The notes under the pieces were generated by a model. It searched no databases and was not told the origin of the DNA. It saw only the letters and a program-made list of their open reading frames with translations. A stretch of DNA of 64,000 nt, taken from positions 23,153,147 through 23,217,146 of the forward strand of contig OZ038457.1 in NCBI GenBank assembly GCA_964036195.1, in the 5' to 3' direction. The stretch's first letter is position 1; every line of letters begins with the position of its first letter. The position numbers and the translations under genes are program-made. Origin of the DNA: Sphaerolaimus hirsutus. Its lineage: Eukaryota; Nematoda; Chromadorea; Monhysterida; Sphaerolaimidae. Positions 1 through 64,000 of this stretch are shown here, in pieces.

Positions 1-129
1 GCAGAAATAGCAGCAAAATTCCAGTAGCGAATAATTCCCCATCCGTCCCTCGAACCCAGTCCCGTTCTAATCCTTTCGCCGTGTGTGTTTCACGTTGTCA
101 ATCGACATAAACCTCTCCCCCACTCACAG

Positions 130-282
130 ATCGCAGTTCTGCAACCCGGCGAGCGCGCGCGTCGCCGCCCACCTGCTCGGCATCACCGAGGACGAGCTGC
201 GCGACAAGATCTTCCACTCGCAGTCGATCGCAGAACACCACCGCCAGCAGAACAGGAATGCGGCAGCCATGCAAACCTACAG
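130..282 (+). CDS. Myo18: Myo18 exon, motor domain (first in window)
   Basis: Follows acceptor ctcacag and ends at ACAG|gtgcct in phase 2. It codes for SQFCNPASARVAAHLLGITE and a following helix, matching the Myo18 motor segment where other myosins read LLG...L. Enters with one base completing a codon from an exon outside the window. Confidence 0.88.
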
Positions 283-3200
283 GTGCCTTGGTCACTGCGC
301 TGCTTGGACTGGGGTCGAGTACTCTTTGATATAGGGTTCAAACGATATCACTTTTCGATATCGATGTTCGATATCGAAAAATGATCGATATTCGATACGG
401 TATGTCGTTTGAACCCTACTTAGATAGACCGAAAATAACTCGGAAAGTTGATAGCTAGATAAAAACTATAATTTCAAATATCTAAAGAGGTGCATGAATT
501 AGTGATTTGGACTTTAAAAATCGGGTATGGAAAAGTAGAAAAATTCACGATTTTAGAGTGAAAATTTTGGTAAAATCGCTGGAACTTTGTGCTGATATTC
601 GACCGATTGTGATGTGGGGGTGGAGCTGGGGATCAAAGCCGAAGTGTTTCGGGGGGGGGGGGGGTGGGGGGGGGCACGTCAACATTCCCCACTGGGTACT
701 TCATTGCTTCAACGCCTGTAAACCGTGTGTTTGGCCTCCGCAGCAGCGGCGGCAGCAGACGCGCGTCCAAGCCGATCAGCGACCGCCTCAAGGTGACCGA
801 GCGCGTGGGCACCGGCACGGACGCCCTGCACGCCTTCGTGGTCGGCCTGTACAGGGAGCTGTTCTGCGCCCTGGTGCACCTGCTCAACCGGTGTGTTTTT
901 TGCTGCACGAATTCTGGCCGTATAATGAACTGTGTACTAAATACATACCTTTATTCATCAAATCATGGTAGACTTTTGTGCAGAGATTGTGGCCCGCTCT
1001 GTAGGGGCCACACTGTCCCATCACAAACTAGTTGACAATGACATCGGGTGTCAACTGGGCCGACTCGTTTCCATTCAGATTTTAGTTGTTTGGTCGCCGA
1101 ACGATGTTCCAATGCTCATACCAATGTTAATTCCTTATCTACACGTGTACTTGAAAACTGTCCTGCGACCCGTCAACTGACATTGTCAACTGACCCGTCA
1201 ACTGACTCGTCAACTGACATTGTCAACTGACTCGTCAACTGACCCGTCAACTGACCCGTAAACTGACCCGTCAACTGACAACTGACACTAATTTGCCATG
1301 GGAACAACTTGACAGCCAGTGTGTAGCGCCATAAGGCAAGCACACAACTAGGGTGTCAAATTTCCGTTTTCCGTTTCCGCCTTTCCGCAGGAAAATTTTT
1401 TACCTTTCCGTTTTCCGGCAGCCGAAAATTTTTTACCTTTCCGTTTTCCGTTTTCCGGCAGCTGAAAATGTTTTACCTTTCCGTTTCCGTTTTTCCGGCC
1501 CATTTTTCCGTTTTCCAGCTGAAAAATTTTTACCTTTCTGTTTCCATTTTACCAGGCCATTTTTTTTATTTTCTGGCTCAATTTTCAGTTTTCTGGCATT
1601 TTTCCATTGTTTTTCCAATCTGCATTTATCTTCAATTGGCTCATCCCATTGTGTTGTTTTTGTCTCTTGGAGCAGCATTGACAACTGGGATTTCAGGGTC
1701 AGTGAAACAGGTGCTGTGAACCCAATTGGGTCATATGCTGACACCAATAATTTATTCAAGTTTCATCTGGTTGGTGTTGTGATGCTGTCAATTTGCAATT
1801 TTGGTGTTGATATTGCCAGCATGTCCGTTCGGTGATTTTATTTCATGCCCATTATTGCGACAATTTTATTCACCTTTGGACTCCTGTCGTTTTCTGCTAT
1901 TTCATTCATGACTGATCTGGAGTTTGACAGCCATTCCCTCATGTTCATAGAACATTGGTTAAATAAAGCTTTGACTTTGTAATATAGTTCTAAAGCTTCA
2001 ACTTCATTCGTGACACTCATGATGAAGTTATTGACGTAAATGTTGTTTATTATCATCGCCAACTGGTTTCGTTCCCCTTCATTTTCTTCATATTCATTCA
2101 TGTTGTTTATTGTCACATTTAAATGGTACCACAATCAAAGCCAAACAGGCAAACCTGCATGCAGGTTTTCCTTCTGCAAATTTGTCTATTACCGTGCTAA
2201 TTTCACTTTATTTTTTTCCGTTTCCGTGAAAATTTCGCTTTCCGTTTTCCGGCATTTCATTTTTCCGTTTTCCGTTTTCCAGCTGACAATTTTGTTTTAC
2301 CTTTCCGTTTTCCGTTTTCCGCTGAGTGAAATTTTTTTACCTTTCTGTTTTCCGGCAGAAATTTTTTTTTACCTTTCCGTTTTCCGTTTTCCGTAAAGTG
2401 AAAAAATTTTACCTTTCCGTTTTCCGTTTTCCGTAAAAAAAATTTTTGACACCCTACACACAACATCCCCTCCCCACTCACACTTACACTAATTCCCGCA
2501 GCGCCATGTCGTCCACCCACCGGGCGGTGCGGTCCATCGGCGTGCTGTGCGTGCCCGGCGTGCAGTGCGGCTCCGTGCTGGGGCTGGACGAGTCGAATAG
2601 GCCGCGCTGGTCCACCGGCACCTTCACCGATCTGGTGTACAACTACGCCAACGAGCGCGTGCACATGCTTTTCCACCAGGCCAGCTTCACCCAGCCGCTG
2701 CAGCTGTACCAGCAGGAGAAGGTTTGTTTGTTGGGGTTTTTTTGTGGGGGGGGGGTTGTGATTTTGAGGTTAAAGTGTACGTTTGGGATCAATGGTGTCT
2801 TGTTTTTAAACGTGTTTAAAAAATACCTTTTTAAAAGACCCAATCACCCAAAAACGTTGGTATATTTACATGCTTGCAGTTCAGCCTTTCATAGTGTGCA
2901 CATTTCCGAGCGCTCGCCGCAGGTGGAAGTCGATCTGGAGGAGCCGGACCGGTCGCCGCAGCCGCTCGTCGAGTTGATCGACAAGCCCAGTCAACAGGAA
3001 CTGGTCAGTCAACTTGGGTCCCATAGGTCCTTACACACACACTAGTTGACATCGCAACCTCGTGTCAACTGAATGTCAACTAAATTACTCAAAAAATTTA
3101 AAAGCATCACATTTAACAGAAAGAATGGAAATCAAGTGTCACGATAGAAAACTAACTATGTTCTATCACCAAGAAAAGTTGAAATCACATGATCAACTAT

Positions 3201-6200
3201 AATTTAGTTGACATTAATTTTGATGTCAACTAGTGTGTGGGCCATATCGACATATGCGCAGCTAACAGTGTGTCCACGAACAGATCCACTCGACGAACAT
3301 CGAGGCGCGGTCGACCGAGAAGCGCGGCATCCTGTGGATGTTGGACGAGGAGTCGGTGTTCCCCGGCGCCAGCGACCAGTCCTTCCTTGAGCGCATATTC
3401 GCTCACAACGCCCAGCCGCAGCAGTGGGTTTCTTTTTTGAGCACTTTATAAGTTGTCAATTACAGAAACTAGAAAATTCCCTGCAAAATGTCAAATTTCA
3501 TACAATGTGTTAAAAGTCATATGAAATGTCATGAAAAATGTGAAACATACAGGAAACAGATTAAATTAAATAAAATTAGACATTTGAAAAAAGCATTTTA
3601 CACGATTTTTTTGGCATTTTTGCATGACGTGAGAAGTAAAATGATAAGTGAAAAAGTTTACTTTTTTGCTTTTCACGTCTCATTTCATTTCTCACTTCTA
3701 AAATGTATTTCCCCGCTTGCAAAATCGACCCCATATACCCATCCCCATTCGTAACTGCACAGGGGCTCCGGCGGGCTGGTGTCGCGCGGCGCCTACGGCC
3801 AGTTCAAGCTGCGGCACTGCAACGGCACGGTGCCGGTGGCCTACGACGTGACCGACTGGGTCAAGCGCGCCGCAGAGCCGCCCCTGACGCGCGTCGCCCT
3901 GCCCACGCTGCAGCACAGCACCTGGTGCGGCCGGTCGATTGTACATATTATCCCGTTGGGGTGGACAGTTGTTTTAAAACCTCAACAGATATGGTTATGC
4001 GACGACTATGTGTAGCCTTGAGATAGCATTATAAGTGGTTGTTTCTTAAGAAAAAAGTCAATTTTATGTCGATTCGTTTCTTTTGTCTAATTTTCATGGT
4101 TTCAGGTTTTATAGGACCTGTTTTGAATTTTTCCCTTCAATTTTCGCTTAATTTACCCAGTGAAAAAAGTACCGAAAATTTCAGCTGCTGTTTGTTAAAA
4201 AACACCCCCCAACCCCCCTAATCCCATCACTACGCATCACAAATACCCCCCTCCCCCCACCAAAACACAGCGCTGCAGTGAGCAGCCTATTCTCTTTGTT
4301 GCGGCCGGGCGGCGTGGCGGGCGCTGCGGGCGACTGGTCGTCGTTGGGCGGCGGCGACAACGCCCTGCGCAGGGCCACCGCTGCGTTGAGTGGACTCGGC
4401 ACGGGCGCCTGGGCCGGTCGACTCAAGCGTCGCAGTTACCCCGCACTGGCTATGTTGCAGACTGTGAGTTGACGGATTTGGGGGATTTGTCAATTGTGTG
4501 TCTGATAAAATTGGGCGGATGTGTCTGATAAGATTGGGCGGAATCGCGCTCGTTTGCTTACGCCAGTAAGCTCAAAATTGAGTACTCATAAATCGGCTTT
4601 GAAACGTATGTTGCGTAAGTTTTGAGTTTGCTTTTTGATGTCCGTCAACTGGAGATTACAAAGCAAATTCAAAAAGAAACTCAAATGCGTTCAAAGCTGA
4701 TTTATGGGTACTCAATTTCAAATTTACTGGTGTTCGCGAACTAGCGTGTGCCGCGACAGTCTGGCTATGACTTTATTCGTGCTCCGCTGAGTTTTTAATG
4801 GATAATGGTCATTTTAAAAAGATTTTTTGGCGCCCGCGTGTGAATATTCTGCGCATTTAAAAGTGCACATTATATTTTATTTTATCTTTGTATTTACCGA
4901 GATAAATGTTCTCTGTCTTTTTGCATTCGTTTGTCAACCATTCTGGCAAATTTGTTGATTTCCAATCAAACACTTTTGAGTGTCAATTCAATCTTAACTC
5001 GTATCCTAATTATTATACGTCGCTGCAGAACGGCGTTTTTATAATCGGCCGCCTATGGTACTTGATGCGATCAAATCATTTGTGCGACCGGTCGCGCGCG
5101 TGTGCCTCCGTTTAAAATAGTTTTTTTTTTCTTCTTAACGTCGCGCTACAAAGGATTAGGATCTAGTATTTGGCTTCTTTTGTGTTTGTACAGTGTGTGG
5201 CGCATATTTACTTTTTTTCGATATTTACAGCGCGTTATACTTATGTTGTCGTAACTGACTGAATGGTCGCGGACTGGTTCACACAGCTGGGAACAATTCC
5301 TCATGTTGTCAAGTGGCAGGGCAATGTGTCAAGAGTTTTGTGAAGTTGAGCCGGTGAAAAATGCAACTCAAGAGTGCAAAAATGTCAATCTAAAAATTGA
5401 AAATTGAATTGTCAAGTCAACTCAAAAATTGAATTACGCATTGCAGTTTCAAATGTCAATCTAAAAAAGTTAAGTTCAAATAAAATTTGTCAATTTAGTT
5501 TTTAAATTTTTAATGTCAATTTACAATTTTTTGTTAATTGACAAAATTTGGAATTGTGTCCTGCTCGTTTTTCATATACTCTCTAAATCGCGCATTCACT
5601 CAATTATGACAAACCACCCTGTACACTTTGCGCAGGTGAAAAAAATAGGTATGCGGTTTTGATAAGCTTTTCACTCAATCGAAATATTTGCTGAATGCGA
5701 ATTTAAATTAAATTTTGGTTTGGCGCATTCCACTTGAAAACCGTTCATTCTGAACGACAATCAATGTTGTATTAACTGTCATGTTTTGGATACCCATTGG
5801 CTAGTAGATCCATTGGAATGGTGTTTTGGATGACCTTTCTTTGTGCTTTTTGGCACCGAATTGTGTGAAGTTTAGTTTTATTTGGCGTTTTGCCACTTTC
5901 ATTGCGCAGTTGTAAATATTGATGTCAATGTAAGACTTTCGTCATTTAGCTACGGAGGGGGGCAGAGTTACTGGCGATCTGTCCGCCGCTTTTCCTTATT
6001 TTATCACCGATTTTCAACCCTATTCATATACTCTGTCATATTCAAAAATCAGGAACGATTTTTGTTTATTTTTAAGAGCCAACGACGAACCCTGAACATA
6101 GCTATCTATAGCAATCGAAAACACATTGTGAAGAATAAATTCCCCACTCACTAAAAAGATCGAACCTTAGGACATCCCTCGTTCGGGTCGGGAATCCGAC

Positions 6201-9200
6201 CCGACCCGAACCCGACTCTACTACCCGAACCCGACCCGACAACCCTTCACAATCACACCTGCCCCCTCCCAGGACTGCCTAATTGAGACGATCCGCCGGG
6301 TGGACCGGATCCACTTCGTGCACTGCGTGTCGCCCAACGCCAAGTGCGCCCTAGCGCCGGGCCCGTCCGCGTGCGCCCTGGGCCAGGGGGAGGCGGCCTT
6401 GTCGGGCGCGCCCATGGACACCAGCTTGAACGTGGTCATGCTCAGGAATCAGATCGTCGCTATACAGCTCACTGACAGCGTGCGCTTCGCTAGATTGGGT
6501 AGGTGAGGGGGCTGTGGTTTAGTACACATATAAACCCATTACACATCTAAACCCGCCACCCATCTCATTCTGCCCACCACACATCTAGGATTAAGAGATT
6601 GATATTTGACACACCTGCTCTACAGTGGGTGGCAAACACAAAGGCATAGACCCTTATGGTTTTGTGTTTATCATTGTAGAGTGGGCGTGTACACTAATAT
6701 TTATCACTATCATACAACTGAGGCGTCCAATTCTAAAAGTCGACAAGTCCAAAATATGAAAATTCCGAGTTAGGCCCGGAAACGTCATCTGGGGCTACTT
6801 CCGCACATTTTTCATCATTTTCCATAAATTTTTTGACCTCACATGCCCATATGGCATAGTGCCAATTTGACATTTTTGGGGAAAAATGCAAAAAATTTGG
6901 GCAAGAAGTCGACAAGTCCACTTAGTTTTGGGCTAAAAGGCGACAAGTCCATCCTCCGCTTCCTTTTTTTATGTGAAAAAACGCAAGAAATGTGATAAGT
7001 CCACTATGGGCACAGAATTCTAAAAGCCGACAAGTACATAAATTTCCCATAAGGGAGGCGCAACGCGGGCGGTAACAAAAATGTTCTTGCCTGCAAGAAG
7101 GCGACAAGTCCATTTCCCTCCCAAAAACAGTTTTGCTCTGACCGAATGGAATTTTTTGGACACCCCATTTTTCACATATACGTTGGGATTAGGGGCTGAA
7201 AATTTGACACTTTATTGTCAATATATGGAACTTAATGGAAAGCATGAGAGAGCCAAATTGGACACGCACCACTGGCCTGGAATTGGGTTTGAAACTTAAA
7301 ATGCGATTTACTCAAAATCACATTTTGTGGACTTGTCGACTTTTAGAATTAGACGCCTCAACTAAATTCGGGTGCGCTGACCGTGGAAACAACGCTGACC
7401 AACAATGCATGCTGCCAGCTACGCTGCATAATGAGTGATGATTGATTGAATGATATTTAGACGTTTATCAATCTGACGTGTAGATAATCGCTGTTTATCC
7501 GCAGACTCTGTCTAGATGTGTAATGGGTTTAGATGTGTACCGGCACACAGTCCAATTTAAAGCTATTTACTCACACAAAATCGGAATTTTGGAAATATTT
7601 TAGGTGCGGAATGGGGAAGTTTTATCCCTCTGGCCATTTGGTAAAATGTAAATGGACTGGCAATCCGAAAAAAATCAAAAATTTAAAATGGGCAAAACAT
7701 CAACGATTTTAAGTGAAAATTTGGACCAATTTTTCTAACTAGCCGGACCGTTTTGCGCAAGTGTAATCCCTCTCCCTCCAACTCCCCATGTGCCTGCTAA
7801 ACCCCGACGAAACTCGTAAGTGACATGTAAAGTTGCGATGACAAGCCTTGTCAACTGCAAGTTGACACTTGTCACTTTACTCGACCTGACCCTCCATGCT
7901 CAGGCTACCCGGAGCGGCTGGGCTTCGCCGAGTTCCGCCGCCGCTTCGAGTGCCTCCTGCCGAAGGAGGACGAGTCGTCGGAGCGGCACAACGGTAACGA
8001 CGACGGCGCGGCGACGTGCCGCCGGGCGGGCGGCGGCACGCCTGCCACCCTGCTCGACAGCAGGCAGGCGGCCGGCGACTTGCTCGCGTATTTGCAGCTC
8101 AATCCAAATGATTATAGGGTCGGGTTGAGTCAGGTTCGGCGGGCCGGCTTTTTATTTGTGTTTTTCAACTTGTGTGCTTTTCAACTTGTTTTTTGAGTGC
8201 ACGCTGATTTTGGTCAGTGTTAATTCAATGTATTCATGCTATAGCCGTAATTGAATACGATAGCCGATTGATGTAAGGAAATCTAAAAGTCTCATGTTCA
8301 TTTTTTTCCAGTATTGTAGCTTTAATAATTTCCTTATTTTTTGCAGATTTCTGAGATCTTAAAAATATATATGTATCAAAAACGGGGTTTCTATCGATCT
8401 CTATATCAATATTTCCCGCGGCTTTTAAATTGATTTGCAAAATTGAATATCACTTTCTGACTGATTTGTTCAACAATATTCTTTAAAAACAATCCAACTT
8501 CAAGCGCCAACGTTATCAAAATCGCCAAGCCAAGCCCCATTGCCCCACGCAGGTGCTGCTGCGGTCGGAGTTGTTGACGCGGCTGGAGGACATGCGCGAC
8601 ACGCGGCTCACGGGCACCGTGACGCGGCTGCAGGCGCTCTGCCGCCGCTACCTGGCTCAGCGCAAACTGCAAACTTTGCAGGTAAGGTGGATGTGAGACG
8701 GCGCATTTTTACGCTGTTACAACTGATGCGTGAAAAGAATACAATATCTCTTCTAATGGAACAGTGTCATTCTATTTTTCGTCAATTTTTTACATGCTGT
8801 TTCATTGGAAACTGCCATTCTAGTTTCTCATCACAATCTGCGTATGAACATGGGCTTTTTTAATGGAAGTTGGCCAACATTTTACTATCAGAGCAACAAT
8901 TAAAGTTTAGTAAATTGGTTAGTTTAGTTTAGTACATTTGAATTGAATTTATTGCGCTCTCACTAGCTGGATGTCGATTGAATTCATGTTAACTAGATTT
9001 TGGGTTAATATTTACGTGATTTAAAGATTCCTATGTGATAGAGCATAGTTAATTTAATATCGTGGTTCTTAATTTTCATTTTCTCAGTTAAGTGTCATGC
9101 TTTAAAAACATTTGTTGTGTAATTTAGTTGACATTCTTTGACATTCAGTTGACACGAATTTGCAAATGTCAACTAGTTAATCGGGGCCCAATATTGAATC

Positions 9201-12200
9201 TCCCTCTCACACCCTGTACTTAATCCCCCTCGCAGGTGCAGCAGCGCGCCGTGCGCTGTATCCAGCGCAACATCAGCAAGTACGCGGCGGTGCGCAACTG
9301 GCCCTGGTGGCGGCTGTACGTCCGCGTGCTGCCGCTCGTCCAGGCGCACGCCACCGACAACCAGCGACGACTGGATCAGGTGAGCAGACTGGTTCTGGGG
9401 GAGTTGACGGGGCGCGTACTAGTTGACAGGGCAGTGGCTGTCAACTGGGTTTTGTGTTGATTGTTGACGGGGAGTGGGAGAGTGCATTTTGACTGTTTTA
9501 TGCGACCTGTCGATTAAAGGGTGAATTGCCATTGGCGGCCCACCCACTAGTTGACACACGTGTGTCAACTGGTCTGTGTCAACTCGGATTTCGACTTCAC
9601 GTGTCGCAGAGTGATTTCCCAATGCACTTGCCGTAATATTTTTTTTTCAACATTGCCGCATGTGCATTTGGAGATCGCTCTGCAACACGTGAAGCTGAAA
9701 TCTGAGTTGACACAGACCAGTTGACACACGTGTGTCAACTAGTGTGTGGGCTTCCAATAAATTCTGAAAAAGCAAAACGAACAAATTTAAAACCAAACCA
9801 TCGTTTGTACCGTCATCACATAAATCAACTCGAGTACAAAATATTTCAGGCCTGCACGTGCACAGACTTGTTTTTACCATATTTTTCTTTTTTTCAACGC
9901 TGTTTTTTCCTTCGCTGTTGTTGTGTCTTGAAAGCTTGAAAGCTCCGTGGAAAAAACACGGTTCCCGGTTGGCTCATTTGAATGCGGTTAGGAAACTCGA
10001 TATCTCGCAAATGGAAGAAGGCCGCCGTGTGGAACGCAGCGTGCAGTTGAAGCTTCACTTAGGAGACAAACATTCACCTTTTTACGCGTTGTCGCCGGGG
10101 CCGCGCTCGCCGCGGATTTGCCGCTTAGCAGCTGGCTGGATTCTGTTATGTATTATGTAATTCAGCCGCGCGCTAATGTGTGACGTGGGTTGGATGGTAG
10201 GGTTGGGAATTTCGAAATTTTCGGTTCCGGTTCTCGGTTCGGTTCCTAAGCTCGGTTCCGGTTCGGTTCCAAATTTTCAAAAATTTCGGTTCCGGGTAGT
10301 GAAAAAGTCGGGTATCGGGTAATGAAAAAATCGTATTTTCAATGCGTACACTTGAAGAAGAAAAAACAGAAGATAAATTGCTAAAACTACCATATTTCCT
10401 CGAATTACCCCCCGGGGGGTTTATTTTTGCAGAGTGGAAATTTTGAGGGAGGGTATTTTGAGGGGGGGGGGTCATTATTTCGCCAGAAATTTTTCGAAAT
10501 CCCAGTACTGAATTGTTGTCCGCAACGTATGCAGACGTAGAAAAATGCAACAAAAACTGCCAAAACAATGACTCTATAGACTTATAGAAAGCATGTAGAT
10601 GGTATAAACCCTCTTCTAACATAACAGTCATTGTTTTGAACGCCTGTACCGCGTGCCCGGATCACAAACCGCAGCTATTGTCATGTACATTCCCTATACA
10701 CTCAATTTGAGGGGAGGGGTTATAAATTCATAGTGCCCATTTTGAGGGGGGTATCTAGAGGAAATATGGTAGGTGGAAATCTGCTAATAACTACAGAATC
10801 ATCGATATCCACTGCGTCCTATCTGAATGATGTCCAAAATATATTTTTGCACTGTTTCCATATTACAAATGTAAACTGACGGAAAAAGATGCCAGGTCAG
10901 GCCCGCCCACTCCCAGCACGCCCTAAACATTCTGCTGCAGCTAGCCCGCGACAAGGCAATGTATAAAAATAAAATTTGAATTTGAACGACGTTTTTTAAT
11001 TTTTATTGTAACATGCAATCACCCGTACATCTGTGGGAGGAAAATATCCAACACACAAAGGTGTAAATGTTGCATTTTGATAGGATTATTGTATAAAATT
11101 TCGGTTCTTTCGGTTCTTCAGTTCGGTTCCGGGTCTAAGTGCCGGTTCTCGGTTCCGGTTCGGGTATTTTTTTCGGTTCCGGTTCTCGGTTCCAAAATGG
11201 TGCTCGGTTCTCGGTTCGGTTCGGTTCGGGTCGGTTCGGGTTCCCAACCCTATTGGATGGCTTAAGTATTGCCCATTTATGGCTTAGGTATTTTGTACTC
11301 TTCGTTTGGCGCGGGTTCCATTGCCTTAATAGAACCCTGTGTCTTGTTTGTGTGCCTCATTTTGACCCTATTTTACCTATTTATTTAAAAACTATCCTCA
11401 AAATTTCCCGAAATCGAAATTTATGTAAATCATCTGTGTGCTATTTGGCGAGTTCGAAGATTTTTTGTGATGGGAAATCAGATTACGGCGACCAGCGACA
11501 AGCACAAGCAGCTGCCAAAGGTGCCTATTTCTCAGAAGTAGATATAACTAGATTAGGCATTCTGAAGTCATCTGAAGTCATCTACCATGCGAACTCTACA
11601 CCTAGCATAATTCTTATCAGAACTGTCTAAATATATCGCCCTCAACGGCCCTATGCCTTTAGACATGTAAACCCGTTCGGCATGTAGGTAAAATATAGCT
11701 AAAAATATATATATATATAGCCAGTGTATATCCGAAATAGCGATTTTAAAGTGAGAAATGACAAAATGGAACAAGAATTTCAATTTTGAGTGAAAATTTG
11801 GCAAAAATCGCTCAGAACTTTGCTCTATGTAAATAAATAGATAGCTAAAGAATTTTGGGGAGGGCCCGGGGGGAAAGTAGCCCAAAAATTTGCTTAGGGA
11901 TAGACATGTAGCTGGCCGATTTCGGGTGAGCAACCACCTATTGAAGAGCCCTGCAGCAGGTCTACATGCCGAGCGGGTTTATTTACATGCCTAGGGAGCC
12001 TACGTCCTCCCCCCTTCAACCCCTACCTTCCCCCAGGGCGAGTCGGGCGAGCTGCTGGGCAAGCTGTCCACCTACGAGCGCCAGTGCACCGAGCTGCGGC
12101 TGCAGTGCGACAAGCTCCAGTCCAAGTTGGCCGGCGCCCAGGCCGACCTGGCTGATGAGAGGGCGACATGTGCCGCGCACGCGGATGCTCTGGAACAGGT

Positions 12201-15200
12201 GGGTGTGGGTGGTTGAAGTGGGGTATTGTGGCCTAGCTCGCGTTTGGCTTGGCTTTGGGGATGCAGTGGGAGCGGTCCCGCACCGTGTAAAGTGTCAAAT
12301 GTCAAAATTTCAGTAAAAAATTTTTTCGTTTTTAAAGTTCACATTTTACATGACATTTGGCGCTTCACTTGACACTTTACAGGGTTCGGGACTGACACCT
12401 GGTGACCGTATTTAGGCTTTTTTGGAGGTCACTAATGTCACGCTGTGTTTTGACCACGGCAGTCTGTTTGTGTGTCAAAAAACAACAATGTCCCCCGGGG
12501 GTCTTTTTTATTTGTTATTGTAGAATATGCTGTAGATTATGACAAATATTTCATTATTTTCATTGGCCCTGTGGTTACTGATAGTTAGGAAATGTCAGTT
12601 TGAAAACATTTTTTTTCATATACTTGCGTGAAGGCTAATATAATCCATGCAGGAGTCGGCGCGCCGACTACAGTTGGAGCATGAAAATAGAGAGGTCTTG
12701 GCACGTAGCCAAAATTTGGAGCGTAAAGCGGGAAAGTTAGACATGCAGCTGATGGAAATTCGACAGTTAAAAAGTCACTATGCGAACGGCGTCGATGCAG
12801 AGAATGGTTGGTGAAAGTACTCATTTACTGTCAATCCCCACCTGTCAAATAACACATTGTCATCACATCGTAACCGTGTGAAGAACGTGTGACAATAGTC
12901 TATGGAAATAACAATATCCCAGACCGATTTGGGCAGTGAACATGATTTATGTTCGATTTCTGTTATACACAGCACTAGTCATAATGGGGCCACACACTTT
13001 AGTTGACATCGAAATGGATGTCAACTAAAAGTGACCTTGACGAGATGACATTTTCGATGGGAAAAACAAATGTGAACTGGATGGTGTGGGCTCAATCCAT
13101 TTGCATTCAATAAAATCAAATGACACATTTCGCCCGTGCAATTTTGTCGTCAGCCGCGTTAACAAGGCTGGCGACACAGTTTCGTGTCGCCATATCACTA
13201 CCCCCCTTCACCCCCCCCCCAGACGACGACATGGTGCGGCAGCTGCGACAGCAACTGGAGGCGCTCGTCAAGGACCACCAGCGGCAGGTGGACGAACTCA
13301 ACGAGGCGCACTCGCTGCAGCGGCGCCAGTTGGAACAGCGCGCAGATTCGGCCACGCAAGACAGTGCGGAGCTGCGCAAGTCCGCCGATGCTAGTAAAGC
13401 TAAGGCTACGCAGGCTATTCAGGAGTTGCAGGACCTGAAGAATCACATGGATAAGTTGACCGTGGCCAATGCGCATTTGGAAAAGAAACAGAAAAGGTGG
13501 GGTTTTGGTGCGGTGATATATTGATATTACCATTGAAGTTGTGATTTTGAGAAAATGTAATTGAATATAATCTAAAAAAATCGCTCAAAAATGAAAATAT
13601 AATTATTTATATCACTCTGAAAAACCTAGTAAAAATATAACTAGGTAAATATAAATGCAGTTTTTTGATATTTTTAGAGAATCTCAGAAAATCTCAAGAT
13701 CTCAGAAAATTTCTCAAAATGAAAATATGATTAAATCCCTCTGGAAAATCCTGGTTAAAAATATAAAAATATAATAAATCATATATTTTTGTATCTTCTG
13801 GTATATTTGGCACATAAGTCTCCCAGACATTCAAACCCACAAAGTATCCCTAGCACACTTTACGGCCTCTCAGATTCGACGGCGAGCTGCAGGCAGCTGT
13901 GGCTGAGGCGGAGTCTGTTCGTGCGCAGCGGGATCGCTTCGCGGCGCAAAACGACTCCCTGGACACCCAACTGCGCCAGATGCGCAGACAGCTTCAGGTG
14001 AGCCACTATATTTGGTGACTAATGTGGCTGGGATGTGAGATGGGTTTTGTTGATTTGGGCTTTGGGCTATGCGGTGTTTAGATACATAACTGAAAAATTT
14101 CATGTGATGTGTGATGTTCAAGGCGAGGCTTTTCCAAGGTGTAGAAGGCGGAAAGGAAGGAAATCGATTAGAATAGATGAAAATAGCTTTTAAAATAGTT
14201 ATATAAGCACATATAGGTAGTTGGAGCGGTGCAAAATGTGTTCTCCTGGTAGCTAAGTCGGTTAGAGAATTTACACGCTCAGTGAAAGGTCCCGGGTTCG
14301 AGTCCCGGCCAGGGCGACAACATTTTTGTACCTTTTATATTTAGAGCAAAAAGCTGCCAAAAAGGGTATAAATAAGCCTAAACCTATCAAAAAGTCCCTA
14401 ACTACCTGTGTTCTTATTAGGAGTCGTCCGAGCAGCTGGAAGCGGTGCAGTGCGAACTGGAAGCGGCGCGACGGGCGCCCAGCCAGGGCGTGGACGACGC
14501 GCTGCAGCTGGACGAGCAAGTGTCCGCGCTGCGGGCGCACAAGGCCGAGCTGGAGGCCAAGCTCGCAGATCAGGTGCCATCCTTGAGCTTGGTAAATGTT
14601 AAAATGTCATGCAAAGTGTTAAAAGTCATGTAAAATGACATGCAAAGTGAAAAGTCAGGTAAAATATCATGCAAAGTGAAAAGTCACACAAAAAGTCGTG
14701 TGAAATGCGCTGCAAAATATTAAATCTCATGCAAAGTGCAAAAAGTCATGTAAAATGCCTTAGAAAATGGTAATTGTGATGCAATGTATCAAAAGTCATG
14801 TAAAATGCCGTGCTAAGTGAAAAGTCTCGTAAAATGTCATGCAAAGTGTCAAAAGTCATGTAAAATGGCAAATTTCATGCAAACTGTTAAAACTCATGTA
14901 AATATGTGAGTATAAAATGTCATGCCAAGTAATGTAAAACGCCCTTTCAAATGTCCAACGTCGGTGCCCGCAGGAAGAAGAACTGGACGACTTGGCGGGC
15001 AGGTGCCACCAGCAGGAGGCGACCGTGACCAAGCTGCACATGCAGCTCGAGTCCGACCGCAAGCAGCACTCGCGCGACAGGGACGAGCGCGACGCGCAGA
15101 TCGAGCAGCTCAGGGCGCACTGGCAGACCAGGGTCAGTTTGTAGTCGGGATTGTCAGCGCTTTTTCAACCGTTTTTTTTAGAAAGTCGCCTTTTAAAAAA

Positions 15201-18200
15201 CGCCAGGCCTCCAGCGTCACGAAGGATTTTTGCCTGGCTGCGATGTGCACTGTGTTTTGAGTGTGAAATGAGCAAATTTAGAAATGTCTGGACTTGTTTT
15301 GAAATAAGCAAAACAGCACTTTTTGTCGAAAAAGCTCTTTCGTTTAAAAAGTAGGGCTGTTTAACAAACGCTTATATCATCTCTAGTCTGTAATTTTATT
15401 GCAAAGTGCAATTGCAGTGATGTGCTTATTTTAGCAAGTGAACCATTCCTAAACTTGTGTTATTTTGGTAAAAAGATTGCTATGGAAACGTGGCAAGTCT
15501 GAGTTATCGTGTAAGTCGTATAACAACAGTGGTTTCATTTCTACGGCCTCCAAAAGAAAAAAAACATCCACAGCTACTACAATTTTGACTTTTTTTATCA
15601 GGTCCGTCAACTGGAGCAGCAGCTGGAGGACGAGTTGGAAGAGAAACGCCGCCTGGCCCGCCGCGCGACAGAAACTGAGCGCCGCGTCACCGAACTGTCC
15701 ACGTCGGCGGCGCATTTACTCGACGAGGGCGCCACCGAGGCCACGCTTAGACGGTGCGTTGCGGGTTTCGTGTTGACCCCGTGCGAACTAGTTGACATCG
15801 CGAATTTGTGTCAACTCAATGTCAACTAAACAAAATAACACAACGAATTTTAAAAGCAGCACACTTAACAGAATCGATGAAAATTAAGTCTTATTGTGTA
15901 AAATAAACTATTGTTTATCAGTTGAAATCACATAATTAACACAAAAATTAGTTGGCACGAGGTCACTTGACATCCAGCTTGTGTGGCGCCATTGACCCCA
16001 TACACGCCAGTTGACGATAACATCGAGTGTCAACTGGGCCGACTGGTTTTGATAGAAATTTCGGTTGATGACTAGGGTTCAAACGATATGACTTTTCGAT
16101 ATCGATATTCGATATTTTTTCAAAATTTTCGATATCGATATTCGATATTTTTTTCTGAAACTCGATATTCGATATCGATATGATATGGAACCTCGATATC
16201 GATATTCGATATTGAAAAATGGTCGATATTCGATATTTCGTTTAATTCATATTTAATTCATTTTCGACATTGTCGCATGTACATTTAAAAACTGTTATGC
16301 GATTGTCAACTAGAATCAGAAACTGCGTATAAACCAGTTGACAACCAGTGTGTAGCGCCTTAGCCCCTGCTCATTCGGCCACTAAATTGTTTTTTTTTTG
16401 CTTGGCGCTGACTTCAGAATTCAGCAATACTGATTGATCACGATAAAATATCTTCATTTTGCGCAAATTATCCACTCGGTAGGCACACAAAACACTACAC
16501 TCAAAAACGCTAAAAATTATACAATTCAAAGTAAATCTGCTGCGCGTCGACGCCTTTCGCGCTGTCAACTACACTTGGCATGATCTGATTATTGCCGCGA
16601 TGTTTGGGATTGTGCCAATTTTTAATTGCTTTGGTGCAGCCCAGAAATGTGCTTTTCATGGCGCCGTGCGACAGAATAAGCACCGAGGGCCCCAGGCTCG
16701 TATTGGCTTGGCCCAGAATGTGCCCGAAGGCGGAGTTTATGGCTTTTTCTTGGTCCGTGTCGAGGTAAATGTAGACGAAGTAGAGCATCAGCGCCAATAT
16801 TGTCAGTATGCAATGGCACGCGATTAGGTTGAGTAGAGCCCTGTGTGTGCGGAAATTTTTGACAACTTTTTGTGACATCTGCATTCATTTCGGTAGCCTG
16901 TCAAATGATAAGTGTCTGTAAAGTTGTATGTGATATTCTGTGTGAGGAGAGGTGAAAGTATTGCGTCGTCGGTTCTCCGACTTACTTCTTTACTTACACT
17001 TTGTCATGTATTTACCTTAATATTTTACCTTTACACGTTACATTTTTACATCACTTACAACTCTGCCTGCCACTTGTCACGCCGCCGAAATTGGCACTCT
17101 GCCAGCACTTTTGTCGTCTACAAAACTGAACACACGATACTAACCTCGTAGTGTCCATGCTGCGCTTGACCGCCAGGCGAATGTGCAGCGGCTGCGGCTG
17201 TCGGCCGAAATCGTCCCAAAATTGCTTATTCCTCCTCAGCGTGTACAAATGCGCGCCCAGCGATCCCGCCGATATGATTATGAGCGTGAGGGCGGCGATC
17301 TGGTGCCGTTTTCGCAAGTGGAGAAATGAATGCGCAAATGGCAAAAACCAAGTGAAATGGCAAAAGTCAAGTGAAATGGCAAGTAAATTGGCAAAAGCGA
17401 AGTAAAATGTCAAGTCGAGTGAAAAAAACGCCGTTTCACTTCTCTCACTTCTCATTTTACTTCGCTTTTGCCAATTTACTTGACAATTCACTTCGCTTTT
17501 GCCATTTCACTTCGCTTTTGCCATTTCACCCCGCTTTTGTCATCTGACTCCGGTTTTGCCATTTCACTTCTCTTTTGCCATTAGCGCTTTCACTCCCCCA
17601 CTTGCGGCACTGGCACCTGGTCGTAGAGCTTCTCGCCGACCGTCTCTCTGAGGGCGCACAGCGGCAGCGTGTCGCGGTAGCGCGCCCGGTGCGGCGGCAT
17701 CACCGCGAACTCTATCACCTTGTGCACGTTCCACAGCCAGCCCAGAAGCCACGGCAGCGCTGTTCGGGTGGACATTGTGTTTTGACATTTGGACACGTGA
17801 AGTTGGCTACATGTATTTGCGCGCTACTTTTTATTTCTGCTGATCTTTAAGTCTATGAGTATTTTATGCATGACGACTTTTACCAAAAGTTTTTACCCGA
17901 TTCCTATTGGGCGGGTCGGGTTGCCCGAGAAAACCACTTTCGGGCTGATTTTAAGCATTTGAAGGGCAAGAAAGTGGGAAACATAAAACCAATAAATTTT
18001 ATAACTAACCCGTTGCAAAGGCAATCATGCAGACATTTTGGTGGTCCCTGGTGTGGCCGTCGAAGTAACTGTTGTAGCCGTTATATTTGAGCAACTTGTG
18101 CGTGAAAATGATTCTGTGCAGCGCGAAAATAGCCACCACGAAAATGGTCATGCAGTACTGCGAGACCGGGACCAAATGCAACCAAATGCAGACAGATCTT

Positions 18201-21200
18201 TCCATCTGAAAAGGTCAAAAAATTGGTAAAAATGTCACCCTGTGAAAAAACGATCAGCTAACCATAAGCAGACAGGGGTCATGTAGCAAATGCCTCACTA
18301 ATAAATCGTAACCGGACAAAATCAATTGGAATACGGCCCACACTTGAAATGACACTGCCAGACTGACAAATTGACACCTGACAAATGTGTCAATCAGTTT
18401 TGTTTTCAGCGCCACCCAGATCTGGGGGCAGTCCCAGACCCTGTAAAATGCTCTGTAAAATGTAAAATGTCATGCAGAGTGTCTGAAGTCATGTAAAATG
18501 CTCTGTAAAATTACAAAATAGTTTACCAAACGTTTGCCATTGATTGCATTTTACATGACTTTTGAAACGTTGCATGACAATTGTCATTTAGCAGTGTATT
18601 TTACAGGGTCTGGGACTGGCACCAGCGCGCAGTTGGCCAATATGCCCAAAATGGACAGAATGCTGGCGCTGACCATCTCCGACTCGTGGCCCGCCATTGA
18701 TATCAACTCGATCGTTCGGTTGCACATTTCTGGATGTATCCTCGCAGTTGTCTACGTGAAATCAGTGCCTATATTTGCAGCGCGCAATAAAATTGACGTT
18801 TTGAGCCGTGGACACATGAATCTGCATATTGAATGTGACAGTTAGCAGGGAATTGTTTATTAATCCATTTATTTAAAATGGATTAATCCAATGTTTATTA
18901 ATCCATTTAAAATACCCTTGGAATTGCAAATAGATATGCATGGTAATTGAAAACTGATGGTACTTAGCATGTACATACTCTGCCTTATCGTGGCATAGCG
19001 GCACTATTTTGTACACTAATAACCTAACTATGTATGTATGTATGTTTCTTGATAGGGCAACATGCTCTACGGAAAATTTCCGCATATTTTGATGAATAGT
19101 CATGATCGGTAAATATGATGGAATATTCACCAAATCCACCGACAGTGCAAATAATGAGAAAAATACTGGGGGGGTTTCAAATGTGATACTGTTGATTTCA
19201 CTGTAGGGCTGTGATGCATAGGGCTGGTTGCGAATCTGTTTTGAAGCTGCCCAATTAAAAATGGCATATTTTAAAATCCCTTGAGTCAAATTTAGTACTA
19301 TTCTTCTTTTACTATTTTTCTTCTACTATCACCTCTGAGGGGGGTACAGATGGCACTAAATACTGTACAAAATGATCACCATGTATTGCATTCCTGTTGT
19401 GGTAGTGTATATTTAGCTTTGGAACAGCGAGAAGATTTGTTATTTTCAATTTTAAAAGCAATTAATTTGTTAGATTGACTGGTGAATCACATTTCACCAA
19501 CCATTTGTGATTTTGACGGCATCAAGTGCATGTTCCTGCTGAGAACACTGACTACCGTATTTCCTCGAAATACCCCCGGGGGGTTTATTGTTTCAGAGTG
19601 AGAATTTTGAGGGGGGGTTAAACGAGGGGGGGGGGGTATTTCGAGGGGGGGGGGGGTTATTATTTCGCCAGAAATTTTTTGAAATCCCAGTACTCAAATG
19701 TCGTCTGAAACGTACGCAGACGTCGAAAAATGCAACAAAAATCGTCATTTATAAGACTCTAAAGACATTTATAAGTGTGTAGACGTACAAACACTGTTCT
19801 CACATAACAGAGTCATCGTTTTTAACGTGTGTTCTGCATTGTCGGGATGACAAACCGCAGCCTTTGTCATTTACGTTCTCTATACACTAAATTTGGGGGG
19901 GGTATTTCGAGGGGGGGGGGTTTATAAGTTCATAGTGTCCATTTTGAGGGGGGTATTTCGAGGAAATACGGTAAATACTTTTTTTTAGTGTGAATGCCTT
20001 GGCATAAATGTTTGATATAAAAACTTGTGACCAGACCTTTGTAACCTTCCCCCAATTATCCATTCACTCTTTAAAGCATACAGAAAGGGATGCTACACAA
20101 CCACATTTGCTACGAAGACCATGAAAAAAGCAACCCAGTTCTTGCATATTTACGTGAAACTACGCGCTTGTGGACAACATTCTTGCATTTTATCTAGAGC
20201 ATAAGCAACAAAATATTTGCCAACCCAAGGTTTGCAATTGGAAGGATGATACATTTCTATAGATATGCAGACCATCGCAATGGTCAATGCATATCATATT
20301 CGACTAAAAGAAAATTGTTCAATTTAAAGTCACGGTGAAAACTAGTGTGTGTAGGCACATTTGTACCGAATTCCATCTGAAAACTTTCACTGAGAATACT
20401 CTTCAAAAAGTTAGTTACACCTGAACTTTAAAACCACGTCTAAACTATTTTTCCATTCCACTCATGTATGTAGTAACTTGAGTTGGAAAAAAACGTTTTT
20501 TTAACTCGATGTTTTTTATTTAAAAAAACACTTTTTTATATTAAAAAAACGTTTTTTTAAATAAAAAACGTTGTTTTTAGAAAGCTCCCAGATATGACAT
20601 TGTGTCAACATATATAGGTATATCAGACAGTGGCAATACTCTGTGATGTTATATATGACCATATAATGGCTGTGGAGCCATGGGATAGCATTATAAGTGG
20701 TGATTTGTGTCAAAATTATCCATTTTTTGTCGACATATCGTTCGTATATCGCCTTATAGTCGAATGTTCATGACTTCAGGTAAAGTTTGGCACAGAATAG
20801 TGATCAAACAAGGTTATAAAAGGAGGTTGTTACTTTGGGAGTGAAGTTACACACTGTGGAGGTACATGGAAGCACATTACCTCAATATTATATAGTACAG
20901 CAACATATGACGGCTTATTAACCCATGGTAGCACATAGAAATGGATACTTTGATACTAAAAATGCCACAAAACCAATGAAAACAACCACCAATGTCAATT
21001 TGTGTGTGAAATTGCGCGCTTGCGCGCAAAAATTTTGCAAAATACCTAGTGCTTAGTACAAAAAATTTTGGCCGATGGTTTACAAAAAAAACAACATTTT
21101 GGACGTCATGTTTTTTAAAAAAAACATCGGCCAACCCTAGTAGTAACTATTGATTTGGTCGAGCACCTGACTGATCTTGTTTGTTTTCACCTGTTATTTC

Positions 21201-24200
21201 TAAGAAGGGGACAATTATAAAAATTATACACTTCGATGTCTATGTAAAGTATATACCGTATTACCTCGAATTATCCCCCCCTTGAATTAACCCCCCCCCT
21301 CGAAATACCCCCCCTAAATTTCGGCTGAGGAAATAATAGACCCCCCCCTCGAATAAACCCCCCCCTCGAATTATCCCCCCCTAAAATTTTGCTGGCGAAA
21401 TAATAAACCCCCTGGGGGTATTTCGAGGTAATACGGTAATCAACGCGCCTTATGCAACGGATGAGGCTGTATCCAGGGGAACGGGGGGGCTGCAGCTGAG
21501 ACCTGAAAAACACGGGAAAATGCAACTTTCCATACCATTTTCCAAATTCTAATGGAAAAAAAATTCGCGCATTTTCCTACCACACATAAGCAATATCACC
21601 AAATTGTTCCCTGTCGCCGCATATCTCTTAAAATTCGCTCAACGGTGTGTTTTTCCTTCCTGCTATTCCTTCACTCTTTAGGTAGTAAAAATGGGGGTGC
21701 TAGAACCCCCCCCCCCGTTCGCCGGGTTCCGTAAACAAGCAGCCCCCCCCCGCTCAAAAATCCTGGATACGTCCCTAAACGGATGCAATATTTAATATTA
21801 ATAATGTGTAAGTTTTCTATTGGAAAGCCATTCATCTTACGTGCAAAATCCATAGAATCGATGTATCTATGTGAAAGGGATTTGTACCCACGCGGGGGGG
21901 GGAGCAACTAGCAAAATAACTAGCCGATTTGAATCACTCCTTCAGTGTGGGGTGGGGGGGGGGGGTTTGGAAAAAATCACTTATCAAAGTTTAGTAAGTC
22001 TGCAATTTTAATAAATATGATGATAAAAGTCTTTTATAAAAGTCTCTGATGATAAAAAAAATTATTTACGAGAAAAGTTTTTTTTATAAAAAATCTATTT
22101 TTTAATTGAAAAATCACTCACCAACCCTAGTGGGGGGATTTATATGAAATGAAGCAAACTGATACTCTGAAAATTGGGTTTCTAGAGAATGGTTTATTCA
22201 AGTTTTATTTCCAATTCTCTGCCAATGATGCATTTCCAGTGGGCGCGCTCGCTGACTATCGTGAAGTTCCAAACGTTGATTGTAAAGTGTCAAATTGTGC
22301 CCACACACACTAGTTTTCCGCGTGACGCTTGGGAAAACTCAAATGGCGACATGTCGCCATTCAGTTTTCCCATCTTGCATGAAGTAAAATTTAGAGGTGT
22401 AAAAATATTTGTGTTGGTTTCGGAAAGTCACTAGTGTTCACAACATGAATGCTATAGTGGAAAACTGAATGGCAAATGTCGCCATATGGTATGGCAACAC
22501 TCATTGAATGTCGCCATACCACATGGCGACATGTTGCCATTGTCGCCATTGTTGCCATGGATAAATATTATTCACTTTTCCACATGTGACTGCAATAAGT
22601 GAAAACTACAAAACTTTGCTGTGTAGGCAACTGTGGAACTAGCGATAAACCACACAGCCAATTTTTACATGCAGACAGTGGAGGAGGAGGAGGAGGACCA
22701 TGTGAACAACTGTGATATTGTATGAACACAGGTTAAGCGGTGAAACTACTGAAATCATGCTTTATCATATACATATTTAGTATTTTTTGCCTCTTTACAT
22801 GTGATACATTTCCTTTTCATTTACTTTATTTTTCATGCTTGATATTTCTTTTTTGCCTCTTTTTACATGTGACTAGTGATGTAAAAGCGCCATGGTGCTG
22901 GCGCTTGGCGCTAGCGCCAAAGCAAAAAGCGCCATGGCGCTTTTGGCGCTTGGCGCCTTTTTGCTGTGGCGCCATTGGCGCTTGGCGCTGTGCTACCGAA
23001 AAGCGCCGTGGCGCTTTTGGCGCTTGGCGCTATGATGTCGTGGCGCCATTGGCACTTGGCGCTAGTGTTTTATAAAGCGCCAAAAAAGCGCCAAGTAGTA
23101 CAAAAAATAATCATTTTTCTTGTGTAAAAAGTGTGTAAGACCTTGCCTACATGAGTTACATAAGTAAATGTGTTACTGTAAGTGTGTTACAGGAAGAACA
23201 AACCCTCTACTTGCTTATTTTGTAAACCATGTCCATGCAATTGCAAGGATATTCAAAACTTTTACCAAAAAATGGCCCTACACACACAAGTTTTCAACGA
23301 CCTTTTATGTCAACTGGTTTTCATCCCAATTCAAGGCTTGATGAGGAGCGTTCAAATGCATAGTGTTGCATTATATTGCAAATGAAGTTGTATTTTTACT
23401 GTGGTATGAAATACCAGCATGAAGTACCTTCCGTATTTCCTCGAAATACACCCAGGGGGTTTATTTTTGCAGGGTGCAAATTTTGAGGGGAGTTTCGAGG
23501 GGTGCTTATTCAGGGGGAATTTTTATGAAGGGTTGTAGTAAAGTATAGTTTTTTGTACCCAAAACATAATTAGATGACCAAATAGGATATATTTTGTTCA
23601 TATTACCATAGATCGTTCCATAAACAAAGCCATGTATAGCTGCGATGTAAATTCGCAGCTATGAATGTATCATGTTCATTGGATACATGCTCTACCTTAT
23701 TCCAGACGGGGTGTATTTCAAGGAAATATGGTATATGTGTATACAACACTGGATAGTGTTACTTGGCAAGCAAGCTTTGAATTGGGATGGGAACTAGTTG
23801 ACAAACAAATAGATAGCACTGCATTTGCATCGCTGCACTTTATGCAGCAAATTTTTTTGGCGCTGGCGCTATTGGCGCTTGGCGCCATCATCCCATGGCG
23901 CCATTGGCGCTTGGCGCCATGGTCTAGAAAAGCGCCATGGCGCTTTTGGTGCTTGGCGCTATTTTGCTGTGGCGCCATTGGCGCTTGGCGCTCGCATGCC
24001 AAAAACGCCATGGCGCTTTTGGCGCTTGGCGCCAAAAGTCTGGTGCTTTTTACATCACTACATGTGACACATTTCTTTCACTTCATTTCTTTGCTTGATA
24101 TTTGTTATTGTTTTTCATTGTACATTTTTAAGAAAAATATCATGTACACAACTTTTGTTTTTCATTTTACTTTTTACACATGAGAAAAATAAATATTACA

Positions 24201-27200
24201 CACAATACAATTCCCTCACAGGAACGTTTTTTTAGAATATGCAGTGAATTAAATGGAAGAATGCATGTGCATCAGAAATACAAAAAAGGCAACAAAAACA
24301 TGAGAAACAAAAACATGACTATAGTATTTTGACCATATTTCTTGAGCTTTTCATAACCGTAATTGAGGCGTCTAATTCTAAAAGTCGACAAGTCCATAAA
24401 ATGTGATTTTGAGTAAATCGCATTTTAAGTTTCAAACCCAATTCGAGGCCCGTGGTGCGTGTCCAATTTGGCTCTCTCATGCTTTCCATTAAGTTCCGTA
24501 TGTTGACAATAAAGTGTCAAATTTTCAGCCCCTAATCTCAATGTAGATGTGAAAAATGGGGTGTCCAAAAAATTCTATTCGGTCAGAGCAAAACTGTTTT
24601 TGGGAGGGAAATGGACTTGTCACCTTCTTGCATGTGAGAACATTTTTGTTCCTGCCCACATTGCTCCTCCCTTATGGGAAAGTTATGCACTTGTCGACTT
24701 TTAGAAATCGGTGCCCATAGTGGACTTATCACATTTCTTGCATTTTTTCCCATAAAAAAGGATGAAGAGGATGGACTTGTTGCCTTTTAGCCAAAAACTA
24801 AGTGGACTTGTCAACTTCTTGCCCAAATTTTTTGCATTTTTCCCCAAAAATGTCAAATTTGGCACTATGCCATATGGGCATGTGAGGTCAAAAAATTTAT
24901 GGAAAATGATAAAAAATCTGCGGAAGTAGCCCCAGATGACGTTTCCGGGCCTAACGCGAAATTTTCATATTTTGGACTTGTCGACTTTTAGAATTGGACG
25001 CCTTAATTGTATTGCACAAAGTTCAAAAAATTGCATGAGATTTAATAAATGACTGTATTGAAAATGAAAACAAAGTGAAAACTGCTATTCATCATTGTAT
25101 AAAAATTAATACAATTTGTACACTCGAAAAATAATATTTTCAGTTTTCACAATTTCACCTTGATAATATTACTAGGCTAAATAGCAGTTTTTACAATGCA
25201 CCAAGCAGTTTTCCCATTTGTCAGTCATTATGTGAACAGTATGCATACACCTTGTGAAAACTGGCGACATGTGGCGACAAGTGGCGACAAGAAATGTCGC
25301 CACACGTGTCGGCAGTTTTCACAATATGCAAGCCACTGAGGAAAACTGTCGCCATGGCGACAAAAATGGTGTCAAAATGTCGCCATTTTTGTCGCCATAT
25401 CAGTGAGTTTTCACACAGGTGGCCACTTTGAAAAAGTATCTTTAAACGAGACATGAATGGACCAGAGATGTGAAATTTGGAGGTCTTATGCAGAATTTTT
25501 TCCTCTATTTTGTGTAGAGAGATGGGCACTTAACGATTTGTATTTAATGAGTAATAATTTTTTCAAATTTTTGAGTTTTCACATGGTTTTCATGGTGACA
25601 ACCATGGCGACAGTAAAGAAATAGTAGTTTGAAACAAATAACGTCATGTTAGGAAAACTCAACTGAACTTTGACATTATATTTTTGGTTTTTTTTTGTAA
25701 AATTGTACATTTGAGAAAGTGGCACACGTTACTACAGCTTCAAAGGATTTTATTCAGTGATACTTAGGGTGTCAACAAAAACTTTTTGGCGGAAAAGAGA
25801 AAACAAAAATGGAAAAATTTGCTGAAATTATGCTGGAAACTGCAAAAATTTGCAGAAATTTACCCAGAAATAAAAAAATTTGCAGAAATTTACCCAGAAT
25901 TAAAAAACCTTGCAGAAATCTTGCTAGAAATACAAAAAAAATTACAAAATTGAGAACTTGCATGCATGTTTACCATTTTTGAGCTGGAAAATTAATTTTT
26001 TTTGAAAAGCAGACAAGTGAGCCGGAAAATGGAAGCAGAAACGGAAAAAAAAATTTGCCTGCGGAAAGCGGAAATGGAAAATGGAAAGTTGACACCCTAG
26101 TTTTGACACCTTCCATGACACTTGCCATTTTACACAGTGATTTTACAGTTTGTGACTGCCACCAGATGGGAATGAGAAACCACCGCTGCGTGCGCCAGAT
26201 GAACAAAAGCTTTGCAACCACACTGTTTGTTTCTTTGTGTAAATTTATCACTGTTTTGGCATGTTTCTATTTGAATTAATGTATACTAAATACTGCAGTT
26301 GGACTGGAGGGATGCTTGTGAGGGGCTGGATGACATGCAATGTGCTGATCAACGCCGTGAGAGTGAATTGCGTGACCACACAGCATTGAGAGAGAAACTT
26401 GATGAGTGGATGAAGACTGCAGAGGCCATTGTGCCCTGAATAAATTGGCAAAATTGTTGAATTTTCATATATTTTTATGATTTTTGATGAAGGGTTTTGG
26501 ATGATTGATTTGCTTGCTTTTGGTTCTTCATGTGTGTGTCACATGATTTGGTAATAATTGAAAAGCTGAATGAAAATTTCAGTACAAGTCAAAATCAGTT
26601 TTCAGCTTCTGCGTGCAGCATGGGAAAACTTCATTTTTTAGCTTTTCAACTATAAAATTATTTTAGTTCATGATGAATGCTTCATTTGAATTTCATCTGT
26701 TGCTGCATATTTTTGTCTTTCTATAAAAGTCTAATGAGCGCTCAGGGTAAAAAATTCAATTTTTAGGACATGTTTGAGTAATAGAAATTGAAAAAAAATT
26801 TATTTCGTTTTTTTATGGTGTAGATATATCACCTTTTTTTGACGATATACTGAATACATGCTGTGCCTCGTGTGAAAAAATTGCAGCTGATTGCCAAGTA
26901 ATTAAAATTTTATTGATTTTTTTATGTCATACATGTTAAATTCATTCATTTTTCAATCTGTGGTAATGACAGTGTGTGATTAGTATCAAATAAAAGAGAG
27001 AAAAAAACTGTACGTGGCTCTAAATTTACAAGTATTACAAAGTAACCAAGGATTTTATAAAAATTATTATATTCATGATTTTCAAAAATTATTTAAAAAA
27101 GAACAAAAGTAACTAGAAGCACAAAAATGTACATATATATACAGTTTCACATAGTGTATCACATGCAACATAAATAACGTTCCGGAAATCAATTTTTTTA

Positions 27201-30200
27201 TGGTGCAAAACTCATTTAACTTTCACCATTTTTTCACAGTTTTCCCAAATGGGTGTCACAAAGGGATCATCATAAAAAAATTGCAAATGGCGGCCTCTTG
27301 CGCCTGTTGCCTGCACAATGGGAAAACTAAATTGAGTTTTCCCATGAAAGTCACGCGGAAAACTAGTGTGTGTAGGCCCATTGTGATAAATTGATGCACA
27401 AATGCAACGAAGCCCCTAACGACATTTAAAAGGCTTCAAATTCCATCCTTTTGATGACTATAAAATGGTTAAAAAATGTTTTTTGGGTGGTGTTGCGATT
27501 GTCCAATAAATACGTTTATGTAACCAGGTGGAAAAAGGGGGAAATTGCAAAACTCGATCAAAGCTCCTTAAACCCCCCCCCCCCCATTGGCGCCCCGCAC
27601 AGTAGTTGACACATGTGCATCAACTGATGCCAGTTCCGCAAAATGAGAAGTGAAATGGCAAAGGCGGAGTAAAAGCGCAAACGCGAAATGAAATGGCAAG
27701 TGGATTGGCAAAAGCGAAGTAAAAAAATAATAATAATAATTTCCCTTCGCTTTTGCCAATTTCCATCTCAATTCACTTGCCATTTCACTTCGCCCTTGCG
27801 CTTTTACTTCGCCTTTGCCATTTCACTTCTCACTTCTCATTTTGCGGAACTGGCCCCTGGTCTGTGTCAACTCAGATTTCAGCTTCACGTGTCTCAGGGC
27901 GATCTTCCAATGCACCTGCCGTGATATTCATTTTCCAACATTGCCACATGTACATCTGGAGATTGTTCTGCAACCTGTGCAACCGAAATCTGAGTTGACA
28001 ATGACCAGTTGGCACACGTGTGTTACATTGGGCCCACACACACTAGTTGACATCGCAAATTCGCGTCAACTCAGTGTCAATTGAATAAAACAAGAAGTTT
28101 GTAAAAAGTATCACACTTAACAGGAACAATGAAAATGAAGTGTCATGATGTAAAATTAACTATGCTCTATCAGATAGATAAGTTGAAATCACAGTATCAC
28201 TTAAATTCAGTTGACGTTTAGTTGACACGAATTCAGTTGACATGTAGTTGACACGAATTCAGTTGACATCCAGTATGTGGGGGCCCATTGTGTGTACCGC
28301 CATTGGTCACATTTGTACGGTAAGTGTGTATTTGTGTACATCATTTTTCTGTCAAATGATTAGCGGCAAAACACCTGCGCAAGCACGTAACCAGGGATGG
28401 AGGCCTGATCATGATATGTTGATGAGAAAATTTCACATATCACATGTTTAAACCCTTTTATTACAGTCCTAAATGTGGGTGATTATTGAGAATGAGCAGG
28501 CATCGTGCAACAAACGCCCACTTGTCTACACCGGATACATATTTACGTGATAAAATATTACAAGTAATTTCTTACCTCCCATGCAAACGTTACATATCAA
28601 TTAGGGGTGGCAAATCCCTTGAAGAAATGTTTCGTTGCTTGATTTTCTTATTTACAATAAAATATTTCAAATAACCCGATGATTCCAGGCACCAAACTCA
28701 AACCTTAAAACCGGCTTTCATTCCTATAAAAAGCCTGGATGAAAGCTTTCCCACCGAAAATGCCGCAAAAGCCATTGAAAAAATTCCCACATTGATTTTG
28801 CGTATTTACAAGTATTTGATTCCCACAAGTAGTTTACTAAATATAGCATAAAGATCAATCCATAAACAACGAACAACATCAAACAAAGGATTATAATGAT
28901 CTAACCAGGGGTCTCCAGGATTTTGGCCCTCGCGGGGGCTGGATAGATAGCAAATCGCTCGTCCGGAGGGATAGATAGCTGGAAAATTTTCTGGGGGGGG
29001 CTGGCGGCGGCGGGGGCACAATAGTTGGGTTTTTCAAGGTTAAGAAGGCAGAAAGGGGAAAAAATCGCTAATAATCAGTTAAAGTAGTTAAAAGTAGCCA
29101 AAAGTATGTATAAAATGGCTAAAAATCGGTATATAACCATGTATATAGCCAGAAAGCATGATTTTAAAGGTGAAAAACTGTAAAAAGGTGCGAAAATTAG
29201 TGATTTTGAGCGAAAATTGGGGCAAAATTTCTAAAACCACTCCAGATAGATATAGGGTTGGAAAAAAAACGTTTTTTTTTAACTCGATGTTTTTTTTTTT
29301 AAAAAAACGTTTTTTTTTAAAAAACAACGTTTTTTTTTAATAAAAAACGTTTTTTTTAAAAGCTCCCAGATATAACCTTGTGTCAACATATATAGGTATA
29401 TCAGACAGTGGCAATACTCTGTGATGTTATATATGACCATATAATGTCTGTGGAGCCATGGGATAGCATTATAAGTGGTGATTTGTGTCAAAAATATCCA
29501 TTTTTCGTCGACATATCGTTCGTATATCGCCTTATAGTCGAATGTTCGTGACTTTAGGTCAAGTTTGGCACGGAATAGTGATCAAACAAGGTTATAAAAC
29601 GAGGTTGTTACTTTGGGAGTGAAGTTACACACTGTGGAGGTACATGGAAGCACATTACCTCAATATTATATACTACAGCAACATATGACGGCTTATTCAC
29701 CCATGGTAGCATATATAAATGGATACTTTGATACTAAAAATGCCACAAAACCAATGAAAACAAACACCAATGTCAATTTGTGTGTGAAATTGCGCGCTTG
29801 CGCGCAAAAATTTTGCAAAATACCTAGTGCTTAGTACTAAAAATTTCTGTCGATGTTTTTTTTTTAAAAAAAACATTTCGGACGTCATGTTTTTTTTTTA
29901 AAAAAAACGTTTTTTTTTAATAAAAAACGTTTTAAAAAAAACATCGGCCAACCCTAGATAGATAGATAGCTGAGAGATTTGGGGGGGGTCTTTGGGGGTA
30001 GTAGCCAAAAATTATGCCTCGGGATAGATAGATAGCTGAGCGGCCTCCGGGATAGATAGATAGCTGGCCGATTTGGGGGGGGGCAGCCCCCCCAGCCCCC
30101 CTAGGAGACCCCTGGATCTAACAACGACACAGTACCCATGCTAAAGTTCCGCTAAAAACAAGTTTTCAAAAATTGCCACCCCACTCCCATCAAGTCAAAA

Positions 30201-33200
30201 TAATTTCCTCCCCTGAGCAGTTGTCATGGAGCTTGTTGCATTATCGATAGTTAACAATTGCGGGCTAACAGGATATCACAATAATTATAAATTTACCTCT
30301 GATAGGGATTTGTCATTGAAATTTGTTTAAAAGATTAATCATATTTCAAATTCAAAATATTATGTTTGTAGGTTCCCCGACAGGCACTAGTTTCCGACTA
30401 AGACAAAAATGCGTACTCAAAGTGAAAAAAGATTTGGAAACGTCTTTAGAAACCATTTTACATATTTAAGCATCTGTGAACAGCTTATCCACGCTTTAAT
30501 GTTGATTAAAACGTTCGTTTTTGTCGCATGCACCAATCGCAGCTTTTGATATGAGTGGACGCTTTGCCGGAAATTGGGTGTGTGTGCCACCGTTGAAAGC
30601 TTAACCAATAGTGCATTAATGTGCCTACACACACTAGTTTTCACCGTGACTTCGTGTGAAAACTGAAATTTTTTCAAATGCAAATTAATGAACACGGTTG
30701 AATGATTTAATTTAAATTAAATTTGAATTTAAATCAATGAAAGTTAAAGTATGAAAATTTGAAAACTAGAACACATATAGCATACGTCAAGAGTAGGCTG
30801 AATGTCGCCATGTGGCCATTTCAGTTTTCACATCAGTCACGGTGAAAACTAGTGTGTGTAGAGCCAATATATGGAATAGCCCCAGACACTAGTTTACGGT
30901 AGAAATTTCGGAAACTGGCGAATCATCTTCAAATGTACATGAGAATGAAGTATTCGTCAACTAACACCGACCGCTGCGATCGAAAAGATCCATTCTGGAC
31001 TCTGGTCAACTCAAATGTTTCTCAAACAGACCTAAATTACACATAAACCTAAATATAACACAAAATAATGTAAATATATCAAACCCCGTTCACATGTCAG
31101 AGACCTGCGGCGAACTAGGGCACTTTTGCGCGACGCCCAGCGAGTAATCGAGCAGCTGCGCGACCAGGCGCCCAGCAAGGGGCTCCTCAAACAGCTTCGC
31201 AACCAGCTAGAGGATGCTGATGCGGGTGAGCGGGGTGGACAAAATAATTTTATTCTAGTGCTTTGATTTTTAAAAATCGATTTCAATTTTGTATAGCTGA
31301 AATAATTTTACTTTTCACACCAAGATTGATTGTTTACTTCTCCGATATCAAAAGTGGCACATAAGGAGTTCCATTCCAAAAGTTCACAAGCGCCAAATCC
31401 AGAAAAAATAGAGTTAAGCGTGGATTTGACCTCCACATACAGTTTTTCACATTTTAGAGAAAAAAAATCAACGTTATAGTCCATTTCGTTCCCGAGATAC
31501 AGTGGTACAGATTTAAAAAAAAAATCGCAATTTTCACATCGAAAGTTCACATATCCATGACCAATCCCCTATGAAAGACGGGACTTTCACATCGAAAATG
31601 CATAAATCCATCTCAGACCGCCGGAGTTTCATATCGAAAATGCACATATCCAAAGAATAGTTTCATTTCCAAAAGTGCACGCGTGCTTCGGATCGGTCGC
31701 GAAGAGCCGGCCGGAATTCCCATACAAAATAAAGTTTCATTTCCAAAAATGCATACGTGAATTACTATAAATTAAATATGCGTGTATATATTGATCGGAA
31801 AATTTAGGTAGACGTACTTTTAAACACGGGCTTTGCAGTCGTGGAACTCGTTTTTGCCTACGATGCACCGTTAAGAAGTTATTCAACATTTAATTTCAAA
31901 TGTTCAGATTTGTTCCCAATTTTGGGTGATTTACAAAATCTCACATAACTCCCTAAATATTTCACGGCCAACAAAATTAGTGGTTACAAAAATTGTAGAG
32001 AAACGTCGGATTTATCTGAAAAGTGCGAGGCAAGCTTTGTCGCCCAAACATAGCGCCGTCGGGCCATCGTCAAACTTTAAAATGCGATTTTGAAAAATTG
32101 AAAATTGTGGATATATGCGTTTTTGGAATGATACTCCCCACATACTGTCATTTCCGCACCTTTTCCATGTAATGTCAAATGTGATGTAAAATGTCATACA
32201 GATTTGTCAATCGACATGTAAAGTGTCAAACTATCAGTAATAAAACATTCTTGACATTTTATACGACACTTAACACTTTACTTTACACTTCTTGGGGTGC
32301 TTTATTTCCCCGGGTGTCTCACCCAAACCCCCCAAACCCCCTCACCCACCACCCCCGTGCAGCGCGACTAGCTGCGGTGAAGGCGAAGCAGCGGGCGGAG
32401 AGCGACATCGTGGAGCTGCGCGGCCAGTTGGAGGCGGCCGCCAACGTGAAGCAGGCGCTCGAGGACAAGCACATGGCCATGCTCAGGGAGAGGGGCAACA
32501 TTCAGGTGGGGGGGGTCTTGGGAGTGGCGCGGGGTTGTAGATTGATAAGTGATTGAGTGATGGGTTAAGTTGTGTGTGATAAGTCAAGTTAATTCTCACT
32601 TACAGAAGTTTACTTGTTACTTGACTTATCACTGATAATCACTTTGAAAAGGTTCAAGCGGGATCGACTTTTTGCGATTGCGATTGTTTTGTTGTATTTT
32701 GGCGATCGGGATTCGCGTCTCAAATTTTCGTGATCGGGATGAGAATTTTGGACAAATTTCATGAGTGAAAGGAAAAGACAGTTTAAATAAACTCGTAAAG
32801 GGTGGGGAACCTTTGTCCCCGCTGCCACGTAGTGGTAGGTTTGGCAAACCGTTTAGGAAATGTGAACCGTATTTTAGTGGCAGGTGCCTCGCACCTGGCA
32901 TAAGCGCTTGGACAAAGTTCTGGCATTCAGGATTTTTCTCTAATGTTTCACAAAATGTCTAAAAACAAACTCGGTTTACAGTGCGAAAAGTAATTTTGAA
33001 AAATTTGTCACAAAAATTTCGGGAGCTGGATTCGTAAATATTTTGTAAAAAATTCTGGGAATGGTATTGGGATTGACATTTTAATTTTTTGAAATCTTGA
33101 TCATTGTATACCGAAAATTATCGAAGTTTACTCAGTTTGAAGCCAATCACTCACCACTTGACAAAGTGCGCACTTACCACCCAAAGTGCAGTAGCCTCAC

Positions 33201-36200
33201 TTTAACACACACCCTATCTCCCTCCCAGGGCTCCCTGGAAGAAGTCCGCTACGAGTACGAGGAGCTGTGCAAGAAGTACAAGGCGCAGGTGCAGCAGGCC
33301 TCCGTGGACACGATCACCATCAGCCAGCTGCAGCACGACCTCGAACACATGGAGCGCGATGTGGAGAAACTCAAGCAGGAGGTGGGGTTACATGTTTTGT
33401 GGGATTTACCTATTTGTGGGTTTACCCTGCGGACATCACACTTAGTATGGAAACCTACCATAACCCATATGAATAATTAACCAAAAATTTAACAGTTTTT
33501 CGTCATAATATTTCCTTTTTAGTATGGAATAATTAATTACGAAATTTATCACAAGATTTTATTCATTTAATTATTTTATGATTCTGCTGTAGGTTACGGT
33601 CCGCCGAGTATATGGGTAATTTGGAATTGCGAGATGGTAATTTTTAGTGGATTGAATATGTACTCGAAGTGAGATATTTATGTCGCTTCTTTCATGTGGC
33701 GCATTATTTGACTGGGTTAGGCAATTGAGATTTGAGTATACTCGGCGGACTTGATGCTCTGCATTCGCATGTCCACGTCACACGTCAGGTATAAAAATTA
33801 ACGATTTTTAACGAAAATTTCTCAAAAATCACCGCAGATAGATAAATAAATATCTGGTCGAGTTATAGGGGGGGGGGGGGCGTTTCGGGGGTTAGTTGAA
33901 AAAAATGCCTCGGGACATATAGTTAGATACACATATGAGCTGCCCGGTGGTTAGAAAGATAGCTGGAGCGTTTCAACCCCGCCCCTGTACCGAACCCCCG
34001 TCAAAATTATGACTTCCAACCCTATAACCACTGTAAATCCATACCGTGCCTTACGCAGCTCGCAACAACCTGTCAACAAGTCTCCTGGCACGAGTCCAAC
34101 ACGGTGGACAAGCACAAGCTGGCCATGGCGGAGGCGCGCATGCGCGACTTGGAAGCCAAGCTCGAGTGCGAGGCGACCCAGCGTACTGCCGCGCTCATGC
34201 AGTTGGACGAGTGCAGACGGCTCGCTGATAAGAATGCTGATGAGGTTGCTGACGCGCTGGCGGCCAGGTGCGTGAGAGGGCACCCCCCAGGGGGATTCTA
34301 GATTTTGACCCTCCGGGCGGTTTGGATAGATATTTAGTTGAGTGGCCTCCGAGATAGATAGATAGCTGGGCGGGTTGGGGGTGACCCCCCTCCCCGACCC
34401 CCGCCCCCCTCCTCGCCCCCCCCCCCCTCCCCTAGGAGACTCCTGATAGAGGGCACCCCCACAGGCCGTTTTCACACTTTGTAATGTAAAATGTCAGACA
34501 AATGTGTCAAATGTCAGTCATGCAAAATGTCAAAATATCAGTAATAAAATATTTATTTTTTCATTTTGATTGACACTGCATGACATTTGACGATTGACGT
34601 GACACTTCACAGGCCCTGAACTTTCACCTGTAGTCGATTCAGCACTTTTTCAAGTGATAAGAAAAGTTATGGGCGGTAAGAAAAGTGGCAGGAAAGTGAA
34701 AATCAATTTCGCCTGAAAAATCTCGCCACTTTTCTCATATTACATCTTTGTTGTCACTTACCCCACCCACATTGCCATCATGCATGTGTAGGACAGCGCA
34801 GCGGCGCCACCAAAATCAACAAAATGGACACACACAAATCACAGAGACCGCGAGATGGAGTCTCGGCGGCGCGCCAGGGACGAGCTGGGCCGGCTGGCCG
34901 AGTCGTCCGAGGCGGCCGAGCGGCGGTGCGCCGAGGCGAAGCTCAAGTGCGCCGAGCTGGAGCAGGCGCTCGAGCGCACCGAGCACGAGCACCAGTTGAC
35001 GCTCGCAGACCTCAAGCTAGCCATGCGCAGAATTGACAACTTGCAGGTGGGTCATGATGCTGGTAATCTTTGTGGGCTCGTGAAGTGACTTTACTGCCTA
35101 CAAAATGGCCGATATTTCGGAATCTGATTTCAAAATTTCAAAAAATTTCAAAAGCTAATAAATCTGCTTTAAACGCATTCCAGTTTACCGGAATGAGGTT
35201 TCCGCCAACTGCAGTTGACGGAGATAAAAAATGATTCATTCAGGTCAAATAGGTCAACTCAAATCCTTTCAAAACTTAATTTTCCACAATAAAAATTCAA
35301 ATTCCGTTAGACAACTAGTGTGCGCATAGTATCCGTCAACTAAAACCCAAATCCGCGTACTCAGGCGGCGCTGCAGGACGAGCTGGAGTGCGACTCGTCC
35401 AGCGACGAGGACGATAGGGCAACGGGCCAAAACGACGACACGCGCAGCGGCGCCATGAGCTCACCCTACCCGCCCAGCACAAAGTCGCTCGTGGGAGATC
35501 GTGAGTTCAGCTCGCTGATTGGTTGATAGTGAACTGTGAAGAAAGCAGGCGACTCCTAGGGGGGGGGGGACTGCCCCCCCTCAAATCGGCCAGCTATCTA
35601 TCTATCCCGGAGGCCGCTCAGCTATCTATCTATCCCGAGGCAAAAATTTTTGGCTACTACCCCAAAAGATCCCCCCCAAATCGCTCAGCTATCTACCTAT
35701 CTGGAGTGGTTTTTGAGAAATTTTGCCCCAATTTTCGCTCAAAATCACTAATTTTCGCACCTTTTTATAGTTTTTCACCTTCAAAATCGTGCTTTCCGGC
35801 TATATACATGGTTATATACTTATTTTGAGCCATTTTAAAGCTACTTTTGGCTACTTTTAACTGATTATTAGCGATTTTTTCCTCTTTCTGCCTTCTTAAC
35901 CTTGAAAAAGCCTATATATTGTGCCCCCGCCAGCCCCCCCCAAGCCCCCCCCCCCGAAAATTTTTTCAGCTATCTATCCCTCCGGAGGAGCGATTTGCTA
36001 TCTATCCAGCCCCCGCGAGGGCCAAAATCTTGGCGACCCCTGGAAGAAAGAGGCGGAGTTTAAGGGACTTATGTAAAATGGGTTGAGGTTTAGGGCGCAG
36101 GCGGGATGTTTTATGGTAGGGTGGGAATGAGTAATTCTGAATACCTAGATATGAAAGCTACCTAACATCAGTCTACCTTTTCCATCATAAACGTGATTGA

Positions 36201-37491
36201 AGTGGCATCGATTTTTCGTTTGCCGGGTGAAATACCCGCGATGCCCAATTTTTTCCATATCCACACTACTCAATTTTTGTTCAATTTCTAAGTGAGTATA
36301 CTCGGCGGACCGCAAAGTATGCACCCAAAATTACTTATAGGTATCTTAGTTGATCACGCGCGAGCTGGATACTTATGTACGCACTTCCACGAAAATAAAA
36401 ATATTTTAAAAAGAAAAAGGCGGAGTCGCATACAAGCAACGAATGTTTTTTCCTGAAACGTTTTTTTTGCTGGTACAATTTTCATTTTATTAACGATGAC
36501 GTCATGATGGAGTGTTTCCTTCAGTAAAACTCATAGCGTGTGGTCCGCCGAGTATACCTATGTCAATCTGCGATTGAAAAATATACCCCAAATAAAAAGA
36601 AAAAAGATTCCCCCCATATTTGGGGAGTTCCATTCCAAAAGTTCACAAGCGCCATATCCAGAAAAATCGAGTTAAGCGTGGATTTGACCTCCACATATAG
36701 TTTTTCACATTTTAGAGAAAAAAATCAGCGTTATTGTCCATTTCGTTCCCGAGATACAGTGGTACCGATTTTCAAAAAAAATCGCAATTTTCACATCGAA
36801 AGTTCACATATCCATGACCAGTCCCCTGTGAAAATCAGGACTTTCACATCAAAAATGCATAAATCCATCTCAGACCGCCGGAGTTTCATATCGAAAATGC
36901 ACATCCAAAAAATAGTTTCATTTCCAAAAGTGCACGCGTGCTTCGGAGCGGTCGCGAAGAGCTGGCCGGAATTCCCATACAAAATAAAGTTTCATTTCCA
37001 AAAATGCATACGTGAATTTCCAAATCTATTTTGCACTTTGAATCAAATATGCGTGTATATTTTGATCTGAAAATGTAGGCAGAGGTAGTTTTAGTAACGG
37101 GCTTTGCAGTCGTGTAATTCGTTTTTGCCTACGATGCACCGTTACGAAGTTATTTAACATTTAATTTAAAATGTTCTGATTTATTCCCAATTTTGGGTGA
37201 TTTACATAATCTGACATAACCCCCTAAATATTTCCCGACCAACAAAATTTGTGGTTACAAAAATTGTAGAGAAATGTCGGATCTATCTGAAAAGTTCAAG
37301 GCAAGCTTTGTCGCCCAAACATAGTGCCGTCGGGCCGTCACCAAACTTTAAAATGCGATTTTGAAAATTGTGGATATATGCGTTTTTGAAATGAAACTCC
37401 CTATTTGAGCTCACTGTAAAATTTACATTTTGTTTTATTCGTAGATGATGAAATCCGGACTCCAGCTACCGGCTCCACGGCCGGAAATTGA
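130..37491 (+). CDS. Myo18: Myosin XVIII heavy chain, 3' part of gene (25 exons)
   Basis: Unconventional class XVIII myosin, an actin-associated motor-like protein usually linked to actomyosin and Golgi organisation. The predicted protein collinearly matches the family: rear half of the motor, the lever with one IQ-like segment (LQALCRRYLAQRKLQTLQ), the neck block NWPWWRLY, then about 700 residues of coiled coil ending in ADLKLAMRRIDNLQ and an acidic Ser-rich tip (CDSSSDEDD). Exons: 130-282, 744-890, 2502-2721, 2923-3003, 3284-3423, 3763-3924, 4271-4463, 6273-6498, 7904-8133, 8553-8681, 9236-9379, 12037-12198, 12653-12806, 13223-13496, 13874-13997, 14421-14573, 14974-15132, 15602-15753, 31101-31225, 32363-32505, 33229-33381, 34059-34267, 34845-35046, 35365-35500, probably 37445-37491. 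All phases agree and the joined frame is open. The P-loop and start lie upstream of the window. The usual switch II Asp is missing (see exon 2502-2721). Confidence 0.93.
332..418. mobile_element. 87-bp hAT-type miniature element
   Basis: Starts TAGGGTTCAAACGATATC and ends in the inverse GTCGTTTGAACCCTA. The inside is only TCGATAT repeats. Flanks CTTTGATA and CTTAGATA match 7 of 8, a typical 8-bp hAT target duplication. It lies in a Myo18 intron. A longer relative with the same left end is at 16074-16240. Confidence 0.8.
744..890 (+). CDS. Myo18: Myo18 exon, motor domain
   Basis: Acceptor ctccgcag, donor accg|gtgtgt, phase 2 in and out. Codes for DRLKVTERVGTGTDALHAFV then YRELFCALVHLLNR, the relay-adjacent helix of the motor (family form is YSELFTLLVSLVNR). 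Confidence 0.9.
1000..1335. repeat. GTCAACTGAC palindromic element with minisatellite core
   Basis: The ends are related to GGCGCTACACACTGGCTGTCAA in inverse orientation. From 1167 to 1285 the unit gtcaactgacccgtcaactg repeats about ten times with small changes. A relative with the same ends lies at 15995-16362. It fills part of a Myo18 intron. Confidence 0.65.
1349..2456. mobile_element. hAT-type element with TTTTCCG arms
   Basis: Termini TAGGGTGTCAAATTTCCG and its inverse TTTTTGACACCCTA, flanked by a perfect 8-bp duplication CACACAAC (1341-1348 and 2457-2464). Both arms are degenerate TTTTCCG/CCGGCA repeats. The core carries an antisense BEL/Pao fragment. Confidence 0.9.
1590..2140 (-). 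pseudogene. Degenerate BEL/Pao retrotransposon pol fragment
   Basis: On the minus strand two broken frames resemble the Pao reverse transcriptase C-terminal part and the A17-peptidase-adjacent region: IYVNNFIMSVTNEVEALELY, FNQCSMNMREWLSNS, then SAYDPIGFTAPVSLTLK. The catalytic Y-x-D-D reads Y-V-N-N, so both Asp residues are lost. It has frameshifts and no LTRs and lies inside the hAT element 1349-2456, so it is a captured, dead fragment. Confidence 0.8.
2502..2721 (+). CDS. Myo18: Myo18 exon, switch II region
   Basis: Acceptor attcccgcag, donor gagaag|gtttgt, phase 2 in and phase 0 out. The strand that normally carries switch II reads IGVLCVPGVQCG. The Asp of the usual D-x-P-G is replaced by Cys-Val, so a residue needed for ATP hydrolysis appears to be lost. 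The rest (FTDLVYNYANERVHMLFHQ) matches the relay helix. Confidence 0.92.
2923..3003 (+). CDS. Myo18: Myo18 exon, motor domain
   Basis: Acceptor gccgcag, donor gaactg|gtcagt, phase 0 both sides, 27 codons. Codes for VEVDLEEPDRSPQPLVELID, the acidic surface segment after the relay helix. Confidence 0.88.
3027..3243. mobile_element. GTTGAC palindromic miniature element
   Basis: Long inverse ends ACACACACTAGTTGACATCG and the reverse CAACTAGTGTGTGGGC. It fills most of the Myo18 intron 3004-3283. Related copies or parts are at 9127-9195, 12985-13090, 15786-15990 and 28031-28290. Confidence 0.75.
3284..3423 (+). CDS. Myo18: Myo18 exon, motor domain
   Basis: Acceptor acgaacag, donor cagca|gtgggt, leaving phase 2. 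Codes for EKRGILWMLDEESVFPGASD and FLERIFAHNA, equal to the LLWLLEEE..PGASEDTLLERLF block of the family. Confidence 0.9.
3763..3924 (+). CDS. Myo18: Myo18 exon, motor domain
   Basis: Acceptor actgcacag, donor cctg|gtgcgg. Codes for FKLRHCNGTVPVAYDVTDWV; the YDVTDW motif is the myosin Y-N-V-T-G-W strand of the lower 50-kDa domain. Confidence 0.91.
4271..4463 (+). CDS. Myo18: Myo18 exon, motor domain (loop 2 region)
   Basis: Acceptor aaaacacag, donor agact|gtgagt, phase 2 in, 0 out. Codes for SSLFSLLRPGGVAGAAGDWS then a Gly/Ala-rich loop and KRRSYPALAMLQT, the actin-binding loop 2 region and the helix that follows it. Confidence 0.9.
4464..6272. other. Myo18 intron, mostly without recognised features
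   Basis: A 1.8 kb AT-rich intron. It holds an imperfect foldback at about 4562-4733 (arms with gagtactcataaatc and its inverse) and a short CCCGACCCGAACC block at 6180-6243. I see no gene in the rest. Confidence 0.6.
6273..6498 (+). CDS. Myo18: Myo18 exon, motor domain
   Basis: Acceptor ccctcccag, donor attgg|gtaggt, phase 0 in, 1 out. Codes for DCLIETIRRVDRIHFVHCVS, the I..T..HFV.C helix of all myosin motors. The variable loop and NVVMLRNQIVAIQLTDSVR follow. The GC-rich exon starts 30 bp after a degenerate CCCGAACCCGAC repeat. Confidence 0.92.
6720..7359. mobile_element. 640-bp inverted-repeat element, copy 1
   Basis: Ends GAGGCGTCCAATTCTAAAAG and the inverse CTTTTAGAATTAGACGCCTC. Flanking AACT on both sides suggests a 4-bp target duplication. 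The motif CGACAAGTCC recurs inside many times. The second copy at 24365-25004 has the same length and opposite orientation. No coding capacity. Confidence 0.85.
7904..8133 (+). CDS. Myo18: Myo18 exon, converter
   Basis: Acceptor atgctcag, donor agtcag|gttcgg. Codes for YPERLGFAEFRRRFECLLP, the GYP....F.EF..R+..L converter signature. A Ser/Asp/Gly-rich insert follows, then LLAYLQLNPNDYRVGLSQ. Confidence 0.93.
8553..8681 (+). CDS. Myo18: Myo18 exon, lever/IQ region
   Basis: Acceptor cacgcag, donor ttgcag|gtaagg, phase 0, 43 codons. Codes for VLLRSELLTRLEDMRDTRL and the IQ-like LQALCRRYLAQRKLQTLQ, a probable light-chain or calmodulin site. Confidence 0.92.
9236..9379 (+). CDS. Myo18: Myo18 exon, neck-to-tail junction
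   Basis: Acceptor ccctcgcag, donor gatcag|gtgagc, 48 codons. Codes for VQQRAVRCIQRNISKYAAV then NWPWWRLYVRVLPLV, the invariant W-P-W-W junction before the coiled coil. Confidence 0.93.
9537..9752. mobile_element. GTTGAC palindromic element with intact CTG target site
   Basis: Inverse ends GGCCCACCCACTAGTTGACA and TGTCAACTAGTGTGTGGGC. The site caactggtctgtgtcaact at 9566-9584 is the empty counterpart of the place where a family B introner sits at 27627-27856. Confidence 0.75.
10198..11252. mobile_element. hAT-type element with CGGTTC arms
   Basis: Termini TAGGGTTGGGAATTTCG and GGGTTCCCAACCCTA, flanked by a perfect 8-bp duplication TTGGATGG (10190-10197, 11253-11260). The arms are degenerate CGGTTCCGGTTC repeats. 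A TA-flanked miniature element (10390-10769) is nested inside. It has no transposase frame. Confidence 0.9.
10390..10769. mobile_element. TA-flanked miniature element (CCGTATT family)
   Basis: Inverse ends close to CCGTATTTCCTCGAATTACC and GAGGAAATATGG, bounded by TA, with G/C-run subterminal stretches. Nested in the hAT element 10198-11252. Confidence 0.75.
11640..11950. repeat. Diverged ATAGATAG-family repeat
   Basis: Contains tagatagctaaagaattttg and related pieces of the ATAGATAG hAT family (compare 28906-30114 and 35546-36042), too diverged to set ends. It lies just before the Myo18 exon at 12037. Confidence 0.45.
12037..12198 (+). CDS. Myo18: Myo18 exon, coiled-coil tail
   Basis: Acceptor ttcccccag, donor gaacag|gtgggt, 54 codons, phase 0. 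Heptad-rich: ELRLQCDKLQSKLAGAQADL. Confidence 0.9.
12267..12398. mobile_element. Introner-like element, family A, in a Myo18 intron
   Basis: Foldback with ends GAGCGGTCCCGCACCGTGTA and the inverse GGGTTCGGGACTGACAC, flanked by CAG on the left and CTG on the right. It lies within an existing intron, so it is not itself an intron boundary here. Confidence 0.75.
12653..12806 (+). CDS. Myo18: Myo18 exon, coiled-coil tail
   Basis: Acceptor atccatgcag, donor aatg|gttggt, phase 1 out. Codes for ESARRLQLEHENREVLARSQ and on to NGVDAEN. More AT-rich than neighbouring exons. Confidence 0.85.
13223..13496 (+). CDS. Myo18: Myo18 exon, coiled-coil tail (longest)
   Basis: A C-rich tract ends in acceptor cag; donor aaaag|gtgggg, phase 1 in, 2 out. 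Codes for DDDMVRQLRQQLEALVKDHQ through LEKKQKR, matching the conserved E-L-E-K-K-Q-R-R block. Confidence 0.92.
13874..13997 (+). CDS. Myo18: Myo18 exon, coiled-coil tail
   Basis: Acceptor cctctcag, donor cttcag|gtgagc. Codes for FDGELQAAVAEAESVRAQRD, corresponding to R-F-D-S-E-L in the family. Confidence 0.91.
14243..14316 (+). tRNA. tRNA-like sequence, probably pseudogene or SINE head
   Basis: It folds as a cloverleaf of normal size: acceptor arm CTCCTGG/CCAGGGC, perfect T arm CCGGG-TTCGAGT-CCCGG, and anticodon stem TTTAC/GTGAA with 7-base loop ACGCTCA (apparent anticodon GCT). Faults are a mismatched first acceptor pair, two broken D-stem pairs, C instead of T at position 33, and no long variable arm although GCT would be a serine type. 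A-box-like and B-box-like (GGTTCGAGTCCC) promoter elements are present. Confidence 0.6.
14421..14573 (+). CDS. Myo18: Myo18 exon, coiled-coil tail
   Basis: Acceptor cttattag, donor gatcag|gtgcca, 51 codons. Codes for ESSEQLEAVQCELEAARRAP onward to LEAKLADQ. The following intron is packed with family A introner repeats. Confidence 0.9.
14574..14973. mobile_element. Myo18 intron built from family A introner repeats
   Basis: The whole intron starts CAG|GTGCCATC and ends GTGCCCGCAG|. Its body is a run of the family A internal unit (cATGCAAAGTGTcAAAAGTCATGTAAAATG), repeated about ten times with variation. The unit order suggests tandem growth of an introner. The inverse ends are poor, so an older intron invaded by the repeat is also possible. 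Confidence 0.6.
14974..15132 (+). CDS. Myo18: Myo18 exon, coiled-coil tail
   Basis: Acceptor gcccgcag, donor accagg|gtcagt, 53 codons. Codes for EEELDDLAGRCHQQEATVTK, equal to the D-Q-E-E-E-L-D-E-Q-A-G block of the family. Confidence 0.92.
15602..15753 (+). CDS. Myo18: Myo18 exon, coiled-coil tail
   Basis: Acceptor ttttatcag, donor agacg|gtgcgt, phase 2 out. Codes for VRQLEQQLEDELEEKRRLAR and LLDEGATEATLR. The next exon is 15.3 kb away, and the CG|A junction gives R-D-L as expected. Confidence 0.91.
15754..16509. other. 5' part of the 15.3 kb Myo18 intron, repeats only
   Basis: Holds a GTTGAC element (about 15786-15990), then an element with ends GGCGCCATTGACC.../...GTGTGTAGCGCC (15995-16362) interrupted by TCGATAT repeats (16074-16240). 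I see no coding sequence on the plus strand. Confidence 0.6.
16510..16878 (-). CDS. Receptor exon 6 (TM6, TM7, C-terminus)
   Basis: Acceptor gaatgcag follows an in-frame TGA, which fixes phase 0. Codes for HRALLNLIACHCILTILALM, then LGPSVLILSHGAMKST and a 40-residue tail ending ELYNF stop. Confidence 0.85.
   Translation of the reverse strand: MSQKVVKNFRTHRALLNLIACHCILTILALMLYFVYIYLDTDQEKAINSAFGHILGQANTSLGPSVLILSHGAMKSTFLGCTKAIKNWHNPKHRGNNQIMPSVVDSAKGVDAQQIYFELYNF
16510..18727 (-). CDS. Seven-transmembrane receptor-like protein (6 exons)
   Basis: Nested on the opposite strand inside a Myo18 intron. Exons in gene order: 18727-18623, 18421-18263, 18205-18010, 17759-17617, 17299-17141, 16878-16510; about 376 aa if it starts at MCNRTIEL (MAGHESEM is the next Met). 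Predicted helices: TM1 ILSILGILANCALIWVALK with the A-N typical of rhodopsin-like TM1; TM2 FVSLAVSFQVWAVFQLIL; TM3 YCMTIFVVAIFALHRIIF, where ALHR takes the place of D-R-Y; TM4 ATALPWLLGWLWNVHKVI; TM5 IAALTLIIISAGSLGAHLY; TM6 LNLIACHCILTILALMLYF; TM7 LGPSVLILSHGAMKSTFLGC, without N-P-x-x-Y. It is a divergent class-A-like or chemosensory-type receptor; no ligand can be inferred. Introns 1 and 4 are introner elements. Confidence 0.82.
17141..17299 (-). CDS. Receptor exon 5 (TM5)
   Basis: Acceptor acggcaccag. Codes for IAALTLIIISAGSLGAHLYT and a basic intracellular loop. Donor TTA|gtatcg keeps the frame with exon 6; the stronger-looking AG|gttagt four bases earlier does not. Confidence 0.75.
17300..17616 (-). 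mobile_element. Introner, family B, forming receptor intron 4
   Basis: On the gene strand it begins [CAG]GTGCCAGTGCCGCAAGTG and ends CGCAAAACGGCAC-like AAACGGCAC[CAG], a CAG duplication on both sides. The body is a foldback of GAAGTGAAATGGCAAAAGCG units. The duplicated CAG provides CAG|GT at the donor and CAG| at the acceptor, and the junction falls between codons D-Q and I-A in TM5. Confidence 0.85.
17617..17759 (-). CDS. Receptor exon 4 (TM4, second extracellular loop)
   Basis: Acceptor cccgaacag, donor CGACCAG|GTGCCAGTGCC. Codes for ALPWLLGWLWNVHKVIEFAV and an Arg/Cys-containing loop ending in KLYDQ. Confidence 0.85.
18010..18205 (-). CDS. Receptor exon 3 (TM3, TM4 start)
   Basis: Acceptor ccttttcag, donor caacg|ggttag, phase 0 in, 1 out. 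Codes for HLVPVSQYCMTIFVVAIFAL, HRIIF and the second intracellular loop. Confidence 0.85.
18263..18421 (-). CDS. Receptor exon 2 (TM1 end, TM2)
   Basis: Acceptor ccccccag, donor cttatg|gttagc, 53 codons, phase 0. Begins IWVALKTK, completing TM1, then VSLAVSFQVWAVFQLILSGY. Confidence 0.85.
18422..18622 (-). mobile_element. Introner, family A, forming receptor intron 1
   Basis: On the gene strand it begins [CTG]GTGCCAGTCCCAGACCCTGT and ends ACAGGGTCTGGGACTGCCCC[CAG]. The inverse ends of about 30 bp (through TGTAAAATG) are nearly perfect. It lies exactly between codons inside TM1 (ANCAL|IWVAL), so the 201 bp are the complete intron. Confidence 0.88.
18623..18727 (-). CDS. Receptor exon 1 (N-terminus, TM1 first half)
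   Basis: Met after an in-frame TAG; 35 codons, phase 0, ends GCGCTG|GTGCCAG. Codes for MVSASILSILGILANCAL. TM1 continues directly in the next exon. Confidence 0.8.
19555..19971. mobile_element. TA-flanked miniature element (CCGTATT family)
   Basis: Inverse ends CCGTATTTCCTCGAAATACC and GGTATTTCGAGGAAATACGG, bounded by TA. G-runs and C-runs lie next to both ends. Confidence 0.85.
20478..21139. mobile_element. hAT-type element, AACGTTTTTT family, copy 1
   Basis: Ends TTGAGTTGGAAAAAAACG and CATCGGCCAACCCTA with 8-bp duplication GTAGTAAC (20470-20477, 21140-21147). About 90 percent identical through the core to 29253-29956. The core includes gatatgcc-type unique sequence but no long frame. Confidence 0.85.
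21256..21436. mobile_element. TA-flanked miniature element (CCGTATT family)
   Basis: Inverse ends CCGTATTACCTCGAATTATC and GGTATTTCGAGGTAATACGG bounded by TA; almost the whole 181 bp pairs with itself. Confidence 0.85.
22874..24060. mobile_element. hAT-type element with GGCGCTT arms
   Basis: Ends TAGTGATGTAAAAGCGCCA and the inverse GGTGCTTTTTACATCACTA, with a perfect 8-bp duplication CATGTGAC (22866-22873, 24061-24068). Both 200-bp arms are degenerate GGCGCTTGGCGCC repeats. A TA-flanked element sits inside at 23431-23731. Frames through the arms give W-R-L-A-P repeats and are not genes. Confidence 0.92.
23431..23731. mobile_element. TA-flanked miniature element (diverged)
   Basis: Inverse ends CCGTATTTCCTCGAAATACA and GTATTTCAAGGAAATATGG. 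Nested in the hAT element 22874-24060. Confidence 0.65.
24365..25004. mobile_element. 640-bp inverted-repeat element, copy 2
   Basis: Ends GAGGCGTCTAATTCTAAAAG and CTTTTAGAATTGGACGCCTT; AATT flanks both sides. It is the reverse-oriented partner of 6720-7359, same length and highly similar throughout. Confidence 0.85.
25765..26099. mobile_element. hAT-type element with GGAAA arms
   Basis: Ends TAGGGTGTCAACAAAAACTT and GAAAGTTGACACCCTA; the arms are GCGGAAA/TTTGCAGAAAT repeats. Related to 1349-2456 and 40698-41955. I see no clear target duplication. Confidence 0.7.
26299..26439 (+). CDS. Orphan coding exon of unknown protein
   Basis: After acceptor atactgcag the frame codes for 46 residues: LDWRDACEGLDDMQCADQRR and more, ending KLDEWMKTAEAIVP stop. 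The TGA is immediately followed by an AATAAA polyadenylation signal (TGAATAAA). It looks like a genuine last exon. It does not fit Myo18 by phase or sequence. An upstream piece after a degenerate introner end (26167, MGMRNHRCVRQMNKSFATT) might belong to it. Family unknown. Confidence 0.4.
   Translation: MDWRDACEGLDDMQCADQRRESELRDHTALREKLDEWMKTAEAIVP
27598..28030. mobile_element. GTTGAC palindromic element carrying a nested introner
   Basis: Left part agttgacacatgtgcatcaa and right part through cagttggcacacgtgtg match the intact relative 9537-9752. The two halves are separated by a family B introner (27627-27856). A third relative follows at 28031-28290. Confidence 0.75.
27627..27856. mobile_element. 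Introner, family B, with proven CTG target duplication
   Basis: 230-bp foldback with ends ATGCCAGTTCCGCAAAATGA and GCGGAACTGGCCC, flanked by CTG on both sides (27624-27626, 27857-27859). The host repeat has only one CTG at the matching point of its relative at 9569-9571, so the second CTG is the insertion duplication. Confidence 0.88.
28906..30114. mobile_element. hAT-type element with ATAGATAG arms
   Basis: Ends CAGGGGTCTCCAGGATTTTG and GGAGACCCCTG; perfect 8-bp duplication GATCTAAC (28898-28905, 30115-30122). Interrupted by the hAT element 29253-29956. Reverse partner at 35546-36042; fragments at 33825-34015 and 34283-34448. Confidence 0.9.
29253..29956. mobile_element. hAT-type element, AACGTTTTTT family, copy 2 (nested)
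   Basis: Ends TAGGGTTGGAAAAAAAACG and CATCGGCCAACCCTA, with 8-bp duplication GATAGATA made from the host repeat (29245-29252, 29957-29964). It inserted after the ATAGATAG element, giving the relative age. Confidence 0.9.
30627..30866. mobile_element. GTGAAAACT palindromic miniature element
   Basis: Ends CACACACTAGTTTTCACCGT and the inverse ACGGTGAAAACTAGTGTGTG. Relatives at 40999-41640 and 45600-45839. Confidence 0.8.
31101..31225 (+). CDS. Myo18: Myo18 exon, coiled-coil tail
   Basis: Acceptor cacatgtcag, donor gcgg|gtgagc, phase 2 in, 1 out. Codes for DLRRTRALLRDAQRVIEQLR and APSKGLLKQLRNQLEDAD, a near-exact match to the K-R-T-K-A-L-L...A-P-S-K family block. It lies after the receptor gene and many repeats. 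Confidence 0.93.
31364..32140. mobile_element. 780-bp dispersed repeat, copy 1
   Basis: Starts GGAGTTCCATTCCAAAAG and ends with the partial inverse TTTTTGGAATGATACTCCCC. Highly similar over its full length to 36622-37401 in the same orientation. The frames inside are short and shared only because of the repeat. Confidence 0.8.
32363..32505 (+). CDS. Myo18: Myo18 exon, coiled-coil tail
   Basis: Acceptor cccgtgcag, donor attcag|gtgggg, phase 1 in, 0 out. Codes for RLAAVKAKQRAESDIVELRG and RERGNIQ. Confidence 0.91.
33229..33381 (+). CDS. Myo18: Myo18 exon, coiled-coil tail
   Basis: Acceptor ctccctcccag, donor caggag|gtgggg, 51 codons. Codes for LEEVRYEYEELCKKYKAQVQ, the E-L-x-K-K-x-K-A-x-V-x-Q-A-S stretch of the family. 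Confidence 0.92.
33825..34015. repeat. Fragment of the ATAGATAG hAT family
   Basis: Contains agatagataaataaatatctg, a G-run and gatagctggagcg. It lies directly before the Myo18 exon at 34059. The ends are eroded. Confidence 0.5.
34059..34267 (+). CDS. Myo18: Myo18 exon, coiled-coil tail
   Basis: Acceptor ccttacgcag, donor ggccag|gtgcgt, phase 0 in, 2 out. Codes for ARMRDLEAKLECEATQRTAA, matching A-K-I-R-E-L-E-T-R-L-E-F-E-R-T-Q. Confidence 0.92.
34283..34448. repeat. Short ATAGATAG-family derivative
   Basis: From ccagggggattctagattttg to ccctaggagactcctg, with C-runs, starting about 15 bases after a Myo18 donor. Flanks carry agagggcacc on both sides, so it is probably an internally deleted copy. 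Confidence 0.6.
34845..35046 (+). CDS. Myo18: Myo18 exon, coiled-coil tail
   Basis: Acceptor aaatcacag, donor ttgcag|gtgggt. Phase 2 entry chooses this acceptor over the upstream tgtgtag. Codes for RDELGRLAESSEAAERRCAE and ADLKLAMRRIDNLQ, the last strongly conserved coil segment. Confidence 0.92.
35365..35500 (+). CDS. Myo18: Myo18 exon, acidic C-terminal region
   Basis: Acceptor cgtactcag, donor gagatc|gtgagt, phase 0 in, 1 out. Codes for AALQDELECDSSSDEDD and a Ser/Pro tail. If not spliced, translation reads on for only seven codons (EFSSLIG) to a stop at 35524-35526, an alternative end. Confidence 0.9.
35546..36042. mobile_element. hAT-type element with ATAGATAG arms, reverse copy
   Basis: Ends CAGGCGACTCCTAGGGGG and GGCCAAAATCTTGGCGACCCCTG; perfect 8-bp duplication GAAGAAAG (35538-35545, 36043-36050). 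Reverse complement of 28906-30114 without the nested insertion. Confidence 0.9.
36043..36621. other. Myo18 last intron, no gene seen
   Basis: AT-rich. It includes two GTATACTCGGCGGACC-type sites (near 36296-36311 and 36541-36556) that also occur at 33600-33760 and 49940-49955; I cannot assign them. Confidence 0.4.
36622..37401. mobile_element. 780-bp dispersed repeat, copy 2
   Basis: Same orientation and almost full-length match to 31364-32140, starting GGGAGTTCCATTCCAAAAG and ending TTTTTGAAATGAAACTCCC. Confidence 0.8.
37445..37491 (+). CDS. Myo18: Probable last coding exon of Myo18
   Basis: After acceptor ttattcgtag, phase 1 joining gives HDEIRTPATGSTAGN and then TGA. This is inferred only from the fitting phase and a plausible polar tail; no homologous block is recognisable. 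The same bases also open a 193-codon frame in another phase that I regard as a shadow. Confidence 0.4.
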
Positions 37492-37676
37492 AGCTCGCCG
37501 ACAACAAAAAAGCCAGAAACACACATTTCCAATACCCAACTGTGTTTTTTTCCCTGTCGAATCAGTATTCGGTTCTGCTATTTCCATGTTGTTGTTTTTT
37601 GTGGCAATTCCATTCATATTATTGTGCAGTTTTTGTCGCGACTTTGCCGAAAATAATGGATCGCTGTTATATTTAG

Positions 37677-38000
37677 GTACAGTTTACATTTGCACACTTG
37701 AGTATCGCACTGATTTTCTACGACATTGCAGCTTACTGGTTGTGTTTGCAGTTGTCACTCGCAGACCCTGTAAAATGTCATGTAATGCCATTTTCAGTGC
37801 ATTTTACATGACTTTAGACACTTTGCATGACAGTTTACATTTTACAGTGTCTGTGAGTGCTACAGATGCCGATGGCATTCTGCACATTTTATTGCATCAG
37901 CTTTTGCGTGACATTTTTCATTTTGGACATAGTGGGCATTTTGCAGTTTGCGTTTGCAAACGTTATTGGGTTTCGGTTGTGCAGCTCGTGTGTCTTTTAA
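37677..38000 (+). CDS. Two hydrophobic coding segments of an unidentified membrane protein
   Basis: Segment 37677-37751 (after acceptor atatttag) codes for VQFTFAHLSIALIFYDIAAY then WLCLQ. Segment 37866-38000 codes for MPMAFCTFYCISFCVTFFIL and DIVGILQFAFANVIG, then a TAA. Both look like membrane helices and are in one frame when the family A element between them, with one copy of its CAG duplication, is left out. More exons may lie upstream (VFGSAISMLLFF near 37556) or downstream. No family recognised, and it overlaps the possible Myo18 3' UTR. Confidence 0.4.
37752..37862. mobile_element. Introner-like element, family A, between membrane-protein segments
   Basis: Bounded by CAG on both sides (37749-37751, 37863-37865). 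Ends TTGTCACTCGCAGACCCTGT and CAGTGTCTGTGAGTGCTA are diverged family A termini. The first bases are TT instead of GT, so a canonical donor is missing at the expected place. Confidence 0.7.
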
Positions 38001-38814
38001 TTGTGAAGCTGCCTTCTTTGGGCTGATTCTCGACATTGACAACTAAAAGATGTGTTTCCCAGATTTGTGTAAATATAATTCGGTGATTGGGAACTAGTGA
38101 ATTGACGGCATTTGTGTATTCTGGTGCAGCGTTTTATCGATTTCTCGAGTGCGGCGGCAGTCTCGCACCCTGTAAAGTGTGAAGTAAAGTGTCAAATGTC
38201 AATTGAAAATTTAAAGGAGAAAATTTATGAATTTTTGACAATTTGTTAATTGGCAATTGGTATGACATTTTACAGTTGGCACTTTACTTTACACGTTACA
38301 CAATGCGGAACTGCCACCTGGAGCCATTCCTTTACCTGCCACGTTGCAGGTGCCACGAAGCAAGAAAGTTTTTACACTTTGGTTTCACTGGTTGACGAAA
38401 ACTGTATTTTTCGTTGACTTTGCTGTTGACTGTTTGGTACATTTTTGGTTGACACTTGAAAGCAATTGTATTTAGCTATCATTGATTCTTGATACCTGGG
38501 GCAGTCCCGGATCCTGTAAAATGCCGTGTCAAATGTCAAAGTGTAAAAAGTCATGTAAAATTCCCTGAAAATGGCAAACTTACGTTTGTTATTTTCCAGG
38601 GTATTTTACACTTTGCATGACATTTTACAGGGCATTTTTACAGGTTCTGAGATTGGCACCCGTCTTGCCGTGGAATGTTTTTACCGTGAGATCGTTCGAG
38701 AAAAAAAAAAGCGAATGGAATGAATATATGTAAATCTGAATTTGTAAATAACTTTATTTTATTTTATTTCTTTCTCGAATTCAACTGACTGTTACAGGAA
38801 TAAAAAACGCGAGC
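38001..38814. other. Intergenic or gene-remnant stretch with two introner-like elements
   Basis: Family A elements at about 38148-38315 (GCAGTCTCGCACCCTGTAAA ... AACTGCCACCTGG) and 38499-38659 (GGGCAGTCCCGGATCCTGTA ... GATTGGCAC, flanked CTG/CCG). Short frames around them (RFIDFSSA, PFLYLPRC) might be exon pieces, but I cannot join them into a gene. Confidence 0.45.
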
Positions 38815-39750
38815 TAGTGATGTTAAAGGCACCGGGAAAAATGGCACCGCACCGCACCGGCACCTTTGCCAACGCATGAAAAGGGCACCTGGCACCCTGG
38901 GGCACCGGCCAGAAAATGGCACCGCACCGCACCGGCACCGGTGCCTTTTGGAAAAAATGGCACCGGCACCGAAGGGCACCGGCGGGTTGCCGGTGCTAGC
39001 ACCGAAAGGCACCGCACCGGGCTGGAATTTCTGAAGTGAATATCGGCAGTTTCTCAGTGGTCTCACATTTGGCAGTGCATATTTCCATGAATTTTCAACC
39101 GATTTTGAGGGTTGAGCACTTAAAATGATCAGAATGATGTGGCAATCACTTTTATGAAGCAATTACAATGATTACAAATGAAAGATAAAATATTTAATTC
39201 ATTACAATGTCCATAGCCACTATTGTCTACTGATCGGAGTCGTTGCTGTACAGAGAATGGAACTATCTCTGTCATAAACTGACAACAAATTTTGAACAAA
39301 AAAGTAAGATAAATATACAATATAAAAATGATTTAAAATTCAACAAAATTTGAGATTCGCTCATCAGATCACGTATCGGGTATAATGGATTTCACAGTAG
39401 GTATTTTTATTTGATAGGGAGGTTTACAAAATAGGCAAAAACGGTTGGGTAAATATATCGCTGTTTTTTGAAATATGAATAAGCACATACTATGGACAAA
39501 ATTGCACAGCACATGAAGCCTTGGCCGGTGCCTTTCCCGGTGCCTTTTACTTTGCCCTGGTGCTAGCACCTTTGGCACCGGCCAAAAAATGGCACCGCAC
39601 CGCACCGGCACCGGTGCTATTCTGAAAAAAATGGCACCGGCACCGGCATGGCACCCCTGAAGATTGCAATGGCACCACACCAGCACCGGTGCTGGTGCCC
39701 TTCGGTGCCCAGCACCGGGGCACCGGTGCCCCGGTGCCTTTACATCACTA
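38815..39750. mobile_element. hAT-type element with GGCACC arms
   Basis: Ends TAGTGATGTTAAAGGCACCG and CCGGTGCCTTTACATCACTA; perfect 8-bp duplication ACGCGAGC (38807-38814, 39751-39758). Same terminal 10 bases as the GGCGCTT family but arm repeats of GGCACCGCACCG. A small relic with similar arms is at 56900-57005. Confidence 0.92.
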
Positions 39751-39877
39751 ACGCGAGCAAATAAACTTCCTGTTTTATTTGAAGATTCACCAGCGGCGGC
39801 TGCGGTGTGCCCCCACTTGAACATTGTTTATTGTGTTGTGACTAGTGATGGTAAGGCGCCGTGGCGCACTGAAACTG

Positions 39878-40018
39878 GGGGCAGTCCCGCACCCTGTAAA
39901 TGTTGTAAAATGCCAATTTAAATAAAGAAAAAGATTGAAAAAAGTTTACTGAGATTTTAACATTTTGCATGCCATTTGACAAATTTGTGTGACTAAGTAC
40001 AGTGTGCGTGACTGTCAT
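39878..40018. mobile_element. Introner-like element, family A
   Basis: CTG on both sides (39875-39877, 40019-40021); ends GGGGCAGTCCCGCACCCTGT and AGTGTGCGTGACTGTCAT. It lies next to a truncated GGCGCC-arm hAT end (39842-39868). Not in a recognised gene. Confidence 0.75.
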
Positions 40019-40494
40019 CTGGCAATTCCTTGTAATTTTTTCTGTTGCCCCACCGCTGCTGGTGCAGTTCCCTTTCGATTTTTAGAGGTGCTTCTTGCAT
40101 TTCCAGAATGGTTGCGGCACTGATAATAAGCTCCCATAGGTTTTTAGAACGCTAATTGTTGATCGCAGACGCTGTTTACACAGGTTTTCTTTGACGTCAA
40201 GAATTTTGATGTTGATTGTTCGGTAGAGGCGTCACATACTTATCAAATATTTCGTTTTCATCCCCAATAATGGTTGTAAAATCAAAACTTTTATCGACGC
40301 AGACAGTCTAGTGTTAAACAGCGTCTCAATCAAAAAAAGTATCAAAATCAATAAACAATCAAATATACCTCACCCCTACAATTTTTTCACCCTACAACCT
40401 CACATCACATTGCTCTCAAAATAAGTGCATTTTTCACGTTTTTTTCCATTACGAATTAATACTTTATTCATTAAAATACGGCCACATTATTTGG

Positions 40495-40698
40495 ATGCTG
40501 TTAGTTTATCAAACTTTGACACTGTTGGCGCTAAGTGCCACTTATTGTAAAAGTGGAGTAAAAATGGCAAACTACGCTAATTTGATGCCGCCGTCACAAA
40601 AAAAGTCAACGGCTCATCGAAAAATTGACGCCATCGAACTCACGAACGGCCAAATTCAACCGCTACCTATTCAACAACCAAAACTCAACGTACCGTAA
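40495..40698 (+). CDS. Possible small secreted protein (hypothetical)
   Basis: 67-codon frame. The N-terminus MLLVYQTLTLLALSATYCKS resembles a signal peptide, followed by a polar Pro/Gln-rich part ending QPLPIQQPKLNVP stop. No family, no known neighbours and no polyadenylation signal nearby. A hAT insertion starts at its stop codon but its target duplication rebuilds the same TAA. It could be chance. Confidence 0.25.
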   Translation: MLLVYQTLTLLALSATYCKSGVKMANYANLMPPSQKKSTAHRKIDAIELTNGQIQPLPIQQPKLNVP

Positions 40699-41955
40699 AT
40701 TTGGTGTCAACAAAAAAATTTGATGGAACGTGGAAACGGAAACAATTTTGCACTTGCTGGAAATTGGAAAAATGAAATGCACAAAAAAACGGAAAATAAA
40801 ATTTGCATGGAAACAGAAAAAATTGCAGAAATTGTACCGGAAAAATAAAAAATTTGCAGAAACTGAATTTTTGGCATAATTAATGGAAAAAGCTGCCAGA
40901 TTTGCCGGTTTGGCTTTGATTGTTGTAGCTCAACAGTTCACTGTTGATTCTGCCACCATACTTTCACTTGTAATTATGTACCTGAAGCAGCAAGACAGTA
41001 TTGGCCCTACACACACTAGTTTTCACCGTGACCGATGTGAAAACTGAAAAGGGCCACATGGCGACATCCAGCCTACTCGTTTTGTATGCTATGTGTTTTA
41101 GTTTTCAAATTTTTAAATTTCAACTTAATTAATTTAATTTCCAATTAAAATAAAACAAAATCAGTCAACCGTGTTCATTAATTTGCATTTGAAAAATTTT
41201 CAGTTTTCACACGAAGTCACGGTGAAAACTACCGTATTTCTCCGTGTAAAGCACCCGGGTGCTATACAAAATCGAGACCCTTTCCAGCAACCTTTTTTTA
41301 AAACTTGTATAACACCCGGGTGTTAGGTCGGGGGGTGTTATACACGGAAACTGGACTAAACTAAAAAAGTGTGCTTTCGTTCTCAATTTATGATACACGT
41401 CACAACATATTTAGGCTTTTTCGGTTCCCAGCGTGCAGCAATTCAATGGAAAAATGCGCGCCGCGGAATTACAATGAGTGGCGCGCGCCATTTAAGCGAT
41501 ATTTAAGCAATTCAAATCAGTTAGTTTTTGAAACCTAGCATAGCACCCCGGGGTGCTATGCAGCTGTATAACACCCCGGGTGTTGTGCACGGGGGGGTCC
41601 TTTACACGGAGAAATACGGTAGTGTGTGTGGGCACAATCATGCACTGAATATGAAAACATAAACAATATCCAGCATTTAACTGGCGTCTACACTAGAAAA
41701 ACAACATAGTATCAAACTGTAAACTTACCGTATTTCCCCGAAATACCCCCTCCCTCGAAATACCCCCCCCCCCTCAAAATGGGCACTATGAATAAAAAAA
41801 GTGAAACAAAAATGGTAGAAAAAGCCAAAATACAGTTTTTTAATGTCAGCAAATTACTGGAAAAATACTGAAGTCAGACAAATCGAAACGGAAAAGGGAA
41901 AATTTTAGCTTCCGGAAATCAAAAATGGAAACGGAAAACGAAAGTTGAAACCCTA
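40698..41955. mobile_element. hAT-type element with nested GTGAAAACT and TA elements
   Basis: Left end TTTGGTGTCAACAAAA (first bases mutated), right end GAAAGTTGAAACCCTA; 8-bp duplication GTACCGTA (40690-40697, 41956-41963). Contains a GTGAAAACT palindrome (about 40999-41640), itself split by a TA-flanked element (41232-41619), plus a truncated CCGTATT end at 41731-41785. Confidence 0.8.
41232..41619. mobile_element. TA-flanked miniature element with CCGTGTAAAGCACCC core
   Basis: Ends CCGTATTTCTCCGTGTAAAG and CTTTACACGGAGAAATACGG. It splits gaaaacTA|TAgtgtgtg of the host palindrome, whose uninterrupted form gaaaactagtgtgtg exists elsewhere in the window; this proves a TA dinucleotide target duplication. 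Confidence 0.9.
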
Positions 41956-42149
41956 GTACCGTAACTATGGACACGCTATATTGAGGATACGCGTTAAAAA
42001 TGCAAAACTGAAAAATACAATGAACAGTGCAAACAAACTGGCTGGTTGTCTGCCTGTCTGAATTGCGTTGGTTTGGCTCGGATCTACATATCTAGGTAAA
42101 TAAAAACATTTGGCAGTGTGTCGTGCTATCCATAGAGTGATTAACTTTA

Positions 42150-43136
42150 GGTGGCACCCAGGCCCTGTAAAATGTCAAGCTAAAATGTCATCTAAACTGT
42201 CAAAAATCATGTAAAATGGCAAGCGAACGTTTTACATGACATTTTTACTTTGCATTTTACATGGTCTGGGATAGTGATGTGAAAAGCGCCAGACTTTTGG
42301 CGCCAAGCGCCAAAAGCGCCATGGCGCTTTTCTAGAACACGGCGCCAAGCGCCAATGGCGCCAGAAGATGTTGGCGCCAAGCGCCAATAGCGCCAGATCC
42401 AAAAAATTTTGCTGCTCTAAAGTGCAGCCATGCTATTGCAGGTATTTGTTAGGTCCTGTCGGTTAGGTTTTGTAGTAGGTTAAGTGGGTTATGTAGGCTA
42501 ATGGTGCTCAGCACTCATGAGACCCTGGCACCCGCCAACCCGCCCCAAAATAAACCACCAAAGTCAAGTAATAAGCCCCTCCCTCGAAGTCCTCCGGGGG
42601 GTATAACAATCAGGCCCGAGGAAATACGGTAGACATTTTACCATTGTACTTACCTTTTTATTCAACAACAAAACTTCATTTTCAACATATAATGCAACAC
42701 TATGCATTTAAACGTTGCTCGTCGGCTCGTGAGCAATGTTTGAATCGGGATGGGAACCATTAGGCCCATTAATTGGGATTTTTTTTTATCCTTGTCATTG
42801 CATGGATATGGTTTACAAAATAAGCAAGTGGAAGGGTTTTCTTCCTGGAATACACATACAGTATTTTAACTCATATACTTGTGGAAATTGTGCAGACAAG
42901 GTCTTTTTACATAAAATAATGACCTATTTTTTTAACTCTGTGGCGCTTTTTTGGCGCTTTTTAAAACGCCAGCGCCAAGCGCCAATGGCGCCACGGCATC
43001 ATAGCGCCAAGCGCCAAAAGCGCCATGGCGCTTTTCCGTAGCACGGCGCCAAGCGCCAATGGCGCCACAGCAAAAAGGCGCCAAGCGCCAAAAGCGCCAT
43101 GGCGCTTTTACATCACTAGTCTGGGAGTACCTTATT
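42150..43136. mobile_element. Introner-like family A element split by a hAT insertion
   Basis: The left end GGTGGCACCCAGGCCCTGTA and internal ATGTCAAGC...CATTTTACAT repeats run to 42271; the right end ggtctgggagtacc resumes after the hAT element 42272-43118. The 8-bp duplication GTCTGGGA was copied from the introner terminus. Confidence 0.75.
42272..43118. mobile_element. hAT-type element with GGCGCC arms (nested)
   Basis: Ends TAGTGATGTGAAAAGCGCCA and GGCGCTTTTACATCACTA; perfect 8-bp duplication GTCTGGGA (42264-42271, 43119-43126). The AT-rich core is related to that of 22874-24060 in reverse and includes one end of a CCGTATT element. Confidence 0.92.
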
Positions 43137-43493
43137 TCGCTGGGGAGTGCGAATTGTAATTGTTTTTTTCGGAACTACCGGATTCCATAAAATTTCGGGT
43201 CAAGTTAAGAAATTCATCTGAAACGGCCGGATTACCTACTCGGCATTTGAATTTTTACAGGATCTGGAAGTGTTTCGATTTTTGTCTTTTTCTGTATTTT
43301 AAGTGTTTGTATTTTGGTGCTTCAAACAGTTTTCTTGCGTTCGGATGTGGTTCACGGAGGTGATGTCGAAATAATGGTTCACCATTCCACCAATTGTTTT
43401 CAGACCTCAAACTTTTACGCATAGGTGACAAAAGCGACCGAAACTTTTTTGCTGCATTTTCGTTGCATTTGAACTGTAAATTGTGTTCAACAG

Positions 43494-44171
43494 CAGAGTT
43501 GTTAAAATACCGGTATTTTTGGAAAGCGTAAGCGTAAGCGTAAATACACTTTCCAAATCTTGAGTATGGATACTGAAAGCGTAAGGTATTTTTAAAATAC
43601 CTAGGAAAGCGTAAATAAAAGCGTAAGCGTAAAAATCTTTTAGAGGCTTTTTGCTCAGTGAATTCTTTCCAGATCAAGCTCTCACAGATGTCCACTTAGT
43701 ATAGGGTGCCCTCATATTTTGTTTCGTTATTCATCGGCAGCAACACTTATGTCATCCTCATCTTCTAACGTGGAGTTAATACTGTCGACGGCGATAAAAT
43801 CGTCGTCGTGATCGATTTTCAGCAACAAAATTTCATATCTGAAACCACGATTTTGATCGATGACACAGTATTAACATTCATATCGTGACACAATTTGTAC
43901 ATGTGCTACTATTTCCAGTGAATCACTGCACACACGCAGTCTTTTTTTTGGTACGTAGTCTCTTCACTCTTTTTGTGGTTTCATGTTTTTTCAAAGCCGT
44001 AAAACTAAACTGTGTGAAAAGCTTTTTTACGCTTTTAGTACCCGGGTATTTTGGCCGGGAAAGCGTAAAAAAGCGTGCGGGTATGTTATGAAAGCGTAAG
44101 CGTAAGCGTAAGTATAAATACCCATTTACCCGGGTATTTCGGGTAAGCGTAAATACGCTTTCGCAACTCTG
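43494..44171. mobile_element. hAT-type element with AAGCGT arms
   Basis: Ends CAGAGTTGTTAAAATACCGG and CTTTCGCAACTCTG; perfect 8-bp duplication TTCAACAG (43486-43493, 44172-44179). The arms are GAAAGCGTAAGCGTAAAT repeats. Lies just upstream of the transporter start. Confidence 0.92.
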
Positions 44172-44279
44172 TTCAACAGTCACTTCCATTTCACAAATAC
44201 AGTATCAAAAATATCCTCAGCTCAAACAAACATTGGAAAATCGTGGCTATAATTTACAAAAAAGGCTGGGAAATGCAAC

Positions 44280-44399
44280 ATGGGCAAAGCGATGGACAAA
44301 TTGAAGATTGGCATGGACAACGTGCGCATGATCTCGGTGGAGCCGATATCAGCGATGGCATTTGTAGCCCAGAGCTTATTTCAATCGATGCACCCAAGG
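44280..44399 (+). CDS. SLC46: Transporter exon 1 (N-terminus, TM1)
   Basis: Start chosen at the first Met in frame. Codes for GMDNVRMISVEPISAMAFVA then QSLFQSMHPR; donor ccaagg|gtcggt, phase 0. The V-E-P motif before TM1 is characteristic of SLC46. Confidence 0.82.
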
Positions 44400-47300
44400 G
44401 TCGGTTGTAAATTCCTACGTAAAATACACCTCTTTGCTTTTTACCGTTGAAATTTAATCTACCGTATTACCTCAAATTACCCCCCTTGAATTGACCCCCC
44501 CCCCTCGAATTAACCCCCCCTCGAAGTAACCCCCTCAAAATGGTGAATATAGTGAAAAATTTTTATGATGTATGATGAGAAATACTTTGAAAAACTTTGG
44601 TACTTTTTTAACAACTCTGCATCACATAAACGTCCTTAAAAGAATTTGGCGACGTTTCAGTGCGCATCACAAGTACTTTTTATGTTTCAATGAAAACATT
44701 ATAAATTTCACAGGCAATGAGAACAAAGCTCGAGAGGACTTATTATCCAGTACGTTTGGATCTAAATTAAATATGTGAGCACTTTTTTTTGGCTTTTCAT
44801 ACAATCAATTGTTCACATTCAGGATATTGACCTGTCACTCAATTCGGACCAAATTGATGGATCTTTACAGAAGAGAGTTACCGCATGGAACATCTTTGCG
44901 GATATACCGGGCATACCAATTTCGCTTCTTTCCTCCGCACTTTTAGGTCAGTGAATGAGTATACTCCAGCGACATTACACCATACAATGAAATTTACCAT
45001 ATCCCACCTGAATAAAAGAACAAACATAAAAAAATTCATCATATTTATCAAAGCAATTTGATGAATATGACGAAAATCTTTTTATGTTTGTTGTTTTATT
45101 CAGATGGGACATGGTAGATTTCATTGTAAGGTGTCATGTCGCTGGAGTTTACAATGATAAATAGAAGGTGCGGCAATTTACACCGACACTTTAGATTTTG
45201 AATAACTTGACACGGAGCCAAATTTGAGGCGAACATTAACAACTAAATAGGAAAGGTTTCCACAAAACATGGCTGCGATCGCTTTACAATGGCCAAGTGT
45301 AGATGAACCATCACGAATTGCCATCACAAATGTGTTCAAATTAAAACGAAGCAAAAATAAATATGGTGACCTAAGCCACACCCACTTTTGGTGATTATGA
45401 CACAGTATTTGCACGTTTCGAAAACCAAGTAATGAGTAGTGATGGAAAAAGCGCCAGGACTTCGGCGCCAAGCGCCATGGGGCTTTTTCGAACCCCAGCG
45501 CCAAGCACCAATGGCGCCAGAGCAAATTGGCGCTTTTCCATCACTAGTAATGAGTTTTGAAATTGGAACCGTGACAACCAGCTTGTGTTGTGCCATTGGC
45601 CCTACACACACTAGTTTTCATCGTGACTTGTGTGAAAACTGAAATGGCGACATGGCGACATCCAGCCTACTCTTTTTGTACGCTATGTGTGTTTTAGTTT
45701 TTAAATTTTCAAATGTTAACTTTCATTAATTTAAATTCCAATTTAAATTAGATAAAATCATTCAACCGTGTTCATTAATTCGCATTTGAAAAAATTTCAG
45801 TTTTCACACGAAGTCACTGTGAAAACTAGTGTGTGTAGGCACAATGTAAACAACACCCAGGTTCACACAGTGACAAATATGGCCGACAAATGAGAATCGT
45901 GGTCTGTTTGGTCGGTGACGTGCTCGCAAAATTTCTCAAGCTGCTCACATTCAGCGATTCGGTCGATGCGACAATTTGGCTAGTGATTATCGGTTTTTGG
46001 ATCGTAGACGTGTGAGTTTTACTCGGTTTGCCGTAGCGGATTCTACTAAGAATATCACGCATGCATCTTTGCTGGCAAGGTGCCAATTCTCACACGCAGT
46101 GCGGGCGGCCCTCCGATGGTCCCAATAAGCGGGCACTCGTTTCTGGCGGACAGTATCACGGACCGCGAACTAGTGGTCGTCAGGTGTGTTCCCTCCGATT
46201 TACCGTATTTCCTCGAAGTACCCCCCCACCCTCGAAATACCCCCCTCAAAATGGGCACTATGAATTAATAACCCCCCCTCGAAATACCCCCCCCCCAATT
46301 GAGTGTAAAGAGAACGTCAATGACAAAAGCTACGGTTTATGACCAGGGCAATGCATAGCACACGTTAAAAACAATGATTGTGTTACGTTTATTAGTACTG
46401 GGTGTTCAAAAAATTTCTGGCGAAATAATAAACCCCCTTCGAATTACCCCCCCCTCTAAATACCCCCCTCAAAATTCTCACTCTGAAAAAATAAACCCCC
46501 TGGGAGTATTTCGAGGAAATACGTTATATGCAACGCGATGTGATATATTCGTATACCTACGTTCGTATATTCTGGGTGAAGTGCTCCTTCGGCTAGCATG
46601 AGTAAATAGGATGCAGCAAACCATATTAAAGCCAATCGGACACAAGAATTGAAGATGATTTCCTTGAAAATGATAAAATGTCCTTTATAACAATATTTAT
46701 AAGTCCCCCTTGACGTCCCTCACTCTTTGCGTGCTCCTCAGGGGTAAAAAACCACTGGGTAGAAAATACACCTGGATATTTGCATGCGAGTGGTCGACAG
46801 CAAACACCCCCGAACATTTGCATAGAGCAGTGCACAGCAAACACTCCTGAATGTTTGCATGCAAGCAGTGGGCAGCAAGAGCTCAGGGTAATTTCCAATG
46901 GACAACACTTTTTTGTTGCTCAGTTTTAAAAATGTGTATTGCACAACACACATTTGTTGCAAAGATTTTTGGGTTTTAGTGCACTGGCAGTGTGTTTTTA
47001 TCAATATACCCTTGGTCACTCATTTGATTTACGTTTCCATAGCCAAAATCAAACTTTTCCAGGACAACTTATTCACTCATATCTAAAGAGTGCAACTGTG
47101 TAAACATTGCAACTGTGTTGCAAATGTCTGGGGAGGGCGGATGCCCAGTGGTGTTTTCTACCCTCTGCCAGTATGGAAATGTCCAGGGAGCACAGTTGTC
47201 CAGGGTTCTTTGCTCTCTACCTCCCAAATGCAAATGTCCAGGGAGCTTAGATGTCCAGGGGTGCTTAATGTCCACTCCGGCCGACTGCTCGCAGGGTCGG

Positions 47301-50300
47301 CTGGAACCAGGGCGGGCGACTGGTGGGCCAGCTGGTGGGCATGGGCGTGGTGGCGCTGTTCTACTACCGTCTGAGCATCCCCTACTGGCTGCTGGTGGCC
47401 ATGTTGATGCTGGTGTGGCCGCTGCTCTGGACACTGTACAGACTGCCGCATGCGGTGCCCAAGCAGCTCAGCGAGACGCTCGACGCGGTCGCCGCGGGCA
47501 AGTATGGATTGGAAATGTGCGTGCTAATGGAGCGATTACAGCTCAGACGTAAAATTCCAGCGTAAAATTCCATCGCAAAATTAATTACATGAAAGTGGAT
47601 GATGATACAGGTTTTAGATGATGATACAGGATGATCGATTTTACGCTCAAATTTTACGCCAGCTGAAGAAAAATCAATTCTACGCTATGTCATTGCATGC
47701 AATCACCTGACGTAGCTGATTTATCGATAGATTTTTATTCAGCTGGCGTAAAATTGCAGAGTAAAATCGAAATTTTTGAATTTTCAGAATCAAATAGAAG
47801 TGACCGTGGACGATGACCCTTGGTCACAATGAAGGTATTGATAAACATATTGTCCATGAAAAATTGCAGACCCGAATCATCATCCACTTTCATGTAATCA
47901 ATTTTGCGATGGAATTTTACGCTGGAATTTTACGTCCGAGCTGTAATCGCAGTATAAGTGACCTCCCTCCCTTCGATCACTGGGTTATGAGATGATGAAA
48001 CATATTTGTGCTGGCTACGCACTCTAGTTGACCGCCGGTGAACTGAAAGATCAAGACTGTTTTACGTCACGGGAGCAGTTCCCTTTCTGCTACAACTCGT
48101 GAGGCCAAAACGTGTAATTACCAGAGTTGCGAAAGTGTATTTACACTTACCCGAAATACCTGGGTAAATGGGTATTTATATTTACACTTACACTTACACT
48201 TTCATAAAATACCCATACACTTTTTTTACACTTTCCTGAGCAAAATACCCGGGTACAGAAAGTGTATTTTTTTCTTTCAGATGGCCCTGTTTTATGCTTT
48301 TGAGAAAGCATAAAATAGGGTCATGTACAAAAAATAACTGCACAGTGCACACATGCAGTTATGCATTGAATGTACAAAATATGGCAAATGTACAAACTGG
48401 CCTTTGATCTCCAAACTTTGAACAGTAAACAATGGTATTCTACAGTTTCATCATACTTTTGTAAAGAGGACAAGATCAATGGAAATTCACCAGCTGGACA
48501 CAAAGTCAACTGGCTTTTGCATTGACATTTGCTGCATGTCCAATCTTGCATTTAAGCAGTGTGTATCGCATTGCTTAATCAGTAAATATCAACACTGAAA
48601 AACTGCCATTATTAGTGAACTTCATACCACTACAGTATTTGCTACAGTCTGAAACGTTTCATAAAAGGCAGTAAAATGTGAAATGATGCATAAAAATGAC
48701 AAATATATTGATCTAAAGGTGAAAACAGTAGTGTATTCTAATGCTCAACAGTGAGAGCTGTTTCTAAAAAAAAATTTAAACTTACCTACACTTTTTTTGT
48801 ACACTTTCCTAGGTATTTTTAAAATACCTTACACTTTTGGTATCCATACTCAAAATTTGGAAAGTGTATTTACACTTACACTTACACTTTCCAAAAATAC
48901 CGGTATTTTAACAACTCTGGTAATTACATTCCCGTTAATTGAAGAAACTACTTACCGTATTGCCTTGAAATAAACCCCTCGAAATACACCCTCAAAATGG
49001 CTAGTTATAGATTTGTAAACCCCCCTCAAAACACCCCGTCGTTTAACCCCCCTCAAAATTTCCACCATGAAAAACCCGCCGGGGGTAATTCGAGGAAATA
49101 CGGTATCCAGTTGGCTGCTTCAATAACCCAATTTATCACCGGTCAACTTGTGTGCGTAACAGCATTGCATACACGCCGTATGGGCTTTTGTACCGCAAAT
49201 CTACCTACAAATAAGTTCCCAGAGTGGAGGGATATTATTCGTAGGAGCTAACTTATTCGAGGATTTGTAGTATTTTTGTGTGCTTTGTCAAAATGCGAGC
49301 TGGGGAAGAAATCCACTTCAAAAATCGGCTGTGGCAAAAATCTTGAAAATTGCAAATTACTGAAATTATCCCAAAATTATTGAAACAAATATTGACATAG
49401 GTTTTATTGGATGAAATTAAAATTTGATTTAGTACGTATATTTAAAAACATTAAATAAATATAATAGAATCCCCCCATCACTGCTAAACTCATAACGAAA
49501 AGACACTCTTTTACACAAAATGCAGACCCAAGGGTGGAATTCAATTAGATGGTGCTACTGCTAGCGAAAAGCCCAGCCAAGACAAGTGGTACCAAATTAT
49601 ATGGAGACTGTACAAAGGCGCTGTAAGTTCAATAATCAAAAAGAGACCTGGCCATAAGAGACTATTGATGTTGCTGTCGATATCTATTTTCTGCTCGTTT
49701 GCACTGTCGATTGTAGAAGGACAAAGTGAGTATTTTAAAATAAGATAGAGAGGCTGGATTGTGTTTAAAATAGTTAAAACACTTAGTATGAAAACCTACC
49801 ATAATCCATCTGAATAATGAACCGAAAATTAGACAGTTTTTCATCATAATTTTTTATTTTTACTATGGAATAATTAATTACGAGATTTATCACAAGATTT
49901 TATTCATCAAATTATGGTAGGCTTCCATACTAGATGTGCTGTCCGCCGAGTATACCGTATTTCCTCGAATTACCCCCCGGGGGGTTTATTTTTTCAGAGT
50001 GAAAATTTTGAGAGAGAAACGTGAAAAATGCAACAATAACCACCATTTATAAGTTTTTACAGGCTTATATAAGGATGTAGATGGTGAAGGTCTGTTATGC
50101 ATTTCCCGAACCACAAATTCATAGTGCCCATTTTGAGGGGGGGGGGGTATTTCGAGGAAATACGGTACTTTTAAATTCTCTACTTTCAACAACTGTGACG
50201 TGCAGTGACCATGGGCGTCTACACGATGCAGCGACCGCTCAGCTGGCAGCCGGACCAGTTTGCAAAATGGACCTTCGTAGCTAAAAGTCTAGGTTTGAGA

Positions 50301-53300
50301 AAATTGAATATTGTTGATCAGTCACACTACCACGCAGAATAGTTTAGACTTTTTCGCTGCATCATTAACCGACGGTGAGAGCATGTAATGTGTTGAAAAA
50401 TGCAAACTTTTATCCTGATGGCATATGGCATTCCTCATTGTAAAATACCGTATTTGCTTGAATAATCCCTCTGGGGGATTATTGTTTCGTCAGACTTTTT
50501 TGAGTGGGGAACTAATCGAGGGGGGGGATTATTCAAGGGGGAATTATTATTTCGTCAGCAATTTCAACCATATTTCTATCAACTTATTTGATGAAATATG
50601 CTTTATTCACACAAAAACGTGCCATTTTTGTTCAAATTGGGCACAATAAATTGAGCAAATGTCTTAACGGGGGGATTATTCGAGAGGGGAATTATTATTT
50701 CCTCACTCGTCTTACAGGGAGGAATTATTCCAAGGGGGGGACTATTCAAGCAAATACGGTATTGGTTCCATATAAGGTATTTTACACTTGTAGGTAAAGT
50801 CGGCAGACATATCGCCCTACAAACATTTGCGTCAATCTCTCCAGTGGAGAGTGCATGACGGCATTAGGTATTGTGACGCAATATTTTAACCATTGGAATA
50901 GATCGGGTCACGTATGAAAACTTGGCCCTTATCCCAGTTACCAGTTGCGTATTATACAAATGAGAGTGAAAACTGAAAGTTAGCTAAAAATTGTTCAAAT
51001 TTACTTCGCTTTGCCAATTTCCACCTTCATAATCGCTATTTTTGTTTATATACATGGTTATATAGCTATTGTGAGCTATCTTATTCATATTAATAGCGGA
51101 TTTCGAAATTTTGGCCGGCTGCCAAGTTCTCTTCTGTTGGAAAATAAATGAACGAATGAACGAGCCAACGAATGAAAAATAAAATAAAAACCAAAACGGT
51201 AGTTTGAACGGTAAAACGGTAGTTTGAACGGTCAAATTCTTTACGAGCAACGTTGAAAATGTAGATAACTAGGGCGTGGCACGCACGGACGCAGTGAAAC
51301 GTCCATTTTTCTTTCAATATGATTTTCTTTTTCAATTTCTAGCGTCCGCGTGGGACACAAGTTTCGTTGTTCGCTCTATTCACGAGCGAATTCTAACTCT
51401 CCGATTTTGTAGGGTGAAATGTCCGCCGACTTTATCTATTTGGATATTTGCCAAAGCTGGAGATTGAAATTGAAAACAGACCGAAGTGTCTACGCAGATG
51501 CGACAGGCAGCATGGTGGGCATCCCCTTGTTCAAGCGGTTCTTCGGCTGGCCCGACACCTACCTGATGGTGGTGGGGCTGCTGTCGACCATCGCGCAGAT
51601 CATCCCGGTGCCAATCCCGGACCCTGTAAAAGGCCCTGTAAAATGTGAAATGTCATGCAAAGTGTCAAAAGTCATGGAAAATGCCCCGCAAAATGGCAAC
51701 CGAGTTCCATTTTGCAAGGCATTTTACATGACTTTTGACACTTTGCATGACATTTGACATTTTACAGGGCATTTTACAGGGTCTGAGAGTGCCCCCCGAT
51801 CGCATTCGTCCGCACCGACTGGCACATGTACCGGGATGTCGCAACTGCGGCCGCAAGGCATATGGTTCACCAGCGCTGGTCAAAAATTTGAAAAAATTTT
51901 TTAGAAAATTCTGAATTCTAATTGTATTCTGATTCCATTTTACAAGCATGTCAGATCAATTTGCTGAATGCCATTTCAAATATAAAGTAGAAAAGGGTGT
52001 AAAGTTGTTCCGTACAGTTAACACTCTGCACCCATGACACTTCACAAATTTGTCCGATATTTTATACCGTATTACCTCGAAATACCCCCATTGGGTTTTT
52101 TTATTTCGTCAGCAAAATTTGAGGGGGGGGTAATTCGAGGGGGCTTATTCGAGGGAGGGGGGTTATTGTTTCGTCAGAACTTTTCGTAAGGATCGTAGTA
52201 AATAGTAGGCATTTGCTTACCCAAAACAAGTAATAAATGTGTCCAAACAGGATATATTTGGACATAAAAACGTAGATATAATAGCTACACAAACACAAAT
52301 GTGTAGCTGCGATGCAAATTAGCAGTAATAAATAGGTACATAATGTACATTGCATACATGATGTACATCATTCCGGGGGGGGGGGGTATTTATTATTTAC
52401 CCAGCACGTTTTGAGGGGGGGGGGTAATTCAAGGGGGGGGGTGATTTGAGGTAATGCGGTATTTTGAAAGCCGCTGGACCGGCCACTGAACTCTGAGCGC
52501 GTGCAATATAAAAATGTCCAGCGTGGGTGAAAACTGGCGCCTACGCGGCTGCAACTGCGACGGACATGTATTTAGCCGCCGTTCTGGGCATGTTCGACGG
52601 GATCACCATGCCCGCTCTGATCTCCTTCGGAAACAAGCAGTTCGGCCCTCAGGAGGTAAGCTACCCCTGGCGCCAGTCCCACACCCTGTAAAGTGTAAAG
52701 TAAGGTGTCAAATGTCAGGTAAAATCTCATAGGTAAGTTCAGTAATAACATCTTTTTTCAATGAACACTTTGCATGACATTTGGGTGCGGTACTAAACAC
52801 TGATACTTAACACTTTACGGGGTGCGGGACTGTCCCCTGGCCACCTCACTGCGGCCAATTCTAGATATTTTACCCTTTGTTTAGACATCTTTAAACTCGT
52901 GCTGGTTTTTCCATTGCAGATGGGTAGATTCATGACATCAGGTGCGTTTGGTTTACTTTTTCGCAGCATTATAATCTGGGATGAAATTTACCACATCCAA
53001 TTTAGATATTTATATTTTTGTGTAGTTTCGGTAAATTTTATCTGATATTATATATAGCAGGATGTTCCGACCATAGCTGGGTCGTTTAGTGTCGGGCCTA
53101 CATTCAACATTTAGTGCTAGCCGTGCACTCTGTGAAATGTTATGTGAATTGTAAAATGTAAAATGTGCAGTAACATTTATTTTCACTGAAAATGTGCCAC
53201 TCTACATTACATTTTACATGGTGTACTGCGAGCTAGCCTCTGAACAGTTAATATAACACGTCACAAAATTTTGTGCAGGCATGCTTCTGAGCCAGTTGGT

Positions 53301-54368
53301 GGCGAAGGGTATGCACAGTTTCATTTTGCAACCGCTCTACCTCGGCACCGTGGACACGTTCCCCGGCTGCTACCTGCTAGTCACTGCCGGCACACAGGTC
53401 ACTTTTGATATCTATCTCACTGTTGCGCCTACACACACTACGTTGTCGTCGAAAACTCACAAATCAGCTTCAAACGCATTTGAGTTTTCTAGAACGCCAT
53501 TTTTCATCTCTGTCAACTGTAGTTGACGGAGAGCACGTTCCGGTGAACTCAGACGCGTTCAAAGATGAGTGATGAATTTTCGAAATTTCGGTTGAAAACA
53601 CTAGCATAGAGTGCCGAATGTGTGACGTCCAAATGATAAAGCCGGAGTTACAGCATAACGACAAATAGCAGCTGAAGCGGCAAATTCAGTTTAGACAAAT
53701 GACAAAAACTCGAGAACGCTTAGCGATATCCATCCCCAAATTGAGATGATGAAAGCACTAACCGATATCTACATCGTGTCCAAAAATTATTTAAAAAGCT
53801 CCAGTAGTTTTAGAAATATAAATTTCGCTATTTGTCAACAATTCCAATGAGAAATTTTGCCGACAAATAGCGAAATTTTTAATTTTGATTTATATCTGGA
53901 TTTATATTTCCCACTGGAGCTTTTCAGATCATTTTTGGACACGATGTAGATACCGGTTAGTGCTTTCAACATCTCAATTTGGGGATGGATATCCCTACAC
54001 ATTCTCGAGTATTTGTAATTTGTCACCACTGAATTTGTCGCTTCAGCTCCCATTTGTCATTGTGCTGTAACTCCAGCTTAACGTGCCTCTAAACACAGGT
54101 GCTCACGCTTCTGGTGGTGCTGGCCATCCATGTGATAGCCAAGCGCGACCACCGCATCCATGCGGCAGATGCGGGCAACCGCATGGAGCAACCGCACGCG
54201 TCAGACACGGGCGACCGCATGGAACAACTGGATGCAGCAGCCACGATGGCAGATGCAGACGCGACGCCCGCAGACGCGGCCACCATGCCGCCAGCAGAGG
54301 CTGCAGCAGCGGTGGCAGCTGTGAGTGCTGTGCAGCGACGGACTGTGGAACTCAATGGCGTGGCGTGA
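44280..54368 (+). CDS. SLC46: SLC46-family (PCFT-like) major facilitator transporter, 14 coding segments
   Basis: Multi-pass membrane transporter of the family that includes proton-coupled folate transporters; the actual substrate cannot be read from sequence. Segments: 44280-44399, 44714-44749, 44823-44946, 45861-46011, 46100-46183, 47295-47501, 49526-49725, 50206-50292, 51507-51607, 51790-51830, 52571-52655, 52920-52941, 53279-53397, 54099-54368. Together 1647 bases, one open frame, about 548 aa. Family marks: N-terminal SVEPISAMAFVAQSLF; MFS motif A LLGSHSDKYGRQMRIV; GGPPMVPISGHSFLADSITD; central loop then RPGHKRLLMLLSISIFCSFA; PLSW after TM7; YLAAVLGMFDGITMPALISF; last helix VLTLLVVLAIHVIAKRD and an Ala/Asp-rich tail. 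AATAAA at 54438 is a fitting polyadenylation signal. The junctions at 51607/51790 and 51830/52571 are transposon-made. Confidence 0.9.
44714..44749 (+). CDS. SLC46: Transporter exon 2 (36 bp)
   Basis: Acceptor atttcacag, strong donor cca|gtacgt, 12 codons AMRTKLERTYYP. Chosen because both neighbours need phase 0; the longer reading in this interval runs into a wrong phase. Confidence 0.7.
44823..44946 (+). CDS. SLC46: Transporter exon 3 (TM2)
   Basis: Acceptor cacattcag, donor tttag|gtcagt, phase 1 out. Codes for IDGSLQKRVTAWNIFADIPG and IPISLLSSALLG, the helix leading into motif A. Confidence 0.85.
45437..45546. mobile_element. 110-bp hAT-type miniature element, GGCGCC arms
   Basis: Ends TAGTGATGGAAAAAGCGCCA and GGCGCTTTTCCATCACTA; perfect 8-bp duplication GTAATGAG (45429-45436, 45547-45554). 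It lies in a transporter intron and shows the minimal form: two arms and no core. Confidence 0.92.
45600..45839. mobile_element. GTGAAAACT palindromic miniature element
   Basis: Ends CTACACACACTAGTTTTCAT and GTGAAAACTAGTGTGTGTAG; inside are ATGGCGACATGGCGAC and an AT-rich centre. It ends about 20 bases before a transporter acceptor. Confidence 0.8.
45861..46011 (+). CDS. SLC46: Transporter exon 4 (MFS motif A, TM3)
   Basis: Acceptor acacccag, donor gacgt|gtgagt. Codes for GSHSDKYGRQMRIVVCLVGD, the G-x-x-x-D-K-x-G-R motif A, and two hydrophobic segments ending GFWIVDV. Confidence 0.9.
46100..46183 (+). CDS. SLC46: Transporter exon 5 (TM4)
   Basis: Acceptor cacacgcag, donor gtcag|gtgtgt. Codes for AGGPPMVPISGHSFLADSIT and DRELVVV. 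The G-G....S-x-x-A-D segment is conserved in SLC46. Confidence 0.85.
46203..46523. mobile_element. TA-flanked miniature element (CCGTATT family)
   Basis: Inverse ends CCGTATTTCCTCGAAGTACC and GAGTATTTCGAGGAAATACG in a transporter intron. Confidence 0.8.
47295..47501 (+). CDS. SLC46: Transporter exon 6 (TM5-TM6)
   Basis: Acceptor ctgctcgcag, donor ggcaa|gtatgg, phase 2 both sides. Codes for GWNQGGRLVGQLVGMGVVAL, SIPYWLLVAMLMLVWPLLW and the start of the central loop. Confidence 0.87.
48122..48919. mobile_element. hAT-type element with AAGTGT arms
   Basis: Ends CAGAGTTGCGAAAGTGTATT and CCGGTATTTTAACAACTCTG; perfect 8-bp duplication GTAATTAC (48114-48121, 48920-48927). Relative of 43494-44171 in which the arm repeat is AAGTGT instead of AAGCGT. 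Confidence 0.92.
48955..49103. mobile_element. TA-flanked miniature element (CCGTATT family)
   Basis: Inverse ends CCGTATTGCCTTGAAATAAA and GTAATTCGAGGAAATACGG; nearly all of it folds back. Confidence 0.8.
49526..49725 (+). CDS. SLC46: Transporter exon 7 (central loop, TM7)
   Basis: Acceptor aaaatgcag, donor caaa|gtgagt. Codes for the polar loop QLDGATASEKPSQDKWYQII then KKRPGHKRLLMLLSISIFCS, the R-P-x-x-R/K hinge before TM7 seen throughout SLC46. Confidence 0.85.
49955..50165. mobile_element. TA-flanked miniature element (CCGTATT family)
   Basis: Inverse ends C[CG]TATTTCCTCGAATTACC and GGTATTTCGAGGAAATACGG; ends 40 bases before the transporter acceptor at 50205. Confidence 0.8.
50206..50292 (+). 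CDS. SLC46: Transporter exon 8
   Basis: Acceptor gacgtgcag, donor ctag|gtttga, phase 1 both sides. Codes for TMGVYTMQRPLSWQPDQFAK; PLSW matches the P-L-x-W family landmark. Confidence 0.87.
50448..50759. mobile_element. TA-flanked miniature element, CTTGAATAA variant
   Basis: Inverse ends CCGTATTTGCTTGAATAATC and GACTATTCAAGCAAATACGG: same first seven bases as the family, with a changed subterminal motif. Confidence 0.8.
51507..51607 (+). CDS. SLC46: Transporter exon 9 (TM8)
   Basis: Acceptor gcgacag. Codes for GIPLFKRFFGWPDTYLMVVG and LLSTIAQIIP. It ends ATCCCG|GTGCCAATCCC, the first bases of a family A introner. Confidence 0.88.
51608..51795 (+). mobile_element. Introner, family A, in the transporter coding sequence
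   Basis: 188-bp foldback with ends GTGCCAATCCCGGACCCTGT and ACAGGGTCTGAGAGTGCCCC, flanked by CCG on both sides (51605-51607, 51796-51798). It separates codons ATC-CCG and ATC-GCA inside a membrane helix. GT is at the 5' edge; the nearest usable AG is tctgagAG at 51789. Confidence 0.88.
51790..51830 (+). CDS. SLC46: Transporter segment 10 (TM9 first part)
   Basis: With acceptor tctgagag it adds Cys-Pro-Pro and then IAFVRTDWHMY; removing the element at its CCG duplication would start at 51799 without these three residues. The frame is the same. It ends at the 7-bp repeat ACATGTA. Confidence 0.7.
51831..52563. mobile_element. Inverted-repeat element with 7-bp duplication inside the transporter frame
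   Basis: Flanked by ACATGTA (51824-51830, 52564-52570). Inverse ends of about 45 bp: the left contains TCGCAACTGCGGCCGC..AGGC and the right reads, in reverse, TCGCAGTTGCAGCCGC..AGGC, continuing to CAGCGCTGG/CACGCTGG. A TA-flanked element (52066-52459) is nested inside. Leaving out the element and one ACATGTA joins W-H-M-Y to L-A-A-V in frame. Confidence 0.85.
52066..52459. mobile_element. TA-flanked miniature element (CCGTATT family), nested
   Basis: Inverse ends CCGTATTACCTCGAAATACC and TTTGAGGTAATGCGG inside the 733-bp inverted-repeat element. Confidence 0.78.
52571..52655 (+). CDS. SLC46: Transporter segment 11 (TM9-TM10)
   Basis: Joined after ACATGTA, codon TA|T gives YLAAVLGMFDGITMPALISF then GNKQFGPQE; donor caggag|gtaagc. 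No canonical acceptor gives this frame together with a canonical donor of the previous segment. Confidence 0.75.
52670..52836. mobile_element. Introner-like element, family A, in a transporter intron
   Basis: CTG on both sides (52667-52669, 52837-52839); ends GCGCCAGTCCCACACCCTGT and ACGGGGTGCGGGACTGTCCC. It begins 14 bases after a normal gtaagc donor, so here it is a guest in an intron. Confidence 0.85.
52920..52941 (+). CDS. SLC46: Transporter exon 12 (22-bp microexon)
   Basis: Acceptor ccattgcag, donor catcag|gtgcgt. Codes for MGRFMTS. With the preceding QFGPQE it forms the conserved V-x-x-x-E-x-G-x-x-F turn after TM10. Confidence 0.78.
53118..53238. repeat. Diverged family A foldback in a transporter intron
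   Basis: Ends GCTAGCCGTGCACTCTGTGA and CATGGTGTACTGCGAGCTAG, with TGTAAAATG and CATTTTACA inside. The core matches family A but the termini are changed. Confidence 0.5.
53279..53397 (+). CDS. SLC46: Transporter exon 13 (TM11, TM12 start)
   Basis: Acceptor ttttgtgcag, donor acacag|gtcact. Codes for MLLSQLVAKGMHSFILQPLY and FPGCYLLVTAG. Confidence 0.85.
53638..54085. mobile_element. Palindromic element, AGCCGGAGTTACAGC family
   Basis: Ends AAGCCGGAGTTACAGCATAA and TGTGCTGTAACTCCAGCTTA; inside are gacaaatagcagctgaag and its inverse. A second copy runs from 55316 to about 56893 and is interrupted by other elements. It lies just before the transporter acceptor at 54098. Confidence 0.7.
54099..54368 (+). 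CDS. SLC46: Transporter exon 14 (TM12, C-terminal tail)
   Basis: Acceptor taaacacag. Codes for VLTLLVVLAIHVIAKRDHRI and a tail with two G-x-R-M-E-Q repeats and many Ala; stop TGA at 54366. AATAAA follows about 70 bases later. Confidence 0.87.
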   Translation: MLTLLVVLAIHVIAKRDHRIHAADAGNRMEQPHASDTGDRMEQLDAAATMADADATPADAATMPPAEAAAAVAAVSAVQRRTVELNGVA

Positions 54369-55315
54369 CTAATTGTGCAATGTGGGATTAGATTTCCCCA
54401 CGGGTGGAAAAGCTAGATCGGTCATGATCTTGTTGAAAATAAATAGAATGTTGATCTGTGTCATATTTCCTTGAAATACCCCCCTCAAAATGGCCACTAT
54501 GAATTTATGAACCTCCCCCTCCAAACATCCCCCAAATTGAGGGTTTTGAAATTCCTCATAGGTACTCAGAATTCAATAAGAGCATAGATGTACATGTGTC
54601 TATAAAGCTCATGCACATGGATAATCAACTGCTGCTTAGTAATGTACATACTCTACACTATATTTGGGTGGGAATATTTCAGGGGGGGGTCACTTTTCCC
54701 CAGCTTGCTCAGACCTGGGGGTATTTCAAGGGGGCTGGGTTAATTCGAGGGGGTGATAATTCTAGGAAATATGGTAAGAGTCTCATACATGATGGTTTTT
54801 GTTACATTTTTCTACATCTGCATATGTTACAAACAACATTAATTAATACTGAAAGTTATAGAAATTTCTGGTAAATAACAAAAAAAACCCTCGAAATACC
54901 CCCCTCACCCTCATTTCACCCCCTCAAAATTTCCACTCTGAAAAAAATGAAACCCCACGGGGTTATTCGAGGAAATACAGTAGTTACGTTTTGTACTTTT
55001 CCTCTTGTGTAAACATTGTTTCGAAGGCAGGAAACTGTCATTTGCATTCTTTAACCGCACACCATTCTGCGGCCTGACTGCCTCGTGTGTTTGAACTTCG
55101 ATCAACTTAACACTAATGCCAACACACACTAGTTTACCAACATGAAATGCTCGACAATTTTGGTAAACTGTTTTGACAAAACAGTACAAAACACTGAACA
55201 CAGTTGTACAGTGTTTCAAACTGTTTTGTGAAACGGTTTACCAAAATGGTCGAGCATTTCATGTTGGTAAACTATTTAGTGTGTGTGCCGTATTTAGTGT
55301 CTGTGTCGGAATCAG
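54369..55315. other. Region downstream of the transporter, repeats
   Basis: After the polyadenylation signal (AATAAA, 54438-54443) come diverged CCGTATT-family pieces (about 54462-54776 and 54880-54982) and a palindrome with ACACACTAGTTTACCAACATG ends (55120-55285). No gene seen. Confidence 0.55.
54438..54443 (+). promoter_or_regulatory. Polyadenylation signal AATAAA of the transporter
   Basis: Seventy bases after the stop codon on the same strand, no other coding sequence between. Confidence 0.6.
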
Positions 55316-55554
55316 GGTAAAGCCGGGTGACAGCACAATGACAAATAGGAGCTGAGGTGACAAACTCAGTGGCGACAAATTACAAATACTCAGGTATGCT
55401 TAGATATCCATCCCCAAATTGACATGTGGAAAACTATTAACCAATATCAATAACATAGTGTCCAAAAATTATCCAAAACGCTCCAGTTATATTGCACTGC
55501 ACCTCTGAATTATGCAGGTGAACTGCACCGATGGTTCTGTTCAGTGCCCAGTAC

Positions 55555-56518
55555 TAGTGATGTGAAAGCGCCATGGCGCTGGCGCCAAAGCAAAAAGCAC
55601 CATGGCGCTTTTGGCGCTTGGCGCTAAAATGCTCTGGCGCCATTGGCGCTTGGCGCCGTGTTTCCGAAAAGCGCCATGGCGCTTTTGGCGCTTGGCGCTA
55701 CTTTCCAGTGGTGCCATTGGCGCTTGGCGCTACCATTTTTTAAAGCGCCAAAAAAGCGCCAGAGAGTGATAATTGCGCCGCGGTGCTCATGTGCCTCATT
55801 GTCTATTTTCATCAATTTTTGGCTATGTATGTACTTATTTTATATAGGTATTTTACCCAGGTATGTAATTTAGCTATTTTTACCCTGTTATCTCACAGTT
55901 TGCACTTTAAATCTTGAAATATCCAATAGATTGAACCTCTGCAACCCCCAACCCCCAGACAATTTTTCAGTTTCTACCAATTCAGAGAGGCGATAGATAT
56001 ATTTGAACCAATCTTAGACATCGCAAAAAGAAAAAGAAAAAAAGAAAAGAAACGCTAAATGCCAGAATTTAAGAAAGTGATGACGTCACGATGGAGTGTT
56101 TCCTCCCGAAAAATGTACGGTGTAATGTCATCCGAAGTATAGACCCGGTGACCTGACAAGTAAAAACCAATAAGAAACATGTATCATTCTCACTGTTGAG
56201 CAAGAAAATTTATTGATTTCCATTATTTGACCATTTTTGTGTTTTTGGAGGCAATGCAAGTTATTGAATGTGACAAAAGAATAGTACTTTGTCTCACCTG
56301 TGTCCTTAAATGCAATATCATTTTGGCGCTGGCGCCATTGGCGCTTGGCGCCATGGCCCCCTGGCGCCTTTGGCGCTAAGGTCCAGAAAAGCGCCATGGC
56401 GCTTTTGACGCTTGGCGCCATTTGCTGTGGCGCCATTGGCGCTTGGCGCTAGTTCCGGAAAAGCGCCATGGCGCTTTTGGCGCTTGGCGCCAAAAGTCTG
56501 GCGCTTTTTACATCACTA
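55555..56518. mobile_element. hAT-type element with GGCGCTT arms
   Basis: Ends TAGTGATGTGAAAGCGCCAT and GTCTGGCGCTTTTTACATCA..., with perfect 8-bp duplication CCCAGTAC (55547-55554, 56519-56526). The duplication was copied from a GGCACC-arm element that it interrupts, giving an insertion order. Confidence 0.92.
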
Positions 56519-57618
56519 CCCAGTACCCATGTACTGTGCCCCAGTGCTTTTCCATCACTATTTTTACCACATCATTATTTACATTCATATTTTCAGGTCC
56601 GGATAAAAGGAGTGGATGTTCCAGTGGTTCTTAGATATAAATCAAAATTAAAAATTTTGCAATTTGTTGGCAACATTTCTCATCTGGAAATTCTGACAAA
56701 TAATGAAATTTTTATTTTTCATTGGGTATATTTACAGAACCCGTGGGGCTTTTTTAAATTTTTTTGGACACGATGTAGATATCGGTTAGTGCTTTCAACA
56801 TGTCAATTTGGGGATATACATCTCTAAGCATTCGTGAGTATTTGTAATTTGTCGCCACTGAATTTGTCGTTGTGCTGTAACTCCGGCTTAAGTCTGTACC
56901 AGTGATGTTAAAGGCACCGAACTAGGTATATTGCACCGCACCTCTGAATTATGCAGGTGAACTGCACTGATGGTGCCGTTCGGTGCCCAGAACCGGTGTA
57001 CCGTGCCTTGCATTTAAAAAGTTGTCAATTTTTAGAAAATATAATTAAATATCTCAGAAAATCTCTCAAGAAAAAAATATAATTAAATCTCTCTCAAAAA
57101 ATCTGGAAAAAATATAAATAAATATAAATATCAGAATTTAAGAGTTTTTCTGATATTTTTAAAAATCTCAGAAAATCTCTCAAAAAGAAAATATAATTAA
57201 ATCTCTCTAGAAAATCGTGAAAAAATACAAATCTCAGAAAATCTGATATTTTCTGAGATTTTTTTAATAAAAATCTCCCAGCTATAAAGCTTTTCCATCA
57301 CTATTTTTACCATATCGTTATTTACATTAATATTTTCGGCTCCGGATAAAAGGGATGGATATTCGAATGTTTTTTCGCATGTGATAATTCCGGGACCGAC
57401 CAAGTGTAATTCGAGGACAACATTTGATTTTGTTCACATTTGTAAATATGGATATTTTATCTTTATTCAAAAATGAAACACGCTCACAAAATATGTTTTT
57501 ATGGCAGCAGAAAGAGCAAAACTGTTTAAGATGTGAAGAAGAGTAACATCACGCCGAAGTTCAGTACATAAATACAGTACAGATAACATACGAAAAAACT
57601 CAGATGCCATGGTGTATA

Positions 57619-57717
57619 CCGTATTACCTCGAATTATCCCCCCCCTCGAATTAACCCCCCCTCAAATTTTGCTGGCGAAATAATAAACCCCCATGGGGGT
57701 ATTTCGAGGTAATACGG
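57619..57717. mobile_element. 99-bp TA-flanked miniature element (CCGTATT family)
   Basis: Inverse ends CCGTATTACCTCGAATTATC and GGTATTTCGAGGTAATACGG; almost entirely self-complementary, the shortest complete copy in the window. Confidence 0.85.
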
Positions 57718-57828
57718 TAATTCTAAACATGTCGTTGTGCAAAGCGTTCGCTCGCAGCCAACTCAACAAAAACTAGCTATTCTATCCCTGAATCACAATT
57801 GGAATCTGCCATCGAAGTCACGCCCCAG

Positions 57829-57966
57829 GGGGCAGTCCCAGACCCTGTAAATCGTCAAATGTCATGAGGAGTGGCAAAAATCATGTAAAATGCCCTGGAA
57901 TTTTACATGTAAAATCATGTAAAATGCCCTGCAAAAGTGACATTTTACAGGATCTGGTATTGGCAC
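57829..57966. mobile_element. Introner-like element, family A
   Basis: Ends GGGGCAGTCCCAGACCCTGT and ACAGGATCTGGTATTGGCAC; flanks CAG and CCG. Intergenic as far as I can see. Confidence 0.78.
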
Positions 57967-58226
57967 CCGGGCCCCCCGAACCCCCCCCCCCCCCCTCCAT
58001 CTCAAACTACGTCGTGCCTATCGCAATTTTGAATAAATAAAATAATAAATGTGTAGGTATATAAATAGGTAATCTCAAAAGATTTGTCGAGATTCACATC
58101 CGCTGGCTAGGAATATAAAAAATACTGGAATCTGGTATAAATCAATATGTTGCGATATAGATAAATACAGAATAAATAGAACTAACATCAAAGACAATAA
58201 TAATCAAATACAAGTCGTACTTAAAA

Positions 58227-58343
58227 CTACAGCGCAGTAAGTGCATTCTGAAGCGTGAAATCGCTCGGATGCAGTAAATTTGGTTCTTGTGCGTACCCAA
58301 ACTCATAAACTTGCGCAGGCAAAACCGATTTCTGTCTAATTTG
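58227..58343 (-). CDS. Possible terminal coding exon, unknown protein
   Basis: On the minus strand, after acceptor-like ggtggcag at a family A element, a 38-codon frame reads QIRQKSVLPAQVYEFGYAQE PNLLHPSDF and on to ALTAL stop. On the other side of the element a short frame ends SYVRSETSIM (58516 downward). Composition is protein-like, but no family or full gene can be assigned. Confidence 0.3.
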   Translation of the reverse strand, partial: QIRQKSVLPAQVYEFGYAQEPNLLHPSDFTLQNALTAL

Positions 58344-58470
58344 CTGCCACCTGTAACCCTGTAAAATGTCAAATGTCATGCAAATTGTCAAAACTCATAA
58401 AAATGTCAATTTTCCTTTATTTTGTTTACTGGTTGTTTTTGACAATTTTCATGACATTTTACGTGGCCGT
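58344..58470. repeat. Diverged family A introner-like foldback
   Basis: Core ACCCTGTAAAATGTCAAATG and its inverse GACATTTTACGTGGCC; the termini are decayed, so the 3-bp duplication cannot be read. Confidence 0.55.
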
Positions 58471-59128
58471 TTGTCATTCATGATGGAGGTCTCGCTGCGC
58501 ACATACGATTTTGCACGCCTAGTTTTGCACATCGCAGTTTATGAGCTGGCCAAGCACTACTATAATATTCAATGTGATTATTTTGACTCAATTAACAGTA
58601 ATATTGCACTGAACCCACTATCTGAATACAACAGTTTCATCTAAATATTATTCAGCTAAATATGTGCACAATGGTAAAATACTACCTATTTATTTATCGT
58701 GTGACGCGTGAGTGCGATTAATTTATGACTTAAATACGAAAAAAAACATGCAAAACCCGAAATTTCAAAAAATTATCTGATTTGAGTGCAATTGAGATAT
58801 TACCCTATGATGGGAAACCTTAAAAACAAATATCAGACGGATTAATTAGGAATTGTCCTTCAAAATTTCAAAGTTTAAGGAAAATGAATTTTCAAACGAA
58901 AAAGTTATTTGGACCCGCTGACAAATGTTCTCCCATTTCTTTCAAATCGGACCACTTTTGATTTCATGGATAAAATCTTACACGCTTTATAAGTAACACA
59001 GTAATAAACAATTCATAACGGCTACAAATCATAACGGCTAATAACCATATATCTATTTGAACTTTCGGTTAATCAAGACATGTAAACCGTATTACCTCAA
59101 ATAAGCCCCAAGATTGACTTTCTAATTA
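58471..59128. other. AT-rich intergenic sequence, no gene supported
   Basis: A plus-strand frame of 92 codons overlaps the family A core and is not convincing. Otherwise nothing recognised. Confidence 0.4.
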
Positions 59129-59556
59129 CCGTATTTCCTCGAAATACCCCCCCGGGGGTGATTGTTTCATAGTGGTCCCGAGAGGGGGGGGGGTTCGAGG
59201 GGGGGGGGTTATTATTTCGCCAGAAATTTTTTAAAATCCTAGTACAAAATCGTCGTTTCTGATGTACACTCGGGTAGAAAAATGCATGAATAACTGACAT
59301 GTATAGACTCCTGTAGACTAATAGTAGTACGTAGATGGTATGTACACTGTTCTAACGTGATTACGACATTGTTTTAACGTGTGTTCTGCACTACGCAGAA
59401 CACAAACTGCAGTATTTGTCATGTACGTTCTCTTTACACTCAATCTGGGAGGGGGGGTATTTCGAGGGGGGGTGATTGTTTCATAGTGGTCTCGAGAGGG
59501 GGGGGGGTCAAACGAGGGGGGGGGGTATTTCGAGGGGGGTATTTCGAAAAAATACG
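59129..59556. mobile_element. TA-flanked miniature element (CCGTATT family)
   Basis: Inverse ends CCGTATTTCCTCGAAATACC and GGTATTTCGAAAAAATACGG; repeated G-run blocks inside suggest an internal duplication. Confidence 0.78.
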
Positions 59557-62500
59557 GTAGTTATATTATTTTCCCACACCTTATTTGCTGTAATGTCTAA
59601 AGGGTTCACAAAAACCCGGAGTAATGTATTTAAACAAAAACGGCCTTTAAGTATTTGTCATGAATTTTCACCGGCTACTTTTTACTCAACCAAATTCCAC
59701 TATGGCAAACTGCCAAGTTTTACCGATCTCACACCTACTCGTTGGATGAGCGACAAAGTAAGGCAACGGAAAAGCAACTACCGATTGAATTCGCAACGCA
59801 CAATGGTGAATTCACCGAAGTGAATATCACAGGTGTACGCTACGTCAATTAAGTTAGCTTTTTAGCGAATGGCGTTTTTATCAACGCACCAGCAATTAGT
59901 TAAATGTCTAATTTACACCAAGGGGTCCGAAGTTTTTAGAAGAGATTTTATTTTAGGCGATTTTTAGACTCAGAATTCACACATTTAGATAGAACACAGG
60001 GAACACACTGAGAGCGAGTTTCTAACCAGCGGCACAAAACCTTCGAAAAAACTCCAAGAAAATGAAACCGAAGCAATTTCGACTGAATCGACCCCTACTC
60101 TAAATTACGGTACGCTTTTATACGCAACAACATAAGCCAAGTCCAGACAACACTTCCACATACCACGAGAAGCATGCTTACAAACGACTTTACAGACACA
60201 CGGAATTTTAAAACGGGCATACCTAAAATTATTCACGGCGTCAGTTTACAGGATACGTCGATCAACTACACAAAAACACAAAGAATTCACGCGCCAAAAA
60301 TCGGGTTGGGAACAAGAGCGGGGATAAAAATAGAAAATGAGAAAATGAACGAATGCGACAAGAATAAAAAAAACAGGAAAAACACACGAGATACTGTAAA
60401 AACCTGTTTTAGCGCGAAAAAAATGGCGGGCAATTCAAATTTTACTCAGCGAACTCTACCGAAATCCCAAAACCACCTCCACGAACGGGGAAACACACAG
60501 CAATTAGCGAAACAAATAAACACGCGAACAATAATCCCATCAGCAAAAAGAGCGTATAATAAATGAAAATGACGTTGATATCCAAAGCGTAAGAAGCACA
60601 CGTATTATTAATGCACAACGAAAAAATGTCGTAAGTGGGATAATCCATGATAAGATTAGGATACCGGTAAGGCGAATGAAACTAACTTTCACACTGACTG
60701 TCAAGGAAAAAATGAATTACGGTACCTTTTTAAAGACTCTTAGCGGAAATTCTATCAGAGTGATTAAATAAATATGCACTCAAATCAGATCACCTTTACA
60801 CTTATCAAAATATTCGGGGAAAAAACAGGAAAAACAAGCGGCTTATTATTTCATCTCTTTGTATAATAAAGATCAACCACGAAATTTGCATAAATTCCTA
60901 AATATCCAAATGTCAAGTTATCAGTTTTCTAGGGGAAAGGGAAATACTAAAAAATCAATCTAGGATTAGGTAGATAAAAAATAGCGAAGTTGCAAACGTA
61001 AAATCAAATAAAAATTAGCATACTCGAGTTTTACCTATTCCCTACCAAACCTAAAGTTAAAATGAATATGAAGTCGGTATAACGCTTAACAGAAATACGA
61101 ACGCAAATGATTGGCAACTTGAAAGTTTATAAATTTCAGTCTTTGTAGCTTAAATGCATGTTTGGATTGCATGACTTTTTGAAGTTTAAAACTAATAAAC
61201 AACAAACTCAAGTGAATCCACTGCCACATGCCGAAACGCAACAGCCATTAACTACCGAAGGCACTTATCACGAAAATGACCACTCTCGCTGCTACACCAC
61301 TCATTCTGCTACCAGAATATTAATTAGTTAGCCACGGCTTTTTGATCCCATACGCACTGTGCAAAAACCACACCCCGAAAATACCGAACTGCTCAACTCA
61401 CTCAAAAATAGGTACACTTGTCACTGTATGGGTGCTTGTTTCGATGATATCGGCGGACCGGGCTGTTCTCACAACAAGCCAAGGGAGTAGGCATTTAGAC
61501 ATGCGATCATGCCTGTCGAGTTAGACTCGATTCTTTTAATTACCTCTCATTTTCAACACCAATCATCATCGCACCTCTATAATCAGTGTACCTTTGTAAA
61601 ATCGCTTGTAAATTAACTTTTGTTTCCAAATCCGGAAATGCAGGAATGCACAGTACATACTAGATCAATAGCCGCGACCCTCACGTAAAAAATGCAACGA
61701 AAGTCAGTCAAAGTTCAACCTATGTGCCCTCAGCTATCACTGACCATTCACGCACTACGACACGTAACTGCAGCGTCACTCTTTTTTACTTAGAGAAAAT
61801 AACTGAAACTTTGTTATGCAATCCAAACCGCTAGTAAAAATTACTTTTTTAAACTAAACTGTCACAATTAAAATTGTTGCCAATTCACTTGTCTCACTTT
61901 CTAAAAAAAAAAAACTACCTAATTAAAAAATCTAAACAAATAAAAACAACTATTTACATCACAGCGTCAACTTTGTGTCAGATCCCCAATACCTCCAATC
62001 CTTTCCTTGGCCAGAAAAAACACACATAACACAATGGGGCACCGGAAAAACGGAAATGCACGTTGGCACGTTGCCAACGTAGCGCAGCGACGTAGCCGAA
62101 AACGTCAACGCCACGTTCGCCCACCGAATCGCCCAAAACCATCGTCGAAGTAGAACTGAAATGTTTAAATTATTGTAAGCTCGGAAGTGTAAACAACCCT
62201 CTACATAAATTCATTAAGTGAACTATATATACATTTATACTTAAAATTTTTGAAATTTTACAATTTTTGGACACCCACTTTTGCTCACAAACTCCACCAG
62301 CCATACATTTTACCTCCCGGCTAAAATCGAAGCACAGCAAAACTATTAAAGAAACGAATTGAACTAAATTCCCGTTTTTTGAGAACTATTTTAAACCAAT
62401 TTTAAATTTGTTGACAACCATTACGTATGTCTCCACACTTTATTGAGAACACAAAAAAAAACTTTTGAACCGGTAAAACTCAATGAAAAGTCAATTTCCA

Positions 62501-62597
62501 ACTCAACAAAAGCTCAATTCTACTGGTAAAACGTTCGCTCTAACAAAAACAACTAAAAAACAAAAACAAACAAAATTCCTGTACACCTAAATTACCA
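59557..62597. other. 3 kb AT-rich block free of the repeat families
   Basis: None of the repeat families seen elsewhere occurs here. Longest frames are 59599-59823 (from Met MSKGFTKTRSNVF) and 60174-60566 on the plus strand, both A-rich and without recognisable motifs. It directly follows the helicase stop on the minus strand, so it may be a long T-rich 3' UTR, but I cannot show that. Confidence 0.4.
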
Positions 62598-64000
62598 TTA
62601 CTCCGCTTCCATTTCCTCCTCTGGCTCCAAACCTGCCAAAGTTGGAGTCACTGGCGGGGGCGGACTCTGTTCCTCTTGCGGTGGCGGTGACGCGCCAACT
62701 ACAACAACCTGAACAGGTTGCTGCAGCTGCTGCTGTGCGGCCACTTCCTCAGGCTGCTCTTGCTCATCTTCCTGCATGGGCTCAGCAGACTCATTGGCCT
62801 CCTCCTGGATGGCGTCCATTTGTCTTAGCATCTGCCGGTCTGGGCTCATGGACTGTTGCTGTCGCTCAGCGTCCAACTCGGTGTTCAACTCGCCCGCCAT
62901 TTGAATTAACTCATCCAATTTTTCTCCAATAATTGCATTATTGGCCTCTTCAGTATCTGGCTCTGGTTCTTGCTCTTGCCGTTGACCTTCCATTGCCGGT
63001 TCCTGCTGTTGAGCATCTTGTTCACTTTGCTCCTGTTCCACCTCCATCACTTCCTCCTCCTGGTGCGTTTTCTGTTTGTGTGCCGGTACGGGCGGCGCGT
63101 GTTCTGACTCCGAGGCCGAATCGGTCTCACTCGATCCCGATTTTGACGAACCCGACGACGAACTAGAGGAAGAGGAAGAACTCGACGAGGGAGAGCGACG
63201 ACGACCGCGATACCGACGCCGAGACCGAGAACAACTCGCTTTTTCATCCGCGCGCGGCTGAACTTTCTCCGACGACTCCTCCTCCTGCTCTTCGGGCGGC
63301 AACATTTGCACGTCTGGTGAATCGGGAGCGGGAACGACATCGGCGTCTGGCTGAGGGGACACTCGCTGTTCGCTCACATCCACCTCCTGAACCTCTTCCG
63401 GCGGCGGCGGAACCTCATTTTCTTCTTCTTCTTCTTGCACGGGCGGAGCGGGTTCTGGCAGATCGACCGGGGCACTTCTCCAGTGGCCCAGAAACCTAGC
63501 CAACGGGTCACTTTCCCACAAATGTCGCTCGTGGTACGCAAAAACGTGTCCCTTCCCTAATTCCACCGCCACAAAGCGCCAGAAAAATTCAGAATGCAGC
63601 ACGGTAGCGGCGTTCATGATCACGACTCTGGCCGTTTTGGCGCGAGACGTGGCCACGTTGCACCGCTCCGGCATCGCCAAAAAGCCAATTCTGTCCATCA
63701 CATCGCGCTCGCGCTGCGACGGGTGTCCAGTAGCGTCCACGCGCGGCGCGCTGCCCCTCACACATGACACAATCACTACGTGCGCTTCACGAGCTTGCGC
63801 TCGATCGGCAGTGATGACTTTTTTCCGCCAAAACGCTGGGGTCACCAAATAATCGGGGAACCCCTCACCCCCTAACAACTGCGCCCAGCTCAATCGCACC
63901 AATTCGTCAATCACTCTTCTCTCCTGCGCGGAATAGAAACACACAATCAGCAGCGAATCGGCGCTTTCTAAATCACTCCACGGAACGACATTCTCGCCCT
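62598..64000 (-). CDS. UPF1-like superfamily 1 helicase, C-terminal part
   Basis: Open from the window edge to TAA at 62598 without introns; about 467 codons visible, 5' end outside. RecA-like domain 2 motifs in order: motif IV region SLLIVCFYSAQERRVIDEL; motif V region VITADRAQAREAHVVIVSCV, where the usual Q-G is Q-A; motif VI MPERCNVATSRAKTARVVIM with the catalytic-type R. So it belongs to the UPF1/NFX1/SMG-like SF1B group acting on RNA or DNA. After about 180 residues comes a long disordered tail: Pro/Glu stretches, a basic S-R-S-R-R-R-Y-R-G-R-R-R cluster, twelve serines in a row, then Glu/Gln-rich sequence. The frame has no ATG at its apparent left limit; it simply continues upstream. Confidence 0.85.
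   Translation of the reverse strand, partial: GENVVPWSDLESADSLLIVCFYSAQERRVIDELVRLSWAQLLGGEGFPDYLVTPAFWRKKVITADRAQAREAHVVIVSCVRGSAPRVDATGHPSQRERDVMDRIGFLAMPERCNVATSRAKTARVVIMNAATVLHSEFFWRFVAVELGKGHVFAYHERHLWESDPLARFLGHWRSAPVDLPEPAPPVQEEEEENEVPPPPEEVQEVDVSEQRVSPQPDADVVPAPDSPDVQMLPPEEQEEESSEKVQPRADEKASCSRSRRRYRGRRRSPSSSSSSSSSSSSGSSKSGSSETDSASESEHAPPVPAHKQKTHQEEEVMEVEQEQSEQDAQQQEPAMEGQRQEQEPEPDTEEANNAIIGEKLDELIQMAGELNTELDAERQQQSMSPDRQMLRQMDAIQEEANESAEPMQEDEQEQPEEVAAQQQLQQPVQVVVVGASPPPQEEQSPPPPVTPTLAGLEPEEEMEAE

Follow-up and report, generated by a model that had tools for sequence, protein, structure and literature searches.

The available text of a survey of introners (PMC9860276) records 548 introner families in 175 genomes, with just two animal groups among the carriers. 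The introners with TIRs and/or target duplications treated there (Micromonas, Aureococcus, Symbiodinium and Chrysochromulina) are transposon-derived, repeated and exonic; the element provides one splice site and a target copy the other, and the reading frame is usually kept. Those of Chrysochromulina supply a 5' site of their own, and their 3' site is borrowed. This introner architecture is therefore already known, and the family described below appears to share it. In contrast to the introners in that portion of the survey, it has a near full-length hairpin, a 3-bp CWG target, an animal host and many exonic copies without AG, and we infer its splicing from DNA. The introner elements of Amoebophrya, as presented in the accessible part of PMC7789003, are likewise hairpin introns with direct repeats of 3-5 nt at their borders and many non-canonical ends. 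Unlike those of this dinoflagellate, with their highly diverse end letters, the ends here are nearly fixed (GT...CNG). In the searched literature, the terms introners and Harbinger occurred together only in work on fungi. The listing of literature since 2023 that mentions introners contained the term in neither titles nor abstracts.

The locus lies in a 64,000-nucleotide stretch of DNA from the nematode Sphaerolaimus hirsutus, analysed as a whole (the window) and part of a 348-Mb assembly (Table 1). The initial annotation had described a 188-bp inverted-repeat (foldback) element with CCG on each side, and our analysis confirms this. The element begins with GTGCCAATCCC and ends with GAGAGTGCCCC. 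The preceding C is common to both flanks, so that the duplication may also be read as CCCG. The inverted arms comprise 90 nt, are 89% complementary and are spaced by 10 nt, and the RNA fold reaches -129.4 kcal/mol; 200 shuffled versions gave -46.3 (sd 4.1), hence z -20. An in-frame stop lies within the element. Leaving out the element and one CCG (191 nt) regains ATC-CCG-ATC-GCA in frame, the clean junction that had been claimed. Elsewhere in the window, positions 62655-63965 (minus strand) hold a 437-codon stop-free stretch, by eye of helicase type with an acidic, Q-rich tail.

Table 1. Positions of the introner candidate, a second family copy and the surrounding gene, numbered from the first base of the window.
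Feature	Position	Strand	Remarks
Hairpin introner/MITE copy, 188 bp	51608..51795	+	on the coding strand, GT at the 5' end and CCCC at the 3' end
Target duplication, 5' copy (CCG)	51605..51607	+	final codon of the upstream exon part
Target duplication, 3' copy (CCG)	51796..51798	+	CAG or CTG at this place in the majority of copies read or counted
GT, candidate 5' splice site in the element	51608..51609	+	by sequence; coding-strand GT in 16/16 homology-supported family copies
Alternative AG	51788..51789	+	by sequence; an acceptor here would add 9 nt in frame (Cys-Pro-Pro)
Split exon, upstream part, transporter-like (MFS) gene	51488..51607	+	5' boundary taken from the scored segment and not mapped as a splice site
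Split exon, downstream part (IAFVRTDWHMY)	51799..51831	+	3' edge approximate
Next exon, same gene	52572..52655	+	an ordinary donor, GTAAGC, follows; 5' boundary approximate
Further exon, same gene	53279..53397	+	...TGCAG before, GT after; edges by eye
Second family copy	18425..18622	-	5' CTG (18625-18623), 3' CAG (18424-18422)

The element belongs to a high-copy family. A 22-base pattern of the 5' end, GTGCCANTCCCRGACCCTGTAA, matched the genome 3697 times without mismatch (reversed control 0); because each match marks an end, a copy with full symmetry is counted twice. A similarity search with the window element yielded at least 40 related places, 89-100% identical, from the 40 of 2347 candidates that were scored. 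A chance palindrome as the origin of the window element was rejected on the related places genome-wide, the number of end matches and the fold z. We read 90 copies, namely 39 found by similarity, the copy in the window and the 50 that came from the top of the contig C1 list (the first 30 places and 20 of the following 21); among them, L063 repeats L012 and there are three near-duplicate pairs. The typical ends are GTGCCA and TGCCCC. The 3' end was clear in 84 copies; of these, 75 measured 140-200 bp (range 116-432), and the commonest flanks were CAG-CAG (26), CTG-CTG (20) and CTG-CAG (10). Eight of the 39 similarity-chosen copies had no initial GT on the strand shown. The flanks of the second copy in the window read SASILSILGILANCAL + IWVALKTKL in one frame, and Pfam gave no match for their 40-aa join. 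A diverged relative is located at 52670-52836 of the window; it is intronic and starts 14 bp past the first base of the next exon's donor.

By its ends and its CWG target duplication, the family would fit a non-autonomous PIF/Harbinger-type (NuwaI-like) MITE. The NuwaI group of PHIS (PIF/Harbinger) transposons, in the available portion of PMC4482050, is found in animals, makes a 3-bp CWG duplication and has TIRs that usually begin with GGG. Copies here share the CWG duplication and the animal host, and one of their ends reads GGGGC. Unlike in that group, the other end reads GTGCC, giving the GT, and the element is without a transposase. The genome contains at least 163 matches to the DDE_Tnp_4 transposase (150 of 306 candidates scored). 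Most of the copies listed span ~633 bp for 147 profile positions, an excess of ~192 bp (e.g. C1:2186255-2186878). They usually contain four in-frame TGA, and the excess resembles an intron-like insert of introner size within the gene for the transposase.

Joined-flank peptides were sought in open frame on both strands of 84 copies (the 90 minus four repeats or near-duplicates and two without a usable 3' end), and 69 copies gave 120 peptides. The Pfam input consisted of 109 peptides, 108 from 62 copies (relative to the GT end, 57 in sense and 51 in antisense orientation) and one from the window copy. Every family match was assigned to a copy, and L078 was added, read in another frame. Homology extended across the junction in 13 copies. 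These split genes for peptidase M13 (L010), innexin (L011), an FBXL2-like protein (L012), guanylate cyclase (L018), a GPCR (L017), TRAP1/HSP90 (L020), prolyl 4-hydroxylase (L043), OSCP1 (L078 and L079) and CHGN (L097) and, below the cut-off, kelch (L015), amnionless (L031) and WD40 (L035) proteins. In three further copies homology lay downstream of the junction only (L016, L032 and L033; L032 below the cut-off). PDB alignments were gapless at the junction for TRAP1, a GPCR, P4HA1 and FBXL2, and the CHGN join had no PDB match. The coding strand meets the GT end first in all 16 homology-supported copies (p=3e-5; L035 after reversal). Note that 13 of the 16 had been chosen by similarity on either strand, and that for L078, L079 and L097, found via the 5' end pattern, the strand alone carries information. 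Homology served to assign strands because codon usage is unreliable in GC-rich flanks; codon usage alone, which miscalled L078, was dropped.

Coding-like flanks on both sides were found in 19 of 42 unselected copies (the 50 minus two repeats and another six whose 3' end was not clear). Among the 1767 CWG sites of the window, 288 had such flanks. Training of the coding model used 15 copies, and this sample includes four of them. In the controls, 1673 of 20000 random window positions and 1103 of 20000 positions in the same loci were coding on both sides. Of the two copies that split OSCP1, one has CTG-CTG and the other CAG-CAG flanks. These two copies lie at C1:3591983-3593281, where three family ends occur within 1.3 kb, the third match on the opposite strand. 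The end of L016 coincides with the exact start of a nicotinic-receptor-like match, and the DNA upstream is without recognised coding sequence; the contribution of this copy may be limited to the 3' end of a longer intron.

To locate the acceptor, we counted flanking triplets genome-wide around elements of ~172-202 bp (all controls 0). Matched triplets numbered 924 for CAG-CAG, 615 for CTG-CTG and 8 for CCG-CCG, and mismatched triplets 303 for CTG-CAG versus 95 for CAG-CTG and 35 for CCG-CAG versus 4 for CAG-CCG; the counts are not fully independent because some copies are duplicates and because of the share of the AAGCCC subfamily. Members of this subfamily, which start GTGCCAATCCCAAGCCCTGTAAAGTG, accounted, as judged by eye, for 18 of the 100 CTG-CAG places listed and for 9 of the 24 CAG-CTG places shown with letters. 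In the four CAG/CTG classes the 5' triplet is near-even (CAG 1019 vs CTG 918, p=0.02), while the 3' triplet is skewed (CAG 1227 vs CTG 710, p=4e-32). With the 5' triplet taken as the original, CTG changed to CAG at the 3' copy in 33% and CAG to CTG in 9% (Fisher p=7e-39). Selection for AG at the position where an intron opened by the element's GT would end predicts such a bias. Hairpin repair cannot give the skew because both mixed CAG/CTG classes pair equally well; palindrome correction as the source of CTG-CAG was thus rejected, CAG-CTG being equally palindromic and three times rarer. Protein-family scores were better with the 5' triplet kept and the 3' triplet dropped in four of five mismatched copies, L043 showing the opposite. 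This preference is expected if the 3' triplet is non-coding, or it may simply reflect CTG as the original codon. Internal canonical sites (a GTAAAA donor and an ACAG acceptor) were also considered and rejected; as calculated by hand for the consensus, their use would leave 19, 31, 37 or 49 nt behind and in each case shift the frame.

We consider it probable that the family is an introner, a PIF/Harbinger-type MITE that provides the GT from the transposon and obtains the AG from the 3' target copy. Many similar copies occupy many exonic positions at which the frame is regained, and splice sites appear to be carried or recruited, in some copies without AG. The family, its target duplication, its exonic position, its strand bias and the AG bias at the 3' copy are observed in the DNA, and from them we infer that the spliceosome removes the element from RNA, and which acceptor the window copy uses. 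The element would insert at CWG, rarely CCG, sites and duplicate 3 bp. On the coding strand, its GTGCCA end would act as the 5' splice site and its C-rich end TGCCCC would abut the 3' target triplet. With CAG as this triplet the intron would end in AG, and the element and one target copy would leave together, so that the old reading frame would be regained in any phase. At CTG or CCG targets, the 3' copy would often have been mutated to CAG.

The initial annotation had proposed that the element is an intron with its own GT. For the family this is well supported by the GT in 16 of 16 copies and the favoured AG at the 3' end, and the window copy is a candidate intron. As to the acceptor, the annotation had missed the site usual in the family, the CAG of the 3' target-duplication copy. 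The window copy is without it, belonging to the rare CCG-CCG class with no AG at the 3' end. Its most likely product would lack 51608-51798, with CG as the acceptor; slightly less probable is a product lacking 51608-51789. The annotation had allowed for both kinds of end in this copy, a non-canonical one and the AG nine bases before the clean junction. In the latter case the window copy would be a canonical GT-AG intron and the protein would gain Cys-Pro-Pro, a reading that we regard as doubtful. The AG at 51788-51789 is in frame, and the available text on Aureococcus offers a precedent for introner insertions that add codons. However, TGAGAG is also present in the TRAP1 copy, where three extra residues would hit a conserved stretch. 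The two removals cannot be told apart by their MFS_1 scores (16.8 vs 16.0 bits).

The surrounding gene looks like an MFS transporter gene. Its four joined exons matched MFS_1 in Pfam with E=0.0034, below the Pfam cut-off, and with E=2.5e-4 when the join included one extra residue from the next intron; a longer join of 301 aa had no MFS match in Pfam at E up to 0.1. No homologue above threshold was obtained from the protein database (4604 candidates, none scored). In the PDB the split exon had only chance-level matches to cytochrome oxidase, and the longer exon join had no match. The earlier assignment to SLC46 is weakly supported, the name itself being unconfirmed. The weak gene identity, together with the in-frame stop and the CCG-CCG flanks without AG, of which 8 cases were found, would suit another explanation, in which the family makes introns and the window copy is an unspliced, recent or damaging insertion, the transporter-like gene being broken or polymorphic. 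We consider this unlikely, since the downstream exons have open frames and ordinary splice sites, and copies without AG also split intact conserved genes (OSCP1, CHGN).

Exonic copies without AG fit the introner explanation poorly. Among the unselected copies, those with coding-like flanks ended in CTG in 10 cases and in AG in 9 (n=19), and those with other flanks in CTG in 4 and in AG in 11, with 8 more in neither. In this sample there was no depletion of CTG ends in exons (10/19 vs 4/15 outside, p=0.17). AG is also absent from four of the 13 junction-spanning homology copies (L015, L017, L078 and L097). Either TG and CG acceptors are functional, perhaps aided by the stem, or these copies are harmful insertions. 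Human U2 introns with TG acceptors, as treated in the available part of PMC2374985, have the 3' end of the CTG copies here; unlike these, they are confined to 36 genes, serve as alternatives only and lie at most 28 nt from an AG. Fritillaria borealis, according to papers that cite Henriet 2019, is an animal with many non-canonical introns, the majority with AG-AN ends. We tentatively raise the possibility, without favoring it, that in this animal introner hairpins are spliced out by the spliceosome on a large scale as introns of the GT-TG and GT-CG types, with the stem fixing the 3' end so that CNG can stand in for CAG, and with AG as a later improvement gained by mutation. If so, hundreds of insertions would represent successive grades between introns without AG and introns with it.

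The many exonic copies without AG and the very strong hairpin of the window copy would also favor removal without the spliceosome, as in SOS splicing or as for non-conventional introns in euglenids, with the stem joining the ends and a nuclease and a ligase acting whatever the end letters. SOS-type excision is orientation-independent and is not known to need particular end letters; it would predict neither strand bias nor 3' AG preference. The family shows both biases (16/16 GT; 303:95 and 35:4), and the hairpins of some exonic CAG copies are weak (-0.41 kcal/mol per nt in L056), which makes spliceosome-free removal improbable, despite precedents for it in the available text of a review and in diplonemids. 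Precise excision of the transposon from the DNA, for which the target duplications might permit precise repair, is highly improbable as the way of removal, as it would favor neither a 3' AG nor a coding-strand GT.

The origin of new introns is a long-standing question, and the available text of PMC9860276 has intron-making transposons in just two animal groups. Thousands of family ends in one genome constitute a natural experiment, in which similar insertions differ in whether the duplicated target provides an AG. The family suggests that acceptors may be made by point mutation after insertion, and it raises the question of whether an animal can splice hairpin introns ending in TG or CG.
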